Below are positions 1 to 64,000 of a stretch of 64,000 nt of DNA, piece by piece. Source of the stretch: Pseudomonas laurentiana (GTDB lineage Bacteria > Pseudomonadota > Gammaproteobacteria > Pseudomonadales > Pseudomonadaceae); the NCBI RefSeq assembly GCF_014648275.1, contig NZ_BMQU01000002.1:1-64000 (forward strand). Direction: 5' to 3'. Numbering within the stretch: the stretch's first letter is position 1; each line of letters begins with the position of its first letter. Under the pieces are notes generated by a model that worked only from the letters and a program-made list of their open reading frames with translations, was not told the origin of the DNA and ran no database searches. Both the position numbers and the translations under genes were made by a program.

Positions 1-65
1 ACCAGCGTGTCGCCGGCTTTGACGGTGTAGGCGTTAACCAGCATCTGTTTGTCGTCCTTGTACAT
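1..65 (-). CDS. N-terminus of a protein running off the left edge
   Basis: Only about 21 codons lie in the window. The reading starts with an ATG at 65 and continues leftward as MYKDDKQMLVNAYTVKAGDT. The YTVKAGDTL stretch is reminiscent of the start of a LysM repeat, but this is too short to assign a family. No strong ribosome-binding site is visible upstream of the ATG, so even the start is tentative. Confidence 0.35.
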   Translation of the reverse strand, partial: MYKDDKQMLVNAYTVKAGDTL

Positions 66-229
66 TAGAGGCACTCAGGGCCAAGCCGCAGCCCCGAGTG
101 CGCACAGCGATGAAGGTTGTGACGCTAACAAATGCCTATGAAAACCAATGTAGGACCATTCCTAGTGACGCGACATCTCTCTCCGAAAAATTGAGCGCGT
201 CATCTGGGCAGTCTCACGTGTAAGCGTCA

Positions 230-263
230 GCATTGCCGGCGATACACCCATCGCCAGCAATGC
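230..263. terminator. Long hairpin downstream of the methyltransferase gene
   Basis: A 14-nt arm at 230-243 is matched with one mismatch by its reverse complement at 250-263, leaving a 6-nt loop. It lies about 30 nt beyond the stop of the leftward methyltransferase gene, so a role in ending that transcript or protecting its 3' end is plausible. No T-run follows on either strand, so it is not a textbook intrinsic terminator. The rest of 66-293 holds nothing I can identify. Confidence 0.4.
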
Positions 264-293
264 CGACTGCTGGTCACTCTGCGTTTGCAGCCC

Positions 294-1340
294 CTACACA
301 CGGGCCTCCAGGATCAGGTTGAAGGGGGTTTCTGTAGCGCGGCGGAAGCGGCTGAAGCCTGCCTCGTTGAACACCTTGCGCAAACGTGCCTCACCGGCCT
401 GCGCCCCCAGGCCCAGGCCGACCTCTTGCGACAAGGAGTTGGGCGTGCAGATAAAGGTCGAGGCGGCGTAGAACAGCCGACCCACCGGGTTGCTGTTTTC
501 TTCGAGGGTGTCATTGGCGTAGGGCTCTACCAGCAACACCGTGCCGTCCGGCTTCAGTGTTTCCCGGGCATGCCGGGCAGCACCCACTGGGTCGCCCATG
601 TCATGCAGGCAGTCGAAGTAGCAGATCAGGTCGTAGCCCGCACCGGGGTAGTCCTTGGCGCTGGCCTGGATGAACTGCACGCGATCTTCCACGCCGCCTT
701 CCACTGCGCGCTGCGTCGCCGTGGCAATGGACGGTGCGTGGTAGTCGAAGCCGGTAAAGCGCGACGCTGGGAAGGCCTGGGCCATGATCACGGTCGAGGC
801 GCCATGCCCGCAGCCAACATCGGCTACCTTGGCGCCCGCGCGCAGTTTGTCGACGACACCGTCCAGTGCGGGCAGCCACTCAGCCACCAGGTGCGCACGG
901 TAACCGGGCCTGAAGAAACGCTCGGTACCGCTGAACATACAGGCATGGTGTTCGCCCCATGGCAGGGCGCCATTGCCACGCATGGCCTTTACCAGCTTGT
1001 CTTTATCGTGGAACAACGCCGAGATCACCACGGCCCCACCGGCGACATACACCGGTGAGTCTTCTATCGCCAGGGCCATGGCCTGCTCCTCGGGCAGGCG
1101 GAATTGGCCATCGGTATATTCCATGTAGCCTGACGCCGCTTGAGCGCTCAGCCATTCGCGCAGTAGCCGAGCATTGCAACCGGTTTTGCCGGCCAGTGCT
1201 TCAGGGGTAGTGGGTTGGCTGTCGGCCATGGCCCGATACAGGCCCAGCTCTTCGCCAAGAATTACGTTGGCAAGCATTGCCGCGGCGCCCATGTCGGTCA
1301 CCAGCTTGCCCATGAAGTCATTCAGTTTGGCCTCGTCCAT
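294..1340 (-). CDS. SAM-dependent methyltransferase with winged-helix N-terminus
   Basis: This is a 348-residue class I methyltransferase. The SAM-binding motif I, VADVGCGHGAST, lies near residue 170, and an acidic YFDCLHDMGDP motif follows near 240. The first 110 residues are helical (MGAAAMLANVILGEELGLYR) and resemble the winged-helix dimerisation region of O-methyltransferases and Rv2258c-like proteins. A good AAGGAG ribosome-binding site precedes the ATG at 1340. The substrate cannot be told: such enzymes methylate small molecules, often aromatic or polyketide-like. Its neighbours offer no pathway context. Confidence 0.75.
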   Translation of the reverse strand: MDEAKLNDFMGKLVTDMGAAAMLANVILGEELGLYRAMADSQPTTPEALAGKTGCNARLLREWLSAQAASGYMEYTDGQFRLPEEQAMALAIEDSPVYVAGGAVVISALFHDKDKLVKAMRGNGALPWGEHHACMFSGTERFFRPGYRAHLVAEWLPALDGVVDKLRAGAKVADVGCGHGASTVIMAQAFPASRFTGFDYHAPSIATATQRAVEGGVEDRVQFIQASAKDYPGAGYDLICYFDCLHDMGDPVGAARHARETLKPDGTVLLVEPYANDTLEENSNPVGRLFYAASTFICTPNSLSQEVGLGLGAQAGEARLRKVFNEAGFSRFRRATETPFNLILEARV

Positions 1341-1483
1341 GGTGTGTGCTCCTTTCAGAAGACCACTATCAACGCAGGCACCGACGTGGTCGGTGACCTC
1401 CGGCCGTTACATCGGGAGGGAGGCTTTAAGTATAGTTCCGCACGGTCGTGACGATGATCCGTTCGGCTCCCGCCCTGTGCAGG

Positions 1484-2095
1484 TTAGGAGCCATGTTTGC
1501 CGAGGGTCTTGGCGACATCGGCCTGGATCTTGTAGGCCGGCGCTTCCACGGCGTCGTAATCACGGGTGTAGCGTGCAGCAAAGTCATCGACGCCCCATTG
1601 CTGGTACTGCTGTACATGCTTGAGCTCGTGGGCCCAAAGGGCGACGTTGTTGAGGGCGTCCTGCTCATGGCGAAAGACGATGATGTCCATCAATGTCACG
1701 GCATTCACGTCGGGGTTTTGCAGCATCGCGTTGGCGGCATTCAGTTCTTGGGTATCACCGACCTTGTAGCGTGCGCTGTCGAGAACTTGAAAGTCGTAGT
1801 AGGGCTCGAGCTGCACACGGATGTTTAGCGGAATCGGCTGGACATCACCCGCAGCGGCTGAGTTGCGCGATTGCTTGATCCAGCCGGCAAGGCCGGTAGC
1901 GGCTATCTGGCCGACTTGCGCAAAGACCGTACCGATCTCTGTTTGGCTAACCGGCGCGCAGAAGCAGCTGCCCATGCACACCTGGTACTGGCCGGTGGGG
2001 CATTGTGTCGTGGCGCCAGAGGCGAGCAGGGGGCTGCACAGGATAAGGCTCAGGGCCATCGAACGGCCCAGTGTACGCAAGGAAGCGGCTGGCAT
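1484..2095 (-). CDS. Secreted DUF4157-like protein with HExxH motif
   Basis: The predicted protein has 203 residues from the ATG at 2095; an in-frame TTG at 2125 would add 10. The N-terminus is a plausible signal peptide ending near SPLLASGA, followed by a cysteine-rich stretch (CPTGQYQVCMGSCFC) that could form disulphides in the periplasm. The second half contains WAHELKHVQQYQ, an HExxH zinc-binding motif in the context seen in DUF4157 proteins (HELxHVxQ). No substrate or partner is suggested by the neighbours. It could be a peptidase or a catalytically idle zinc-binding domain. Confidence 0.65.
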   Translation of the reverse strand: MPAASLRTLGRSMALSLILCSPLLASGATTQCPTGQYQVCMGSCFCAPVSQTEIGTVFAQVGQIAATGLAGWIKQSRNSAAAGDVQPIPLNIRVQLEPYYDFQVLDSARYKVGDTQELNAANAMLQNPDVNAVTLMDIIVFRHEQDALNNVALWAHELKHVQQYQQWGVDDFAARYTRDYDAVEAPAYKIQADVAKTLGKHGS

Positions 2096-2125
2096 GAGGG
2101 TTCTGGAACCAAGGCTGATCGGCAA

Positions 2126-2490
2126 TAAGGGCAGTGGATTCTAGCGAGTGTTCGACCATTGAGATGGCGGTAAGTTGCGTTGTCTGCCCGCAGTTGTCGT
2201 GGGTGTTCGCCAAGACCTGGGGCCAGCGTTCTGTGGCGCTGCCAACAGGCGTGTTGTTCAGCGGGTAGGGGCGGCGTAGAATCCCGACCATCAGGCCGTA
2301 CCCTCCATACTCATAATGATCTGTTGACTGCTCGCTTCGCCCAGGTCTCCGGCCATGGGAGGCTATAGCTTGCGCAGGTCTTTTGTGGGTGAATTTGAGT
2401 TTCGAGCGCCCGTTCAGGTGCCGGGTTGGTTCCAGGCCGACCCGGCAGCGGCACCTGTCGGCGGAGTGTTCCCAGAACGTTGCCCATCTT
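2126..2490. other. Gene-free stretch with RNA-like hairpin
   Basis: No convincing gene occupies this interval. An antisense open frame runs through it but has no family character and overlaps real genes. At 2421-2449 TGCCGGGTTGG and CCGACCCGGCA form an 11-bp stem (one G-U pair) around a 7-nt loop, and further short complementary blocks surround it. It lies immediately upstream of the likely TTG start of the MFS transporter at 2491, so it would form part of that gene's leader if transcription starts to the left. Function unknown. Confidence 0.4.
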
Positions 2491-3684
2491 TTGACAAATA
2501 CACTCACGGATACGCGTGCCGGTAGCTGGTTAAGCGTGATTGCACTGGCGCTCTCTGCGTTCATTTTCAACACCACGGAGTTCGTACCGGTGGGCCTGCT
2601 GAGTGCCATCGGCGCAAGCTTTGAGCTGTCGACCTCACAGGTCGGCCTGATGCTGACGGTCTATGCCTGGGTGGTCTCGTTGACCTCGCTGCCGATGATG
2701 CTGCTTACCCGCAACATCGAGCGGCGCAAGTTGCTGGTTCTGCTGTTCATCCTGTTCATTGCCAGCCATGTGCTGTCCAGCATGGCCTGGAGCTTTGGCA
2801 TGTTGCTGCTCAGTCGCATCGGTATCGCCTTGGCGCATGCGGTGTTCTGGTCGATCACCGCGTCGCTGGCCGTGCGTGTGGCGCCACCGGGCAAGCAGGT
2901 GCAGGCACTGGGCCTGCTGTCGACCGGCACGACACTGGCGATGGTGTTGGGCATCCCGCTCGGGCGGGTGGTGGGGGAAGCGCTGGGCTGGCGAATGACC
3001 TTCCTGGCAATTGCCGGGGTGTCCGGGCTGACCCTGCTGTGCCTGGTCAAGTCACTGCCGTTGTTGCCGAGCCAGAACTCCGGTTCGCTGAGAAGCCTGC
3101 CGGTACTGTTCAAGCGGCCGGCGTTGGTGTCGCTCTATGTATTGACCGCAATGGTCATTACCGCCCAGTTTACCGCTTACAGCTACATCGAGCCGTTTGT
3201 TGAAGTCGTGGCGGCCATGAGTGGCGAGGTGACCACCTTGCTGTTGTTACTGTTCGGTGGAGCGGGGTTGTTCGGCTCATTGCTGTTCAGCCGCTACAAC
3301 AACCGTTTTCCCCGAGGCTTGCTGATTGCTGCGATCGCATCCCTGGCGCTGTGCCTGGCACTGTTGTTACCCCTGTCCAGCGAGGTTCTGGTGTTGGGAG
3401 TGCTGTGTATGGTGTGGGGAATGGCCATCATGTGTTTCGGGCTGGTGATGCAGGCCAAGGTACTGAACCTGGCCCCGGACGCCACCGACGTGGCGATGTC
3501 GCTGCACTCGGCAATCTACAACATCGGTATCGGTGGCGGAGCCTTGCTCGGCAGCATAGTGATCAGCCAGGCGGGCGTGGCTCACATCGGCGTCGTCGGT
3601 GGCCTGTTGGCGGGGGCTGCGCTATTGGTGTGCGTGGTGACCACTTACCGCTATAGCGCGCCGGCCAAGGTTGTTTCGGAGTAG
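2491..3684 (+). CDS. MFS transporter, SotB sugar-efflux type
   Basis: This is a 12-helix major facilitator protein of about 397 residues. The sequence from [20 protein letters not shown] onward resembles SotB/YdeA-like sugar or arabinose efflux pumps (helix 1 with [13 protein letters not shown] loop motif NIERRKLL). An in-frame ATG at 2383 exists, but the 36 residues it adds are arginine-rich, lack family character and cover the hairpin region. I therefore prefer TTG at 2491, although no strong ribosome-binding site supports either. Substrate is inferred only from the family. Confidence 0.75.
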
Positions 3685-3690
3685 ATCGTC

Positions 3691-4077
3691 TCAGCAGGCG
3701 CGGTGTACCCGTCGGGTGGTACGCCAGTGGCTCAGTACCCAGTAGTAGACCAGGCCATTGACCAGCAGTACCACGGCACAAAGTGCGATCTGGATCGAAG
3801 CGGTCAGGCCGGCCGGGTAGATCAACGGCCAGACATAGTGATCAATGAACCCGCCGCTGTAGCCTGAGCTGCCAGCGGCCTGGCGCAACGCGTTTTCCCA
3901 GGCGGTGAGCGGGCAGGTCAAATGAAAGCCTTCGACCGCTGCGCCCCAGGCGATTGCTGGCACGTGGCACCAGATCAGCGGGCGCCACTTGAGCACCAAC
4001 AGTCCGACAAGCAGGACAAACAGAATAAACAGCAGATGAAACAGCACCAAACCATCGGCGCCCAGACGGTACAACAT
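3691..4077 (-). CDS. DUF2784 membrane protein
   Basis: A 128-residue protein with four predicted transmembrane helices. It carries the DUF2784 pattern: LVLFHLLFILFVLLVGLLV at the start, FHLTCPLTAWEN in the middle, and GFIDHYVWPLIYP towards the end. An AGGAGAG site sits 5 nt before the ATG at 4077. The gene is convergent with the MFS transporter, only 6 nt away. The family has no established function. Confidence 0.8.
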   Translation of the reverse strand: MLYRLGADGLVLFHLLFILFVLLVGLLVLKWRPLIWCHVPAIAWGAAVEGFHLTCPLTAWENALRQAAGSSGYSGGFIDHYVWPLIYPAGLTASIQIALCAVVLLVNGLVYYWVLSHWRTTRRVHRAC

Positions 4078-4193
4078 GGTCTCTCCTGAATCGATTTACG
4101 GTCCCTGTCAAGGCGGCAGGATAATCCAGTTGCCGTGGGTGATATCGACTTTATTTTAGCCGGCTCGCACCACCTGTACCGATTCAGAGCGGT

Positions 4194-4226
4194 GAGGCCA
4201 GCCGAGCATGGTTGCTGGCTGGCCTC
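4194..4226. terminator. Hairpin after preA
   Basis: GAGGCCAGCC at 4194-4203 and its exact complement GGCTGGCCTC at 4217-4226 form a 10-bp stem. It begins 20 nt past the preA stop codon. There is no T-run on the minus strand, so termination is inferred from position and stem strength only. Confidence 0.5.
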
Positions 4227-4245
4227 TGTTCATCGGGGATGGACC

Positions 4246-5520
4246 TCAAGGCACCACGTGATAGGGGTTGCGCGGGTCATGCTGCCAGTCGAGGAAAGGC
4301 TTGCCGTTATCCTGCGCAACCATCTCGATACAGTCCTGTACCGGGCAGGTGATCTGGCACAGGTTACAGCCCACGCATTCGGCGTCGATCACCTCGTAGC
4401 GGTGGGTGCCGTCTGCTTGTTTCTGGCTGACGATGGCCTGGTGTGAGGTGTCTTCGCAGGCAATGTGGCAGCGACCGCAGCCGATGCAGGCCTGTTGGTC
4501 GATCCTGGCGATGACCTGGTAGTTGATGTCCAGATACTTCCAGTCGGTGGTGTGGCCGACCGCCCGCCCGCTGAAGTCCCGCAATGTCTGATAACCCTGG
4601 CTGTCCATCCAGCGCGAAAGACCGTCCTTCATCGCTTCGACGATCCGGAAGCCATGCAGCATGGCGGCAGTGCAAACCTGTACCGAACCACAGCCCAGCG
4701 CGATGAATTCGGCCGCATCACGCCAACTGCCGATACCACCGATGCCGCTGATTGGCAGGCCGTGAGTGGCTGGGTCTCGGGCGATTTCGGCAACCATGTT
4801 CAGGGCAATCGGTTTCACCGCGGAGCCGCAGTAGCCGCCGTGGGTACTCTGGTTGCCGACAATGGGCAGGGCAACCATGCGCTCCAGGTCGACACTGGTG
4901 ATGGAGTTGATGGTGTTGATCAGTGATACCGCGTCGGCGCCGCCACGATAGGCCGCCCGTGCCGACTGGCGGATATCGGTGATGTTTGGTGTGAGTTTGA
5001 CGATCACAGGCAGTTTGCTGTGGGTCTTGCACCAACGGGTAACCTGCTCGACGTACTCCGGCACCTGGCCGACCGCCGCCCCCATGCCCCGCTCAGGCAT
5101 GCCATGGGGACAGCCGAAGTTGAGCTCGATGCCGTCAGCGCCAGTGGCTTCCACCAACGGCAGAATGGCTTTCCAGGAGGCCTCGACACAGGGCACCATC
5201 AACGACACGATCAAGGCGCGGTCTGGCCAATCCTTTTTGACCTGGGTGATTTCCCGCAGGTTGATTTCCAGTGAACGGTCGGTAATCAGTTCGATGTTGT
5301 TGATCCCGATAACCTCGCGGTTGGCACCATAGTGCGCCGAATAACGTGAGGAGACGTTGACCGCGGCCGGGTCTTCGCCAAGGGTTTTCCAGACCACGCC
5401 ACCCCAGCCAGCCTCAAACGCGCGAACCACGTTGTAGGCCTTGTCGGTGGGCGGTGCGGAGGCCAGCCAGAAGGGGTTGGGCGCTTTGATGCCGGCGAAT
5501 TCGATCGACAGGTCTGCCAT
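4246..5520 (-). CDS. preA: Dihydropyrimidine dehydrogenase subunit PreA
   Basis: 424 residues, the catalytic subunit of NAD-dependent dihydropyrimidine dehydrogenase, which reduces uracil and thymine in the first step of reductive pyrimidine breakdown. Residues 1-320 form a dihydroorotate-dehydrogenase-like FMN barrel; NFGCPHGMPERGMG carries the expected active-site cysteine. The C-terminus has two 4Fe-4S clusters (CIGCGRCHIAC and CVGCNLCQITCPV) that receive electrons from PreT. The start codon directly follows the preT stop (TAAATG), so the two subunits are co-translated. Full length and intact. Confidence 0.93.
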   Translation of the reverse strand: MADLSIEFAGIKAPNPFWLASAPPTDKAYNVVRAFEAGWGGVVWKTLGEDPAAVNVSSRYSAHYGANREVIGINNIELITDRSLEINLREITQVKKDWPDRALIVSLMVPCVEASWKAILPLVEATGADGIELNFGCPHGMPERGMGAAVGQVPEYVEQVTRWCKTHSKLPVIVKLTPNITDIRQSARAAYRGGADAVSLINTINSITSVDLERMVALPIVGNQSTHGGYCGSAVKPIALNMVAEIARDPATHGLPISGIGGIGSWRDAAEFIALGCGSVQVCTAAMLHGFRIVEAMKDGLSRWMDSQGYQTLRDFSGRAVGHTTDWKYLDINYQVIARIDQQACIGCGRCHIACEDTSHQAIVSQKQADGTHRYEVIDAECVGCNLCQITCPVQDCIEMVAQDNGKPFLDWQHDPRNPYHVVP

Positions 5521-6888
5521 TTATGCGGCCTCCACGTTGGTCATCAGTTGAGCATGAATGGCCTGGGCTGCCAGCTTGCCGTGCTGCACGGCCTGGACGG
5601 TGAGGTCCTGGCCGAGCTGGGTACAGTCACCGCCGGCATACACGCCGGGCAGGCTGGTGCGCATCTGCTCATCGACGCGAATACGGTCGCCGTCACGGGC
5701 CAGGAGTTGCCCGCTGGCGTCGCTCAGGGCGTGCTCATCGAAGGTTTGGCCGATGGCCTTGAAGATGGCATCAGCGGCCAGCTCGAAGAATTCTCCGGTA
5801 GGTTGCAGGTGGCCTTCGTGCAGGTGGGTACGGGCAAAGCGCATGCCGCGCACCCGACCCTGTGCGTCCAGCAGTACTTCTTCGGGTTGTGCCCAGGTCA
5901 GCAGGCGCACCTGGTTGGCTTTGGCAATATCCTGCTCATGCGTCGTTGCGCCCATGTCCGGGTAGCCACGGCGGTACACCAGGTTGACCTCACGCGCCCC
6001 CAGGCGGGCCATCTGCACGGCCATGTCGATGGCGGTGTTGCCCGCGCCGAGCACGATACAGCGGTCAGCCAGTGGCAGTTGGCTCAGGTCCTCTGCCTGG
6101 CGCAGTTCGCGGATGTAGTCGGTGGCGGCGAGCACACCCGGCGCAGCTTCGTTGACCAGGCCAAGTTGACGGCTGGCGTTCAGGCCAAGAGCAAGGAACA
6201 CCGCATCGAACTGTTGGCGCAGATCCGACAGGCTCAGGTTGTCACCCAGCACCTGACCATGGCGTATTTCAATGCCGCCAATCTGCAGCACGAACGCCAG
6301 TTCGCGCTGGGCGAAGTCATCGACCAGTTTGTACGTGGCGATACCGTATTCGTTCAGCCCGCCGGCCTTGGGCCGTGCCTCGAAGATCACCACATCGTGA
6401 CCGTGCCAGGCCAGCCGATGGGCACAGGACAGCCCGGCAGGGCCAGCACCCACCACGGCGACACGCTTGCCGGTAACGGGCGCGCGCTGGAACGGGTGGG
6501 TGTCGAAGTCGGCGTGGTCCAGGGCGTAGCGCTGCAAGAGGCCGATCAGCACGGGTGCGCACTCCTGATGATGGTTGCGTACGCAGGCTTGCTGGCACAG
6601 CACCTCGGTCGGACAGACCCGAGCACAGCTACCGCCCAGGATATTGGCCGAGAGGATTGTCTCGGCCGCACCCTGGACGTTGTCATGATGAATATTGCGG
6701 ATGAAGGCGGGGATATCGATTTCGCTGGGGCAGGCGTTGACGCAAGGCGCATCGTAGCAATACAGGCAGCGTGCGCTTTCCAGCGCAGCCTGACGGGCAT
6801 TGAGCGGGGGTGCCAGGTCGCTGAAGCGCTCGGCCAGTGTGGCGTTATCGGCGCTGGGTCGGGGGAGGTGATTCAAGGAGTCGATCAC
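5521..6888 (-). CDS. preT: Dihydropyrimidine dehydrogenase subunit PreT
   Basis: 455 residues, the NAD(P)H-oxidising flavoprotein partner of PreA. The N-terminus has two cysteine groups for 4Fe-4S clusters (CLYCYDAPCVNACP and CARVCPTEVLCQQAC), followed by an FAD-binding AVVGAGPAGLSCA motif and a second nucleotide site IVLGAGNTAIDMA, as in glutamate synthase small subunits. I choose the GTG at 6888 because AGAGG lies about 7 nt upstream. A GTG at 6921 would extend it by 11 residues but lacks a good site. Separated by 66 nt from the hydantoinase gene in the same transcript. Confidence 0.92.
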   Translation of the reverse strand: MIDSLNHLPRPSADNATLAERFSDLAPPLNARQAALESARCLYCYDAPCVNACPSEIDIPAFIRNIHHDNVQGAAETILSANILGGSCARVCPTEVLCQQACVRNHHQECAPVLIGLLQRYALDHADFDTHPFQRAPVTGKRVAVVGAGPAGLSCAHRLAWHGHDVVIFEARPKAGGLNEYGIATYKLVDDFAQRELAFVLQIGGIEIRHGQVLGDNLSLSDLRQQFDAVFLALGLNASRQLGLVNEAAPGVLAATDYIRELRQAEDLSQLPLADRCIVLGAGNTAIDMAVQMARLGAREVNLVYRRGYPDMGATTHEQDIAKANQVRLLTWAQPEEVLLDAQGRVRGMRFARTHLHEGHLQPTGEFFELAADAIFKAIGQTFDEHALSDASGQLLARDGDRIRVDEQMRTSLPGVYAGGDCTQLGQDLTVQAVQHGKLAAQAIHAQLMTNVEAA

Positions 6889-6954
6889 GGTGGCGGCCTC
6901 TGTTCTGATTATTAGAGTCACTACGACCTGTGGGGCGGCATCACGGCCTCGTGT

Positions 6955-8973
<2,019 letters not shown>

Positions 8974-10461
8974 ATGCAGCAGATCAAATCGCAAGTGAGC
9001 GAACGCGACGGCTTGTTCGAGCTCGACGCCGGCAGTGATGTTCTCGACAGCCCCCGGTACAACCACGACATTGCGCCGACCAAAGTTCACGAGCGCACCT
9101 GGAACAAATGGCATATCACCGCGCTGTGGGTCGGCATGGCGATCTGCGTGCCGACCTACACCCTGGGCGGCGTGTTGACCGCCTATTTCGGCCTGACCGT
9201 GGGGGAGGCGTTGCTGGCAATCCTGCTGGCAAACACCGTGGTGCTGGTGCCACTGACACTCAATGCCTTTCCCGGGACCAAATACGGCATCCCTTTCCCG
9301 GTGTTGTTGCGCTCCTCATTTGGCATCATTGGCTCCAACGTGCCGTGCCTGATCCGTGCCTTGGTCGCCTGTGGCTGGTTCGGTATCCAGACGATGTTCG
9401 GCGGCCTGGCTATCCATCTGTTCTTCGGCGCGGTCTCGCCGGAGTGGAAGGCCTTGGGCGGCACCGGGGAGGTGATCGGTTTTCTGCTGTTCTGGAGCCT
9501 GAACCTGTGGGTGGTGTTGCGCGGTGCCGAGTCCATCAAGTGGCTGGAAACCCTCTCGGCACCCTTGCTGGTGTTGGTGGGGGCTGGCTTGCTGTTCTGG
9601 GCCCTGCCGAACGTTTCCCTCGGCGAGTTGATGGCGCAACCGCCGAAACGCCCGGAAGGCGCGGGTGTGACCCGTTACTTTCTGGCCGGACTAACGGCCA
9701 TGGTCGGTTTCTGGGCCACGTTGTCGCTGAACATCCCTGACTTCAGTCGTTACGCGAAAAGCCAGAAGGACCAGATCGTCGGGCAGATCATTGGTTTGCC
9801 GCTGACCATGTTCCTCTTCGCCGCCCTGGGGGTAGTACTGACGGCCGCCTCGGCATCGCTGGTAGGGGAAACGGTGTCCGACCCGGTCAGCCTGATCGGA
9901 CACATCCAGAATCCGCTGTGGGTCGCCTTGGCCATGGCCCTGATCATCATCGCCACGCTGTCGACCAACACGGCTGCAAATATTGTTTCGCCAACCAACG
10001 ACTTCCAGAACCTGGCGCCAAAATGGATTGGCCGTACCAGCGCCGTCATGCTGACCGGCGTAGTCGGGCTGCTGTTGATGGCCCACGAGTTGTTGAAAAA
10101 GCTCGGCCTGATCGTTTCTGACGTGAGCCTGGAGTCGGTCTATTCGAACTGGCTGCTGGGGTATTCCAGCCTGCTGGGACCGATTGCCGGAATCATGGTG
10201 GTGGACTATTTCCTGATCCGTCGGCAGACCCTGGACCTGGCCGGCCTCTACCGCGACGACGTGTACCCCGCCTGGAACCTGGCCGGTTTCGTCGCCTTCG
10301 GTGTACCGGTCGCCCTGACCCTGTTGTCGTTGGGCAGTTCGGCGTTCAGCTGGTTCTATGATTACGGCTGGTTTACCGGTTCGGCCCTGGGCGGGCTGAT
10401 CTACTACATGCTTGGCAGCCTCAAGGCTTACCGCGCCGCCAGTGTCAAAGCCAGCGTTTAA
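8974..10461 (+). CDS. NCS1 nucleobase/hydantoin permease
   Basis: A 495-residue, roughly 12-helix transporter of the nucleobase:cation symporter-1 family. The family signature begins in NKWHITALWVGMAICVPTY and continues with the PGTKYGIPFPVLLRSSFG segment and NIPDFSRYAKSQ in the middle. It probably imports uracil, thymine, dihydropyrimidine or hydantoin for the enzymes around it. The ATG at 8974 is chosen because the protein from there has the normal NCS1 length and a GGAG-like site precedes it. The next gene starts 45 nt downstream and is probably co-transcribed. Confidence 0.88.
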   Translation: MQQIKSQVSERDGLFELDAGSDVLDSPRYNHDIAPTKVHERTWNKWHITALWVGMAICVPTYTLGGVLTAYFGLTVGEALLAILLANTVVLVPLTLNAFPGTKYGIPFPVLLRSSFGIIGSNVPCLIRALVACGWFGIQTMFGGLAIHLFFGAVSPEWKALGGTGEVIGFLLFWSLNLWVVLRGAESIKWLETLSAPLLVLVGAGLLFWALPNVSLGELMAQPPKRPEGAGVTRYFLAGLTAMVGFWATLSLNIPDFSRYAKSQKDQIVGQIIGLPLTMFLFAALGVVLTAASASLVGETVSDPVSLIGHIQNPLWVALAMALIIIATLSTNTAANIVSPTNDFQNLAPKWIGRTSAVMLTGVVGLLLMAHELLKKLGLIVSDVSLESVYSNWLLGYSSLLGPIAGIMVVDYFLIRRQTLDLAGLYRDDVYPAWNLAGFVAFGVPVALTLLSLGSSAFSWFYDYGWFTGSALGGLIYYMLGSLKAYRAASVKASV

Positions 10462-10506
10462 ACACCAAGGCCCGTGGAGGCCCGTTGACTGATGCAGGAG
10501 ATGCAC

Positions 10507-11790
10507 ATGCAAACAGCTCAGGACGTTCTGCAATCCACCCTCCACCATGTCGATGGAGGTCGACTCTGGCGTTCGCTGATGGAGCTGGCGCAGCTTGGCG
10601 CCACCGCCAAAGGTGGCGTTTGTCGTTTGGCACTGACAGACCTCGACCGCCAGGCCCGTGACCTGTTCGTGACCTGGGCACAGGCAGCCGGCTGTACGGT
10701 GACCGTTGATGCGGTAGGCAATATCTTTGCCCGTCGGCCAGGGCGCAACCCGACGTTGCCGCCGGTGATGACCGGCAGCCATATCGACACGCAACCTACG
10801 GGCGGCAAGTTCGATGGTTGTTTCGGCGTCATGGCTGGCCTTGAGGTGTTGCGCACCCTCAATGACCTGAAGGTGGAGACCGAAGCGCCGCTGGAAGTGG
10901 TGGTCTGGACCAACGAGGAGGGCTCACGGTTTGCCCCTTGCATGATGGGTTCAGGTGTCTTTGCCGAGAAGTTCACCCTTGAGGAAACCCTTGCCAAGAC
11001 CGATGCCGAGGGCATCACCGTCGGGGAAGCACTCAATGCCATCGGTTACGCAGGCTCGCGTGCGGTGACCGGGCACCCGGTGGGCGCCTATTTTGAGGCG
11101 CATATCGAGCAGGGGCCGATACTTGAAGACCAGCACAAGACCATTGGTGTGGTGCTCGGCGCCCTTGGCCAGAAGTGGTTCGACCTTAACCTGCGCGGGG
11201 TCGAGGCCCACGCAGGGCCGACACCGATGCACCTGCGCAAGGATGCGCTGGTCGGGGCAAGCGCTGTGGTGGCAGCAGTGAACCGTGTGGCGCTGGAGCA
11301 CCAGCCGCATGCCTGTGGCACCGTAGGGTGCCTGCAGGCCTACCCAGGGTCGCGCAACGTCATTCCCGGCGAAGTGCGCATGACCCTGGACTTCCGTCAC
11401 CTGGAGCCTGAGCGGCTGGACTCGATGATCGCGCAGGTCAAGGACGTGATCACCGACACCTGTCGTCAGCATGGCCTGAGCTATACCCTGACGCCGACCG
11501 CCGACTTCCCGCCGCTGTACTTCCATGAGCGCTGCGTGGAGGCGGTGCGCAATGCTGCGCAGGGGTTGGGCCTGTCACACATGGACATCGTCAGCGGCGC
11601 CGGGCATGACGCGATCTTCCTGGCCGAACTGGGGCCGGCCGGTATGATTTTCGTACCCTGTGAAGGCGGGATCAGCCACAACGAAATCGAGAATGCTGCA
11701 CCGCAAGACCTCGCCGCTGGGTGCGCGGTGTTGCTGCGGGCGATGCTGTCGGCAGCGCAGGCCGTAGCGCGTGATCGGGAAGCGGCATAG
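10507..11790 (+). CDS. N-carbamoyl-beta-alanine amidohydrolase
   Basis: A 427-residue zinc amidohydrolase of the M20 family (beta-ureidopropionase / allantoate amidohydrolase / L-carbamoylase group). Metal and active-site motifs visible are GSHIDTQPTGGKFDG, TNEEGSRFAP, HIEQGP and GAGHDA. In this cluster it should hydrolyse the N-carbamoyl-beta-alanine made by the hydantoinase, giving beta-alanine, CO2 and ammonia. Three in-frame ATGs (10492, 10501, 10507) exist; 10507 is preferred because CAGGAG ends 6 nt before it. Confidence 0.88.
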   Translation: MQTAQDVLQSTLHHVDGGRLWRSLMELAQLGATAKGGVCRLALTDLDRQARDLFVTWAQAAGCTVTVDAVGNIFARRPGRNPTLPPVMTGSHIDTQPTGGKFDGCFGVMAGLEVLRTLNDLKVETEAPLEVVVWTNEEGSRFAPCMMGSGVFAEKFTLEETLAKTDAEGITVGEALNAIGYAGSRAVTGHPVGAYFEAHIEQGPILEDQHKTIGVVLGALGQKWFDLNLRGVEAHAGPTPMHLRKDALVGASAVVAAVNRVALEHQPHACGTVGCLQAYPGSRNVIPGEVRMTLDFRHLEPERLDSMIAQVKDVITDTCRQHGLSYTLTPTADFPPLYFHERCVEAVRNAAQGLGLSHMDIVSGAGHDAIFLAELGPAGMIFVPCEGGISHNEIENAAPQDLAAGCAVLLRAMLSAAQAVARDREAA

Positions 11791-11988
11791 GTTAGAATTT
11801 ACATAAACTATATAAGTTATCTATATGATTTTATTGAATTAAATAGACTAACTTAAAGTGAATTCTAGTAAGTTGCTCTGGCCTTCCTGCAGGGTTCTTG
11901 GCGGGCGTGCCGGCGATGCTTTCGAGGGGGGCGTCAGCGATTGCGCGGCGCCTGCATCGGTGGCTCGCCAACTTCCCTTAGGGACAAT
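11791..11988. other. AT-rich patch between convergent genes
   Basis: The first 85 nt (about 11795-11878) are strikingly AT-rich against the GC-rich surroundings and contain TAAGTTA and TAACTTA as an inverted pair. The rest is ordinary GC-rich sequence. No gene is seen. The patch could serve as a bidirectional transcript end, but no clean stem plus T-run is visible. Confidence 0.35.
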
Positions 11989-12900
11989 TCAGGAGGTCGA
12001 ACGCGGGCTGTGCGCAGTGAGGTTGCCTTCATCCAGGCTTTCCTGAACCACCTGCAGGAAGGTTGCCACCAATCGCCGTGAGCTCTGTTCGCGCAGGCAC
12101 ACCAGGGTCTCGGTCAAACGCCGTTGACAGTCGACAATTGGCAGGGCGCAGACCCGCGCATCGGCGCCGAATTCGGCCGCCGACACCACCCCGACGCCAA
12201 TGCCCACCACCACCGCCTCACGTGCCGCTTCGCGGCCTTCGACCTGAATTGCCGGGCGAATGCGCAGGCCTGCTCGCTGCATTTCTTCTTCCAGGGTTTG
12301 CCGTGTCACCGAACCCGGCTCACGCAGCACGATCGGCGTATCGTCGAGGTCAGCAAGGCTGATCGAGCCGCGGCTTGCCCACGGGTGTTGTCGGGAGACG
12401 AACGCCACCATCGGGTCGTTGCGCAAGGGCACGCAGAGCAGCCGCTGATCATCGACATCGCGCCCCAGCAGGGCCAGATCGGCCTGATAGTTGAACAGCC
12501 GTACCAGCGACTCGTCGGTGTTGCCCGTCTCGATCTTCACGCTGATGCCGGGGTAGCGCTGGCAGAACCGGGCGATCTGCGGCAGGACGTGTACGGGAGC
12601 GTCGACCGCCAGTACCAGGGTGCCGGTTTGCAGTGCACGTGAATCCTGAAGCAGCTCATGCGCTTCGTCCTCGCAGGCAAACAGGCGCTGGGTGATGCCC
12701 AGCAGGCGCTCACCCAGATCAGTCAACTGCACCGAGCGCTTGTTGCGGTGGAACAGCAATACACCGAAACGCTCCTCCAGTTTGCGCACCTGATCGGAGA
12801 TCGCCGGTTGGGTGAGGAACAATCGTTCGGCGGCACGGGTGAAGCTGCCGTGCAGCGCAACCGCGTGGAAAGCCTTGAGCTGGGCATGGGAAACGGACAT
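11989..12900 (-). CDS. LysR-type regulator, aminophosphonate-associated type
   Basis: A 303-residue LysR regulator. The helix-turn-helix lies in residues 5-60 (SFTRAAERLFLTQPAISDQVRKLEE), followed by a substrate-binding effector domain with VLREPGSVTRQTLEEEM. That last motif and the overall pattern resemble the LysR subgroup linked to 2-aminoethylphosphonate catabolism. It is divergent from an organophosphate-type transporter and a FAD oxidase gene, which fits control of those genes. Family placement is from memory of the pattern and has not been tested. Confidence 0.85.
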   Translation of the reverse strand: MSVSHAQLKAFHAVALHGSFTRAAERLFLTQPAISDQVRKLEERFGVLLFHRNKRSVQLTDLGERLLGITQRLFACEDEAHELLQDSRALQTGTLVLAVDAPVHVLPQIARFCQRYPGISVKIETGNTDESLVRLFNYQADLALLGRDVDDQRLLCVPLRNDPMVAFVSRQHPWASRGSISLADLDDTPIVLREPGSVTRQTLEEEMQRAGLRIRPAIQVEGREAAREAVVVGIGVGVVSAAEFGADARVCALPIVDCQRRLTETLVCLREQSSRRLVATFLQVVQESLDEGNLTAHSPRSTS

Positions 12901-12939
12901 GGCGGTACCTGTTACAAGCTGAGCTTATATTTGAAATAC

Positions 12940-12960
12940 GATAAATCGATTTTCTTTATC
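12940..12960. promoter_or_regulatory. Candidate LysR operator in the divergent region
   Basis: GATAAA at 12940-12945 and TTTATC at 12955-12960 are inverted copies with a 9-nt spacer, enclosing the palindrome AAATCGATTT. The geometry suits the T-N11-A type sites of LysR regulators. It sits 40 nt upstream of the LysR start and about 230 nt upstream of the transporter gene. Confidence 0.45.
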
Positions 12961-13187
12961 AGTCAGTAATTGTTTCCATCGCTCTCAGCCCGCTGGCAAC
13001 ATTCGTTCGAGTGTGTCCCGGGCCATGGGCTCTGGACGACAGCGCAAACAACAACCGCGTATCCCCGGAATCCATCTGACCAGGTGATGGCCGTAGTTGG
13101 TCGTCACGCAGTGCGCAACACAACAAAAAGACAGGCGTTTTTTCCCCAATTCTGCCGGCACACTCAGATTCCGAGGTCAGATTCACC

Positions 13188-14504
13188 ATGAATAAACACA
13201 TCGCAAGTATCAAACGTTGGCGCATGCAAATCTTCGCCATCACCTGGTTGGCCTATGCGGCGTTCTATTTCACCCGCAAGGCATTCTCGGTGGCCAAGCT
13301 GGGCATTGGCGAAGACCCCAGTTTCACCCTCGACAAGATGGCCATGGCCAACCTCGATGCGATCTACCTGACCGCGTATGCCGTCGGCCAGTTCACCTGG
13401 GGGATGCTCGCCGACCGCTTTGGCCCAAGGGTGGTGGTATTGGGCGGCCTGGTGATTTCGGCTGCCGCTGCGGTAGTCATGGGTAGCTATGCGACCTTCC
13501 CGATCTTTGCCACCTGCATGCTGGTTCAGGGCTTGGCGCAATCCACGGGGTGGGCAGGCCTGTGCAAAAACATTGGCAGCTTCTTCCCGGCGGTTCAGCG
13601 CGGCCGTGTACTGGGTCTGTGGAGTTCCTGCTACGCCTTCGGAGGCCTGGTCGCCTCGCCATTTGCCGGCTGGTGGGCGTACACGCTGATTGGTAGCTGG
13701 CACGCTGCATTCTTCTCCAGCGCAGCTGTGGTCGCGGTGGTGGCGGTGCTGTTTTTCTTCCTGCAGCGCAACAAACCTGAGGATGTCGGGCTGCCAGCGG
13801 TTGAACCCGAACCGGAAAGCATGGTGCCAGGCACCACCTTATGCAGTGTCTGGGAACCGCTGCGCGACATCCTGCGCAACCGTACGGTGCTGACCCTGGG
13901 CCTGGCGTATTTCATGTTGAAACCGGCGCGCTACGCGATTCTGCTCTGGGGACCGGTCATCGTCTTCGAGCAAATGCCTTCGCTGGGCAAGGTCGGTGCG
14001 GCCATCGTGCCTACGGCGTTTGAGCTGGCCGGGTTGCTGGGGCCGATCATGATCGGCCTGGCCTCGGACAAACTGTTCGGCGCGCGCCGCATGCCAGCCT
14101 GCGTCCTCAGCCTGTTGGTGCTGACTGTGACGTTGGCGTTGTTCATGGGCGCGATGCACACCGGTAGCGTGGTGTTGGTGGTGGGCTTGCTGTTTGTCAT
14201 GGGCCTGACCCTCTATGGGCCGGACTCGATGATCAGTGGCGCCGCGGCGATTGACTTCGGTACCGCCAAAGCAGGTGCCACTGCGGCTGGTTTCGTCAAT
14301 GGATGTGGCTCGGTGGGGGCCATTCTTGGCGGCCTGCTGCCTGGCTACTTCGATACGGTCACGGTGTTCATTGTGTTTGCGGGCTGCGCCTTGTTCTCGG
14401 CGCTGGTACTGGTACCGCATTGGAACAGCCGCCCGGCCAGCCTGGCCGATACGGCAGCCGTCGCACCAAACACGTCAATGGCAATCAAGCCAATGCGCAC
14501 CTGA
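13188..14504 (+). CDS. MFS transporter, organophosphate:phosphate antiporter type
   Basis: A 438-residue, 12-helix transporter related to GlpT/UhpT (OPA family). Family marks include YAAFYFTRKAFSVA in helix 1, QFTWGMLADRFGPR in the helix 2-3 loop and GPDSMISGAAAIDFG near helix 11. Substrates in this family are phosphorylated small molecules. Next to a LysR and FAD oxidase of the aminophosphonate type, an aminoalkylphosphonate is a reasonable but untested guess. The next gene begins 19 nt after its stop, so they form an operon. Confidence 0.82.
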   Translation: MNKHIASIKRWRMQIFAITWLAYAAFYFTRKAFSVAKLGIGEDPSFTLDKMAMANLDAIYLTAYAVGQFTWGMLADRFGPRVVVLGGLVISAAAAVVMGSYATFPIFATCMLVQGLAQSTGWAGLCKNIGSFFPAVQRGRVLGLWSSCYAFGGLVASPFAGWWAYTLIGSWHAAFFSSAAVVAVVAVLFFFLQRNKPEDVGLPAVEPEPESMVPGTTLCSVWEPLRDILRNRTVLTLGLAYFMLKPARYAILLWGPVIVFEQMPSLGKVGAAIVPTAFELAGLLGPIMIGLASDKLFGARRMPACVLSLLVLTVTLALFMGAMHTGSVVLVVGLLFVMGLTLYGPDSMISGAAAIDFGTAKAGATAAGFVNGCGSVGAILGGLLPGYFDTVTVFIVFAGCALFSALVLVPHWNSRPASLADTAAVAPNTSMAIKPMRT

Positions 14505-14523
14505 GTTGACAAGGGGACACACG

Positions 14524-15915
14524 ATGAGGCCGTTCTGGTTACAGCAGGCATTGGACCAGGAAGAGGCGGCGCCTTGTGCGCCGCTGGCTGGTGACAGCCG
14601 TTGCGACGTTTGTATTGTCGGCGGCGGCTATACCGGCTTATGGACCGCGTTGATGCTCAAGGAGCAACAGCCGACGCTGGACATCCTGCTGATTGAAGCG
14701 GATGTCTGCGGCGCGGGCGCCAGCGGGCGCAATGGCGGTTGTGCCTTGTCCTGGTCGGCCAAGTACTTCACGCTGGAGCGGTTGTTTGGGGTTCAGGAGG
14801 CCGTGCGCCTGGTCCAGGAGTCAGAACACAGTATTCGGGCTATCGGTGAGTACTGCTCCGCACATGGCATCGACGCTGACTATCGATTGGATGGCACCCT
14901 GTACACGGCCACCAACCTCGCTCAAGTGGGGGCGACAGACCGTGTGATTGCCGCGCTGGAGCGCCAGGGCGTCAATTCGTTCCAGCGCCTGCCGTTGGCG
15001 CAGGTGCAGCGTATGGCGGGTTCGCACAAGCATATGGAGGGGTGGTTCTCTCCGGCGGCAGCGACGGTGCAGCCCGGCAAACTGGTGCGTGGCTTGCGCC
15101 GCGTCGCGTTGCAGCGTGGTATTCGCATCCATGAACACACTGCGATGACCGGCCTGCAGCAGGGGCGACAATCACAGGTGCAGACCACCCGCGGTACGGT
15201 GCGCGCCGACCGTGTGGTGCTGGCCCTGAATGCCTGGATGGCACGGGCGTTCCCACAGTTCGAGCGCAGCGTTGCGATTGTCTCCAGCGACATGATCATC
15301 ACCGAACCGTACCCACAGCTATTGGAGCAGATGGGCTTGAACACGGGTATCAGTGTGCTGGATTCGCGGATTTTCGTACATTATTACCACAACACCCCAG
15401 ATGGCCGACTGATGCTTGGCAAAGGTGGCAATACCTTTGCCTATGGCGGGAAAATGCTGCCGGTGTTCGATCAACCCTCGCCCTACGAGCCGCTGTTGCG
15501 GCGAAGCCTTGGCGAGTTTTTCCCCGCATTGGCTGACGCACGGATTGCGGCGACCTGGAATGGTCCATCAGATCGCTCGGTTACCGGCTTGCCATTTTTC
15601 GGCCGTTTGCAGGGGGAGGGGCAGGTGTTCTATGGCTTCGGTTACTCGGGGAGTGGCGTGGGCCCTTGCCATATGGGCGGGCAGATTCTGTCCTCCCTGG
15701 TTCTGGGGCTGGACAACCCTTGGACGCGCTCGCCACTGGTCAATGGCCCCTTGGGCTACTTCCCGCCGGAACCGATCCGGTACCTGGGCTCGTTGATGGT
15801 GCGCAATGCGATCCGGCGCAAGGAGCAGGCAGAAGACCACGGGCGCCGCCCGCGTCGGTTGGACGTGCACTTGGCCAGGTTTGCTGCGGCTGCAGGCAAG
15901 GCTGACAAGGGTTAA
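14524..15915 (+). CDS. FAD-dependent amine oxidase, putative aminophosphonate oxidoreductase
   Basis: A 463-residue flavoprotein of the DAO/glycine oxidase family. The FAD-binding motif [19 protein letters not shown] sits near residue 25, with [15 protein letters not shown] following and a C-terminal [16 protein letters not shown] flavin contact. Length and motifs match the clade annotated as putative aminophosphonate oxidoreductase, proposed to deaminate 2-aminoethylphosphonate or N-methyl derivatives. AAGGGGA precedes the ATG at 14524. No phnW, phnX or phnA gene lies nearby, so the fate of a phosphonoacetaldehyde product is not explained locally. Confidence 0.8.
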
Positions 15916-16015
15916 GGCGATTTTTTGTCGATTGCGGCAAAGAGGGCGTATAAACTGCACCCACTTTGCCGGTCGCTACCTGAACCGGCGCTTGAAGCAC
16001 AGAAAGAGAGTCGAC

Positions 16016-16720
16016 ATGGGCGCACAGTGGAAAGCCAAACATAAAGAAGCAGCAGCCAATGCCAAGGGCAAGATCTTCGGCAAGCTGGCCAAGGAAATCC
16101 AGATCGCCGCGCGCGGCGGTGCCGACCCTGACATGAACTCCCGCCTGCGTCTGGTGGTCGAGCAGGCCAAGAAGGCTTCGATGCCACGCGAGACCCTGGA
16201 ACGCGCCATCAAGAAAGGTGCGGGTCTGTCGGGTGATGTCGTGCAGTACACCCTGGTCAAATACGAAGGTTTTGCTCCGCATCAGGTGCCACTGATCGTC
16301 GAGTGCCTGACCGACAACGTCAACCGTACCGTTGCTGAAATTCGCGTGCTGTTCCGCAAGGGCCAGTTGGGTGCCGAGGGGTCGGTGTCCTGGGACTTCA
16401 ACCACGTTGGCCTGATCGAAGCCAGCCCGGACAGCGCCGATGCAGACCCGGAAATGGCGGCCATCGAAGCCGGTGCACAGGATTTCGAGCCCGCCGAAGA
16501 GGGCGCGACCCTGTTCATCACCGAAACCACTGATCTGGATGCCGTGCAGAAGGCCCTGCCTGAGCAAGGCTTCAGCGTCATTTCGGCGAAGATCGGTTAT
16601 GTACCGAAGAACCCGGTGACCCTCGACAGCGAAGAAAAACTCGCTGAAGTCGAAGCCTTCCTTGAGGCCATCGACAACCACGACGACGTGCAAAACGTCT
16701 ACGTCGGTCTGGCCGGCTAA
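16016..16720 (+). CDS. YebC/PmpR-family protein, paralogue type
   Basis: 234 residues, close to the normal YebC length. It starts [19 protein letters not shown] rather than the usual MAGHSKW of the main YebC, which marks it as a second paralogue. The core carries [15 protein letters not shown], the conserved centre of the family, and an acidic C-terminus. Members act as DNA-binding regulators (PmpR) or as translation factors that relieve ribosome stalling; which applies here cannot be told. AAAGAGAG precedes the ATG. Confidence 0.85.
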
Positions 16721-16738
16721 CACCTTCCCGTCACACTG

Positions 16739-16763
16739 CCGGGCAGCCTCTGTGCCTGCCCGG
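16739..16763. terminator. Hairpin after the YebC-like gene
   Basis: CCGGGCAG (16739-16746) pairs with CTGCCCGG (16756-16763) around a 9-nt loop, 18 nt after the stop codon. There is no T-run, so termination is only suggested by position. Confidence 0.4.
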
Positions 16764-16832
16764 TGGTCGAGACGCGCGCATGGCGTTACCATCGGTCCTG
16801 CAATTGTTCACATAACAATAATCAGGACGCTT

Positions 16833-17333
16833 ATGAATAACACCCACGTACTTTCTCTTCAGCAGTTGGCCTCGCCCGAAGGTTCCTGCTACGGCTGCGG
16901 CTGTTCCCATCCTACCGGTCTGCACGTTGAGAGCCATTGGGCCGAAGACGGCGTGCATGTGCTGTGCACGCATACGCCGGCAAATGAATTCCATGGCTGG
17001 CCCGGGCTGGTCTATGGTGGCCTGTTGGCGATGTTGGTCGATTGTCATTCCAACTGGACGGCCATGGCCTATCACTACCGCGCCGAAGGCCGCGAACCGG
17101 GCAGCCTGCCGCGTATCGACTGCGTGACCGGGCAGTTGAGCCTGACCTACCTCAAGCCAACCCCGATGGGCGTCGAACTGGTCCTCAAGGCCCGTGTCGA
17201 AGGTGAAGTCGGGCGCAAGAGCCGGGTGATCTGCGAAATCTGGGCGGGTGATGTCCTGACCGTGACCGCCGACTCGGTATTTGTTCGTGTAGACACCGAG
17301 CGCCTGCGCCAACAGGCTCACGCCCCCGCTTAA
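16833..17333 (+). CDS. PaaI-like hotdog thioesterase
   Basis: A 166-residue single-domain hotdog-fold protein. CYGCGCSHPTGLH near residue 22 and FHGWPGLVYGGLLAMLVDCHSNW near 50-70 match acyl-CoA thioesterases of the 4HBT group, in which the VYGG-type turn begins the hot-dog helix. It presumably hydrolyses an acyl-CoA, but its chain-length preference is unknown. The ATG at 16833 gives the standard domain length. The gene is isolated between YebC-like and MFS genes, with hairpins on both sides. Confidence 0.75.
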   Translation: MNNTHVLSLQQLASPEGSCYGCGCSHPTGLHVESHWAEDGVHVLCTHTPANEFHGWPGLVYGGLLAMLVDCHSNWTAMAYHYRAEGREPGSLPRIDCVTGQLSLTYLKPTPMGVELVLKARVEGEVGRKSRVICEIWAGDVLTVTADSVFVRVDTERLRQQAHAPA

Positions 17334-17353
17334 GGTTGTACGCCTTTGAAGCA

Positions 17354-17383
17354 GCAGCCCTGTTGGCCGTGCAGCAGGGCTGC
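17354..17383. terminator. Hairpin after the thioesterase gene
   Basis: GCAGCCCTG (17354-17362) and CAGGGCTGC (17375-17383) are perfect complements with a 12-nt loop, 20 nt past the stop codon. No strong T-run follows. Confidence 0.45.
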
Positions 17384-17409
17384 CGCTCCAGCCCACGTGT
17401 GTTGATGAC

Positions 17410-17470
17410 TTGACCCGTTGAAAAGAGGTGTATACGCTCGCGCCACTCAAGTACCTACCGACCGTTAGGT
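17410..17470 (+). promoter_or_regulatory. Promoter and TetR operator of the MFS-tetR unit
   Basis: TTGACC at 17410 and TATACG at 17431 form a plausible promoter with a short 15-nt spacer. ACCTACCG (17453-17460) and CGTTAGGT (17463-17470) form an inverted repeat with one mismatch and a 2-nt spacer. This is the type of site used by TetR repressors of efflux pumps. It lies just downstream of the promoter and 30 nt before the transporter start, where bound repressor would block transcription. Confidence 0.6.
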
Positions 17471-17499
17471 TTGTTCGAGCTGAATTGGAAATAGCGCGT

Positions 17500-18723
17500 A
17501 TGCACGGCGTAACGCAACACCCATCACCGCCTGTTCGGTTCGCCGTGGCATTGGCGCTGATCGGCGCCCTTGGCCCTTCGGCCGTCGACATGTACCTCGC
17601 CAGCATGCCGGCAATTGCTGCCGAATTCCGAACGTCATACGCCGCCGTACAGTTGACCTTGACGGTGTTCTTGCTGGCCATGGGCGCCGGGCAACTGCTG
17701 TTCGGCCCGCTGATTGATGCCTTGGGTCGCCGTCGGCCGCTGTTGGCAGGGCTGTTGCTGTTCATCCTCAGTTCACTATGGGCGGCCCGCGCAGAAACCC
17801 TGGACGTGTTGGTTGTGGCGCGTTTTGTCCAGGGCTTGGGCAGCGCCCTGACCCTGGTGGTGATCATGAGCATGGTGCGCGACGTCGCCGAAGGGGCCAG
17901 GGCGGCGCAGCTCTTTGCTCTGCTGATGACAATCGAAGGACTGGCGCCAGTCTTTGCGCCGGCCTTGGGGGGCGTTGTTGGCGCGCACTACGGCTGGCGA
18001 ATGATCATGCTGGTGTTGGCCGCCGTGGGTGTCGTCGTGCTGTTGAATGCCAGCCTGGTGCTCAAGGAAACCTTGCCTGCAAACCAGCGAATGGCCTTGC
18101 GCCCCATAGCGTGTCTGCGCACCTACGGCCGTATTGCCGCAGACCCGCAGTTCCTGCGTCCGGCATTGGCGCTGGCGGCGGTGTTTTTCTTCCTGTTTGC
18201 CTACATTGGTGGCGCTGCGTATGTCTATCAGCATCATTACGGGCTGTCGGTAGAGGCCTTTGGCAGCCTGTTTGGCGCTACCGGTATCGCCATATTGCTG
18301 GGGGCGATCACGGCGGGGCGCCTGGTGGCGCGCAAAGGGCTAGGGCGTCTGGCGTTGGCCGGTGCCGGCTGCATGCTGGTCGGGTCGCTGCTGGTGCTGA
18401 TCGGGGCGGTTACAGCCAGTGGGCTGGTCGGCATTGTCGCTGGCATGGCCCTGGCCATGTTCGGGCTGGGCGTTGCCGAGTCCACGTTGATGTCGATGGC
18501 CATGGCTTCACAAACCCGCGCGTTAGGCTCCACGGCGGCGCTGCTGGGGGCGTTTCAGTTGATCATTTCGTCGTTCGCTACACCGTTGTCAGGCATCATG
18601 GCGCCTTTGGGCCCACCGCATTGGGCGTTGCTGCTGGCGCTGGCGGCTGCGTTGGTGGCGGTACTGGTGCGCGCCAGTGCGCGCTGTGCACCTGAAGTGC
18701 GGCAGCACCTGCCTGGGCATTGA
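17500..18723 (+). CDS. Bcr/CflA-type drug-resistance MFS transporter
   Basis: A 407-residue, 12-helix multidrug transporter of the DHA1 group. PSAVDMYLASMPAIAAEF in helix 1 and GPLIDALGRRRPLL after helix 2 are characteristic of Bcr/CflA proteins. I place the start at the ATG at 17500; an earlier in-frame ATG at 17428 would run through the operator. The gene is followed 32 nt later by a TetR regulator, so a self-regulated efflux operon is likely. Substrate unknown. Confidence 0.83.
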   Translation: MHGVTQHPSPPVRFAVALALIGALGPSAVDMYLASMPAIAAEFRTSYAAVQLTLTVFLLAMGAGQLLFGPLIDALGRRRPLLAGLLLFILSSLWAARAETLDVLVVARFVQGLGSALTLVVIMSMVRDVAEGARAAQLFALLMTIEGLAPVFAPALGGVVGAHYGWRMIMLVLAAVGVVVLLNASLVLKETLPANQRMALRPIACLRTYGRIAADPQFLRPALALAAVFFFLFAYIGGAAYVYQHHYGLSVEAFGSLFGATGIAILLGAITAGRLVARKGLGRLALAGAGCMLVGSLLVLIGAVTASGLVGIVAGMALAMFGLGVAESTLMSMAMASQTRALGSTAALLGAFQLIISSFATPLSGIMAPLGPPHWALLLALAAALVAVLVRASARCAPEVRQHLPGH

Positions 18724-18755
18724 TACCCACGTAATTGTTTTCTGGAGAACGCTGC

Positions 18756-19346
18756 ATGAGAACCCTGTCGCCTTCGGCAGAAAAGATCTGTGTGATTGCC
18801 GTCGAGCATTTTGCCAACAGCGGCTATGACGCCTGCTCGCTGAATGACATCGCGGTGGCGGCGGGTATGCGCAAGCCATCGTTGTATGCGCATTTCAGTA
18901 GCAAGGATGACCTGTTCCAGGCCGTTTTCGAGCGTGCGGTGGAGGCAGAACGGCTGTATGTCGAAGACTGTTTTGCTCACCCACATAGCGATGTTCCTGG
19001 CGGGCTGTACTGCCAGCGTCTGGGTGAGCGCTATCTGGGGTCGGCGCATCTACGTTTCTTGCTGCGCACGGCGTTTTTTCCGCCGGCTGAGCTGCGTGCC
19101 TGGATCTCGGCGGGGTTTGAGGGCTATCTGGCGCGGTTGGCGGCGTTGTTCGTTGCACGCATGAAAGCCTATCGGCCGACGTTCGAGGATGGCCAGGCCG
19201 GACTCTACCGGGATGCATACATGGGAATTGTCGACAGTTTGGCGGTAGAGCTGATCTATGCCGGGCCCGAGGCCTATTCCCGACGCCTGGCGGCATTGTG
19301 GAAGGTATTCGAGGATTCATTGGCGCTGTGCGCTCCCGAAAAATAA
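18756..19346 (+). CDS. TetR-family regulator of the adjacent efflux pump
   Basis: A 196-residue TetR protein. The helix-turn-helix is in residues 20-50 (SLNDIAVAAGMRKPSLYAHFSSKDDLF); the C-terminal ligand domain is not of a subgroup I recognise. TGGAG lies 9 nt before the ATG. Position after the pump gene and the palindromic operator upstream of the unit suggest autorepression lifted by a pump substrate. Confidence 0.82.
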   Translation: MRTLSPSAEKICVIAVEHFANSGYDACSLNDIAVAAGMRKPSLYAHFSSKDDLFQAVFERAVEAERLYVEDCFAHPHSDVPGGLYCQRLGERYLGSAHLRFLLRTAFFPPAELRAWISAGFEGYLARLAALFVARMKAYRPTFEDGQAGLYRDAYMGIVDSLAVELIYAGPEAYSRRLAALWKVFEDSLALCAPEK

Positions 19347-19431
19347 GACCTTAGTACGATGGCGGCTTCATTGAAGCGGTCCATACTCATCGTTCGCCCT
19401 TAAATAACAACAAGCTCAGGGTTCGAACTCG

Positions 19432-21321
19432 ATGACTTACCAGCACTGCTATGATCGCTCCATTGCTGACCCCGCTGCGTTTTGGGCCGAGCAAGCCAAT
19501 GACCTGGCCTGGTACCGAAAGCCGACACAAACGCTGACCGAAAACGCCGATGGCACGCATCAATGGTTCAGCGATGGCCGCTTGAACAGCTGCTACCTGG
19601 CCCTCGATTATCAAATCGAGCAAGGCCGTGGCGAGCAGGTCGCGCTGATCTATGACTCCCCGGTAACCCATACCCAGCAATCCTTTACCTACCTGCAAAT
19701 GCGCGATGAAGTCGCACGTCTAGCCGGATTGCTGCGCCAGTTGGGTGTGGAAAAGGGTGATGGTGTCATCATCTACATGCCCATGGTGCCCCAGGCGGCC
19801 ATGGCCATGCTTGCCTGCGCCCGTATTGGCGCAGTGCATTCGGTGGTATTCGGTGGCTTTGCCGCCAATGAGTTGGCCCTGCGCATTGATGATGCCCGGC
19901 CAAAACTGCTGCTGACCGCTTCTTGCGGGTTGGAGTTCGACCGGGTCATTGCCTACAAACCCTTGGTCGACCGCGCCCTGCAACTGGCCCAACACCAACC
20001 CAAGCAGGTACTGGTGCTTCAGCGCCCGCAAGCCCACGCCGAGATGATCGAGGGGCGCGATCTGGATTGGCAGGCCGCTGTCGCCAGCGCCGAGCCGGTC
20101 GCGCCGGTCGAGCTGGGCGCTGCCGACCCGCTCTACATCATGTACACCTCCGGTACCACAGGAAAGCCCAAAGGCATCGTGCGCGAGAACGGCGGTAATG
20201 CCGTGGCGCTGAAGTTCGCCATGCAGCATATCTACGGCATGCAGCCGGGTGATGTCTGGTGGGGGATCTCCGATGTGGGCTGGGTCGTCGGGCACTCGTT
20301 GATCGTTTACGGGCCGCTGATGAATGGCTGCACCAGTGTGTTCTATGAGGGCAAGCCGATTCGTACACCAGACGCCGGTGCTTACTGGCGTGTGGTAGAG
20401 CAGTACAAGGTTAATGGGATGTTCTGCGCGCCGACAGCGATGCGGGCGGTCCGCAAGGAGGACCCGGAAGGTCTGCTGCTGCGTCAATATGATCTGAGTT
20501 CGTTGCGTCAGTTGTTCCTGGCTGGCGAGAAACTGGACTCCAGCACCCACCAATGGCTTGAGGCAACCAGTGGCAAGGCGGTCCACGATCACTGGTGGCA
20601 GACTGAAACCGGCTGGCCGGTGACAGCGCCCTGTGTCGGCCTTGATGGCAGTGGCGTGCGAGCGGGATCGAGCAACCGTGCGGTACCGGGTTACCACGTT
20701 CAGGTATTGGATGACGAAGGGCATCTGCTGGAGCCCAATCAGCAAGGTGCCATTGTCATTGCCTTGCCGTTGCCACCTGGCTGCAGCCAGACCTTGTGGG
20801 GTGACCACGCACGCTACGTGCAGTCGTACCTGCAGACCTATCCGGGTTACTACCATACCGGAGATGGTGGCTACCTGGATGACGACGGCTTTGTCTACAT
20901 CATGGGGCGCACCGATGATGTGATCAACGTCTCAGGCCATCGTCTGTCGACCGGTGAAATGGAAGACCTGGTGGCCGCGCATCCGGCCGTGGCCGAGTGT
21001 GCGGTGATCGGTGTCTATGACGAGATCAAGGGCCAGGTGCCACTTGCATTGGTAGTGCTCAAGGACGCGACGCCAATCAGTGAGCAGCAGTTGCAGAGCG
21101 AGCTGGTTGCCCGCGTTCGCGAGCAGATTGGCGCATTGGCCTGTTTCAATCAGGTTCGTGTGGTCAAGCGTCTGCCCAAGACCCGTTCGGGGAAAATCCT
21201 TCGGGCTGTGCTGCGCAAGATTGCCGATCAGCAACCCTACACGCCGCCATCGACCCTTGATGATCCAGCCGTACTGGATGAGATCGAGGCGGTGCTCGCA
21301 AGTCTCGCCCGGGCAGGCTGA
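19432..21321 (+). CDS. prpE: Propionyl-CoA synthetase-like acyl-CoA ligase
   Basis: A 629-residue AMP-forming acyl-CoA synthetase. It has the ACS N-terminal cap, the P-loop YIMYTSGTTGKPKGI near residue 240, the HWWQTETGWP adenylate motif near 390, YHTGDGG near 475 and the catalytic lysine motif KTRSGKILR near 585. Overall it resembles PrpE (propionate--CoA ligase) more than acetyl-CoA synthetase; WWQTETGWP is typical of that group. It acts in the cytoplasm to activate short carboxylates. No prp operon genes adjoin it. Confidence 0.8.
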   Translation: MTYQHCYDRSIADPAAFWAEQANDLAWYRKPTQTLTENADGTHQWFSDGRLNSCYLALDYQIEQGRGEQVALIYDSPVTHTQQSFTYLQMRDEVARLAGLLRQLGVEKGDGVIIYMPMVPQAAMAMLACARIGAVHSVVFGGFAANELALRIDDARPKLLLTASCGLEFDRVIAYKPLVDRALQLAQHQPKQVLVLQRPQAHAEMIEGRDLDWQAAVASAEPVAPVELGAADPLYIMYTSGTTGKPKGIVRENGGNAVALKFAMQHIYGMQPGDVWWGISDVGWVVGHSLIVYGPLMNGCTSVFYEGKPIRTPDAGAYWRVVEQYKVNGMFCAPTAMRAVRKEDPEGLLLRQYDLSSLRQLFLAGEKLDSSTHQWLEATSGKAVHDHWWQTETGWPVTAPCVGLDGSGVRAGSSNRAVPGYHVQVLDDEGHLLEPNQQGAIVIALPLPPGCSQTLWGDHARYVQSYLQTYPGYYHTGDGGYLDDDGFVYIMGRTDDVINVSGHRLSTGEMEDLVAAHPAVAECAVIGVYDEIKGQVPLALVVLKDATPISEQQLQSELVARVREQIGALACFNQVRVVKRLPKTRSGKILRAVLRKIADQQPYTPPSTLDDPAVLDEIEAVLASLARAG

Positions 21322-21330
21322 CGGGCTGAC

Positions 21331-21360
21331 GGTACATGGCTTGGAAGCAGGCCATGTACC
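21331..21360. terminator. Bidirectional hairpin between convergent genes
   Basis: GGTACATGGC (21331-21340) and GCCATGTACC (21351-21360) are exact complements around a 10-nt loop. The hairpin sits 9 nt after the acyl-CoA ligase stop and 8 nt from the stop of the leftward ATPase gene, so it probably serves both transcripts. Confidence 0.6.
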
Positions 21361-21368
21361 GCGAGGCC

Positions 21369-22532
21369 TCACCCTTGGGCCACCTGCCGTAGCTGCCCGA
21401 GGCGGCTGCGGGTCCGCGCCAGGTCGTTGGCCGAGCCTTGCAGGGCGGCTTCCAATGGCTGTTCGCCGATCAGCACAAGGTGCTTGTCCTGATCGTAAAG
21501 CACGTCAATCAGGTTGATGAAGCGCTGCTGGGCGGCTATCGAACAGTCCGCCAGGTTTGGCAGGCCGTCGATGATCCAGTGTTCAAAGCGCTGTGCCAAC
21601 TGCAAGTAATCGATAACGGCGGTGGGTTGTTCGCAGAGGGCTGCAAAGTCGAACGCGACACGCTCGCCGTCGACCCGCCAAGCCTGTACTTGACGCTTCC
21701 CCACTGCAAGGGCGGCGGGGTGCGCCGACGGCACGTCGAGGGCAGTGCGTTGTTCGGTGGTGCCCGGCCACAGGTAGCAACCCTGGGTAAAACGCTGATG
21801 ACGGCCGCTGCCCGGCAGGCCTCGGTAGTCTTCGCCACCCACTTCCACGACCTGCATGTGCTGTTTGATCAAGCGGATGACCGGCTCGAAACGCTGGTGG
21901 TAGAGGGGGTTGGGCAGCAGACCTTCGGGTGGGTAGTTGGAGGTGACCAGCAGCAGGATGTGTCGCTCGAACAATGCCTTGAACAGTTGGGTGATCAGCA
22001 TGGCATCACCGATGTCATGGACATGGAACTCATCGAAGCACAGGACTTTGCAGTCTTCGAGCAACTCGTCAAGGGTGCAGGCCAGCGCATTCTCGGCGTG
22101 GCGATGGCGGAACATGCCATCGTGCAACCGGGCGAAGAAATCATGGAAGTGCAGGCGACGCTTCTGTTCCAAGGTGATTGCCCGGAAGAACCCCTCCAGC
22201 AACCAGCTCTTGCCGCGTCCGACACCGCCATAGAGGTACAGGCTGCGAGCCTGGCCGCGTGCCAGCTGTTCGACCTGCCCGGCCATGAACCCGATCACCT
22301 GTTGCTGGCTTTGGCTCAGGGTATAGCCCTGTTCGTGGGCTTTGTGCTGGAACCACAGGCGCAACTGCTGAGCGGGGCCATCGTTGAGGGTCGAGCCTCG
22401 TTGCATACGCTGGCGCAAACTGCGCAAGGGTGAGCGAATCCAGGATGAAGAGGGCGGCTTTGCAGTCAACGCGGGTTCCTTGATGTAAGGGGAAAACAGC
22501 CCACCTTGAGCGAGCGCGGCTAATTTACCCAA
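21369..22532 (-). CDS. AFG1/ZapE-family ATPase
   Basis: A P-loop ATPase of up to 387 residues. The Walker A motif is LYGGVGRGKSWLLE near residue 107, the Walker B CFDEFHVHD near 165, and LLVTSNYPPEGLLPN is the ZapE/AFG1 sensor region. The C-terminal IDVLYDQDKHLVLIGE is also typical. E. coli ZapE regulates the Z-ring late in division; AFG1 homologues act in protein quality control. The frame opens with TTG at 22532 without a clear ribosome-binding site, and no ATG precedes the conserved region, so the start is uncertain. Confidence 0.8.
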   Translation of the reverse strand: MGKLAALAQGGLFSPYIKEPALTAKPPSSSWIRSPLRSLRQRMQRGSTLNDGPAQQLRLWFQHKAHEQGYTLSQSQQQVIGFMAGQVEQLARGQARSLYLYGGVGRGKSWLLEGFFRAITLEQKRRLHFHDFFARLHDGMFRHRHAENALACTLDELLEDCKVLCFDEFHVHDIGDAMLITQLFKALFERHILLLVTSNYPPEGLLPNPLYHQRFEPVIRLIKQHMQVVEVGGEDYRGLPGSGRHQRFTQGCYLWPGTTEQRTALDVPSAHPAALAVGKRQVQAWRVDGERVAFDFAALCEQPTAVIDYLQLAQRFEHWIIDGLPNLADCSIAAQQRFINLIDVLYDQDKHLVLIGEQPLEAALQGSANDLARTRSRLGQLRQVAQG

Positions 22533-22591
22533 TAGAGACGCAGGTCACCAGTGATCTTGAGACCGTGCGTGAGTGCGGTAGCGTGTGGCCA

Positions 22592-23440
22592 TCAGCTTGC
22601 CGCGCGACGAGTACACAAAGCTTCCAGGCTGTCGCGCAGTGCCACGCCATCGTCGTCCAATGCCGGGCGGGCATAGAGTGCCAAGGTCAGCCCGCTGATC
22701 GGCGCAAAGCCCTCATCTGTGGTCAGTACGCGATGGCTGGTTTCAACACTGCGTGCCGGGATCAGGCTGACCCCCAGACCTGCGCTTACTGCTGCGCTGA
22801 TGCTGGCCAGGCTGGTACTTGAGTAACTGATGCGCCAAGGGCGCCCGGCAGCTTCCAGCGCATGGATCATTTCCTGGCGATACAGCGCGCCCACCGGGAA
22901 CACCACCAGGGGTACGGGTTCGATTATCGGGTGTATGGCACTGGCGACCCAGGCCAACGGTTCTGGCCAATACGCATGACAATCACCGTCAGCGCCCCAT
23001 TGCTTGACCAGCAGCAGGTCCAATTCGCCATTACGGTACAGATGCAGCAGTGGCAAGCTCAGGCCACATTCGACCTCCAGGCGCATGCGTGGCCGCTCGG
23101 CCAGCAGGTGGCTCAATTGTGTCGTCAGAATCTCGCCAGCGAAGTCATCCGGTACCCCAAGGCGCAAGGCCACCTCCGACTGCTGGGGGCTCAGCGCGTG
23201 GCGCGCTTCTTCTTCCAGGCGCAGGATGCGCCTGGCATAGCCCAGCAGTCGCTCGCCCGCTTCGGTCGGCCAGATCTGCCGTTGGCTGCGGTCCAGCAAA
23301 CGGCAACCCAGGCTTTGCTCCAATCGAATGATCTGTTGGCTGATGGTGGACTGGGTGAGGTGCAGGCGCTCGCCCGCGCGGGTGAAACTGCCGGCCTCGA
23401 CGACGGTGACGAAGCTGCGCAACAGTAAAGGGTCAAGCAT
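22592..23440 (-). CDS. LysR-type regulator next to cynX-like transporter
   Basis: A 282-residue LysR regulator. The DNA-binding part is LRSFVTVVEAGSFTRAGERL with the recognition helix QSTISQQIIRLE. The effector domain is of the general LysR_substrate type. The ATG at 23440 is chosen over upstream codons because GGGAT precedes it and family proteins begin at this point. It diverges from an MFS transporter gene, with a palindrome between them, so it probably controls that gene. Confidence 0.83.
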   Translation of the reverse strand: MLDPLLLRSFVTVVEAGSFTRAGERLHLTQSTISQQIIRLEQSLGCRLLDRSQRQIWPTEAGERLLGYARRILRLEEEARHALSPQQSEVALRLGVPDDFAGEILTTQLSHLLAERPRMRLEVECGLSLPLLHLYRNGELDLLLVKQWGADGDCHAYWPEPLAWVASAIHPIIEPVPLVVFPVGALYRQEMIHALEAAGRPWRISYSSTSLASISAAVSAGLGVSLIPARSVETSHRVLTTDEGFAPISGLTLALYARPALDDDGVALRDSLEALCTRRAAS

Positions 23441-23460
23441 TCGATATCCCACTGGCATGC

Positions 23461-23480
23461 ATGAAATCAATTAATTTCAT
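23461..23480. promoter_or_regulatory. Palindromic operator between LysR and transporter genes
   Basis: ATGAAAT (23461-23467) and ATTTCAT (23474-23480) form a perfect dyad with a 6-nt AT-rich spacer. It lies 21 nt upstream of the LysR start and 61 nt upstream of the transporter start, the usual position for an autoregulating LysR site. Confidence 0.5.
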
Positions 23481-23541
23481 ACTACCCCGGCGTCTCAGGA
23501 TAATCACCGGCATCTGTTGAATCCCTTGAAAAGGCGCACGC

Positions 23542-24771
23542 ATGAACAGCGAAATGAACGCGCACCTGAGTCGATCCGGGGCGCTCGGCGGGCTGTTGGT
23601 GGTGGCGGTGGCGATTAACCTGCGGCCGATCCTGACCAGCATCGGCCCGTTGTTGGAGGAGATCCGTAACAGCACCGGCCTGGGTTACCAGCAGGCGGCA
23701 CTGCTGACTGCGTTGCCGGTGTTGTGCATGGGCCTGGTGCCGCTGCTGCAACCCTGGTTGCGGCGCTGGCTGAGTGAACACCATGGAATGGTTGCCGGGC
23801 TGGCAGCCATTGCCCTGGCGTGTACCTGGCGCCTGTTCCTGCACAGTGGTACGGCACTGATCGCCAGTGCTGCGCTCGCAGGCCTGGGTGTTGCCTTTAT
23901 CCAGGCCTTGATGCCTGGCCTGGTCAATCGTTGGTTTTCCAAGCGCCTGGCGTTGGCCATGGGGGTGTACTCGGCGGCGTTGATGAGCGGTGGCGGAATT
24001 GCTGCCGTGCTCGGCCCACGCGTCGCCGAAACGGCAGGGCATTGGCAGGCGGGGCTTGGTGTGTGGCTGCTGCCGGCGTTGCTGGCCCTGGTTTTGTGGT
24101 GCATGGCGCGGCCCCGCTCAGCGCAGGAACGCAGTGATCCAGGCACGGGGCGACACTTTTTCCGCAGCCGCCGCGCGTGGTTGCTGGCAGGTTACTTTGG
24201 CCTGATCAACGGCGGCTACACCAGTATGGTTGCCTGGCTACCTGCCTACTATCGACAGATCGGTGGCAGTGCCCAGGGCGGCGGCGAGTTGATCGGCTTT
24301 ATGACCCTGTTCCAGGTACTGGGTGCGTTGGGCCTGCCGCTGTTGCTGCGACGCTTGGCAGACCGACGCCCAGGTCTGCTGCTGGCCCTGTTGTCTCAAC
24401 TGCTGGGCTTTGTCGGCCTTTTGCTGGCGCCTTCGTTATGGTCAGGGCTGTGGGTGGCGTTGATCGGTTTTGGCTTGGGCGCCTGCTTCAGCCTGAGCCT
24501 GACCCTCACCCTTGAACATTTGCGCGACAAGCCTGCTGCGGCAGGCGCGCTGGCAGCGTTTGTTCAAGGTATCGGGTTCATCATCACTGGCATCATTCCC
24601 TATCTGACAGGCTGGCTGCGGGACATCAGCGGCGACTTCCAGGCGTCGTGGCTGTTGCTGACCCTGACAGTGGTACTGATGCTGGTGGTGACCTTGCGTT
24701 TTTCTCCGGGAGGTTATGCCTCAGCCATGACCGACAATGCCAAGTGCCAGGTGAGTCCTGCCGCGAGATGA
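23542..24771 (+). CDS. CynX/NimT-family MFS transporter
   Basis: A 409-residue, 12-helix MFS protein. The start VVAVAINLRPILTSIGPLLEEIR, with the NLRP motif in helix 1, is characteristic of CynX/NimT (cyanate or nitroimidazole transporter) proteins. GFGLGACFSLSLTLTLEH lies in helix 10. True substrates in Pseudomonas are generally unknown. Probably controlled by the divergent LysR regulator. A nested hairpin (24751-24789) overlaps its 3' end and may end the transcript. Confidence 0.8.
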   Translation: MNSEMNAHLSRSGALGGLLVVAVAINLRPILTSIGPLLEEIRNSTGLGYQQAALLTALPVLCMGLVPLLQPWLRRWLSEHHGMVAGLAAIALACTWRLFLHSGTALIASAALAGLGVAFIQALMPGLVNRWFSKRLALAMGVYSAALMSGGGIAAVLGPRVAETAGHWQAGLGVWLLPALLALVLWCMARPRSAQERSDPGTGRHFFRSRRAWLLAGYFGLINGGYTSMVAWLPAYYRQIGGSAQGGGELIGFMTLFQVLGALGLPLLLRRLADRRPGLLLALLSQLLGFVGLLLAPSLWSGLWVALIGFGLGACFSLSLTLTLEHLRDKPAAAGALAAFVQGIGFIITGIIPYLTGWLRDISGDFQASWLLLTLTVVLMLVVTLRFSPGGYASAMTDNAKCQVSPAAR

Positions 24772-24789
24772 TCTGCGGCACTGTCTCAC
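24751..24789 (+). terminator. Nested hairpin overlapping the transporter stop
   Basis: An outer pair GTGAG/CTCAC (24751-24755, 24785-24789) encloses an inner pair GCCGC/GCGGC (24760-24764, 24775-24779). The stop codon lies in the loop. No T-run follows, so the call is weak. Confidence 0.3.
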
Positions 24790-24891
24790 TGGCGTAACTG
24801 TAGGCACGCCGTTGATCCGCAAAACTCACGTCTTGTCTGGGCGACGCCACACTCAAGGGTGTCAGCCATTTCCACTTGGAGGGCAACCCTC

Positions 24892-25134
24892 ATGAAAAGC
24901 CGTTGGGTGTTCGCATCGGCATTGCTCGCCTGTGCTGCAGTGCAGGCGCAAGATGCAGTACCGTTGTATCACTATGGCATGCCGCTGGATGTGGCCAATG
25001 TAGTCAACCTGAGTGAGCCGGAGTCGATGCTGTGTGAGGTGGTGCAAGCTCGCATGGTCTACAAGGATTCGACCGGGCAAGTGCGTAGCCTGGACTACCT
25101 GAAGCTGGCACAAGTTTGTAGCAATGGCGGTTGA
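24892..25134 (+). CDS. Small periplasmic DUF2790 protein
   Basis: An 80-residue protein with a clear signal peptide (MKSRWVFASALLACAAVQAQ) followed by the DUF2790 domain: YHYGMPLDVANVVNL, then RMVYKDSTGQVRSLDYLKL and a final CSNGG. The family is common in Pseudomonas in several copies per genome and has no known function. TGGAGG lies 9 nt before the ATG. It stands alone between unrelated genes. Confidence 0.85.
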   Translation: MKSRWVFASALLACAAVQAQDAVPLYHYGMPLDVANVVNLSEPESMLCEVVQARMVYKDSTGQVRSLDYLKLAQVCSNGG

Positions 25135-25240
25135 TTCACTGCAATAGATAGGCTGGCCTGAGTGTAGTCATGGTGTGGGTAAGGGCTGCTGAACCCTGGG
25201 TAATCGCCATGACCGCACACAAGGCTTTTGCCTGCCGTGA

Positions 25241-25906
25241 GTGAATCAGCGTAGCCTTGCCGTGTCAGCCGCAATGGACCCGCTCATGGCCCCGCATAAA
25301 CCCAGCATTCGCCAACGCAATGTCGACAGCATTCTGCTTGCGGCTGAGAAAGTATTTGCCGAGAAAGGCTTCGCCGGCACCGCCATGGCCGATATTGCCG
25401 AAGCCGCAGCGTTGCCGCGCAGCAATGTGCACTACTACTTCAGCACCAAGGCAGAGTTGTATCAGGCCGTGGTGCTCGGTTTGCTTGAGGTGTGGAAGCA
25501 GGATGCGCTGTGCTTTGAGCTGTATGACGATCCGAGGATCGTGCTGAGCAGCTATATACGCGCCAAGATGAATCATTCACGTAGCCGGCCCCATGGCTCC
25601 AAGGTCTGGGCCGATGAAATCATTCATGGTGCCCCCAACCTCGGTACGGCCCTGGATGAGAGCCTGTACGGCTGGGCAAAACTGAAGGAAGCGAAAATTC
25701 GTCAGTGGGTTGAAGACGGGCGCATCCTGCCGGTCGAGCCCTCAGGACTGCTGTACATGATCTGGGCGTCGACCCAGCATTACGCCGACTTCAGTCATCA
25801 GGTCAGCTTGCTCAACGGGCATCAGCCACTCGATGACCTGCAGTTTGAACGCGCCGTGCAGACCGTGACCTGTGTCATCTTGCGGGGTATCGGGCTGGAA
25901 CCCTGA
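25241..25906 (+). CDS. RutR/YcdC-like TetR regulator
   Basis: Up to 221 residues from a GTG at 25241; ATGs at 25274 and 25286 are alternatives, since the DNA-binding domain begins after the latter. The helix-turn-helix is TAMADIAEAAALPRSNVHYYFSTKAELY. The C-terminal domain, with SYIRAKMNHSRSRPHGSKVWADEII, resembles that of RutR, the uracil-responsive repressor. A pyrimidine degradation cluster lies 14 kb away in this window, so a link is possible, but the gene is not adjacent to it. Confidence 0.78.
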   Translation: MNQRSLAVSAAMDPLMAPHKPSIRQRNVDSILLAAEKVFAEKGFAGTAMADIAEAAALPRSNVHYYFSTKAELYQAVVLGLLEVWKQDALCFELYDDPRIVLSSYIRAKMNHSRSRPHGSKVWADEIIHGAPNLGTALDESLYGWAKLKEAKIRQWVEDGRILPVEPSGLLYMIWASTQHYADFSHQVSLLNGHQPLDDLQFERAVQTVTCVILRGIGLEP

Positions 25907-25971
25907 CGACACCCCACGGGTAACGCTTACTGTGGCATGCTGGCCGACGTTGGTGACACCGGAATCAGGGA

Positions 25972-27390
25972 ATGAGCGTGCGGGATCTCAAGGACAGGCA
26001 GCAACTGCAGGAAAGGCTTGAAGGCGGTGTTTCCGTGTATGCATTGATCGACCCGTCACAGGCGGGCGAGGGTGAAGACACGGTGCTGGATGGGGTTGAA
26101 GTCCACTCGTTTGATGCTGCCCCGCAATCCCTTGGCCTCGCGCTGGACAGTGAGTGGGAACCCGAATCCTGGTTGCTGCGTCTGAGCCCTTCGGCCATGG
26201 CGACCTGGCCTGGGGACTGGCAGCCCGGCCTGAACTGGTTCAAGGTCGATTTTCGGCTGTCGACTTCGCCCGATGCTCAAGCGTCGTTGTATGCCTTCAG
26301 GGCGGTAGATGATGCCCCCACGCCGTTGGACATCCTCAATGTGCAGGTACTGGGTAACGGCAAGACGCTTCGCAAACTGATGCGCTTCAGCCAGTTGCGG
26401 GGCCTGCCTGTTTCCCCCAAGGCGAGTATCACCGAGTTGTTCCAGCAGGCTACCGACGAGTGTGATTGGCCGATGTTGGTCGTGCATGACGTCGGTCAGG
26501 CCAACTGGAACTCGCTGTTCCCCTGTTCGGTCTGCCCGCGCTGGGGAAGCCGCGCGGTGTTGTTCTACGACTGCGGTGTCCCGACAGGGTACAACTATGC
26601 CACGTTGCCCAGCCCGCCGTTGGACCCCTTTGCCAATGCGTTAGCCAAGGCACCGGTCATCCTGTCGCACTGGGACATGGACCACTGGGCTGGCGCTGCT
26701 GCCGGGCAGCCGCTTTTCGGTGGTCGTGGTATTCGCATCGCGTGGGATGCACGGGCCCTTGATCGCCCCTGGATCGTACCGAATCAAGGGCGTGCGCAGA
26801 GCGGTCAGCGTGTTTCCAGCATGGGGTGGAGACTGGCGCTTGCGTTGGCGCGGCGGGGCAATCTCTACCTCTGGCCGAGTCAACTCAATGGCGTCGTCAG
26901 CCGTCAGGGCCATCGCATCATCAAGTGTCAGCCACTGGGTGGCGGCAATGACAATAACAACACGGGGCTCGCCCTGTTAATCAATGCCGGCGCTTCCTCG
27001 CGTGAGCCGCAATACCTGCTGACGGTGGGCGATGCAGACTACTCATCGCTGTACCTTCATTACCCTCAGGCTCAGGTGTGTGGCTATCGAGGGCTGGTGG
27101 CCAGCCATCATGGCGGCAACATCAACAGTGTGCCGCCTGCGCCACTGGATCACCGGAGCAAGCTGGTTTATTCCCACGGCGCCAGGTACCACCATCCAAC
27201 GCACGCTGCACGTCTGGCCCACAGCGCAGCGGGCTGGCAACAGGTCCACGAAACCCATCAGCGGCGCAGCCGTCGTATTCACGGGGGTGTCCAGCAACAG
27301 GTGGGCAGCGTGAGCCTGGGCTATCACTGGCAGCCGTGTATTTGCGCGCACCTGCATCTGCCTGCCGATGCCAACTGCCCCATTCAGTAA
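25972..27390 (+). CDS. ComEC-like metallo-beta-lactamase-fold protein, orphan
   Basis: About 472 residues; GTG at 25978 is an alternative start with better spacing from AGGGA. Residues 1-160 match nothing I recognise. From residue 165 the order of motifs follows the ComEC-type metallo-beta-lactamase fold: HDVGQANWNSLF, LFYDCGVPTG, SHWDMDHWAG (H233, D235, D237, H238), LLTVGDADYSSL and ASHHGGN (H379, H380). The usual HxHxDH zinc motif is HxDxDH here. No membrane helices are evident, so it is probably a soluble hydrolase. It is not obviously in an operon. Substrate unknown. Confidence 0.7.
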   Translation: MSVRDLKDRQQLQERLEGGVSVYALIDPSQAGEGEDTVLDGVEVHSFDAAPQSLGLALDSEWEPESWLLRLSPSAMATWPGDWQPGLNWFKVDFRLSTSPDAQASLYAFRAVDDAPTPLDILNVQVLGNGKTLRKLMRFSQLRGLPVSPKASITELFQQATDECDWPMLVVHDVGQANWNSLFPCSVCPRWGSRAVLFYDCGVPTGYNYATLPSPPLDPFANALAKAPVILSHWDMDHWAGAAAGQPLFGGRGIRIAWDARALDRPWIVPNQGRAQSGQRVSSMGWRLALALARRGNLYLWPSQLNGVVSRQGHRIIKCQPLGGGNDNNNTGLALLINAGASSREPQYLLTVGDADYSSLYLHYPQAQVCGYRGLVASHHGGNINSVPPAPLDHRSKLVYSHGARYHHPTHAARLAHSAAGWQQVHETHQRRSRRIHGGVQQQVGSVSLGYHWQPCICAHLHLPADANCPIQ

Positions 27391-27403
27391 TGGCCGACCC
27401 GTA

Positions 27404-27889
27404 TCAGCTGTCGCCTCGCGCAAATGCGTGCAAGGTCTGGCCTTCCATCCGATAGCGCACCCACTCATCCTGGGGCTGTGCGCCAATCGAGCGATAGAAC
27501 TGAATGGCCGGTTCGTTCCAGTCCAGCACGCTCCACTCCAGGCGGCCGCATCCCTTGTCACAGGCCTCGCGGGCGATATGGCGCAGCAACTGCTTGCCTG
27601 CGCCGCTGCCGCGCTGGTCGGGGGTGATGTACAGGTCTTCCAGGTAAATACCGTTGCTGCCCAGCCAGGTGGAGTAGCTGAAAAAGTACACCGCATAGCC
27701 GATAACCTGGCCGTCGCGCTCGCCGATCAGCGCTTTGGCCGTGGCCTCGGGGCTGAACAGGCTGCGCTCGATATCGGCGAGGCTGGCGACCACCTCATGG
27801 CGGGCACGTTCGTAGTCGGCCAGTTCGATGATCAGATCGAGAATGCGCCCGGCGTCTTCAAGGCGGGCAGGGCGGATATGCACAGTCAT
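27404..27889 (-). CDS. GNAT-family N-acetyltransferase
   Basis: A 161-residue GNAT protein from the ATG at 27889; an in-frame ATG at 27925 would add 12 residues before the conserved IRPARLEDAGRI start. The acetyl-CoA loop is DQRGSGAGKQLL near residue 90, preceded by LEDLYI and followed by LEWSVLDWNEPAIQFYRSIGA. The latter pattern is that of diamine/thialysine N-acetyltransferases (SSAT-like), but the exact amine is not assured. Convergent with the MBL-fold gene, 13 nt away. Confidence 0.8.
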   Translation of the reverse strand: MTVHIRPARLEDAGRILDLIIELADYERARHEVVASLADIERSLFSPEATAKALIGERDGQVIGYAVYFFSYSTWLGSNGIYLEDLYITPDQRGSGAGKQLLRHIAREACDKGCGRLEWSVLDWNEPAIQFYRSIGAQPQDEWVRYRMEGQTLHAFARGDS

Positions 27890-28046
27890 GGGAAGGGTTT
27901 CTGCTGGCAAGGGACGGGCGACCATCGTAAACGTCGTGTCGTGATCGTCAACTCTGCCAGTACGCCAGTACCCACGATGACTCCGTGGGCACTGGCATTC
28001 TTGCGGTGCAAGGTCGGGCGTGTCCGCGAGTGAACGGGCCGTTGTA

Positions 28047-30101
28047 TCAGCCTTCGCGTTTGACCACCAAGGTCAAGATATCGTAACTGGCCACCAGTTC
28101 GCCGAGCTGGTTGGTCACTTCGACATCCCAGGCCACAACCCCTTGCGGGATACCTTGTGGGCTCTTTTTGCCTTGGTCGATCTTGCGCTTGCAGGTCAGG
28201 CGCGCCTGGATGGTGTCGCCGATGCCCACCGGATTGATGAAACGCAGGGTGTCCAGGCCATAGTTGGCCAGCACTGGGCCCGGTGCTGCGCTAACGAACA
28301 ACCCCGCCGCCGCCGACAGCACAAAGTAGCCGTGGGCGATGCGTTTGCCGAACTGCGACTCCTTGGCGGCGATGTCATCGAAGTGCATGTAGAAATGGTC
28401 GCCCGACAAGCAGCCGAAGTTGACCAGATCCGCTTCGGTCACAGTCCGTCGATGGGTCAGCAGTGATTCACCGATCTGCAGGTCCTCAAAGTGGCGACGG
28501 AACGGGTGTACCTCGGTTTCGATCACCTCGGCGCCACGCACGTATTCACCGGTAACGGCCATCAGCATGCTCGGCGAGCCCTGCACGGCGGCGCGTTGCA
28601 GGTAGTGCTTGACTGCGCGCAGCCCACCCAGCTCTTCACCGCCGCCTGCTCGACCAGGGCCACCGTGCTTGAGCTGTGGCAGTGGCGAACCGTGGCCCGT
28701 GGACTCTACCGCCGCTTCGCGGTCCAGTACCAGAAGGCGCCCGTGCCAGGCGGCTGCGGCGGGAATCGCTTTGGCTGCGACCTGGCGATCATGGGTGACC
28801 AGCGTTGCAACCAGGCTGCCTTTGCCGCGTGCTGCCAGCGCCAGGGCTTCGTCCAGATCGTCGTAGGCCATTAGCGTACTGACCGGGCCGAAGGCTTCGA
28901 TATCGTGCGCACCGCCCTCGGCGTGCGGATTGCGTGCCTGCAGCAGGGTCGGCGCGAAGAACGCACCTTCCGCGACGCCGTCGCCAACCGGGGCGAAGCC
29001 ATCGCGCTCGCCGAACAGCAGGTCGCAGCTTTGCAGCAGGCTCTGAACGCGCTCAGCCACGTCGGCCTGCTGGTCGTGGGAGGCGAGGGCGCCCATGCGC
29101 ACGCCTTCCACCGATGGATCGCCCACCACCACCTTGCTCAAGCGCTCGCGCAGACGGGTAGCTACCGCGTCGATGTGTTTGGCCGGGACGATGGCGCGTC
29201 GGATGGCGGTACATTTCTGTCCGGCCTTGGTGGTCATCTCGCGGACCACTTCCTTGATGTACAGGTCAAACTCAGGGTCGTCCGGGGTAACGTCCGGGCC
29301 CAGAATCGCACAGTTGAGCGAATCGGCCTCGGCTGTGAAGGGCACCGAATTGCGGATCAGGTTCGGCGTGACGCGCAGTTTGGCCGCGGTATCGGCGGAG
29401 CCGGTGAACGTGACCACGTCCTGGCCCAGCAAGCGGTCGAGCAAGTCGCCGGTGCCGCCAATTACCAATTGCAGGCTGCCGACCGGCAACAGGCCGGACT
29501 GATCCATCAGACGCACCACTGCCTCGGTCAGGTAGCTGGTGGAAGTGGCTGGTTTGACGATACACGGCATGCCCGCGAGGAAGGTCGGCGCGAACTTTTC
29601 CAGCATGCCCCAGATCGGGAAGTTGAAGGCGTTGATATGAACGGCCAGGCCCGCACGCGGCACCAGGATATGGCTGCCTGCGAAGTGACCTTGTTTGCCC
29701 AGCGGGATGGCCGGGCCTTCGTGCACAATGTTGCCTGACGGCAGTTCACGGGTACCAATGCCCGAGTAGGCGAACAGGGTAGCGTTGCCGCCCTCGATGT
29801 CGATCCAGCTGTCGGCGCGGGTGGCGCCGCTGTGGTGCGACAGCGCATACAGCTGTTCCTTGCGCTCGCTCAGGTACAGCGCCAGGGCCTTGAGCCGGGC
29901 GGCACGCTGCTGGAAGTCCATGGCCATGAGTTCGGCCAGCCCACGGGCCCGTGCGTGTTCAATGGCTTCAGCGAAGTCTGGGCGCTCTTCGTGGCTGTAG
30001 GCCAGGACATGGCCGTCCAGGGCGCTGCGCAGGGGCTGAGCGCCGTGCTGGCCAATCCAGCGACCGCCGATGAAACTTTGCAAGGTTGGGGCGTGAGACA
30101 T
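28047..30101 (-). CDS. paaZ: PaaZ oxepin-CoA hydrolase / aldehyde dehydrogenase
   Basis: 684 residues, full length for the bifunctional ring-opening enzyme. The N-terminal two thirds is an aldehyde dehydrogenase, with TKAGQKCTAIRRA holding the catalytic cysteine. The C-terminal third is a MaoC-like hotdog hydratase (GCLSGDHFYMHFDD). Together they open the oxepin-CoA ring and oxidise the semialdehyde to 3-oxo-5,6-dehydrosuberyl-CoA. TAGGAG precedes the ATG at 30101. It is the last gene of the leftward paaA unit, 58 nt after the porin. Confidence 0.93.
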   Translation of the reverse strand: MSHAPTLQSFIGGRWIGQHGAQPLRSALDGHVLAYSHEERPDFAEAIEHARARGLAELMAMDFQQRAARLKALALYLSERKEQLYALSHHSGATRADSWIDIEGGNATLFAYSGIGTRELPSGNIVHEGPAIPLGKQGHFAGSHILVPRAGLAVHINAFNFPIWGMLEKFAPTFLAGMPCIVKPATSTSYLTEAVVRLMDQSGLLPVGSLQLVIGGTGDLLDRLLGQDVVTFTGSADTAAKLRVTPNLIRNSVPFTAEADSLNCAILGPDVTPDDPEFDLYIKEVVREMTTKAGQKCTAIRRAIVPAKHIDAVATRLRERLSKVVVGDPSVEGVRMGALASHDQQADVAERVQSLLQSCDLLFGERDGFAPVGDGVAEGAFFAPTLLQARNPHAEGGAHDIEAFGPVSTLMAYDDLDEALALAARGKGSLVATLVTHDRQVAAKAIPAAAAWHGRLLVLDREAAVESTGHGSPLPQLKHGGPGRAGGGEELGGLRAVKHYLQRAAVQGSPSMLMAVTGEYVRGAEVIETEVHPFRRHFEDLQIGESLLTHRRTVTEADLVNFGCLSGDHFYMHFDDIAAKESQFGKRIAHGYFVLSAAAGLFVSAAPGPVLANYGLDTLRFINPVGIGDTIQARLTCKRKIDQGKKSPQGIPQGVVAWDVEVTNQLGELVASYDILTLVVKREG

Positions 30102-30159
30102 CAGGTGTTCTCCTACGTGAAAAAGGCCGCTGCACCAGCGCTGGTGCAGCGGGAGGCGC

Positions 30160-31413
30160 TTACCAGAGCGCCAGGGTGTAGCCGACAATGAGGCGGTTCT
30201 CGTCCACGGCGTTGGTCAGGCCATTGCCGGAGCGGAAGGTGACGTTGCGCCAGCGCAGGCTGACGTTCTTCAGCGGCCCGCTCTGCACCACATAGGCGAT
30301 ATCGGTATCGCGCTCCCACTCACGACCGTTGTCCACGGTGGCCGTCTTGGCGTGACGACCGTCGGTGTAACGGGTCATGAAGCTCAGGCCCGGTACGCCG
30401 AGGGCGGCGAAGTCGTAGTCATAGCGCACTTGCCAGGAGTCCAGGCCGGCGCGGGTGAAGGTGTTGTAGGTCACCAGGTTGACCACATAGGGATCGCCAC
30501 CATTGAGGAACGGGAACGCACTGTCACCGGACTGCTGCTGGAAGTTGGTGCTGAACTTATGAGCGCCGACACCCAGGGTGAACATGCCGTTGAAGTTGCG
30601 GTTATCAATACGCCCGGCGCGTTCGGCGCCGTCTTCACGGCTGTCGAAGTAACGGATATCGCTGCGCAGGCTAAGGCCTTCGGCCAATGGCCAGGTATGC
30701 ACCAGGCCGACGAATTGCTGGCGGTAGATATCTTCCAGCTTGCCGTAGTAGTAGCTCAGTGCCAGTTGCGGATTGATAGCCCAGCTTCCACCGGCAAAGT
30801 CGAAGGCGTCACTTGTCGCCGCGCCATACCCGATGTCGTCACGGCTGGACGAATCGCGCAGGTTGGTCTTGGTAAGCCGCCCGCCGTTGAAGGTCAGCCC
30901 GTCGAGTTCCTGGCTGGTCAGCAAACCACCCTGAAAGGTCGAGGCGAGCAGACGGGTATCGTTGTAGACCACCACCGGCAACAGCGGCTGCAGGGTGCCC
31001 AGGCGCAGGACACTTTTTGATGCCCGCAGCTTGGCGGTCAAACCCAGTTCGCTGTAGTCATCGTCCGGCTCCAGGCTGTTGCGACCATAAGGCAGCAGGC
31101 CAGTACCGCGGCGATCACGGCTGGAGTCCAGCTTGATACCCAGCTGGCCCATGGCGTCGACACCGAAGCCCACCGTACCTTCGGTAAAACCCGACTCGAT
31201 CTTCGTGGTAAAACCCTGTGCCCATTCGTCGGCCTTGGCCTGTGGCGCATTGCTCTGACGAAAATCCCGATTCAGGTAGTGGTTGCGCAGTTCGATCTTG
31301 GCATGGCTGTCCTCGATAAAGTCGGCCAAGGCCGGTGCGGCGGCCATCGGCAGGGTGAGGCCAGCCAGCATGGCGGCAAGGTGTGGCGCGGAAGCAGTAC
31401 GTATGTGGTTCAT
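30160..31413 (-). CDS. phaK: OprD-family porin for phenylacetate
   Basis: A 417-residue outer-membrane porin. A signal peptide ends near ALADF, and the OprD pattern follows (DFIEDSHAKIELRNHYLNRDFR, then many alternating beta strands with short turns) to a C-terminal tryptophan, the usual barrel end. Its place between the symporter and paaZ inside the phenylacetate cluster matches PhaK of P. putida, proposed to let phenylacetate across the outer membrane. Specificity is inferred from context. Confidence 0.85.
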   Translation of the reverse strand: MNHIRTASAPHLAAMLAGLTLPMAAAPALADFIEDSHAKIELRNHYLNRDFRQSNAPQAKADEWAQGFTTKIESGFTEGTVGFGVDAMGQLGIKLDSSRDRRGTGLLPYGRNSLEPDDDYSELGLTAKLRASKSVLRLGTLQPLLPVVVYNDTRLLASTFQGGLLTSQELDGLTFNGGRLTKTNLRDSSSRDDIGYGAATSDAFDFAGGSWAINPQLALSYYYGKLEDIYRQQFVGLVHTWPLAEGLSLRSDIRYFDSREDGAERAGRIDNRNFNGMFTLGVGAHKFSTNFQQQSGDSAFPFLNGGDPYVVNLVTYNTFTRAGLDSWQVRYDYDFAALGVPGLSFMTRYTDGRHAKTATVDNGREWERDTDIAYVVQSGPLKNVSLRWRNVTFRSGNGLTNAVDENRLIVGYTLALW

Positions 31414-31455
31414 TGTTTTTATACCCAGCAGTTCTGTGACAGCGTTACGTAATGA

Positions 31456-33099
31456 TCAGTGTTTACTGGCACCGGCGGCGCCGATTCCGGTCATCGAGCG
31501 AATGAACTGGGCCAGGTAGCGACCGCGCTCTTGCGTTGCTTGCGGCGAACGGTCGGTCACCGAGAACACCCAGGCACCGAGGAACGCCAGGCTCATGGAG
31601 AACAGGGCCGGGTTGTTGTACGGGAACAGTGCCTTGTCGAAGTGCAGGACGTTGACCCAGACGGCAGGGCTGAGTACCAGCAGGGCGATGGCCGAGACCA
31701 GGCCTGCCAAGCTGCCGGCGACCGCACCACGGGTGGTCAGGCCCTTCCAGAACATCGAGAGGAACAGCACCGGGAAGTTCACTGAAGCGGCGATGGCCAG
31801 TACCAGGCCAGAGAGGAAGGCGATGTTCTGCGACTCGAAGAGCAGGCCGAGGATGATCGCCAGTACGCCGATTGCGAGGGTGGCGATACGCGACACACGC
31901 ATTTCTTCCTGTTCAGTGGCTTTGCCTTTGCGCACGACACAGGCGTACAGGTCATGGGACACCGCCGAGGCGCCGGACAGCGCCAGACCAGCAACCACCG
32001 CAAGGATGGTGGCAAAGGCCACCGCCGAAATGAAACCGAGGAACAGGTTGCCACCGACCGCCTGGGCCAGGTGAACGGCGATCATGTTGCCGCCGCCGAT
32101 GATCGCGCCACTGGCATCGCGGTAGGCGGGTTCGGTGCCCACCATGACGATGGCGCCAAAGCCGACGACAATCAGCAGCAGGTAGAAGTAGCCGATGAAA
32201 CCGGTAGCGTAAAACACGCTCTTGCGCGCTTCCTTGGCGTCGCTGACGGTGAAGAAACGCATCAGGATGTGTGGCAGTCCGGCAGTCCCGAACATCATGC
32301 CCAGCCCCAGGGAAATCGCGTCGATCGGGTTGGACAACAGCCCTCCGGGCGCCATGATCGCTTGCCCCTTGGTGTGTACCGCCGCCGCGCCGGCAAACAT
32401 CGCTTCAGTGCTGTAACCAAAGTGCCGCAGTACCATGAGCGCCATGAAGGTGGTGCCTGACAGCAACAGCACGGCCTTGATGATCTGTACCCAGGTGGTG
32501 GCGAGCATGCCGCCGAAGGTGACGTAGAACACCATCAATACACCCACCAGCATGACCGCATACAGGTAGCTGATGCCGAACAGCAGTTCGATCAGCTTGC
32601 CCGCACCGACCATTTGCGCCACCAGGTACATCAAGGCCACGGTCAGGGTGCCAAACGCCGAGGTCAGGCGCACAGGTGTCTGTGCCAGACGGTAGGAGAC
32701 CACGTCGGCGAAGGTGTACTTGCCCAGGTTGCGCAAGCGCTCGGCAATCAGGAACAGGATGATCGGCCACCCGGCCAGGACGCCCAGGGCATAGAGCAGA
32801 CCGTCATAGCCGTTGAGGAACATCATTGCGGAAATGCCGAGGAACGACGCCGCGCTGATCATGTCGCCGGCAATCGCCAGGCCGTTCTGGAAACCGGTCA
32901 GGCCGCCACCGGCGGTGTAGAAGTCACTGGCTGAGCGGGTGCGCCGCGCGGCCCAGCGGGTAATGCCCAGCGTAAACAACACAAACAGGAGGAACATGCC
33001 GATGGCGTTCCAGTTCAGTGGACGGCTGCCCGCATCGGCGGCGAGTGCCAGGTCGCTGATCATCAGGCCCGGCAACAGCAAGGCAAACAATGATTTCAT
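31456..33099 (-). CDS. phaJ: Sodium:solute symporter for phenylacetate (ActP/PhaJ type)
   Basis: A 547-residue protein with about 13 helices, of the SSS family and close to acetate permease ActP ([36 protein letters not shown] is the signature region). A signal-like N-terminus ends near DLALAAD. Its start overlaps the stop of the DUF485 gene (ATGA), the same pairing as yjcH-actP. In this cluster phenylacetate is the likely substrate. CAGGAG precedes the ATG at 33099. Confidence 0.87.
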
Positions 33100-33404
33100 T
33101 GGACGCACTCCTGCCGGACTTTGTCGTTGAGTGGGTCGAGTACGTTGTTGGCGCGATAGACGTAGATGCCGGTCAAGGCAAAGGACAGCAGCACGATCAC
33201 GACCCCGACCAGCATGCCGACGGAAGTTACCCCTCCACTCAGGGATTGACCCAGGGTGCTGGGCGAGAAAGCAACCAGCAGGACGAAGCCGTAGTAGATG
33301 ACAAGCATGGCCAGGGTCAGCGACCAGTTCAGGCGCTGTTTACGCCTGACCAGTTGTTGAAAGTCCGGGTGCTTGCAGATGCTTTCGATATCGTTGGGTG
33401 TCAT
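33096..33404 (-). CDS. DUF485 membrane protein, symporter partner
   Basis: A 102-residue YjcH-like protein with two transmembrane helices ([18 protein letters not shown] and [22 protein letters not shown]). DUF485 proteins are habitually encoded just before ActP-type symporters and are presumed accessory subunits. The 4-nt ATGA overlap with the symporter gene indicates translational coupling. The start at 33404 gives the usual size; the open frame extends further upstream without family character. Confidence 0.85.
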
Positions 33405-33490
33405 GGCGCTCTCTTGATCTTTTTTGTAGTTGTTTTTGGGGTGTTGCAGGCTTGCGGCAGGGGCAGGCATGGCCAGCCCCTGCGGGTGGA

Positions 33491-34567
33491 TCAAAGCTGG
33501 TCGAAGTCCAGGACGACCTTGTCGCTGACTGGGTAGCTCTGGCACGAGAGCACGTAGCCGGCGGCCACTTCGTAGTCTTCAAGGGCGTGGTTGCTGTCCA
33601 TCTCCACTTCACCTTCGATGACCTTGCATTTGCAGGTCGAGCACACGCCTGCCTTGCACGAGTAGGGCAGTTCTGCGCCGATGGCATTACCTGCATCGAG
33701 GATGCTCTGGCTGTTGCGCGGCAGGTCGAAGGCCAGGGCGCGGCCGTCGCTGATCACGGTGATCTGGCTGACCGCCGAATCCGCCTGACGCGCCGCCTCG
33801 CGGGCTTCGCGCCGCTGCTCGTTGCCTGCCGCTGCGAACAGCTCGAAATGGATGCGCTCAGCCGCCATGCCGCTGTCCTTGAGGCGGTCGCGGACGATTT
33901 CGGTCATGGCCTGTGGCCCGCAGATGAACGCAGCATCAAGACGCGGTACGTCGAGCCAGCGACTGAACAATTGCCCGCACTTGTCGGCATCGATACGACC
34001 GTTGTAGAGATCGATGTCCTGTTGCTCGCGGCTGAATACAAAAATCAGGTTCAAGCGCTGCAGGTAACGGTTTTTCAGGTCTTCAAGCTGTTCGCGGAAC
34101 AGCGCACTGCTGCTGGCGCGGTTGCCATAGAGCAGGGTGAAGTGGCTCTGGGGTTCAGTTTCCAGGGTCGTCTTGATGATCGACAGGATCGGGGTAATAC
34201 CACTGCCAGCGGCAACTGCCAGGTAGCGGCCCTGCCGTTCAGGGGCGAGAGCGATGTTGAAGCTGCCGGTTGGCGGCATGACCTCGAGCACATCGCCAGC
34301 GCTCAGCACGTCATTGGCAAAGGCCGAGAAGCGACCTCCGGCGACCCGTTTGACGGCCACGCGCAACTCGCCGTCGTTGACCCCGGTGCAAATGGAATAG
34401 GAACGGCGTACTTCCTCACCGTCCAGTTGGGTACGCATGACCAGGTACTGGCCTTGGGTAAAGCGAAACTGCTGGCTGAGCGTCGCCGGCACGTCGAACA
34501 GAATCGACACCGCGTCGCGGGTTTCTGTGCGCACTTGCTTGACGGTCAGGCTGTGAAATTGGCTCAT
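33491..34567 (-). CDS. paaE: Phenylacetyl-CoA epoxidase reductase subunit PaaE
   Basis: 358 residues. The N-terminal half is a ferredoxin-NADP reductase module (RSYSICTG for FAD, GSGITPILSIIKT for NADPH). The C-terminus is a plant-type 2Fe-2S ferredoxin with CKAGVCSTCKCKV and a distant fourth cysteine in VLSCQSYP. It supplies electrons to the PaaA di-iron centre. Last of the five epoxidase genes. Confidence 0.94.
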   Translation of the reverse strand: MSQFHSLTVKQVRTETRDAVSILFDVPATLSQQFRFTQGQYLVMRTQLDGEEVRRSYSICTGVNDGELRVAVKRVAGGRFSAFANDVLSAGDVLEVMPPTGSFNIALAPERQGRYLAVAAGSGITPILSIIKTTLETEPQSHFTLLYGNRASSSALFREQLEDLKNRYLQRLNLIFVFSREQQDIDLYNGRIDADKCGQLFSRWLDVPRLDAAFICGPQAMTEIVRDRLKDSGMAAERIHFELFAAAGNEQRREAREAARQADSAVSQITVISDGRALAFDLPRNSQSILDAGNAIGAELPYSCKAGVCSTCKCKVIEGEVEMDSNHALEDYEVAAGYVLSCQSYPVSDKVVLDFDQL

Positions 34568-34587
34568 GGTGGCTCTCCATCACGCGC

Positions 34588-35121
34588 TTAGATGCACTTG
34601 AAGTAATCGAAGGGTTCGCGGCAATCGCAGCAGCGGTACAGGGCCTTGCAGGCGGTCGAACCAAACTGGCTGAGCAGCTCGGTGTGCGCACTACCGCATT
34701 GCGGGCAGTTCACGCTGCCGTTATCGCCGAGCAGGCTGCGTTTGTTGGCACTGCCCAGCGGGGGCGCGATGCCGTAGGCCAGCAAGCGTTCGCGGCCTGT
34801 GCTGGTGATCCAGTCGGTAGTCCAGGCCGGGTGCAACTGTCGTTCGAGCTGCGGTGCGCGAAACCCTGCGTCTTCCAGGGCCTGACGAATGTCGGCTTCG
34901 ATGACTTCAGTGGCGGGGCAGCCGGAATAGGTCGGAGTGACCACGACATGCAAGTGCCCTGCGTCCCAGGCCAATGCGCGGACAATACCCAGCTCTACCA
35001 CGCTTACGACGGGCACTTCCGGGTCCATCACCCGGCCTAGCACTTGCCAGGCCTGGTCGAGGTCACCGGGCGCCGCAGCGCGGGCGCCGAGGTCGCTGGC
35101 AATCAGATCACCAGGTTGCAT
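34588..35121 (-). CDS. paaD: Phenylacetyl-CoA epoxidase assembly protein PaaD
   Basis: 177 residues with an N-terminal DUF59/MIP18 domain (MDPEVPVVSVVELGIVRALAW; TPTYSGCPATEVIE) and a C-terminal zinc-ribbon-like cysteine set (CPQCGS, CCDC). PaaD is needed for epoxidase activity, probably in metal-centre maturation. Its start lies 14 nt inside the paaC reading frame, so the two are coupled. Confidence 0.93.
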   Translation of the reverse strand: MQPGDLIASDLGARAAAPGDLDQAWQVLGRVMDPEVPVVSVVELGIVRALAWDAGHLHVVVTPTYSGCPATEVIEADIRQALEDAGFRAPQLERQLHPAWTTDWITSTGRERLLAYGIAPPLGSANKRSLLGDNGSVNCPQCGSAHTELLSQFGSTACKALYRCCDCREPFDYFKCI

Positions 35122-35863
35122 CGGGGTAGGCTCGTGGCAAAAACTGCATTTCAGCCAGCAGCAAGCCCAGGTGCTCGCTGTGCAGGCCCTGACGACCGCT
35201 GAGGTAGAAGTGGCAGGCCGGTGCCGGCAAGGGCAGGGTGGCACTGTCGAACGTTCGCTCGACCTGCTGTTGCCAAGCGGCGGCGATCTGCTGTGGGTCG
35301 CCGATAAGGCCCGCAGCGTGCAAGCGTTGCTCGACGGCATCGCTGTCACTCAGCTCGACGGTGAAACGCCACAGTTGCGGGATGGCTGCGAGCATGCGCT
35401 GGTGGCTTTCCTCAGTACCGTCACCCAGGCGCTCGACCCACTCGCTGGAGCGGCGCAGGTGATAGGTCACTTCCTTTACGGCCTTGGCGGCGATGCCCTG
35501 TAGACGGCTGTCGCTGGAGTGGGTCAGGCCTTCCAGTACAGCCAGGTGCCAGGCGTCATAGAAGAACTGCTTGAGCACGGTGACGGCAAAATCGCCATTG
35601 GGCTGTTCGACCAACAACAGGTTACGGTAGGCGCGCTCGTCGCGGCGGAACGCCAAGTGATCGGCATCGCGACCGTCATTGGCCAATTCGGCCGCGTATT
35701 CCAGCCAGTTGCGAGCCTGGCCAACCAGGTCCAGGCCAACGTTCATCAAGGCCAGTTCTTCTTCCAGTGCGGGTGCCCGACCGCACCATTCACATAGGCG
35801 CTGGCCCTGGATCAGGGCGCTGTCGCCCAGGCGTAGCAGGTATTGGATCAGGTCCTGGTTCAT
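35108..35863 (-). CDS. paaC: Phenylacetyl-CoA epoxidase structural subunit PaaC
   Basis: 251 residues, all-helical ferritin-like subunit that pairs with PaaA but lacks a working di-iron site in the family. LIQYLLRLGDSALIQGQRL at the start and FYDAWHLAVLEGL in the middle are characteristic. The ATG at 35863 follows the paaB stop by one nucleotide, and the 3' end overlaps paaD. Confidence 0.93.
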   Translation of the reverse strand: MNQDLIQYLLRLGDSALIQGQRLCEWCGRAPALEEELALMNVGLDLVGQARNWLEYAAELANDGRDADHLAFRRDERAYRNLLLVEQPNGDFAVTVLKQFFYDAWHLAVLEGLTHSSDSRLQGIAAKAVKEVTYHLRRSSEWVERLGDGTEESHQRMLAAIPQLWRFTVELSDSDAVEQRLHAAGLIGDPQQIAAAWQQQVERTFDSATLPLPAPACHFYLSGRQGLHSEHLGLLLAEMQFLPRAYPDATW

Positions 35864-35864
35864 C

Positions 35865-36146
35865 TTACATATGCCCCACTTCGGCCGGCAGCTCATAGAA
35901 GCTTGCATGGCGGTAGACCTTGTCTTCGGCGGGGTCGAACAACGGGTCTTTTTCGTCTGGCGACGAGGCTGTGATCAGCGCCGAGGGCACTACCCAGAGG
36001 CTCACCCCTTCATTACGGCGGGTGTAAAGCTCACGGGCATGTTCGATGGCCATGACGGCATCGGCGGCATGTACGCTGCCGACATGCTTGTGGTTCAAAC
36101 CGTGCTTGCTACGCACGAAAACTTCGAAAAGGGTCCACTCGGACAT
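35865..36146 (-). CDS. paaB: Phenylacetyl-CoA epoxidase subunit PaaB
   Basis: 93 residues, the small bridging subunit of the epoxidase. The sequence WTLFEVFVRSKHGLNHKHVG near the start and the AADAVMAIEHARELYTRR helix are diagnostic. TGGAG lies before the ATG at 36146; the GTG codon directly in front of it is less likely to be the start. Situated 15 nt after paaA. Confidence 0.93.
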   Translation of the reverse strand: MSEWTLFEVFVRSKHGLNHKHVGSVHAADAVMAIEHARELYTRRNEGVSLWVVPSALITASSPDEKDPLFDPAEDKVYRHASFYELPAEVGHM

Positions 36147-36161
36147 CACGGCTACTCCAGA

Positions 36162-37151
<990 letters not shown>

Positions 37152-37194
37152 GCTGTGTCTCCAGCCGTGAGGGGTGGGCTTGGGCCTGGCAGTA

Positions 37195-37240
37195 GTTATA
37201 AGTGATACAGAATCAAATATCAAACACAAAAATACGTGTC
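37195..37240 (-). promoter_or_regulatory. paaA promoter with PaaX-type operator
   Basis: On the minus strand TTGATA (37223-37218) and TATAAC (37200-37195) are a -35/-10 pair with exactly 17 nt between. The plus-strand box GTGATAC at 37202-37208 fills the end of this spacer, next to the -10. A second half, GTGTC at 37236-37240, follows 27 nt after the first, just upstream of the -35. The same pair and spacing recur at the paaF promoter. A repressor there would exclude RNA polymerase; PaaX is the natural candidate. Confidence 0.65.
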
Positions 37241-37279
37241 GAATAAAATTTCCGTATCGCTTTCCTCTGGGTGGCAGGC

Positions 37280-37307
37280 AAAAAAAAGCCCCGCCGAAGC
37301 GGGGCTT
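37280..37307 (-). terminator. Intrinsic terminator of the paaF-K unit
   Basis: AAGCCCCGC (37286-37294), a CGAA loop and GCGGGGCTT (37299-37307) form a 9-bp stem. On the minus strand it is followed by a run of T (plus-strand A at 37281-37287). It lies 35 nt beyond the paaK stop and upstream of the paaA promoter, separating the two paa units. Confidence 0.88.
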
Positions 37308-37341
37308 GTCACGCGCTGCCGAAACAGCGCTCAAGGGCGGA

Positions 37342-38652
37342 TTACTTGCGTTTGTCGAATACCCGGCAGGCCTTGCCTTCGGAACGCTTAATCGAAAAAA
37401 CGGGCTGCAGCACGATACGTGCGCTGATACCAATGTGGGTTTTGATGTGTCGGCTCAGATCGCTACACAGTGCTTTCTGCTGATCCTCGCCGAGGTGCTG
37501 TTGGTCAGGCCTCAGCTCAACGTGTATGTCGAGGCTGTCCAGATTGCCGTTGCGATACAGATGCATCTCATAGCACTCGGAAAGCTGTTTTATTTTCAGG
37601 ACCTGTTCCTCGATCTGGGTCGGGAATACGTTGACACCCCGGATGATCAGCATGTCATCGCTACGTCCGGTGATCTTGTCGATTCGCCGCATCGGTCGGG
37701 CCGTGCCGGGCAACAGGCGAGTCAGGTCGCGGGTGCGGTAGCGGATCATCGGCAACGCCTCTTTGCTCAAAGAGGTGAACACCAGCTCGCCTAACTCACC
37801 ATCAGGCAGTACTGCACCGGTGACCGGGTCGATGATCTCGGGATAGAAATGGTCTTCCCAAACGGTTGGTCCGTCCTTGCTCTCCGCACACTCCATGGCA
37901 ACCCCGGGCCCCATGATTTCCGAAAGGCCGTAGATGTCCAGCGCGGTGATACCCAGGCGCGTCTCAAGGGCACTGCGCAGTTCAGGTGTCCAGGGCTCGG
38001 CACCGAAGATACCCAGGCGCAGGGCCAATTGGTGTGGGTCGATGCCTTGGCGTTCGATCTCGTCGGCAATATTCAGCATGTAGGACGGAGTGACCATGAT
38101 GATGTCAGGCTGAAAGTCACGGATCAGTTGCACCTGCTTCTCGGTCTGGCCACCGGACATCGGAATCACCGTACAGCCGAGGCGTTCGGCACCGTAGTGG
38201 GCGCCAAGGCCGCCAGTGAACAAGCCGTAGCCGTAAGACACATGAACCTTGTCGCCCTTGCGTCCACCGGCTGCGCGGATCGAGCGGGCGACCACGTTGG
38301 CCCAGGTGTCGATATCGTTCTGGGTGTAGCCCACCACCGTTGGTTTGCCGGTGGTGCCACTGGACGCATGCAGCCTGACCACATCGTGCATGGGGACGGC
38401 GAACATGCCGTAGGGGTAGTTGTCACGCAGATCGGCTTTGTAGGTGAACGGGAGTTTTGCCAGGTCTTCGAGGTTGCGGATGTCGTCCGGATGCACCCCG
38501 GCTTCGTCGAACCGCTGACGGTACATGGGGACATTCTGGTAGGCGTGACCGAGGCTCCAGCGCAAGCGCTCCAACTGATGCTGGCGCAGCTGATCGATAC
38601 TGGCGGTTTCCATCGGGTCGAGCACGACGGCATTGCTGATCTGCATGTTCAT
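37342..38652 (-). CDS. paaK: Phenylacetate-CoA ligase PaaK
   Basis: 436 residues, the normal PaaK length. The adenylation motif [17 protein letters not shown] is near residue 90, [11 protein letters not shown] near 235 and the hinge [17 protein letters not shown] near 330. It activates phenylacetate to phenylacetyl-CoA, whose product is also the inducer released onto PaaX. Start at the ATG at 38652, with a second ATG two codons later as an alternative. Last gene before the terminator at 37280. Confidence 0.94.
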
Positions 38653-38746
38653 GGGTTCACTCAAATTGTTTTTGTAAGGGCCGGGGCTACCGGCCTGAGT
38701 GCATGACGCCAAGAATACCTTGGACGCCATGGCCTGGGGTGTACGT

Positions 38747-39958
38747 TCAGCCGTCAAGGCGCTCGATGATCAGGGCAATGCCTTGGCCCACGCCGATGCA
38801 CATGGTGCAAAGGGCGTAACGCGCCTGGCGCTCCTCCAGTTCAATCAACGCGGTCGTCACCAGGCGGGCGCCGCTCATGCCCAGCGGGTGCCCCAGTGCG
38901 ATCGCACCACCATTGGGGTTGACCCGTGGATCATCGTCGGCGATGCCCAACTCGCGCAGCACCGCCAACCCCTGTGCGGCAAAGGCCTCATTGAGCTCGA
39001 TGATATCCATGTCGGCAAGGCTCAGGCCCGACCGCTCCAATACCTTGCGGGTAGCGGGTACCGGACCAATACCCATGATCCGTGGTTCGACCCCTGCGGT
39101 GGCCATCGCCACGACCCGGGCACGGGCTTTCAAACCATAACGCTGGGCCTCTGCGCGGCTGGCCAGGAGCAGGGCGCAAGCGCCGTCGTTGACGCCGGAG
39201 GCATTGCCCGCAGTGACCGTGCCATTGACGCGGAACGGGGTGCCGAGTTTCTGCAATTGCTCCAGGGTGGTCTCTGCGCGCGGGTGCTCGTCGTGCTCGA
39301 CCAACTTGGGCGGACCTTTGCGCTGGGCAATCTCGACCGCGATGATTTCCTTGGCCAGGCGACCGCGGGCTTGTGCCGCTGCCGTGCGTTGTTGGCTGCG
39401 CAAGGCGAACGCGTCTTGATCGGCACGGGAAATGTTGAACTGCTCCGCGACGTTCTCGGCCGTTTCCGGCATGGAGTCGATGCCGTACTGCTGTTGCATC
39501 AGCGGGTTGACGAAGCGCCAGCCAATGGTGGTATCGAACAGCTCCGCCTGGCGTGAAAAGGCCTGCTCGGCCTTGCCCATGACCAACGGGGCACGGGACA
39601 TTGATTCGACGCCTCCGGCCAGCATCAGTCCGGCTTCGCCGCTGCGAATGGCACGGGCCGCGCTGCCGATGGCGTCCAGGCCTGAGCCGCACAGGCGGTT
39701 CAGGGTGGTGCCCGGCACGCTCACCGGCAAACCGGCCAGCAGGGCAGACATGCGGGCGACGTTGCGATTGTCTTCGCCCGCCTGGTTGGCGCAACCGTAG
39801 TACACATCGTCAATGGCACTCCAGTCGAGCTGAGGGTGACGCTGCATCAGTGCACGTAGTGGCACTGCACCGAGGTCGTCAGCGCGCACGCCACTGAGTG
39901 CGCCGGCGTAGCGGCCAATGGGGGTGCGCAGGGCATCGATGATCAACGCGTCGTTCAT
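38747..39958 (-). CDS. paaJ: 3-oxoadipyl-CoA / 3-oxo-5,6-dehydrosuberyl-CoA thiolase PaaJ
   Basis: 403 residues with the thiolase cysteines in [12 protein letters not shown] (near residue 90) and [10 protein letters not shown] (near 388) and the [11 protein letters not shown] histidine motif. It removes acetyl-CoA in two steps of the lower phenylacetate pathway, ending with succinyl-CoA. It resembles PcaF of the beta-ketoadipate pathway, but the surrounding paa genes decide the assignment. Its ATG overlaps the paaI stop (ATGA). Confidence 0.93.
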
Positions 39959-40395
39959 GCCGGGGTCTCCGAGTTCAGCACGCTACCGCGCACTTTGTAG
40001 GACTTGCCATGAAACAGGGCGATCAGTTCACCCTGCTGGTTTTCAATGCGGACGTCGTAGTTGCCGGTGCGACCGCTACGGCTCTGCTCGATGCACGCGG
40101 CCGTCAACGTGTCGCCAAGTCGGGCCGGGGCGATGTAGTCGATGCTGCAACCCATCGCCACGGTGGCGTCGTTATAGCTGTTGCAGGCAAATGCGAAGGC
40201 AGAGTCTGCCAGGGCGAACAGGTAGCCGCCGTGACAGGTGCCGTGCCCCTGGAGCATGTCTTCACGCACGCTCATGCCAACCCGCGCACTGCCAGGGCCG
40301 GCGGCGAGCAGGCGCATGCCCATGCCCTGGCTGGCCTGGTCGCGTTGGAACAGGGCCTGGGCGCAGCGGCTGGCCAGATCTAGACAATCATTCAT
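39955..40395 (-). CDS. paaI: Hydroxyphenylacetyl-CoA thioesterase PaaI
   Basis: 146 residues, hotdog thioesterase with the signature GHGTCHGGYLFALADSAFAFA near residues 50-70. PaaI hydrolyses phenylacetyl-CoA-derived dead-end intermediates and so recycles CoA. It overlaps paaH at its start by 8 nt and paaJ at its end by 4 nt. The ATG at 40395 gives the standard size; the longer open frame upstream is a shadow of paaH. Confidence 0.93.
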   Translation of the reverse strand: MNDCLDLASRCAQALFQRDQASQGMGMRLLAAGPGSARVGMSVREDMLQGHGTCHGGYLFALADSAFAFACNSYNDATVAMGCSIDYIAPARLGDTLTAACIEQSRSGRTGNYDVRIENQQGELIALFHGKSYKVRGSVLNSETPA

Positions 40396-41905
40396 GGAAG
40401 CGTGCTCCTTCGGCCAGTAGCCGACGCAGTTGCAAAGAAGGACGGTAACGTTCTTCGCCGTAAGCGGCCTGCAGGTTGTCCAGCACCTGGACAACCCGTT
40501 CGATACCGATGGCATCCGCCCAGGCCAAGGGCCCGCAGGGGTAGTTGACCCCGGCGCACATGGCCAGATCCAGGTCCTTGGCGCTGGCAACGCCTTGCAG
40601 CAGGGCGTCCGCGGCTTCGTTGGCCAGCATGGCGACGGTACGCAGCACACACAGGCCGGGGCTGTCCCGAAGGGCGCTGACGGCGATGCCCGCACGGTTG
40701 AACAGGGCGACGACCTGATCGCGGGCCAGCGCGTGGGTGTCCGCTGCGCTGCTGATGGCCAACCGCGAGGCTTGCTGGTAATCAAAGGCGAGGTCGAGCA
40801 GGACCAGGTTGTCCAGGCCCTCCTCACGGGCTCGCTGGCTGGCCAATCGACCATCACTCAGCGCCACGGTGGCATCCCCGACACGCAACAGGCCACTGCC
40901 GGCACGGCGTATCACGCTGATGCCGCTGGCGGCCAATCGCGCGATCAGCGGTTCGAGCAGGCCGCTTTCGCCTTCAACGATCAATTGCTCGACCATGGCG
41001 GTGCTGTGCGCGTCATTCGGTTGGGGGCGTACAGCGCCTTCACGGTAGTCATAAAAGCCAAGCCCGCGCTTGCGACCCAAGTGGCCTGCGTCGACCAACT
41101 CCTTCTGGATCAAGGAGGGTTGAAAGCGCATGTCCTGGTAGTAGGCGTCGAACACCGAGCAGGTGACGGCATAGTTGACGTCGTGCCCGATCAGGTCCGT
41201 CAGCTCGAAGGCGCCCATGCGAAAGCCGCCGGCTTCGCGCAACAGTGCGTCGAGGCTTGCGCAATCGGCCACACCCTCCTGCAGCAGGCGCAGGCTTTCG
41301 GCATAAAACGGGCGGGCCACGCGGTTGACGATAAAGCCCGGCGTAGAGCGGGCCAACACGGGGGTTTTACCCCAGGCGCGGGCGGTGGCCAGGATGCAGG
41401 CCGCCACCCCTGGATCGGTGGCCAGGCCGCTGACCACCTCGACCAGGGCCATTAACGGTGCCGGGTTGAAAAAGTGCATGCCGACGACGTTGGCTGGACG
41501 TTGAAGGCCTGCCGCCAGGCGGGTGATGGATAATGACGACGTGTTGCTGGCCAGGATGCAGTCACTGCGACACAAGCCTTCCAGTTCGCTGAGCAGCGCC
41601 TGCTTGACCTCCAGGTTCTCGACAATCGCTTCGATTACCAGCCCTGCATCGGCCAGCGCTTCAAGGCTATCGGCTGGCTGCAGCCGGGCGATGCAATCGG
41701 CATGAGCGGTGGCAGCCAGTTTGCCACTGGCAACGCGCTTGGCCAGTTGTTGGTCGATCGTGGTGATCGCCTGCGCGGCCGCGCCCGGACGATTGTCATA
41801 CAGGCGTACCGGGTGCCCGGCCTGGGCAGCGACTTGTGCGATGCCGGCCCCCATGGCGCCTGCGCCGATCACTGCGATCAAGGTGTGCGAGTTCAGGGCA
41901 GGCAT
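40388..41905 (-). CDS. paaH: 3-hydroxyadipyl-CoA dehydrogenase PaaH
   Basis: 505 residues. The NAD-binding IAVIGAGAMGAGIAQVA is at residue 9, the catalytic HFFNPAPLMALVEVV region near 145, and a second C-terminal dehydrogenase half is present, as in other PaaH proteins. It oxidises 3-hydroxyadipyl-CoA to 3-oxoadipyl-CoA. AAGGGG lies 8 nt before the ATG at 41905, so I prefer it to the GTG at 41914. Overlaps neighbouring genes at both ends. Confidence 0.93.
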   Translation of the reverse strand: MPALNSHTLIAVIGAGAMGAGIAQVAAQAGHPVRLYDNRPGAAAQAITTIDQQLAKRVASGKLAATAHADCIARLQPADSLEALADAGLVIEAIVENLEVKQALLSELEGLCRSDCILASNTSSLSITRLAAGLQRPANVVGMHFFNPAPLMALVEVVSGLATDPGVAACILATARAWGKTPVLARSTPGFIVNRVARPFYAESLRLLQEGVADCASLDALLREAGGFRMGAFELTDLIGHDVNYAVTCSVFDAYYQDMRFQPSLIQKELVDAGHLGRKRGLGFYDYREGAVRPQPNDAHSTAMVEQLIVEGESGLLEPLIARLAASGISVIRRAGSGLLRVGDATVALSDGRLASQRAREEGLDNLVLLDLAFDYQQASRLAISSAADTHALARDQVVALFNRAGIAVSALRDSPGLCVLRTVAMLANEAADALLQGVASAKDLDLAMCAGVNYPCGPLAWADAIGIERVVQVLDNLQAAYGEERYRPSLQLRRLLAEGARFHE

Positions 41906-41907
41906 GC

Positions 41908-42699
41908 TCAGCACCCCTTGAACACTGGGGTGCGCTTAGCCATGAAGGCGCTGACGCCTTCACGGTAGTCTTCGCTGCGTCCGGCCAGGCGCTGGAGGTC
42001 GCGCTCAAGTGTCAGTTGCTGCTCGAAACTGTTGTCCAGGCTGGCGTGCAGGCTGCGTTTGATCAAGGCCAGGCCGTAGGTCGGCTGAGTGGCCAGGTGT
42101 CGGGCCAGTTTCAGTGCCTCATCACGTAAGTCGGCATCGTCGACACAGCGGTAGATCAAGCCCCACTCTACAGCCTGCTCGGCGCTCAGGCGGTCGCCCA
42201 GCAGGGTCAGGGCCTTGGCCCGGGCCATACCGACCAATCGAGGCAGTGCCCAGGTACCGGCAGAGTCAGGAATCAAGCCAATCTTGCAAAACGCCTGGAT
42301 GAAGCTCGCGGAGCGGGCAGCCAGCACCAGGTCGCAAGCCAGTGGAATGTTCGCGCCGGCACCGGCTGCCACGCCGTTGACCGCACAGATGACCGGCATT
42401 GGCAGCTCACGCAGTGTGCGGATCAACGGGTTGTAGAAACGCTCGATGGAGTCGCCCAGGTCCGGCGCTGCTGCACCCGGTGCAACATTGCGGTCGCCCA
42501 GGTCCTGACCCGCGCAGAAACCACGCCCCTCGGCGGTGAGTAACAGTACCCGCACCTCGCTGCTCTGACGTACCGTCTTGAGGGCCTGGCGAACCTCCTC
42601 ATGCATCAGGGTATTGAAACTGTTCAGTTGTTCGGGGCGATTGAGGCTGAGGCGTGCAACGCCGTCTTCAATGGAAAACAGAATGTGTTCAAACGTCAT
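41908..42699 (-). CDS. paaG: Ring 1,2-epoxyphenylacetyl-CoA isomerase PaaG
   Basis: 263 residues, crotonase family. The oxyanion-hole region is [13 protein letters not shown] near residue 105, and [21 protein letters not shown] is typical of PaaG. It isomerises the epoxide to oxepin-CoA and later shifts double bonds in beta-oxidation. The ATG at 42699 begins the family-typical [13 protein letters not shown]; codons upstream add nothing recognisable. Confidence 0.93.
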
Positions 42700-42752
42700 G
42701 GTGGCTGCCTTTGGTTGCAGATCTATCAATGTCGCGAAACGGACGCAGAGGC

Positions 42753-43523
42753 TTACTGGCCGTTGAAGCGGGCTGGGCGTTTTTCCTGGAAGGCGCGAAT
42801 ACCCTCGTTTCGGTCGGCAGTGCCGGCGAGCAAGGTGAAGGCGTGGCGTTCAAAGCGCAGGCCGCTGGCCAGGTCGAGATCCTGTGCCTTTAACAGCGCT
42901 TCCTTGGCCAGGCGTACCGCCAGAGGCGCCTTGCTGGCGATGGTGGTCGCGATCTGCAGCGCGCGTTCGACGGTCAGTTCTGGTGGTGTGATCTCACTGA
43001 CCAATCCGGCCTCCAGCGCACGGCGCGCGCTGATGGGCTCGCCACTGAGCACCATTTGCATGGCCAGTGATTTGCCAACTGCGCGCAGTAACCGCTGGGT
43101 ACCACCGGCGCCCGGCATGATCCCCAAATTGATTTCGGGCTGACCGAACTGGGCCTCTTCGCCAGCGATCAGGATGTCCGCGTGCATGGCCAGCTCACAG
43201 CCGCCCCCGAGGGCATAGCCGTTTACTGCAGCGATCATTGGCTTGGCGAAGCCGGTGATGCGCTGCCAGTAGGCCTGGCGGGGATCGTTGAGCATGCCGA
43301 CGAGGTCGCGCTCTGCCATTTCATTGAGGTCGGCGCCCGCAGCGAAGGCCTTGCGGCTACCGGTCAGCACCACGGCGCGGATGGTGTCGTCGTGGGTGCA
43401 GCGCTCCAGTTCTGTCGCAAGTTCGGCGAGCAGTTCGGTGCTGAGTGCGTTCAGCGCCTGGGGGCGTTGCAGTGTTATCAGGCACACCGCCTGGTGGGAT
43501 TGCACGGCAAGTGTTTGCGGCAT
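42753..43523 (-). CDS. paaF: 2,3-dehydroadipyl-CoA hydratase PaaF
   Basis: 256 residues, enoyl-CoA hydratase. [17 protein letters not shown] (oxyanion hole and first glutamate) and [19 protein letters not shown] (second catalytic glutamate) are intact. It hydrates 2,3-dehydroadipyl-CoA. The open frame continues upstream to 43610, but the ATG at 43523 gives the usual length. First gene of the leftward paaFGHIJK unit. Confidence 0.92.
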
Positions 43524-43599
43524 GGCAAGGATTCTCGCAAGGCGGACACGGCCGTTGGCCGGCCTGGTTTTTGGACGGGCCCCAGGGCCGTTTTTCCAG

Positions 43600-43652
43600 A
43601 GTATAGCCATAACGTGATACGCAAATGCAACGCTAAAATAAAATAGCGTGTC
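43600..43652 (-). promoter_or_regulatory. paaF promoter with PaaX-type operator
   Basis: On the minus strand TATACT (43605-43600) is a strong -10; TTGCAT (43630-43625) is a possible -35 with a long 19-nt spacer. GTGATAC at 43614-43620 lies inside the spacer and GTGTC at 43648-43652 follows after 27 nt, the same layout as at paaA. ACGCTA (43630-43635) and TAGCGT (43644-43649) add a local dyad. Probable PaaX control site for the paaF unit. Confidence 0.6.
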
Positions 43653-43746
43653 TTAACTGTGTTTGTTTCTCACTCGATTCGCTGACCATTTCTTCCGATT
43701 TTTCTTGTTGCATGAGTCATTTTCGGGTGTCTGGCGTCGTTTCAAT

Positions 43747-43753
43747 GTGATAC
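43747..43753 (+). promoter_or_regulatory. Third GTGATAC box upstream of paaY
   Basis: The same 7-nt box is found 58 nt before the paaY start. No GTGTC half is seen 27 nt downstream, but TCGAATAA at 43772 is shared with the paaA control region. It may let PaaX regulate paaY-paaX, including itself. The rest of 43524-43810 shows no gene. Confidence 0.45.
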
Positions 43754-43810
43754 AAGAAAGGTGATTTTTACTCGAATAAGATTCCAGCTTTAGACGCGAG
43801 GAGCGTGCCT

Positions 43811-44410
43811 ATGACGTGTTACAGCCTTGATGGACTGACGCCAGTGGTTGATCCGACGGCTTACGTTCATCCCTCCGCAGTGTTAATCGGTGATGTGATC
43901 ATCGGCGCGTATTGCTATGTCGGCCCATTGGCCAGCTTGCGGGGGGATTTCGGCCGGATCGTGCTGGAGGAGGGCGCAAACGTTCAGGACACCTGCGTAA
44001 TGCATGGTTTTCCGGACAGCGACACGGTGGTTGAACGCAATGGACACGTCGGTCATGGCGCGGTACTGCACGGATGCCGGGTCGGTGCCGATGCCTTGAT
44101 TGGCATGAATGCGGTGGTGATGGATAACGCGCATATTGCTGCGCGTTCGTTCGTTTCGGCCGGTGCGCTGGTCAAGGCCGGTTTCAGTTGCCCGGAACAA
44201 TCGTTGGTGCTGGGTTCGCCCGCCCAGGTCAAGCGTCGACTCAGTGATGAGGAAGTGGCCTGGAAGCACGCGGGTACCCGTGAGTATCAGGTACTGGCGC
44301 AACGTTGCATGGCCTCGCTGCAGGAATGCACGCCACTGAGCATGGTTGAGGCCGACCGTCCCCGTATCCATGACAGCGGGTTGCGCCCCAAGTTGGCGGG
44401 CAGTGCCTGA
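43811..44410 (+). CDS. paaY: PaaY hexapeptide-repeat thioesterase
   Basis: 199 residues, left-handed beta-helix protein with imperfect hexapeptide repeats (VLIGDVIIGAYCYVGPLASLRG, then HVGHGAVLHGCRVGADALIGMNAVVMDNA). The gamma-carbonic-anhydrase-like histidines (HGFP, HVGHGAVLHG) are present. PaaY hydrolyses toxic or stalled CoA thioesters and supports PaaX-mediated induction. AGGAG lies 8 nt before the ATG at 43811. paaX follows 77 nt later. Confidence 0.93.
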   Translation: MTCYSLDGLTPVVDPTAYVHPSAVLIGDVIIGAYCYVGPLASLRGDFGRIVLEEGANVQDTCVMHGFPDSDTVVERNGHVGHGAVLHGCRVGADALIGMNAVVMDNAHIAARSFVSAGALVKAGFSCPEQSLVLGSPAQVKRRLSDEEVAWKHAGTREYQVLAQRCMASLQECTPLSMVEADRPRIHDSGLRPKLAGSA

Positions 44411-44487
44411 ATGGCGCCCCGGCTGTGCCCTGAATGGTCATTGCTGACTGCCAGGGGTATATTTCTTATTTTTCGACCGGAACACCC

Positions 44488-45450
44488 ATGTCGTCCCTAG
44501 CGCCGCTCACCCAACTGATCGACCGTTTCCAGCAACAAACGCCCATACGCGCCAGTTCGTTGATCATCACGCTCTACGGTGATGCCATCGAGCCCCATGG
44601 TGGTACGGTGTGGCTGGGAAGCCTGATCCAGCTACTCGAACCCATGGGTATCAACGAGCGCCTGATCCGCACGTCCATTTTTCGTTTGACCAAGGAAAAC
44701 TGGCTAACGGCAGAAAAAGTCGGGCGGCGCAGCTATTACAGCTTGACCGGCACGGGTCGGCGTCGTTTCGACAAGGCCTTCAAACGGGTCTATGCCAGTA
44801 GCTTGCCGGCCTGGGACGGCTCCTGGTGCCTGGCAATGCTCACCCAACTGCCGGCCGACAAGCGCAAGCAGGTGCGTGAGGAGTTGGAGTGGCAAGGCTT
44901 CGGCGCCATCTCTCCGGTGGTGCTGGCCTGTCCACGTTGCGACCGGGCTGATGTGAATGCCACGCTTCTGGACCTCGGCGCGCAGGAAGACACGCTGCTG
45001 TTCGAGACCACTGCACAAGATGTGATGGCTTCAAAAGCGCTGCGCATGCAGGTTCGCGAGAGCTGGAACATTGATGAGCTGGCGGCGCATTACAGCGAGT
45101 TCATCCAGTTGTTCCGGCCGCTTTGGCAAAGCCTTCGCGAGCAGGCGCAACTTGATCCGCAAGAGTGCTTCCTGGCACGTATTCTGTTGATTCACGAGTA
45201 CCGCAAACTGCTGCTGCGTGACCCTCAGCTACCTGACGAACTGCTGCCTGGCGATTGGGAAGGGCGTGCGGCGCGGCAGTTGTGTCGCAATATCTATCGG
45301 TTGATCTATGCGGCGGCCGAACAGTGGCTGGAGGCAGCGATGGAAACAGCCGATGGGCCATTGCCGGATGCCAGTGCAAGTTTCTACAAGCGCTTCGGCG
45401 GCTTGCCAGCCGGCGCAGGGCTGGTCAGCGAAACCGATACGGCAGATTAG
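44488..45450 (+). CDS. paaX: PaaX phenylacetyl-CoA-responsive repressor
   Basis: 320 residues. The N-terminal winged helix-turn-helix (RASSLIITLYGDAIEPHGGTVWLGSL; INERLIRTSIFRLTKENWL) and the PaaX C-terminal domain (SWCLAMLTQLPADKRKQVREEL; LIHEYRKLLLRDPQLPDELLPGDWEG) are both complete. It represses paa promoters and is released by phenylacetyl-CoA. The ATG at 44488 matches the family start; an upstream ATG at 44434 adds an unconserved stretch. Confidence 0.94.
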   Translation: MSSLAPLTQLIDRFQQQTPIRASSLIITLYGDAIEPHGGTVWLGSLIQLLEPMGINERLIRTSIFRLTKENWLTAEKVGRRSYYSLTGTGRRRFDKAFKRVYASSLPAWDGSWCLAMLTQLPADKRKQVREELEWQGFGAISPVVLACPRCDRADVNATLLDLGAQEDTLLFETTAQDVMASKALRMQVRESWNIDELAAHYSEFIQLFRPLWQSLREQAQLDPQECFLARILLIHEYRKLLLRDPQLPDELLPGDWEGRAARQLCRNIYRLIYAAAEQWLEAAMETADGPLPDASASFYKRFGGLPAGAGLVSETDTAD

Positions 45451-45461
45451 CAGGCGCCCGC

Positions 45462-46313
45462 TCAGGTACCGCCCGGGGCAGGCAAGAGGTGCCAGGCCCA
45501 AGGCCGGTAATGCAATTCGAACACTGCCTGCGGATGGCAGTCTGCGGTGGTTTGCGGTGGTGCCGGGTCAGCCTTGAACGGTTGGCCTTCCATGCTGGTC
45601 TGGCGGAATGCTTCACGGATGATGCCGATGTGGCAGGCGAGGGCTGCGGCATACTGCTGGCGGACGAACTCAGGCAGGCGCCCGGTACCCGTGCCGTCCT
45701 GCCACCATACCGTCAGGCCCAGGCTGGCCAATGTATCGAGCCAGTCTGCTTGTACCTTCGGTGACAGCTTGCCAGTGCTGAAGACACTGAGGTGCAAGGG
45801 GCCGTCGGCTTCGTGTATGAAGGCGTGCAGCAGCGTGTGCAGTGCTTCGCGGCGATCGGTCTGCTGGAAATGCAGGTCATCCAGTTCCATCGGCAGGTAC
45901 CAACCGCTGACGGGAAGCGACCAGGTGTCCCGAAGCCGTCGCTGCTGAGCCAGCGATTGACCCAGTTGTGCTTTCCAATAAGCGATCAGCCCAGCACCGT
46001 CCAGTTCGTCGATACGCTGGTAGTAGGCGTCATCCAGGTGCAGGCCGAGTACCAATTGCAGCCCCTGTTCATGGGCGATGCGCAGGCTGTTTGCGAGCCA
46101 GCCCTGGGCGCCGCCAAAGTCTTCGCTACCGTAGCGGCTCCATTGCACGATCAGGGTCTGGCCGCCCCGGTTCACGGTTTCGCGCCAGAGGGTGCGCCAT
46201 TGTGTCGGACTCAGCGCCGCGTCGCGGTTGACCGGCTGGTAGAACACGCGTTCGTCAGCATTGACCAGCAGGCTCAGGATCAGCAATAGCGCGCCCAACA
46301 CATATCGAGGCAT
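45462..46313 (-). CDS. DUF4434 exported protein of the nfr operon
   Basis: 283 residues. A signal peptide (MPRYVLGALLLILSLLVNA) is followed by a DUF4434 domain, a TIM-barrel-like, glycosidase-like fold: QWRTLWRETVNRGGQTLIVQWSRYG, HEQGLQLVLGLHLDDAYYQ and GWYLPMELDD. No lipobox cysteine. Its ATG shares a base with the nfrA stop (TGATG), so it is co-translated. In E. coli the nfrAB genes have a comparable neighbour (ybcH, as I recall). A role in trimming or releasing the exported glycan is inferred. Confidence 0.75.
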   Translation of the reverse strand: MPRYVLGALLLILSLLVNADERVFYQPVNRDAALSPTQWRTLWRETVNRGGQTLIVQWSRYGSEDFGGAQGWLANSLRIAHEQGLQLVLGLHLDDAYYQRIDELDGAGLIAYWKAQLGQSLAQQRRLRDTWSLPVSGWYLPMELDDLHFQQTDRREALHTLLHAFIHEADGPLHLSVFSTGKLSPKVQADWLDTLASLGLTVWWQDGTGTGRLPEFVRQQYAAALACHIGIIREAFRQTSMEGQPFKADPAPPQTTADCHPQAVFELHYRPWAWHLLPAPGGT

Positions 46314-49174
46314 CAGAAGTTCAGCTCCACGCCCAGGAGCACGCCATTGGCGTGCTCATAAAGATTTCCGCCCAGCGCCTGCTGGTACTCCGTGCGCACC
46401 GTCAGATGGCCGCGATAGGCGTTGTAGCGGTCGTCATCGAACCACCATTGCCAGCGCAGGCCGAGACCGGTGCGCAGGTCCTGGCGCCAGTCACCGCCGG
46501 GATCATGGCTGGAAAACGCCAGAAAACCATAAGGCATCAGTGTTTGTGGGCTGGCGACCGGCAGTTTCCAGGTATGTCCTTGCTGGAACCGTGATGTCCA
46601 CTGGTGATCACCGGCGTGCGTCCACCAGGCGGCGTCCAGGTACAGAGACCGTTCATTCCAGTGGTCTTCTACTGCACGCCAGTCATTGCGCACGTCACCT
46701 TGATCAAAGAACGAAGCCGTAGCGCGCAGTAGCAGGTCGTTGCTGCTCTGTGCATTGCTGCGAAGGTCGCCATAGTCGTCAGCGACGTTGCCGGGACTGA
46801 GCAGTTGCCCAAGGCTAAGGCCGCTGTAATGCTGATCGTCGATCTGGCGCTGGTGGTACAGCTCGGCGTACAGGTTCAGGTTGGCAGTGGCCAATGGCTT
46901 GTAGCTCAGGCCGATTCCGGTCCCCATGCTTTGGGCATAGCTGCTGCGGTCCTGGCCGCCGAACAGCACCCGTCCATACGCCGACAGCGTGCTGCCGTTG
47001 CGGCTCGGCTCATCACCCAAGGCGTGGTCCCACAGGGCCAGTTGTACGTTCTGCGAGGCGGCACGGCGTTGCGGGCTGTTGCTGCGCAGTGTGTCGTTGG
47101 TCGAGATGCCCGCCGGCGACCAGGTGCTGGCCAAGGTAACGCTGTCGCGTTGCGACAGGCTTTGATGGGCACGGCGTTGCCGGTAGATGCGGTCGGCGAG
47201 GCGGGTGTCATCGGCACCGTCGTCCACCACATAGTGCTCCAGATCGATGATACGACGCAGTTCCTGGCGGGCTGCCGCGCTGTTTTCGACCTCGTCGTAG
47301 CGCCAGGCCAGGGTTTCGCCAATGCGGTAGTCTTCTGGAAAGTCGTGGCTGGCGTGTATCAGGTAAGGCAGGGACTGCCGGCGCAATTGCGGTGTGTCGG
47401 CGGCGGCCAGTCGCACACCGTAGTCGGCGCGATAGCGGGGATTGTCGGGGGCTAGTCGTACCGCTTCTGCCAACCATTTGCGGCTCTGCTGTGGGTCATT
47501 GTTGTGTTGTGCGGTCACCGAGGCCGCGTAGTAATGATCGGCTCGCGGCTGATGGCGCAAGGCTTCGCGTTGCAGGTTCATGGCTTCGGCAACGTCACCA
47601 CGGCCTTGCGCAATGGCTGCGCCCAATGCCCAGTCATCCGCGCTGGTGTGTGGTGCTGCACGCCAGTGTTGCAAGGCCTCTTGGGTGTGATTGCTGTTCA
47701 AGGCGCTTCGGGCGGCGGTGAGTCGGGCATTGGCAGTCCACTGTTCAGGGGGTAACTGCTGCCAGATCCTGTAGGCGGCTTCGGCATCGCCAGCCGCGTC
47801 CAGTGCATAGGCCAGGGGCACTTGGCTGGCCTGATCGCCGCGCTGAACTGCTACTTGGTAGTAGGCGACGGCCTCACCTGGGCGTTCTGGCATCGCACAG
47901 CGACCCAGCGCACGCAACTGGCCAACTTCACCGGGTATTGGCGGGGTCACATCGCGGACGACGTCGCAGTGTCCGGTCTGCGACAAACGGGCCAGCAGTT
48001 GTTCGCGGCTGGCGCTGTCGAGTTGTGGGATCAGGGTTTTGGCACGGTCTGCATCCAGTGGCCTGTCGATACGGCTGTACAGACCACCCAAGCGTTGCAA
48101 CAACGCCGAAGGCCAGCGGCCCTGGCGACGATCGTAGGCATGTTCGAGCAACTGTTGCGCGCGGTTATCCTGATGGTTGGTGAGTTGCAGATAGGTCGCC
48201 TGATCCAGCGCCTCCAGGCTACCGTTGAGGAGGTAAAGGCGCTCCCAGAAATCGATGGCTTCACCGGGGCGGCGGGCGTGTTGCGGCATTGCTTCGGCCG
48301 GCAAGCGCTGGGCCAAGGCACTGCGGTCGCTCTGTCGGGTGAGTTCCGAGAGCTGCTGACGCTGTTGCGGTTGCTCACGGTCTTGCTTGGGTAATGATTG
48401 CAGCCAGCGTAGCGCCAGTGTCTTTTGTCCCATTGCAATGGCCCGGTTGATCAGCGCCAGGCGTATCTGGCGTGCTGCTTCTGCAGATGGCGGTTTTGCC
48501 AGCAGTGCGATCAGGGGTGTTTCGTCCAGGCGCTGGACGTAAGCATTGGCCAGGCGTTGCCACGCTTCCTCAGGCAGTGGGCCTCGGGCGGCCAAAGGGG
48601 CAAGTTCTGCAATGGTCTGTTCGCTATTGTGGAGTTGTTCAGACCAGTTGGCGCGAGCCATGCGCAGCAGGCGCTCATCCCCTTTGGATGGCAGTTGGTC
48701 GAGCCAGTCCAGCGCTCGTTGGGCCCCACCGAATTTGGCCAGGCTCAGGCTGTAGGCTTGCCACAGGCGGATACGCTGATCGGGATTACTGTCCGCTATC
48801 CAATGCTCAACCTGGCTTTTACCAGGCGGATCCTGCTCGATCCAGGTCAGGCGCAATTGCAGCAGCGCATCGTCGTATTCTGCGCGGGCACTAAGCGTTT
48901 CGGCCAATTGTTCGGCTTCGCGGTAGCGCCGCTGGTGGGTCAGTGCCTGAATCAACAGGGCACGTGCCTCATCATTGTTCGGCACTGTCTCAAGCAGGTG
49001 TCGAGTCAATCGTTCGACCTCCTGCCAATTATTCTCGCGGGCCTCGCGATAGCTGCGGTCCATGTAAGGAAAGCTGCGGAACCGTTCAAAACTGCTGAGC
49101 GGGTCGGCGAGTGCCTGGGTACTGACGTACGCCAACAGCAGGCCCGTGGCAATCAGCATTGGACGCCGTTTCAT
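46313..49174 (-). CDS. nfrA: NfrA-like outer-membrane protein (phage N4 adsorption protein A type)
   Basis: 953 residues. A signal peptide ends near STQALADP. Residues 40-640 are helical repeats of TPR type (NNDEARALLIQALTHQRRYREAEQLA; NPDQRIRLWQAYSLSLAKFGGAQRALDWL). The C-terminal 300 residues have alternating beta-strand patterns and end in ELNF, as expected for an outer-membrane barrel. E. coli NfrA is the phage N4 receptor and the proposed exporter of a c-di-GMP-dependent polysaccharide. Its start overlaps the nfrB stop by 4 nt. Confidence 0.82.
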   Translation of the reverse strand: MKRRPMLIATGLLLAYVSTQALADPLSSFERFRSFPYMDRSYREARENNWQEVERLTRHLLETVPNNDEARALLIQALTHQRRYREAEQLAETLSARAEYDDALLQLRLTWIEQDPPGKSQVEHWIADSNPDQRIRLWQAYSLSLAKFGGAQRALDWLDQLPSKGDERLLRMARANWSEQLHNSEQTIAELAPLAARGPLPEEAWQRLANAYVQRLDETPLIALLAKPPSAEAARQIRLALINRAIAMGQKTLALRWLQSLPKQDREQPQQRQQLSELTRQSDRSALAQRLPAEAMPQHARRPGEAIDFWERLYLLNGSLEALDQATYLQLTNHQDNRAQQLLEHAYDRRQGRWPSALLQRLGGLYSRIDRPLDADRAKTLIPQLDSASREQLLARLSQTGHCDVVRDVTPPIPGEVGQLRALGRCAMPERPGEAVAYYQVAVQRGDQASQVPLAYALDAAGDAEAAYRIWQQLPPEQWTANARLTAARSALNSNHTQEALQHWRAAPHTSADDWALGAAIAQGRGDVAEAMNLQREALRHQPRADHYYAASVTAQHNNDPQQSRKWLAEAVRLAPDNPRYRADYGVRLAAADTPQLRRQSLPYLIHASHDFPEDYRIGETLAWRYDEVENSAAARQELRRIIDLEHYVVDDGADDTRLADRIYRQRRAHQSLSQRDSVTLASTWSPAGISTNDTLRSNSPQRRAASQNVQLALWDHALGDEPSRNGSTLSAYGRVLFGGQDRSSYAQSMGTGIGLSYKPLATANLNLYAELYHQRQIDDQHYSGLSLGQLLSPGNVADDYGDLRSNAQSSNDLLLRATASFFDQGDVRNDWRAVEDHWNERSLYLDAAWWTHAGDHQWTSRFQQGHTWKLPVASPQTLMPYGFLAFSSHDPGGDWRQDLRTGLGLRWQWWFDDDRYNAYRGHLTVRTEYQQALGGNLYEHANGVLLGVELNF

Positions 49175-51345
49175 GCCACTTCCCGAACGATCTGGTAGGC
49201 AACCTGCTGCTCTGTAGCTTGCTCGGCCAGCGTTTCGTACAGCACTTCGGCGGTGATCATGCCGCGTGCCACCAGGTGCTCGCCAATGGACATCTGCTCA
49301 GCGTTGAAGTCAATCAGCGCCTGATTAAACAGGCTGCTTGGCAAAATGCCCCGCACCTGTAGCAGTGCGCCGAGCATGACTTGGTGATGACTGACCCGTT
49401 CGAGCAGCCTCTCATCATTCTGATGCCTGGCAAGCACGGCCAGCATCTGCCGTGTGTCCTCCTGTTGCCAAGGGCTGGGGTAGTGGTAACTCAAGCCCAG
49501 GGCGACCCGTCCCTGCGGGGCCAGTTGGCAGCGTACGGGGCGTTTTAGCTGGCGACTGATCACCCCGAGGGCGACTTGGCTGACCGGTCCCTCACTGGCC
49601 AGAACCAGCGTTGCCCCCTCTTCAGCGACCGGTAGTACGGCATAATGAATCGCCAGTCGACGAGGTAGCTGGGCAATCAGCTCCGGGGCAATCTTGAAAG
49701 GATTGAGTGGCGCCCACTCCAGCTCCAGCTGTTCGGCAAGGGCCTGGACCAGTTGCTCGCTGTCGATCAACCCGCGCAGCAGCAGTTCACGCCCCAAGCG
49801 CCGACGCACCGGGCTGGTCAGGGCTGCTTCCAGTTGCGCTTCACTGATCAGGCCCTTGGCCACCAATCGGTGCCCCAGCGGTACGCGCATGGGCGTGGTC
49901 AGGGCGGGAAACTCGTGAGTGGTCTTGTCCCAGGCAACCCGTCGCGAGTCGCCCATCTCCAGAACCTGGCGCAGGGCGCGCAGGTTGGCGAAAAAATTGA
50001 CGAAGTTACTCCACATCATTCGTGGCGCCGACAGCAGGCCTTCGATGATGCCGTAGTAACGGGTGACGAAGTAGCCGCGTTGAAACAACCGATTGATCAA
50101 GAGCAGGCCATTGAGCCAAAGCAATGTCACCAACACGGGGCTGTCGGAGAGGATGGAAGGGAAGCGCCAGGCGTGTGGGGCGATCACCGTTACCAGCCAC
50201 ATGGCCAATAACACCAGGAACAACAGATTCACCAAAAAGCTCAGCAGGTAGGCGAAAAGTCCACGGCGATCGCGCCAGAGGAAGTAGTTGAGCGCCTTGG
50301 TATGGCCCCAGCCCAGGTTGCTGGTGCCCTGAAAAACAATCCCGACGATCCAGCGTGACTTCTGACGAATCGCGTGTTGCCAGTCACGCGGGAAGTGCTC
50401 GCGCACACAGATGACCTGGGCAAACTCGCGGCTCATTCCCCAACGCCATTCGCGCTTGAGCGCCAGTTGCGGGTCGTTCATCGAATAGCGGGCGAAGATG
50501 CACTTCATGCCCTTTTGCTTGAGCCTGAAGCCAATGTCGTAGTCTTCGGTAAGGCTCTGGACATCGAATGCAATGCCATCGCCGTCTTCAAGTAGGGCAG
50601 TGATTGCCCGTCGACTGAAACAGGTGCCGACACCGGCACTGGGTACCTGGCCGCTGAGGGCTTCGCGGACAATCACATCCTTGCCATGGTTTTCGGCGAA
50701 TTCATCGACGTAATGCCCCGCAGTAAAACCGTGCCACTGTGGCGTGAAGGGGTAGACCGGTATCTGAATCATGTCCTTGTTGGGCAGGAGGTAGTTGAAC
50801 AGCCGCAGCTCCATGGGTGAAATGACGTCCTCCGCGTCATGCAGAATGAAACCGGCGAACTCGATCCTGGCATCACGCTGGAAGCGCAGAATCGCGTCGA
50901 TGATGTTGTTCAGGCAGTCCGCTTTGCTGGTTGGGCCGGGGCGGGCGCAGATGACTTTGTGAACATTTGGAAAGTGCAGGCACACCGCATCAACATCGGC
51001 TTGGGTTGACGGATCGTTGGGGTAGGTGCCGACAAAGATCTGGTAGTTTTCATAATCGAGGGTGGAGGCCGCCAGACGCGCCATTTCGCCGACGACGCCC
51101 ACTTCGTGCCAGGCGGGCACCATGATTGCCAGCGGCTTTTCCGGCACGTCAAACAGGCGTCGTTCGTCAGCACGGGCGTACTTGTCGTAGATCCGAAAAC
51201 GGCGCACCAGTTTGCGTAGCCAATAGACCAGGTCGATGAACAGGTCGTCTAGCCCCAGCAGGAACATCAGGCTGGCAAGTACAATGGCCAGCAGCTTGAG
51301 AGCAAACAGCACATAGGCCAGAAAATCGACCAGGCCCAGGCTCAT
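49171..51345 (-). CDS. nfrB: NfrB-like glycosyltransferase with c-di-GMP-binding MshEN repeats
   Basis: 724 residues. An N-terminal helix pair, then a GT2-type synthase domain: IMVPAWHEVGVVGEMARLA near 75, LHDAEDVIS near 170, TEDYDIGFRL near 270 and QKSRWIVG (QxxRW), followed by membrane helices. The C-terminus has MshEN-type c-di-GMP-binding repeats (LGxxLxxxGxxxxxxL) at about residues 489, 516, 657 and 686; the 516 copy, RLGRELLLRGLIDSEQLVQA, fits the consensus exactly. Overlaps wecB and nfrA by 4 nt each. It is inferred to polymerise a ManNAc-containing glycan when c-di-GMP is high. Confidence 0.85.
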   Translation of the reverse strand: MSLGLVDFLAYVLFALKLLAIVLASLMFLLGLDDLFIDLVYWLRKLVRRFRIYDKYARADERRLFDVPEKPLAIMVPAWHEVGVVGEMARLAASTLDYENYQIFVGTYPNDPSTQADVDAVCLHFPNVHKVICARPGPTSKADCLNNIIDAILRFQRDARIEFAGFILHDAEDVISPMELRLFNYLLPNKDMIQIPVYPFTPQWHGFTAGHYVDEFAENHGKDVIVREALSGQVPSAGVGTCFSRRAITALLEDGDGIAFDVQSLTEDYDIGFRLKQKGMKCIFARYSMNDPQLALKREWRWGMSREFAQVICVREHFPRDWQHAIRQKSRWIVGIVFQGTSNLGWGHTKALNYFLWRDRRGLFAYLLSFLVNLLFLVLLAMWLVTVIAPHAWRFPSILSDSPVLVTLLWLNGLLLINRLFQRGYFVTRYYGIIEGLLSAPRMMWSNFVNFFANLRALRQVLEMGDSRRVAWDKTTHEFPALTTPMRVPLGHRLVAKGLISEAQLEAALTSPVRRRLGRELLLRGLIDSEQLVQALAEQLELEWAPLNPFKIAPELIAQLPRRLAIHYAVLPVAEEGATLVLASEGPVSQVALGVISRQLKRPVRCQLAPQGRVALGLSYHYPSPWQQEDTRQMLAVLARHQNDERLLERVSHHQVMLGALLQVRGILPSSLFNQALIDFNAEQMSIGEHLVARGMITAEVLYETLAEQATEQQVAYQIVREVA

Positions 51346-52496
51346 GAAGATTCTCGCCCGGTGGCGTTTTCCTCGAGCCAGCGGCTCAGTCGTTCAGCGA
51401 TGCGCTCGCTGGCATGTCCATCGCCGTAAGGGCTGAGTACCCGGCTCATGTGTTGGTAGACGTCAGGCTCTTCAAGTAAACGACTGGTCTCTTTGACGAT
51501 CCGCTCGGTTTGTGTGCCTACCAGCACTACCGTGCCACCCTCCAGCACTGAAGGTCGCTCCGTGACTTTGCGCAGCACCAACAGTGGCTTGCCCAGCGCC
51601 GGGGCTTCTTCCTGGATGCCCCCGGAGTCACTCAGGATCAGGTACGCGCGGTCCATCAGCCAGACAAAGTGTTGATAGTCCTGAGGGGCGATCAACAAAA
51701 TGTTCGGCTGATGCGAAAGCACCGAATAGACGGCTCTCTGCACGTGTGGGTTGAGGTGCACCGGGTAGACGAACTGGACGTCGGGGTAGCGCAGTGCCAA
51801 TTCAGCGATCGCCAGGCAGATACGCTCAAAGCCATGCCCGAAATTTTCCCGGCGGTGGCCTGTGATCAGGACCATGCGCTGGTCATCGCGCAAGGCTGAC
51901 AGTGGCGAGTTGGCGGCCGGTTTCCAGTGGCTGCTCTTGAGGTGTTCACGCATCCATAACAGGGCATCGATCACCGTGTTGCCGGTGACTTCGATCTGTT
52001 CCAGTACCACGCCTTCGCGCAACAGGTTATCGCGCGCCTTCTTGGTCGGAGGAAAGTGCAGGTCGGCGATGATGGCTGTCAGGCGTCGATTGGCCTCTTC
52101 TGGCCAAGGTGACTTGAGGTTGCCGGTACGCAGACCCGCCTCGACATGGGCAATGGGAATATGGCGATTGAAGGCGCAGAGGGCTGCGATGAAGCTGGTG
52201 GTGGTGTCGCCGTGAACCAGGACAATGTCGGGTTTCAGCCGGTCATAATGAAGGTCGAGTTTACCCAGCAACTGTTGGGAAAGCCCGTTCAGGCTCTGGT
52301 TGTCGGTCATCACCTGCAGGTCTATGTCGACAGTCAGGCCAAAGTCCCTGAGGACTTGACTGAGCATTTCTCGGTGCTGCCCGCTGGAGCAGATGTTCAG
52401 CTCTATCTCGGGCCACTGGCGCAATACCCTCGCCAGCGGCGCCATCTTGATCGCTTCAGGACGAGTGCCGAAAACCATCATGACTTTATAGGGCAT
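51342..52496 (-). CDS. wecB: UDP-N-acetylglucosamine 2-epimerase (non-hydrolysing)
   Basis: 384 residues, standard WecB length. MMVFGTRPEAIKMAPL at the start, VHGDTTTSFIAALCAFN near 95, VEAGLRTGNLKSPWPEE, TGHRRENFG near 215 and SDSGGIQEEAPALGKPLLVLR near 290 are all conserved. It converts UDP-GlcNAc to UDP-ManNAc, here probably to feed NfrB. AGGAG sits 8 nt before the ATG at 52496. First gene of the coupled wecB-nfrB-nfrA-DUF4434 operon. Confidence 0.92.
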   Translation of the reverse strand: MPYKVMMVFGTRPEAIKMAPLARVLRQWPEIELNICSSGQHREMLSQVLRDFGLTVDIDLQVMTDNQSLNGLSQQLLGKLDLHYDRLKPDIVLVHGDTTTSFIAALCAFNRHIPIAHVEAGLRTGNLKSPWPEEANRRLTAIIADLHFPPTKKARDNLLREGVVLEQIEVTGNTVIDALLWMREHLKSSHWKPAANSPLSALRDDQRMVLITGHRRENFGHGFERICLAIAELALRYPDVQFVYPVHLNPHVQRAVYSVLSHQPNILLIAPQDYQHFVWLMDRAYLILSDSGGIQEEAPALGKPLLVLRKVTERPSVLEGGTVVLVGTQTERIVKETSRLLEEPDVYQHMSRVLSPYGDGHASERIAERLSRWLEENATGRESS

Positions 52497-52650
52497 GTTC
52501 GTGCTCCTCGTCGCGGCCTTGCGTCTGCTCAAAGTTGTACGGAATTCATGTCCTGTAGAAGTTAGAGACAAGCAGTTGCCCGCTGGGTTGTCCAATCGCT
52601 TGGTCGGAGACTTGCCCGTTAACCGGACAGAGCGGGCCAGGCACAAGTCG

Positions 52651-52679
52651 TTGACTTAGCGACAACGCTGGGCTAGTTT
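52651..52679 (+). promoter_or_regulatory. Promoter of the ilvA leader
   Basis: TTGACT (52651-52656) and TAGTTT (52674-52679) are 17 nt apart. Transcription would begin at about 52686-52687, at or beside the ATG of the leader peptide, which would make the leader mRNA leaderless. The region 52497-52650 between this and wecB shows no gene. Confidence 0.5.
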
Positions 52680-52686
52680 CCTTTCC

Positions 52687-52752
52687 ATGACTTTACTCCC
52701 GCATTTGCCTCAGCACAGCATTATTACCGCCATTATCGTATTGGCGGGCTAG
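52687..52752 (+). CDS. Branched-chain amino-acid leader peptide
   Basis: A 21-residue open frame reading MTLLPHLPQHSIITAIIVLA plus a final G. Ten of its residues are Leu, Ile, Val or Thr, with Ile-Ile-Thr-Ala-Ile-Ile-Val-Leu in a cluster, the composition of ilv-type attenuator peptides. It is followed at once by competing RNA stems and a terminator before a threonine dehydratase gene. Stalling at Ile or Val codons would favour read-through. No ribosome-binding site is seen, consistent with the predicted transcript start at the ATG. Confidence 0.75.
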   Translation: MTLLPHLPQHSIITAIIVLAG

Positions 52753-52800
52753 CTGGCACTTGCACCGAACCCGCCCTGGAGGCGGGTTCTTTCTCTCTCT
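52743..52800 (+). promoter_or_regulatory. Attenuator: terminator and antiterminator before ilvA
   Basis: GAACCCGCC (52767-52775) and GGCGGGTTC (52781-52789) form a 9-bp stem with a 5-nt loop, followed by a T/C-rich tract (TTTCTCTCTCTCC), a plausible intrinsic terminator. GGCGGG at 52743-52748, in the last codons of the leader peptide, can pair instead with CCCGCC at 52770-52775. A ribosome finishing the peptide would cover it and allow the terminator; one stalled at the earlier Ile codons would leave it free to form the antiterminator. Confidence 0.72.
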
Positions 52801-52832
52801 CCTGGGCACTTTCAAGAAACCAGGAGTCACCG

Positions 52833-54395
52833 ATGACCAGCCTTACTGCTTGCCCCAGCGCACCGACTGTCTTGACCACGATGCTGTCGGACTATGTGCG
52901 GCGGATCCTTGCCGCACCGGTGTATGACCTGGCAATTGAAACGCCTCTGCAATCCGCGCGGGCGCTATCCGCAGCGCTGGGCAATGACGTGCTGCTCAAG
53001 CGTGAAGACTTGCAGCCCACCTTTTCCTTCAAGATCCGCGGTGCCTATACCCGGCTGAGCGCGTTGACTGCGGCGCAGCGCGCGTGTGGTGTGGTCACCG
53101 CTTCTGCGGGTAATCATGCTCAGGGCGTTGCCTTGGCCGCCCGCGAACTGGCCATGATCGCCACCATCGTGATGCCAACCACCACCCCTGAGCTGAAGGT
53201 CGAGGGTGTACGTTCCCGTGGCGGCCAGGTGGTACTGCACGGCGAGAGCTTTCCTCAGGCCCTGGCCCATGCGCTGATGTTGGCCGATTCGGAGGGCATG
53301 ACCTTTGTGCCGCCATTCGATGATCCGGATGTCATTGCAGGGCAGGGTACTGTTGCCATGGAGATCCTTCGTCAACAGCCTGGCAACCTGGATGCGATCT
53401 TCGTACCCGTCGGCGGCGGTGGTTTGATCGCCGGAATTGCGGCGTACGTCAAATACCTGCGCCCGTCGGTCAAGGTCATCGGTGTCGAGCCGCAGGACTC
53501 CAACTGCCTGCAAGCGGCAATGGCCGCCGGGGAGCGGGTCGTGTTGCCGCAGGTGGGCAGCTTTGCCGACGGGGTGGCAGTGGCGCAGATCGGTGCCCAC
53601 TGCTTTGACGTGTGCCGTCACTTCGTGGATGAGGTGATCACCGTGGGTAACGATGAGATCTGCGCGGCGATCAAGGACATCTATGACGATACCCGCTCGA
53701 TCACCGAACCGTCGGGTGCATTGGCCGTCGCCGGGATCAAGCGTTATGTGGCTTCACGTGGGGTGAGCGGGCAGACGCTGGTCGCCATCGACTCGGGGGC
53801 CAATGTCAATTTCGATCGCCTGCGCCATGTTGCCGAACGGGCCGAGTTGGGGGAGCAGCGTGAGGCAATCATTGCCGTGACGATCCCGGAACAACCGGGC
53901 AGTTTCCGGGCATTCTGCCAGGCGCTGGGCAAGCGTCAGATCACCGAATTCAACTACCGCTACTACCCCGGGAAAGAGGCCCGTTTGTTCGTTGGCGTGC
54001 AGACCCACCCACAGCGCGACCCGCGCGCGCAGTTGCTGGCAAGCCTGCGGGAGCAGGGCTACAACGTGCTCGACCTGACGGACAATGAGTTGGCCAAGCT
54101 GCATGTTCGTCACACGGTGGGTGGCCATGCCGGGCCGGGCGCCCACGAGCGGGTACTGCGCTTTGAGTTTCCGGAACGCCCTGGCGCCTTGTTGGCATTC
54201 CTTGAGCGACTGGGCAAGCGCTGGAACATCAGCCTGTTCCACTACCGCAATCATGGTTCCGCCGAAGCCAGGGTATTTGCCGCCCTCGAGGTCCCTGAGG
54301 AAGAGCGTGCCGAGTTGCCGGCAGCGCTGGACGCCATGGGCTACCGCTATTGGGATGAAACGGATAACCCGGCCTACCAGTTGTTTCTGGGTTGA
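52833..54395 (+). CDS. ilvA: Threonine dehydratase (biosynthetic type, two ACT-like domains)
   Basis: 520 residues. The PLP lysine is K67 in FSFKIRGAY, the phosphate loop is VPVGGGGLIAG near 200, and the C-terminal 190 residues form two ACT-like regulatory domains (AVTIPEQPGSFRAFCQAL; FEFPERPGALLAFLERLG), as in isoleucine-inhibited biosynthetic enzymes. It makes 2-oxobutanoate from threonine for isoleucine synthesis. CAGGAG lies 7 nt before the ATG at 52833. The leader-peptide attenuator upstream fits an isoleucine-pathway role. Other ilv genes are absent here. Confidence 0.9.
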   Translation: MTSLTACPSAPTVLTTMLSDYVRRILAAPVYDLAIETPLQSARALSAALGNDVLLKREDLQPTFSFKIRGAYTRLSALTAAQRACGVVTASAGNHAQGVALAARELAMIATIVMPTTTPELKVEGVRSRGGQVVLHGESFPQALAHALMLADSEGMTFVPPFDDPDVIAGQGTVAMEILRQQPGNLDAIFVPVGGGGLIAGIAAYVKYLRPSVKVIGVEPQDSNCLQAAMAAGERVVLPQVGSFADGVAVAQIGAHCFDVCRHFVDEVITVGNDEICAAIKDIYDDTRSITEPSGALAVAGIKRYVASRGVSGQTLVAIDSGANVNFDRLRHVAERAELGEQREAIIAVTIPEQPGSFRAFCQALGKRQITEFNYRYYPGKEARLFVGVQTHPQRDPRAQLLASLREQGYNVLDLTDNELAKLHVRHTVGGHAGPGAHERVLRFEFPERPGALLAFLERLGKRWNISLFHYRNHGSAEARVFAALEVPEEERAELPAALDAMGYRYWDETDNPAYQLFLG

Positions 54396-54479
54396 ACCCT
54401 GCGTTGCCTCAGATCAACACACGAATTGGCCCGGAGGTAGATCCTGAGTGCAATCGCACATTGCATGAGGGATTGGGTC

Positions 54480-55628
54480 ATGAGCAGTACGTTTTTCATT
54501 CCAGCAGTCAACATCATGGGTATCGATTGCCTGACAGAGGCCATGGACGCGATTGCCGCTCATGGTTTTCGCAAGGCCTTGATCGTTACAGACAGTGGCC
54601 TTGCCAAGGCTGGCGTGGCCTACAAGATCTCCGAGCAGTTGGCGGTGCGCGACATTGATGCGGCAATCTTCGATGGCGCCAAGCCCAACCCCAGCATCGC
54701 CAACGTCGAGCAAGGTCTGGCGATGCTGGAGCGTGAGCGCTGTGACTTTGTCCTCTCGTTGGGCGGCGGTTCACCCCATGACTGTGCCAAGGGCATCGCA
54801 CTGTGCGCTACCAACGGCGGGCATATCCGCGACTACGAAGGTGTTGATCGTTCGGCCAAGCCACAGTTGCCCCTGGTTGCCATCAACACCACAGCCGGTA
54901 CTGCCAGTGAAATGACCCGTTTCTGCATCATTACCGACGAGGCACGCCACGTAAAAATGGCCATTGTCGACCGTAACGTGACGCCGCTGTTGTCGGTCAA
55001 CGACCCGGCGCTGATGGTTGCCATGCCCAAGTCACTGACTGCCGCAACCGGCATGGACGCACTGACCCATGCGATTGAGGCGTATGTGTCGACGGCGGCT
55101 ACGCCGATTACCGATGCCTGTGCACTGAAAGCGATTGAGTTGATCAGTGAGAACCTGCGCCAGGCGGTTGCCGAAGGCAGTGACCTCAAGGCCAGGGAGA
55201 ACATGGCCTATGCACAGTTTCTGGCAGGCATGGCCTTCAACAATGCCTCTCTGGGCTATGTGCATGCGATGGCTCACCAGCTGGGCGGTTTCTATGACTT
55301 GCCTCATGGCGTCTGCAACGCGGTGCTGCTGCCGCATGTACAGCGCTTTAATGCCAGCGTCAGTGCGGCGCGCTTGCGCGATGTGGCCAAGGCCATGGGG
55401 ATCGAAACCAATGGCTTGACCGCAGAGCAGGGCAGCGATGCGGCCATTGCCGGGATCGTCAGCCTGGCACGGGCTATCGATATTCCGGCCGGTCTGGCGG
55501 TACTTGGTGCACGCGAAGAGGATATCCCCACGTTGGCAACCAATGCGCTGAAGGATGCCTGTGGCCTGACCAACCCACGTCCGGCGAACCAGGCCGAGAT
55601 TGAGGCGATCTTCAAGGCTGCGTTCTGA
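54480..55628 (+). CDS. Iron-containing alcohol dehydrogenase
   Basis: 382 residues, group [21 protein letters not shown] is the NAD-binding motif near residue 98. AVTHAI-like metal ligands appear as [15 protein letters not shown] near 190, followed by [20 protein letters not shown], whose histidines hold iron. It resembles YiaY/DhaT/lactaldehyde reductase-type enzymes and oxidises short alcohols or reduces aldehydes; the substrate is not evident. GAGG lies 9 nt before the ATG at 54480, so the ATG at 54465 is less likely. 84 nt after ilvA. Confidence 0.85.
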
Positions 55629-55635
55629 TCTCGCG

Positions 55636-55660
55636 CTGGCGCCGGTCAGCCCGGCGCCAG
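55636..55660. terminator. Bidirectional hairpin between adh and gntT
   Basis: CTGGCGCCGG (55636-55645) and CCGGCGCCAG (55651-55660) form a perfect 10-bp stem with a 5-nt loop, 7 nt from the dehydrogenase stop and 5 nt from the gntT stop. It likely ends both convergent transcripts. Confidence 0.65.
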
Positions 55661-55665
55661 TGTGA

Positions 55666-57018
55666 TCAAACCACCCACGACAGCAGCATGATGAAGATGA
55701 TGCCGACCACCGAGAGGAGGGTCTCCATCATGCTCCAGGTCTTGAACGTTTGCGCGACGGTCATGTTGAAGTACTGCTTCACCAGCCAAAACCCCGCATC
55801 GTTGACGTGAGACAGAATCAACGAGCCGGCCCCCGTGGCCAGTACCAACAATTCGCGGTTCACCCCTGGAATCATCCCGATCACCGGTGCAACGATTCCC
55901 GCGCCCGTGATGGTTGCGACCGTCGCTGATCCCGTGGCGATACGAATCACCGCGGCCACCAACCACGCCAGCATGATGGGGGAAATCTGCGCCTGTACGG
56001 CCATCTGCCCGATCACATTGCCAACCCCGGTATCGACCAGCATTTGCTTGAAGCCACCACCGGCGCCAACGATCAACACGATGGCGGCAGTAGGGGCCAG
56101 GCTTTGGTCCAGCAGCTTCATGATCTGCTGGCGACTGAAGCCGCGGGCTGAGCCGAAGGTGTAGAACGCCAGCAGCAGTGCCGCGAGGAGGGCGGTGATC
56201 GGGTGCCCGATCAGGTCCATCCACTGCCGAAAGACATGCTCGGCTGGCAGTACAACGTCTGCGAAGGTTTTCAGCAGCATAAGGAACACCGGCAACAGCA
56301 CGGTGATCAGCGTCACGCTGAAGCTGGGCAGGTTTTGCTGGTTGGACTCACGCGCAATCTGTTCCATCAACGCCTGTGAGGGCGATCCTGGGATGTAACG
56401 TGAAATGAAGTTGCCATACAGGGGGCCGGCGATAATCGCGGTCGGCAGCGCGACGATCAACCCATAGAAAATCGTCTTGCCGATGTCAGCGTTGAAAATG
56501 CCAATCGCCAGCAGCGGGCCAGGATGTGGCGGTACCAGCCCATGCACCACGGACAGCCCGGCCAGCAGCGGAATACCGATCTTGATCAACGACACCCCGG
56601 AGCGCCGGGCAACGATGAACACCAATGGAATCAGCAAGACGAAGCCGATTTCAAAGAACAGTGGAATGCCTACCAGAAAGGCCGCAAACATCATCGCCCA
56701 ATGGACATACTGTTTGCCGAACGCGCGGATCAACGTCTGTGCGATCTGGTCGGCGCCCCCAGAATCGGCCATCAGCTTACCGAGCATGGTGCCCAATGCC
56801 AGGACGATCCCGACGAAGCCCAGCACACCACCGAATCCGTCTTGAAATGACTTCATGACCTTGGCTACCGGCATGCCGGAGGTCAGGCCGAGAAAACCGG
56901 CAGCCAGGGTCAGGGCGACGAAAGGGTGGACTTTGAAGTGGGTTATCAGCAGCACCAAGCCGATGATGGTGACCAAAGCATCCAGGAGCAAATACGTGTC
57001 AGTTGCCAATCCGAACAT
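55666..57018 (-). CDS. gntT: Gluconate permease GntT (GntP family)
   Basis: 450 residues, about 12-14 helices. GLVPPHPGPLLAIGIFNADIG near residue 160 and ATGSATVATITGAGIVAPV near 365 are diagnostic of the GntP family. It imports gluconate by proton symport. A GntR-type operator lies 60 nt upstream of its start, and gntK is the preceding gene, 99 nt away on the same strand. Confidence 0.9.
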   Translation of the reverse strand: MFGLATDTYLLLDALVTIIGLVLLITHFKVHPFVALTLAAGFLGLTSGMPVAKVMKSFQDGFGGVLGFVGIVLALGTMLGKLMADSGGADQIAQTLIRAFGKQYVHWAMMFAAFLVGIPLFFEIGFVLLIPLVFIVARRSGVSLIKIGIPLLAGLSVVHGLVPPHPGPLLAIGIFNADIGKTIFYGLIVALPTAIIAGPLYGNFISRYIPGSPSQALMEQIARESNQQNLPSFSVTLITVLLPVFLMLLKTFADVVLPAEHVFRQWMDLIGHPITALLAALLLAFYTFGSARGFSRQQIMKLLDQSLAPTAAIVLIVGAGGGFKQMLVDTGVGNVIGQMAVQAQISPIMLAWLVAAVIRIATGSATVATITGAGIVAPVIGMIPGVNRELLVLATGAGSLILSHVNDAGFWLVKQYFNMTVAQTFKTWSMMETLLSVVGIIFIMLLSWVV

Positions 57019-57077
57019 GGTTCAGAGCCTCATATTGTCTTTATTTTGGGCAGTGCGGGTAGTGCTTGAACTGTCTG

Positions 57078-57091
57078 AGATAGCGCTATCT
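57078..57091. promoter_or_regulatory. GntR operator upstream of gntT
   Basis: AGATAGCGCTATCT is a perfect 14-nt palindrome, the core TAGCGCTA type site used by GntR of gluconate genes. It lies between gntK and gntT, giving gntT its own regulated promoter. Confidence 0.72.
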
Positions 57092-57117
57092 TTGGTGAGC
57101 CGGAGAATCGGTCGTAA

Positions 57118-57657
57118 TCAGGCCGTTTGCGCCAACACCGTCTCACCGAAGGGCTTTAGCCATTGATCCACCCGATCTGCCAGTTGCTCGACCGGCAAGG
57201 TGGCATCCAGTGCCAGGGTCAAGGGTTCACCATGAGGGACTTCAAGGGCTGCGAACTGGCTGTCGATCAGGCTGGCCGGCATGAAATGCCCGGGACGGGC
57301 GCGGACTCTTCGGGTGGCCTCTTCAGGCGACAGTTCCAGGAAGACGAAACACAACCCTGGCACGGCATCACGCAAGGTTTGTCGGTAGCGTTGCTTGAGG
57401 GCAGAACACGTGAGAACAGGACGTTCGCCCGCCATGATCGTGGCCTGCAGTTCTTCTGCCAGGCGAATCAACCAGCCAGCGCGGTCTTGATCGTCGAGTG
57501 GAATGCCGGCGCTCATCTTTTCGATGTTGGCGGCAGGATGGAAGGCATCGCCTTCGATCAGGCGACCGCCGCTGCGCTCGGCAATGGCAGAACCGATGCA
57601 GCTCTTGCCGCATCCAGCTACGCCCATTACCACTATCGCGGACAGGGGAGAGTTCAT
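57118..57657 (-). CDS. gntK: Gluconokinase GntK
   Basis: 179 residues, thermoresistant-type gluconokinase. The P-loop is VMGVAGCGKSCIG near residue 10. GDAFHPAANIEKMSAGIPLDDQDRAGWL and CSALKQRYRQTLR are conserved. It phosphorylates gluconate to 6-phosphogluconate. AGGAGGT precedes the ATG at 57657. It is divergent from gntR, with two operator sites between them. Confidence 0.93.
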   Translation of the reverse strand: MNSPLSAIVVMGVAGCGKSCIGSAIAERSGGRLIEGDAFHPAANIEKMSAGIPLDDQDRAGWLIRLAEELQATIMAGERPVLTCSALKQRYRQTLRDAVPGLCFVFLELSPEEATRRVRARPGHFMPASLIDSQFAALEVPHGEPLTLALDATLPVEQLADRVDQWLKPFGETVLAQTA

Positions 57658-57676
57658 CGGTACCTCCTGCGAGGCA

Positions 57677-57690
57677 AGATAGCGCTGTCT
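57677..57690. promoter_or_regulatory. GntR operator upstream of gntK
   Basis: AGATAGCGCTGTCT matches the gntT-side palindrome with one change and lies 19 nt before the gntK start. Expected repression site. Confidence 0.7.
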
Positions 57691-57804
57691 TTGGCCGGTC
57701 GAGTGAATGGCTCGGACGCTACCTGCCCAGATGTTATTGATTTTGTAGTTAGCAGTCTGGGTGCCCTTTGCAACGTGCACGCAGTTTTGCATTGCCTGAC
57801 GCAT

Positions 57805-57818
57805 GGGACAGCGCTACC
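57805..57818. promoter_or_regulatory. Possible GntR operator upstream of gntR
   Basis: GGGACAGCGCTACC keeps the AGCGCTA core of the other two sites but is more diverged at the flanks. It lies 45 nt before gntR and would allow autoregulation. Confidence 0.5.
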
Positions 57819-57863
57819 TTAGTGCCCGTTCCCCACTCTTTGCAAGACAAAAATATCAGGCAC

Positions 57864-58883
57864 ATGACCCGCATCGGCTCCCGTACTACCGGTCGTCCCA
57901 CCCTGGCAGAAGTGGCCAGACTTTCCGGGGTTTCCCCGATTACAGCGTCCCGCGCATTGCGCGGGGTCAGCACGGTTGCCCCTGAGCTGGTTGAAAAGGT
58001 CCAGGTTGCAGCGTCGACGCTGGGCTACATCGCCAACCCGGCAGCGCGCGCATTGGCGTCGGCGCAAAGCCAGTCGGTGGTGGTGCTGATCCCGTCGCTG
58101 TCCAACCACCTGTTCATCGATACCCTTGAAGCGATCCATGAGGTCATGCGTCCGCGCGGCCTGGAGGTCTTGATCGGTAACTACCACTACGACCAGACCG
58201 AAGAAGAAAACCTGATCAGGAACTACCTGGCCTATCAGCCCTGCGGCATCCTGCTCACTGGGTTCGACCGTACCGAAGCAGCGCAGCGGATGCTGAGCGC
58301 CAGTGCGGTGCCGTGTGTGCACATGATGGAGGTGAGCAGTGCAGAGGGTGTTATCTCGGTAGGCTTCTCGCAGCGCGATGCTGGCCGGGCAGCAGCGCAG
58401 CACCTGTTGGCCCGTGGACGACGCCGGTTGGGCTTTATTGCCGCGCAGTTGGACCCGCGCGTCATGCAGCGTGCAGAAGGCTTCCGCCAGGCATTGGCCG
58501 AAGCGGGCTTGCAAGCGCCGGAACTGGAGTTGCTGGCACCGGAGCCTTCGTCCATTGGGTTAGGGGGGGAGCTTTTCAGCCAATTGATTACCGAGCACCC
58601 TGACCTCGATGGCATTTTCTTCTGCAACGACGATTTGGCGCAGGGCGCGATATTTCAGGCGTTGCGCCAGGGTATTGCAGTGCCGGAGCGTGTTGCGATG
58701 GTGGGGTTCAACGACCTGCCCACATCGGCTCACCTGGTACCCCGATTGACCTCGATACGTACACCACGCGCGGCTGTTGGACGGTGCGCGGCGCAAGCAC
58801 TGCTGGCAGTGCTGGACGGCAAGAAAGGCCTGCAACAGGCGCAGGACCTGGGGTTCGAGCTGGTCGTTCGCGAAAGTACGTAA
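57864..58883 (+). CDS. gntR: LacI-family gluconate repressor GntR
   Basis: 339 residues. The helix-turn-helix is PTLAEVARLSGVSPITASRALRG and the hinge AANPAARALAS-like segment follows. The periplasmic-binding-type effector domain runs from VVVLIPSLSNHLF to the end. Divergent from gntK-gntT, with AGCGCT-core operators in front of all three genes; gluconate or 6-phosphogluconate would be the inducer in the family. The ATG at 57864 gives the standard LacI start. Confidence 0.9.
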   Translation: MTRIGSRTTGRPTLAEVARLSGVSPITASRALRGVSTVAPELVEKVQVAASTLGYIANPAARALASAQSQSVVVLIPSLSNHLFIDTLEAIHEVMRPRGLEVLIGNYHYDQTEEENLIRNYLAYQPCGILLTGFDRTEAAQRMLSASAVPCVHMMEVSSAEGVISVGFSQRDAGRAAAQHLLARGRRRLGFIAAQLDPRVMQRAEGFRQALAEAGLQAPELELLAPEPSSIGLGGELFSQLITEHPDLDGIFFCNDDLAQGAIFQALRQGIAVPERVAMVGFNDLPTSAHLVPRLTSIRTPRAAVGRCAAQALLAVLDGKKGLQQAQDLGFELVVREST

Positions 58884-58897
58884 GCCTGCACTGAGCC

Positions 58898-61800
58898 TTA
58901 GTGGACCCTGGTGCGTTGATTCAAGTGCGCATCCAGGTCGATCAGGCTTGTTTCCAGGTTCAGGATCAGGGCCTGCAAGGCGCGCGGTGAGGGTTTTCCG
59001 GCGCAAGCCTGCTCAACCGCTTCACAGCACTGTACGACGCCGCGGGCCTTGAGCATTTTCGCGCCCCCCTTGATTCGGTGCGCCAGTGCACGCAGATCCT
59101 GAAGCGTAGGCGCAGGGCCGAGGGCTTGTAATGCCTGGAGGTCTTCGGCGTTACTCTGTGCCAGTTCACCCAACAGACGTGTTATCAGTTTCGGATCACC
59201 CAGCGTCAAGTAGCGCAGATTATCGATATCAAAGCCGCTACTGCCTGTATCGCTGACACTGTCTACGGGTGCAGCGTCGACCTCCGCGTCGGCCCCGGAA
59301 GTGTGCAAATGGCGGCGCAATTCGTTCAGGCCGATCGGCTTGAACAGGCAGTCATTCATGCCAGAGGCCAGGCAGCGCTCGCGCTCTTCGGCTTGCGCGT
59401 TTGCGGTCAGGCCGAGGATCAAGCAGGGCGGCTGGTTGCTCTCGGCCTCTGCGCTGCGGATGCGCCGCGTCAGTTCATGACCATCCATGATGGGCATGTT
59501 GCAATCGCTGATGACCACATCGAAACGTTGGTTCTGCCAGGCTTGCAGCGCAGTGCTGCCGTCATTTGCCAAGGTGACACGGTGCCCGAGTACGCTGAGT
59601 TGCTTCTCCAGCAACATCAGGTTGGCCGGATAGTCATCGACGACAAGGATGTTCAGTGTCGGGGCGACCCTGTCCGAGGGTACATCCTCCGTTGGCAAGG
59701 TTGGCACGCTGCTGGCGTCGACCCGCGGTACGTACAGCTCGATACAGATCCGGGTGCCTTGCCCAAGCGTGCTGTGCAAGGTCAGACGCCCACCCATGAG
59801 TTCACACAGCGTACGGCTGATGACCAGCCCCAGGCCGGTACCTTGTTGGGACAGTTCATGGTTGGCCTGCACAAACGGGCTAAACAAGCGTGCCTGGTCA
59901 TCGGCGCTGATGCCGATACCGGTGTCTTCCACGTCTAGCTGCAGGTCCATGTGCGGGTCTGTAGGGGCGCTGTCGGCTCGCAGGTTGATCGTGATCTGGC
60001 CGCGCTCGGTGAACTTGATGGCGTTACTCAACAGGTTTGACAGCACCTGCCTGAAACGCAGAGGGTCAATCACCGCAAGGCCGGGCAACGGGCTCTGCAG
60101 GTTGGATTGCAATGTCAGCCCCTTGAGCCTGGCGCTGCCTTCATGCATGCGCACGGTGGCGTTGATCACTGCCAACAGATCGGTTGGTTGTGGTGTCAGC
60201 GTCATGTGCCCCGACTCGATTCGGGCGATGTCCAGAATATCGCCGATCAGCTCCAGAAGACCATTGGCTGCATCAGAGGCAACCTTTAGCGAAGCAGGGT
60301 CTGCACGACCTTGCTCGGCATCGATGACCGCCAGTTCCAACAGGCCGATGACGGCGTTCATCGGTGTCCGGATCTCATGGCTCATGGTCGCCAGAAAGGT
60401 ACTCTTTGCCCTGTTGGCAGAATCGGCTTGCTCCTTCGCCTGACGCAGCTCTTCAAGCAAGCGTTTGCTGAAGCCCAACTGTTCCTGCAATGCCTGTTCG
60501 GCTTCAGTGCGTTGCCGGATCAGTTTGCGCAGGTAATGGTTCCAAAAAAAGATGGCGCCGATGACCAGGCCTGCCCCAATCAAAATCTGCAGGATCAGTG
60601 CGCGGTAGTTCTGCCAAAGATCGTTGCTGATCAGTGCATTGGTCCGCCAACGGTTGGTCAACTGGATCATTTCGTCAGGCGGGATGCTCAACAAGGCCTT
60701 GTTCAGAATCGAATGCAGAACGGTGGCATCGCGGGCGGTGGCAAAGGCCGCAGTAACCGGTGTATCACCGAGCGTTGCACAAATACGCAAACGGTCCTTG
60801 AACAGGCGCCGGGTGAAGTAGACAGCATTGAGGTGAGTGCTGATGGCGGCGTCTGCCCGGCCTTGCGCGACGTACTCCATCAGCGCCATGGCATTCGGTG
60901 CCTCGACCAACTGAATGTCCGGGTGCTGTTTCAGCAATTGTTCCTTGAAGGCGTAGTCGCGCACGACCGCCAGGCGTCGACCTTTGAGCTGTTCGAGGCT
61001 CTGTGGTGCGTCATCGCGCAGGCTTGTGACAATCACCTGCGGGTTGGCCAGGTACGGGCGTGTAAAGCTGAGCCGGGCATCTCGAGACGGCCCGTACATC
61101 AGGGCGCCGGCTATGTCGGCTTGACCTTGCTCGACCTGCTCGATGATTGCCGATACCGAAGGGGCGTCGACGAACTCGAACCTCAACCCGGTGCGTAATG
61201 TGATCTGTTCCAGCAAGTCGATGGTAATGCCACGGTAATGCTGGTTGTCATCGATAAACGTCAGCGGCGCGTAGGTGCTGTTCACTGCAACCCGTACGAT
61301 GGGGTGCTGCTTGATCCAGGCGCGTTCGCTAGCATTGAGTGATGACACTTCGCGGTCGAGCAGGATGCTCGCATTGCCGCTGCTCCAGCGGCGCAGCACA
61401 TTCAGACGGTCACTGTCTGCAATACTGCCCAGTGCCTGGTTGACCAGCCGTAGCAAGGTCTGATTATCGCGTGAGAGCGCGAAGGAAAAACTGCTTCGGT
61501 CATTTTTTACAAAATGCGATATATGCAGGCTGTCTTGAAAGTACCGGCCAATCAGATAGTCGGAACTGACGACATCACCGAAATAGGCCTGGGCTTGGCC
61601 CAAGGCCACGGCAGACAGGGCACTCAGGGTGGAGTTGTAGAGCTGCAAGTGAGCCGCGGGATAAAGCTGGCGAACCTCTTCCTCTGGCAGGTAGTGATCC
61701 ACCATGGCCAATGTCACATTCGCCAGCGGGTCCTCTGCACTGCGGGGTTTGCCCAGAGGCGTAACGATGATGGGTTGATCATCGGCATACGGCTGGCTCA

Positions 61801-62209
61801 GCATCAGCGCGGTATCTGCAGCCTCATAACCGTTGGCGCTGCCCAGCAAGTCAATGCGACCTGCATCCAGGGCTGCGATGGCATCGCGACGGCTGGAGAA
61901 CCGACGCACCTCAATCGGCATTCCCAATTGTTCGCCAACCAGGCCCGCGTAATCGGCTGTCAGGCCTTCGTAGTCGGTTTGGCTGAGATTGATGTCGAAC
62001 GGCGGATAGTCTGGGGCTGAGGTGCCCAACACCAGTACCCGCTTGCCGTTTAACCACTGACGGTCGTTCACCGACAAGGACAATGGTTTGCTGCTGCTCA
62101 ATGAGCGGGCAAGCAGATTGCGTGGCTCACCCTGTTCATCGGCCACGGCGAGGCTGGCTGCCAGTAACGCCAGGCAGCAGAGCAAGGGCGCCAGCCGTAG
62201 AGGTCTCAT
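58898..62209 (-). CDS. BvgS-like unorthodox hybrid sensor histidine kinase
   Basis: 1103 residues. Signal peptide, two tandem solute-binding (SBP_bac_3) domains at about 50-280 and 300-530, a membrane helix at about 535-557, HisKA with H611 in [11 protein letters not shown], HATPase with [16 protein letters not shown] and GTGLGL, a receiver with D902 ([11 protein letters not shown]) and an Hpt domain with H1044 ([10 protein letters not shown]). The architecture is that of BvgS/EvgS, but no PAS domain is visible between the membrane helix and HisKA. It overlaps the response-regulator gene by 4 nt. Ligand unknown. Confidence 0.9.
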
Positions 62210-62814
62210 GTCAGGTTACGGTTGGCCAGATCGACCATTTCCACCAACGAACTGACCTGTAGCTTCTCCATGATCCGGGTTTTGTAGGTGCTGATGGTCT
62301 TTGGACTGAGCATCATCTCCTCGGCTATGTCCTTGTTGGAGCGACCTGCTGCCAGCAAGCGCAACACCACCATTTCCTGATCAGACAAGTCCGTCAGGCG
62401 TTCCCCCTCACTGGCCATCGGGCCGCGCAAGGACATGTCGGGGAAGTACGCGTAACCGGAAACAACGGCTTTCAAGGCAGCCAGGAAAGACTGTTCCGTC
62501 TCTTCCTTGTGAACGAAAGCCGACGCACCTGCATCCAGGCACCTGCGGGAAAACAGTTCTGCAGGTTGCCCGGTGTAAACCAGAATGCGAGGAGGCGGCT
62601 CAAGCAAGCGCAGGCGCTTGAGCACACTAAGGCCATCTAGGCGGGGGATGCCAATATCAAGAACGACAACGTCAGGTTTGAGTTCTCGAATCAGTTGCAC
62701 CGATTCGACGCCGTCGCCGGACTCACCGACCACGTGGTAACGGTGTTGCTCCAGCAGCATCTTTAAGCCAATGCGGATCGTTGGGTGATCGTCGACGATC
62801 AAGACCTTCGCCAT
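62206..62814 (-). CDS. NarL/FixJ-type response regulator (BvgA-like)
   Basis: 202 residues. Receiver with D8/D9, phosphoacceptor D53 in [13 protein letters not shown] and K103; then a LuxR-type helix-turn-helix with [39 protein letters not shown]. It is the partner of the overlapping BvgS-like kinase and presumably activates promoters outside the window. ATGA overlap at 62206-62209. Confidence 0.9.
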
Positions 62815-63021
62815 CGCGCAACTCCTTGTCGTAAATGTGGGCCTTTTCTTGATTCTCTCAGGAAGGCGCGCCTGGCCGTTGTCGGCAAGCAGCCTACGAT
62901 ACGTCGAATGGGGTCTGATGAGTATGGAGATTATAGAAGCGTAGGAAATTATGCGCAGGATAAAAGAAACGCCCTACAGCCAAGGTAATACATGCCGGGT
63001 TGTGGTGCAAAAACGCCGGCA

Positions 63022-63058
63022 GCGCATCCTCAAATGAGGACGCGCGCAATGATTTTTT
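63022..63058. terminator. Hairpin with T-run, likely bidirectional
   Basis: GCGCATCCTC (63022-63031), an AAAT loop and GAGGACGCGC (63036-63045) form a 10-bp stem with one mismatch. Seven T follow on the plus strand at 63053-63059, and a shorter T-run lies on the minus side. It sits 35 nt past the DUF1272 stop and may terminate that leftward gene. The surrounding 62815-63079 shows no other gene. Confidence 0.55.
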
Positions 63059-63079
63059 TCGCTGGGGAGGCTGTGCAAA

Positions 63080-63325
63080 CTAGCGGCTGGAGCAGCCCTT
63101 GTCCTTGACGATTCGCAGTGTTGACGCAGGGTTCCTGGCCAATGCTGCACCCACTCGGGGCGGACGCGCAGTGAGTTGTCCCCCGCAGTTCGGACACCGC
63201 CCCTTCAGGGTGTGGTCGCTGCAGTCTCGACAGTAGGTGCATTCGAAGGAGCAGATAAAGGCATCCGTGCTGTCCCCCGGAAGATCAGTACCACAGCATT
63301 CACAGTTGGGGCGCAATTCAAGCAT
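63080..63325 (-). CDS. DUF1272 zinc-ribbon-like protein
   Basis: 81 residues with three cysteine groups (NCECCGTDLP, CSFECTYCRDC, CPNCGGQL) that would bind zinc, the DUF1272 pattern. The basic C-terminal tail is not conserved in any way I know. The family is small, widespread in proteobacteria and of unknown function. It lies 45 nt downstream of cobM, on the same strand. Confidence 0.87.
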   Translation of the reverse strand: MLELRPNCECCGTDLPGDSTDAFICSFECTYCRDCSDHTLKGRCPNCGGQLTARPPRVGAALARNPASTLRIVKDKGCSSR

Positions 63326-63370
63326 GGTCGACTCCTTCGGACTGAATGGGTGTGCTGCTGCGGAGGTTGT

Positions 63371-64000
63371 CTAGGGGCGGTACAGGTGTGCGTGTCCGGC
63401 GCGGTACAGCGCCGACTCGGCAAAGGCATCGGCAGCCAGCACCCGGCCGACCAGAATCAACGCTGTACGCCGGAAGCCTTTAGCCTGCACCTGCGGCAGA
63501 ATATCGTCCAGTGTCCCTTTGACCCAGTCCTGATCTGGCCATGTAGCCCGGTGCACCACGGCAATGGGGCAATCCCCGCCGTAGTGTGGGCGCAGTTCTT
63601 CGATGATTTTTGCCAGGTGCTGTACACCCAGGTGTACGGCAAGCGTGGCCTTGTGTGTTGCCAGATTGGCAAGCTCTTCGCCGGCCGGCATCGGCGATTT
63701 GTCGGCATAGCGGGTGAGGATCACGCTCTGCGAGACCTCCGGCAGGGTCAACTCGCACCCCAGCAGGGCGGCACTGGCAGCGGCCGCGGTGACGCCGGGA
63801 ATGATCTCGAAGGGGATAGCCAGTTCGCGCAGATGCCGAATCTGCTCGCCTATGGCCCCGTATAGGCTAGGGTCGCCACTGTGTACACGGGCAACATCCT
63901 GGCCTTTGGCATGTGCTTCACGCATGGCGTCGATAATTTGCGCCAGGTGCAGCTCGGCGCTGTTGATCACGGTTTCGGCGCGGTGCCCTTCGAGCACTGC
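63371..64000 (-). CDS. cobM: Precorrin-4 C11-methyltransferase CobM, N-terminus beyond the window
   Basis: 210 codons are inside; the first 40 or so residues lie to the right of the window. The visible part has VHSGDPSLYGAIGEQIRHL and PGVTAAAASAALLGCELTLPE, the SAM-binding loops of the tetrapyrrole methylase fold, and ends RAGHAHLYRP. CobM methylates precorrin-4 at C11 in aerobic cobalamin synthesis. It appears intact as far as visible. Confidence 0.92.
   Translation of the reverse strand, partial: AVLEGHRAETVINSAELHLAQIIDAMREAHAKGQDVARVHSGDPSLYGAIGEQIRHLRELAIPFEIIPGVTAAAASAALLGCELTLPEVSQSVILTRYADKSPMPAGEELANLATHKATLAVHLGVQHLAKIIEELRPHYGGDCPIAVVHRATWPDQDWVKGTLDDILPQVQAKGFRRTALILVGRVLAADAFAESALYRAGHAHLYRP

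Follow-up and report, generated by a model that had tools for sequence, protein, structure and literature searches.

The question raised by this locus is whether the short interval in front of ilvA carries a ribosome-mediated attenuator and, if so, which amino acid such a switch would read and from what kind of transcript its leader peptide would be translated. The gene (positions 52833-54395, plus strand) lies in the 64,000-nucleotide stretch of Pseudomonas DNA analysed here, referred to as the window. It encodes a biosynthetic threonine ammonia-lyase of 520 amino acids that scores over the cut-offs of both NCBIfam NF009130 and TIGR01124, and its Shine-Dalgarno AGGAG can be read from the sequence at 52822-52826. 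The 5' flank of the region of interest (52651-52832) is a wecB-like epimerase gene on the minus strand (51342-52496), divergent from ilvA. The original prediction, made from the letters of this DNA, had placed an attenuator here, and comparison with relatives supports that proposal well: the element, already catalogued as P9, is very probably a leaderless transcription attenuator of ilvA that would respond to charged isoleucine tRNA.

Positions 52717-52790 match the Rfam family RF00624, 'Pseudomonas sRNA P9', with 89 bits against a gathering cut-off of 43 and over the full length of the model (1-74). The original prediction needs a correction here, in that the element is not a one-off. The match spans the region from the codon before a pair of isoleucine codons to the end of a terminator, and since the model begins just before these codons it represents the second half of the proposed attenuator only, with neither leader start nor promoter. 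That a threonine dehydratase gene lies downstream of P9 may have been noted before, presumably in the encyclopaedia text on the family; the source paper of the family is reportedly Livny et al. 2006, which is said to give P9 no function. Within the genus, 149 of 199 genomes have P9 at E≤0.001, and 142 score over the cut-off; within the family it is present in 132 of 248 genomes at E≤0.01, of which 97 are over the cut-off and many of the others weak. For comparison, 137 loci were oriented, comprising 57 best-scoring and 80 hand-chosen loci with weak and second hits included; the window is L021 in this set, one place is counted twice (L051 and L110), and removal of L127, which consists of a terminator only, leaves 136 loci for counts of the leader core. 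An ilvA-like gene lies downstream in 121 of the 137 loci, and in 86 of these 121 it is nearer to the ilvA of the window than to the paralogue ilvA1.

The leader frame MTLLPHLPQHSIITAIIVLAG was found where it had been claimed, at 52687-52752 on the plus strand, with 21 codons that include four Ile, four Leu, two Thr and one Val and without a Shine-Dalgarno. The candidate control codons, identified by conservation, are ATT ATT (Ile Ile, 52720-52725), followed by Thr Ala Ile Ile. The prediction had been staked on conservation of this small frame among relatives, and the leader is indeed kept, being in frame with no stop before the Ile pair in all 121 ilvA-linked loci (window included). All 136 loci have ATT as their first core codon, yet ATC outnumbers ATT by 101 to 48 in five genes of the window; the second is Ile in 117 of the 121 ilvA-linked loci (Met in four) and in all 15 other loci. 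Leader length is 21 codons in 91 of 136 loci and 16-22 codons in 131, and in 112 of the 120 ilvA-linked loci that were folded the distance from the first base of the Ile pair to the stop is 30 nt, while the first ten codons drift in sequence among relatives. Single-base codon differences between nearest neighbours are synonymous in 49 of 114 cases against 23% expected, and the other two frames give 30% (frame +1) and 20%; this coding signal is only moderate evidence because the compared pairs share ancestry. Five leaders (L160, L161, L047, L053 and L103) are one base short relative to the others and end a few bases later in WRAC-stop, with their Ile codons intact despite the missing base.

Control by charged Ile, Val and Leu tRNA together, as first proposed and as in ilvGMEDA, would accommodate the four Leu codons and one Val codon of the window copy. 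In relatives, however, those codons are replaced (PVM, PYL, PHL, IIG and ITQ are examples) and the Ile pair is kept, so that the Ile part of the proposal stands, Val/Leu-tRNA sensing is unsupported, and a leader that senses leucine and valine besides isoleucine is unlikely. The enteric multivalent signature, in which Ile, Val and Leu codons are all conserved, was not found among these relatives, where Ile alone is conserved. The conserved signal of the putative leader is isoleucine, not valine or leucine.

Four RNA strands can be placed around the end of the leader. Strand 1 (CCGCCA, 52727-52732) and strand 2 (TGGCGGG, 52742-52748) are defined by fold and covariation; strand 2 lies within the last leader codons, with the leader stop codon (52750) at its end, and has either strand 1 or strand 3 as its partner. 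Strand 3 (AACCCGCC, 52768-52775) is defined by fold, and by complementarity for its pairing with strand 2. Strand 4 (GGCGGGTT, 52781-52788), defined by fold, is followed by a T/C tract to about position 52801. The 9-bp terminator stem of the original prediction, GAACCCGCC-CTGGA-GGCGGGTTC, was recovered at 52767-52789 by a terminator scan, although the T/C-rich tract behind it is interrupted. The alternative pairing GGCGGG/CCCGCC is likewise present, with 52743-52748 complementary to 52770-52775 and overlapping the terminator. Helix 1:2 (52727-52732 with 52742-52747), which the earlier reading did not name, completes a classical four-strand attenuator.

Taken alone, the terminator stem is not beyond chance, with one such site in 801 bases against 0.7 in shuffles. 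The fold of 52687-52800 has an energy of -41.6 kcal/mol (z -4.1), and none of 200 shuffles was equally good. Covariation was evaluated on 77 distinct sequences, 62 of them ilvA-linked after thinning and 15 from the other loci, hereafter the second class. In helix 1:2, 35 cells are changed on both sides, where shuffles give 7.4, and the covariation is 0.170 against 0.088, with all slid versions at or below 0.060; the number of pairs with two-sided changes (four) was equalled by 134 of 500 shuffles, but the cell count was not. The commonest change, G-C to A-U at the third pair, occurs in 14 sequences that are all second-class, and therefore perhaps reflects few events. The strands of helix 2:3 are complementary and nearly invariant, with no pair changed on both sides and 90.3% paired against 90.1% in shuffles. 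This helix is without covariation support because strand 3 has to pair with both strands 2 and 4 and hardly varies. Terminator 3:4 is 98.9% paired. Of the two stems proposed for a check of covariation, the terminator covaries a little (5 cells) and the antiterminator varies too little to be judged. In 12 relatives linked to a P-loop gene (described below), one position of strand 3 is G (7) or A (5), matched by C or T in strand 4.

A simpler explanation would be a constitutive partial terminator with a small frame that is due to chance. The chance-level result of the terminator scan alone speaks for this explanation, but the frame, the position of its stop and the covariation of helix 1:2 are kept across genera, and we give it almost no credence. 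It is conservation that lifts the predicted attenuator beyond chance.

Folding was evaluated for 120 ilvA-linked loci, leaving out L100, whose strand 4 lacks GGCGGG. Folded free of ribosomes, 118 of 120 loci form the terminator and 114 form helix 1:2. When the stretch covered by a ribosome at the Ile codons is taken out, helix 2:3 forms in 119 of 120 if strand 4 is absent, and 3:4 is the better fold at equilibrium in 118 of 120 when strand 4 is present; antitermination must therefore be kinetic, a race between ribosome and polymerase.

In the attenuator that we favour, RNA polymerase would start at or beside the A of the leader ATG, so that the ribosome would bind the bare 5' end. The footprint of a ribosome that holds the two Ile codons in its P and A sites extends about 16 nt beyond the first base of the pair. 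When Ile-tRNA is scarce, the ribosome would wait at ATT ATT and cover strand 1, leaving strand 2 free to pair with the emerging strand 3; with strand 3 held by strand 2 instead of strand 4, the polymerase would continue into ilvA. When Ile-tRNA is plentiful, a ribosome at the stop codon would mask strand 2, the 3:4 terminator would form, and a short RNA, the 'P9 sRNA', would be freed. On an untranslated leader both 1:2 and 3:4 would form, and transcription would stop as well. The start site, the stalling of the ribosome and the effect on ilvA are what we infer from the features described.

The short RNA freed in this way is also the object of a competing explanation, in which P9 is a free-standing, trans-acting sRNA and its place before ilvA is incidental. 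Rfam files RF00624 under 'Gene', as an sRNA, and the Sinorhizobium rnTrpL, a terminated attenuator RNA, acts in trans according to the available part of PMC7298713, so that a second role for P9 is possible. A free-standing sRNA is nevertheless very unlikely as the whole explanation, given that an Ile leader in frame makes up the conserved core, that helix 1:2 overlaps the codons of this leader, that strand 2 can compete for the terminator and that so large a share of the loci have an ilvA-like gene downstream.

The evidence for a leaderless transcript comes from the promoter and from the sequence just before the leader ATG. A -35 hexamer, TTGACT (52651-52656), can be read from the sequence and is followed after a 17-nt spacer by a -10 hexamer, TAGTTT (52674-52679), which ends 7 nt before the leader ATG; from the -10 spacing, the transcript would start at 52686 or 52687, the latter being the A of the ATG. 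The pair and its predicted start on the ATG are as originally described, though the -10 matches the consensus at 3 of 6 positions, which is why the promoter is absent from a 9-of-12 scan. As a consensus match the promoter was rejected, and it becomes convincing only through its spacing across relatives. The whole spaced promoter-ATG pattern occurs once in the window, with a shuffle mean of 0.02. A looser test (-35 matching at least 5/6, spacer 16-19, -10 of the form xA...T, gap to the ATG 5-9 nt) was passed by 7 of 1966 ATGs in the window and by 120 of the 121 ilvA-linked leaders (74 of 75 after thinning), L099 being the single locus without a suitable -10. In the 75 thinned sequences aligned on the ATG, a comparison that covered 48 nt upstream, the conserved blocks are TTGAC at about -37 to -33, TAATTT at -13 to -8 and C at -1. 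Immediately before the leader ATG stands a C in 115 of the 121 loci and a T in four; a pyrimidine is expected there if the transcript starts at the A. A Shine-Dalgarno-like tetramer lies in front of 3 of the 121 leader starts, as compared with 96 of the 119 downstream starts, and the Shine-Dalgarno duplex energy is -6.9 for ilvA against -2.4 for the leader start.

The fixed distance between promoter and ATG, together with the scarcity of Shine-Dalgarno sequences across relatives, argues that the leader is most likely leaderless, as had been suggested. Translation of a working attenuator from an ordinary mRNA that starts further upstream could be argued from the weak -10 and from the start site being a predicted one. 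It is improbable in view of the 48 nt before the ATG, where conservation is confined to a -35 and a -10 that keep their distance from the start codon and where no Shine-Dalgarno precedes the leader.

The proposed mechanism of attenuation is already known and is the classical enteric one. The enteric ilvGMEDA, ivbL and leu leaders, which respond to Ile, Val and Leu and belong to mRNAs with a 5' untranslated region and a ribosome-binding site, share with P9 a leader with control codons, four strands and a terminator. P9 differs from them in that it stands before a lone ilvA, has Ile as its only conserved signal and is apparently leaderless. A start at the leader ATG has been described for trpL of Sinorhizobium meliloti, the terminated form of which is the sRNA rnTrpL (PMC7298713, in part); the proposed P9 RNA is alike in both respects, whereas trpL differs from P9 in having Trp codons, in preceding trpE(G) and in belonging to an alphaproteobacterium. 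Branched-chain leader peptides are likewise shared with the Corynebacterium ilvBNC leader, discussed with leaderless initiation in an extract of PMC11857589, and with ilvB-II and ilvB-OMG, earlier RNA motifs reread as uORF attenuators in an extract of PMC10272879. These precede other genes in other bacteria, and the comparison with P9 concerns the leader peptides.

The matches listed from the openly licensed literature include no Pseudomonas study of P9 or of attenuation at ilvA. In the portions of these sources that were available, ilvA2 is given among putative targets of the sRNA SrbA (PMC5542712), no His leader was found in P. putida (PMC7822408), and attenuators are surveyed without ilvA (PMC2965389); the accessible main text of a P. 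aeruginosa start-site paper makes no mention of leaderless, ilvA or leader peptide (PMC3460626). On the literature found, and as far as our searches tell, it is new to interpret P9 as an attenuator by which isoleucine would control ilvA, as is the conservation, across a large genus, of an architecture that appears to be leaderless. This reading provides a catalogued small RNA with a concrete job and suggests leader-peptide attenuation without a Shine-Dalgarno for a large genus.

In 15 of the 137 loci, the second class, no ilvA is in reach. With L107 as the exception on both counts, 14 of these have a 1:2 stem of CCACC/GGTGG and 14 a leader core of IITT or IIPT. By tblastn, the next gene is SnoaL-like in ten (L089, L090, L094, L106, L107, L121-L124 and L126) and encodes an AAA_33 kinase in five (L088, L091-L093 and L095); in L121-L124 an AAA_33 kinase gene follows the SnoaL-like gene, and in L126 the SnoaL-like match extends over only 95 residues and is followed by an IS5-looking transposase. 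Pfam assignments were over the cut-offs as SnoaL_3 for two representatives and as AAA_33 for two. A -35 matching at least 5/6 is present in only one of the 15 loci, and an xA...T -10 ending 5-8 nt before the ATG in 14. A pattern scan (g9) built from the second-class leaders and other leaders of the same genus returned 14 contigs, 12 from Pseudomonas, one from a Methylococcales MAG and one from a Methylotenera MAG. The SnoaL-like gene is present in 13 of the 14 (cut by the contig end in L179) and was not found by tblastn in the remaining contig, L190, where ilvA follows the attenuator. An AAA_33 gene lies beside the SnoaL-like gene in nine g9 contigs, both MAGs included, and in L183 (P. citronellolis) and L184 (P. 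panipatensis) the order is attenuator, SnoaL-like gene, ilvA. An FMN riboswitch (L181:2867-3025) lies near the SnoaL/AAA_33 locus of the Methylococcales MAG.

Look-alikes extend to other gammaproteobacteria. A model built from the 77 attenuators (R1) hit, at E≤0.001, 28 of the 244 order-level genomes and 15 of the 229 class-level ones. Many weak hits were discarded as chance terminators without an Ile leader by eye (10 of 19 fetched from the order, 11 of 15 from the class), and L211, from the weak P9 list, was dropped on the same grounds. In 11 loci of the order and in L215 of the class the leader ends in IIIIP or nearly so (IIIIIP, IILIIP, ITITP, IITIA), and the gene that follows belongs to one P-loop family, with proteins 41-72% identical to that of L176; for this family AAA_33 and AAA_18 are below the cut-offs and adenylate kinase 9 is weak. 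In all, Ile-rich leaders, most of them with RIIIIP-stop at the end, were seen before this uncharacterised P-loop family in L174-L177, L192, L193, L195, L196, L199, L202, L204, L215, L237, L238 and L240. All 12 P-loop-linked leaders with promoters measured have leaderless-type spacing.

A second model matched 15 of 293 genomes of the order with 16 matches, 14 before an L176-type P-loop gene and one spurious. In the remaining match, L241:1501-1606, from another family, the Ile leader MKISKTHTKGIIIRL (GIIIRL) precedes a citramalate-synthase-like gene, which is also on an isoleucine route and whose protein scores 613.6 bits to the CimA model (cut-off 950). L242 was dropped, as its leader stops early. 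In the class, the second model matched 3 of 274 genomes, where the genes behind the matches are the P-loop gene, SnoaL-like genes (two) and one for an acetyltransferase; the last of these (L226) has a like attenuator with the leader MNKLFSIAQAMIGTIQNERWVC before a GNAT acetyltransferase gene (Acetyltransf_3 over the cut-off). In 15 of the 17 distant leaders measured, TTGAC(A/T) is followed by a 16-18 nt spacer and then by a hexamer whose end lies 6-9 nt upstream of the ATG. The other two, the ilvA leaders L194 and L201 from other families, lack this promoter spacing and look like separate attenuators. An Rfam scan of 15 distant or second-class loci placed eight at the P9 cut-off and seven below it, and a one-family label for all of them therefore rests on anatomy; the weak -35 hexamers of the second class also speak against a single family.

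We lean towards the reading, which we hold to be slightly on the probable side, that P9 is the prototype of leaderless Ile attenuators and marks an unrecognised isoleucine-shortage regulon in Pseudomonas and other gammaproteobacteria. Its members would be ilvA, the citramalate-synthase-like gene, the SnoaL-like genes, the AAA_33 kinases, the second P-loop family and the acetyltransferase. If this is true, the uncharacterised enzymes would have a part in the metabolism of isoleucine, or would protect the cell when charging of Ile-tRNA fails. The loci also provide a collection of uncharacterised genes whose expression may be turned on under isoleucine shortage. A P9-type switch before non-biosynthetic genes is also new on the literature found, as far as our searches tell.

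The genome of the window also has the paralogue ilvA1, 75% identical and, by eye, divergent from an rpiA-like sequence. An attenuator on ilvA1 was considered and rejected, as none was seen upstream by eye and the P9 search gave one match for that genome. Of the 50 P9-negative genomes of the genus, the 20 listed were searched with the window IlvA and gave one long IlvA each, 73-76% identical; for two P9-negative genomes (L076 and L077) the long IlvA match was reported with one internal stop codon. The two IlvA paralogues of P. aeruginosa have been proposed as the main source of the reactive intermediate 2-aminoacrylate in the available part of PMC9239102. The ilvA of the window may be the counterpart of one of them, and the attenuator hints at a way in which a second threonine dehydratase that is potentially harmful may be kept off. 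Downstream, 69 nt past ilvA and on the same strand, begins a gene for an iron-dependent alcohol dehydrogenase (54465-55628) that is over the cut-off of NCBIfam PRK09860 (L-threonine dehydrogenase), and this gene may share the control of ilvA.
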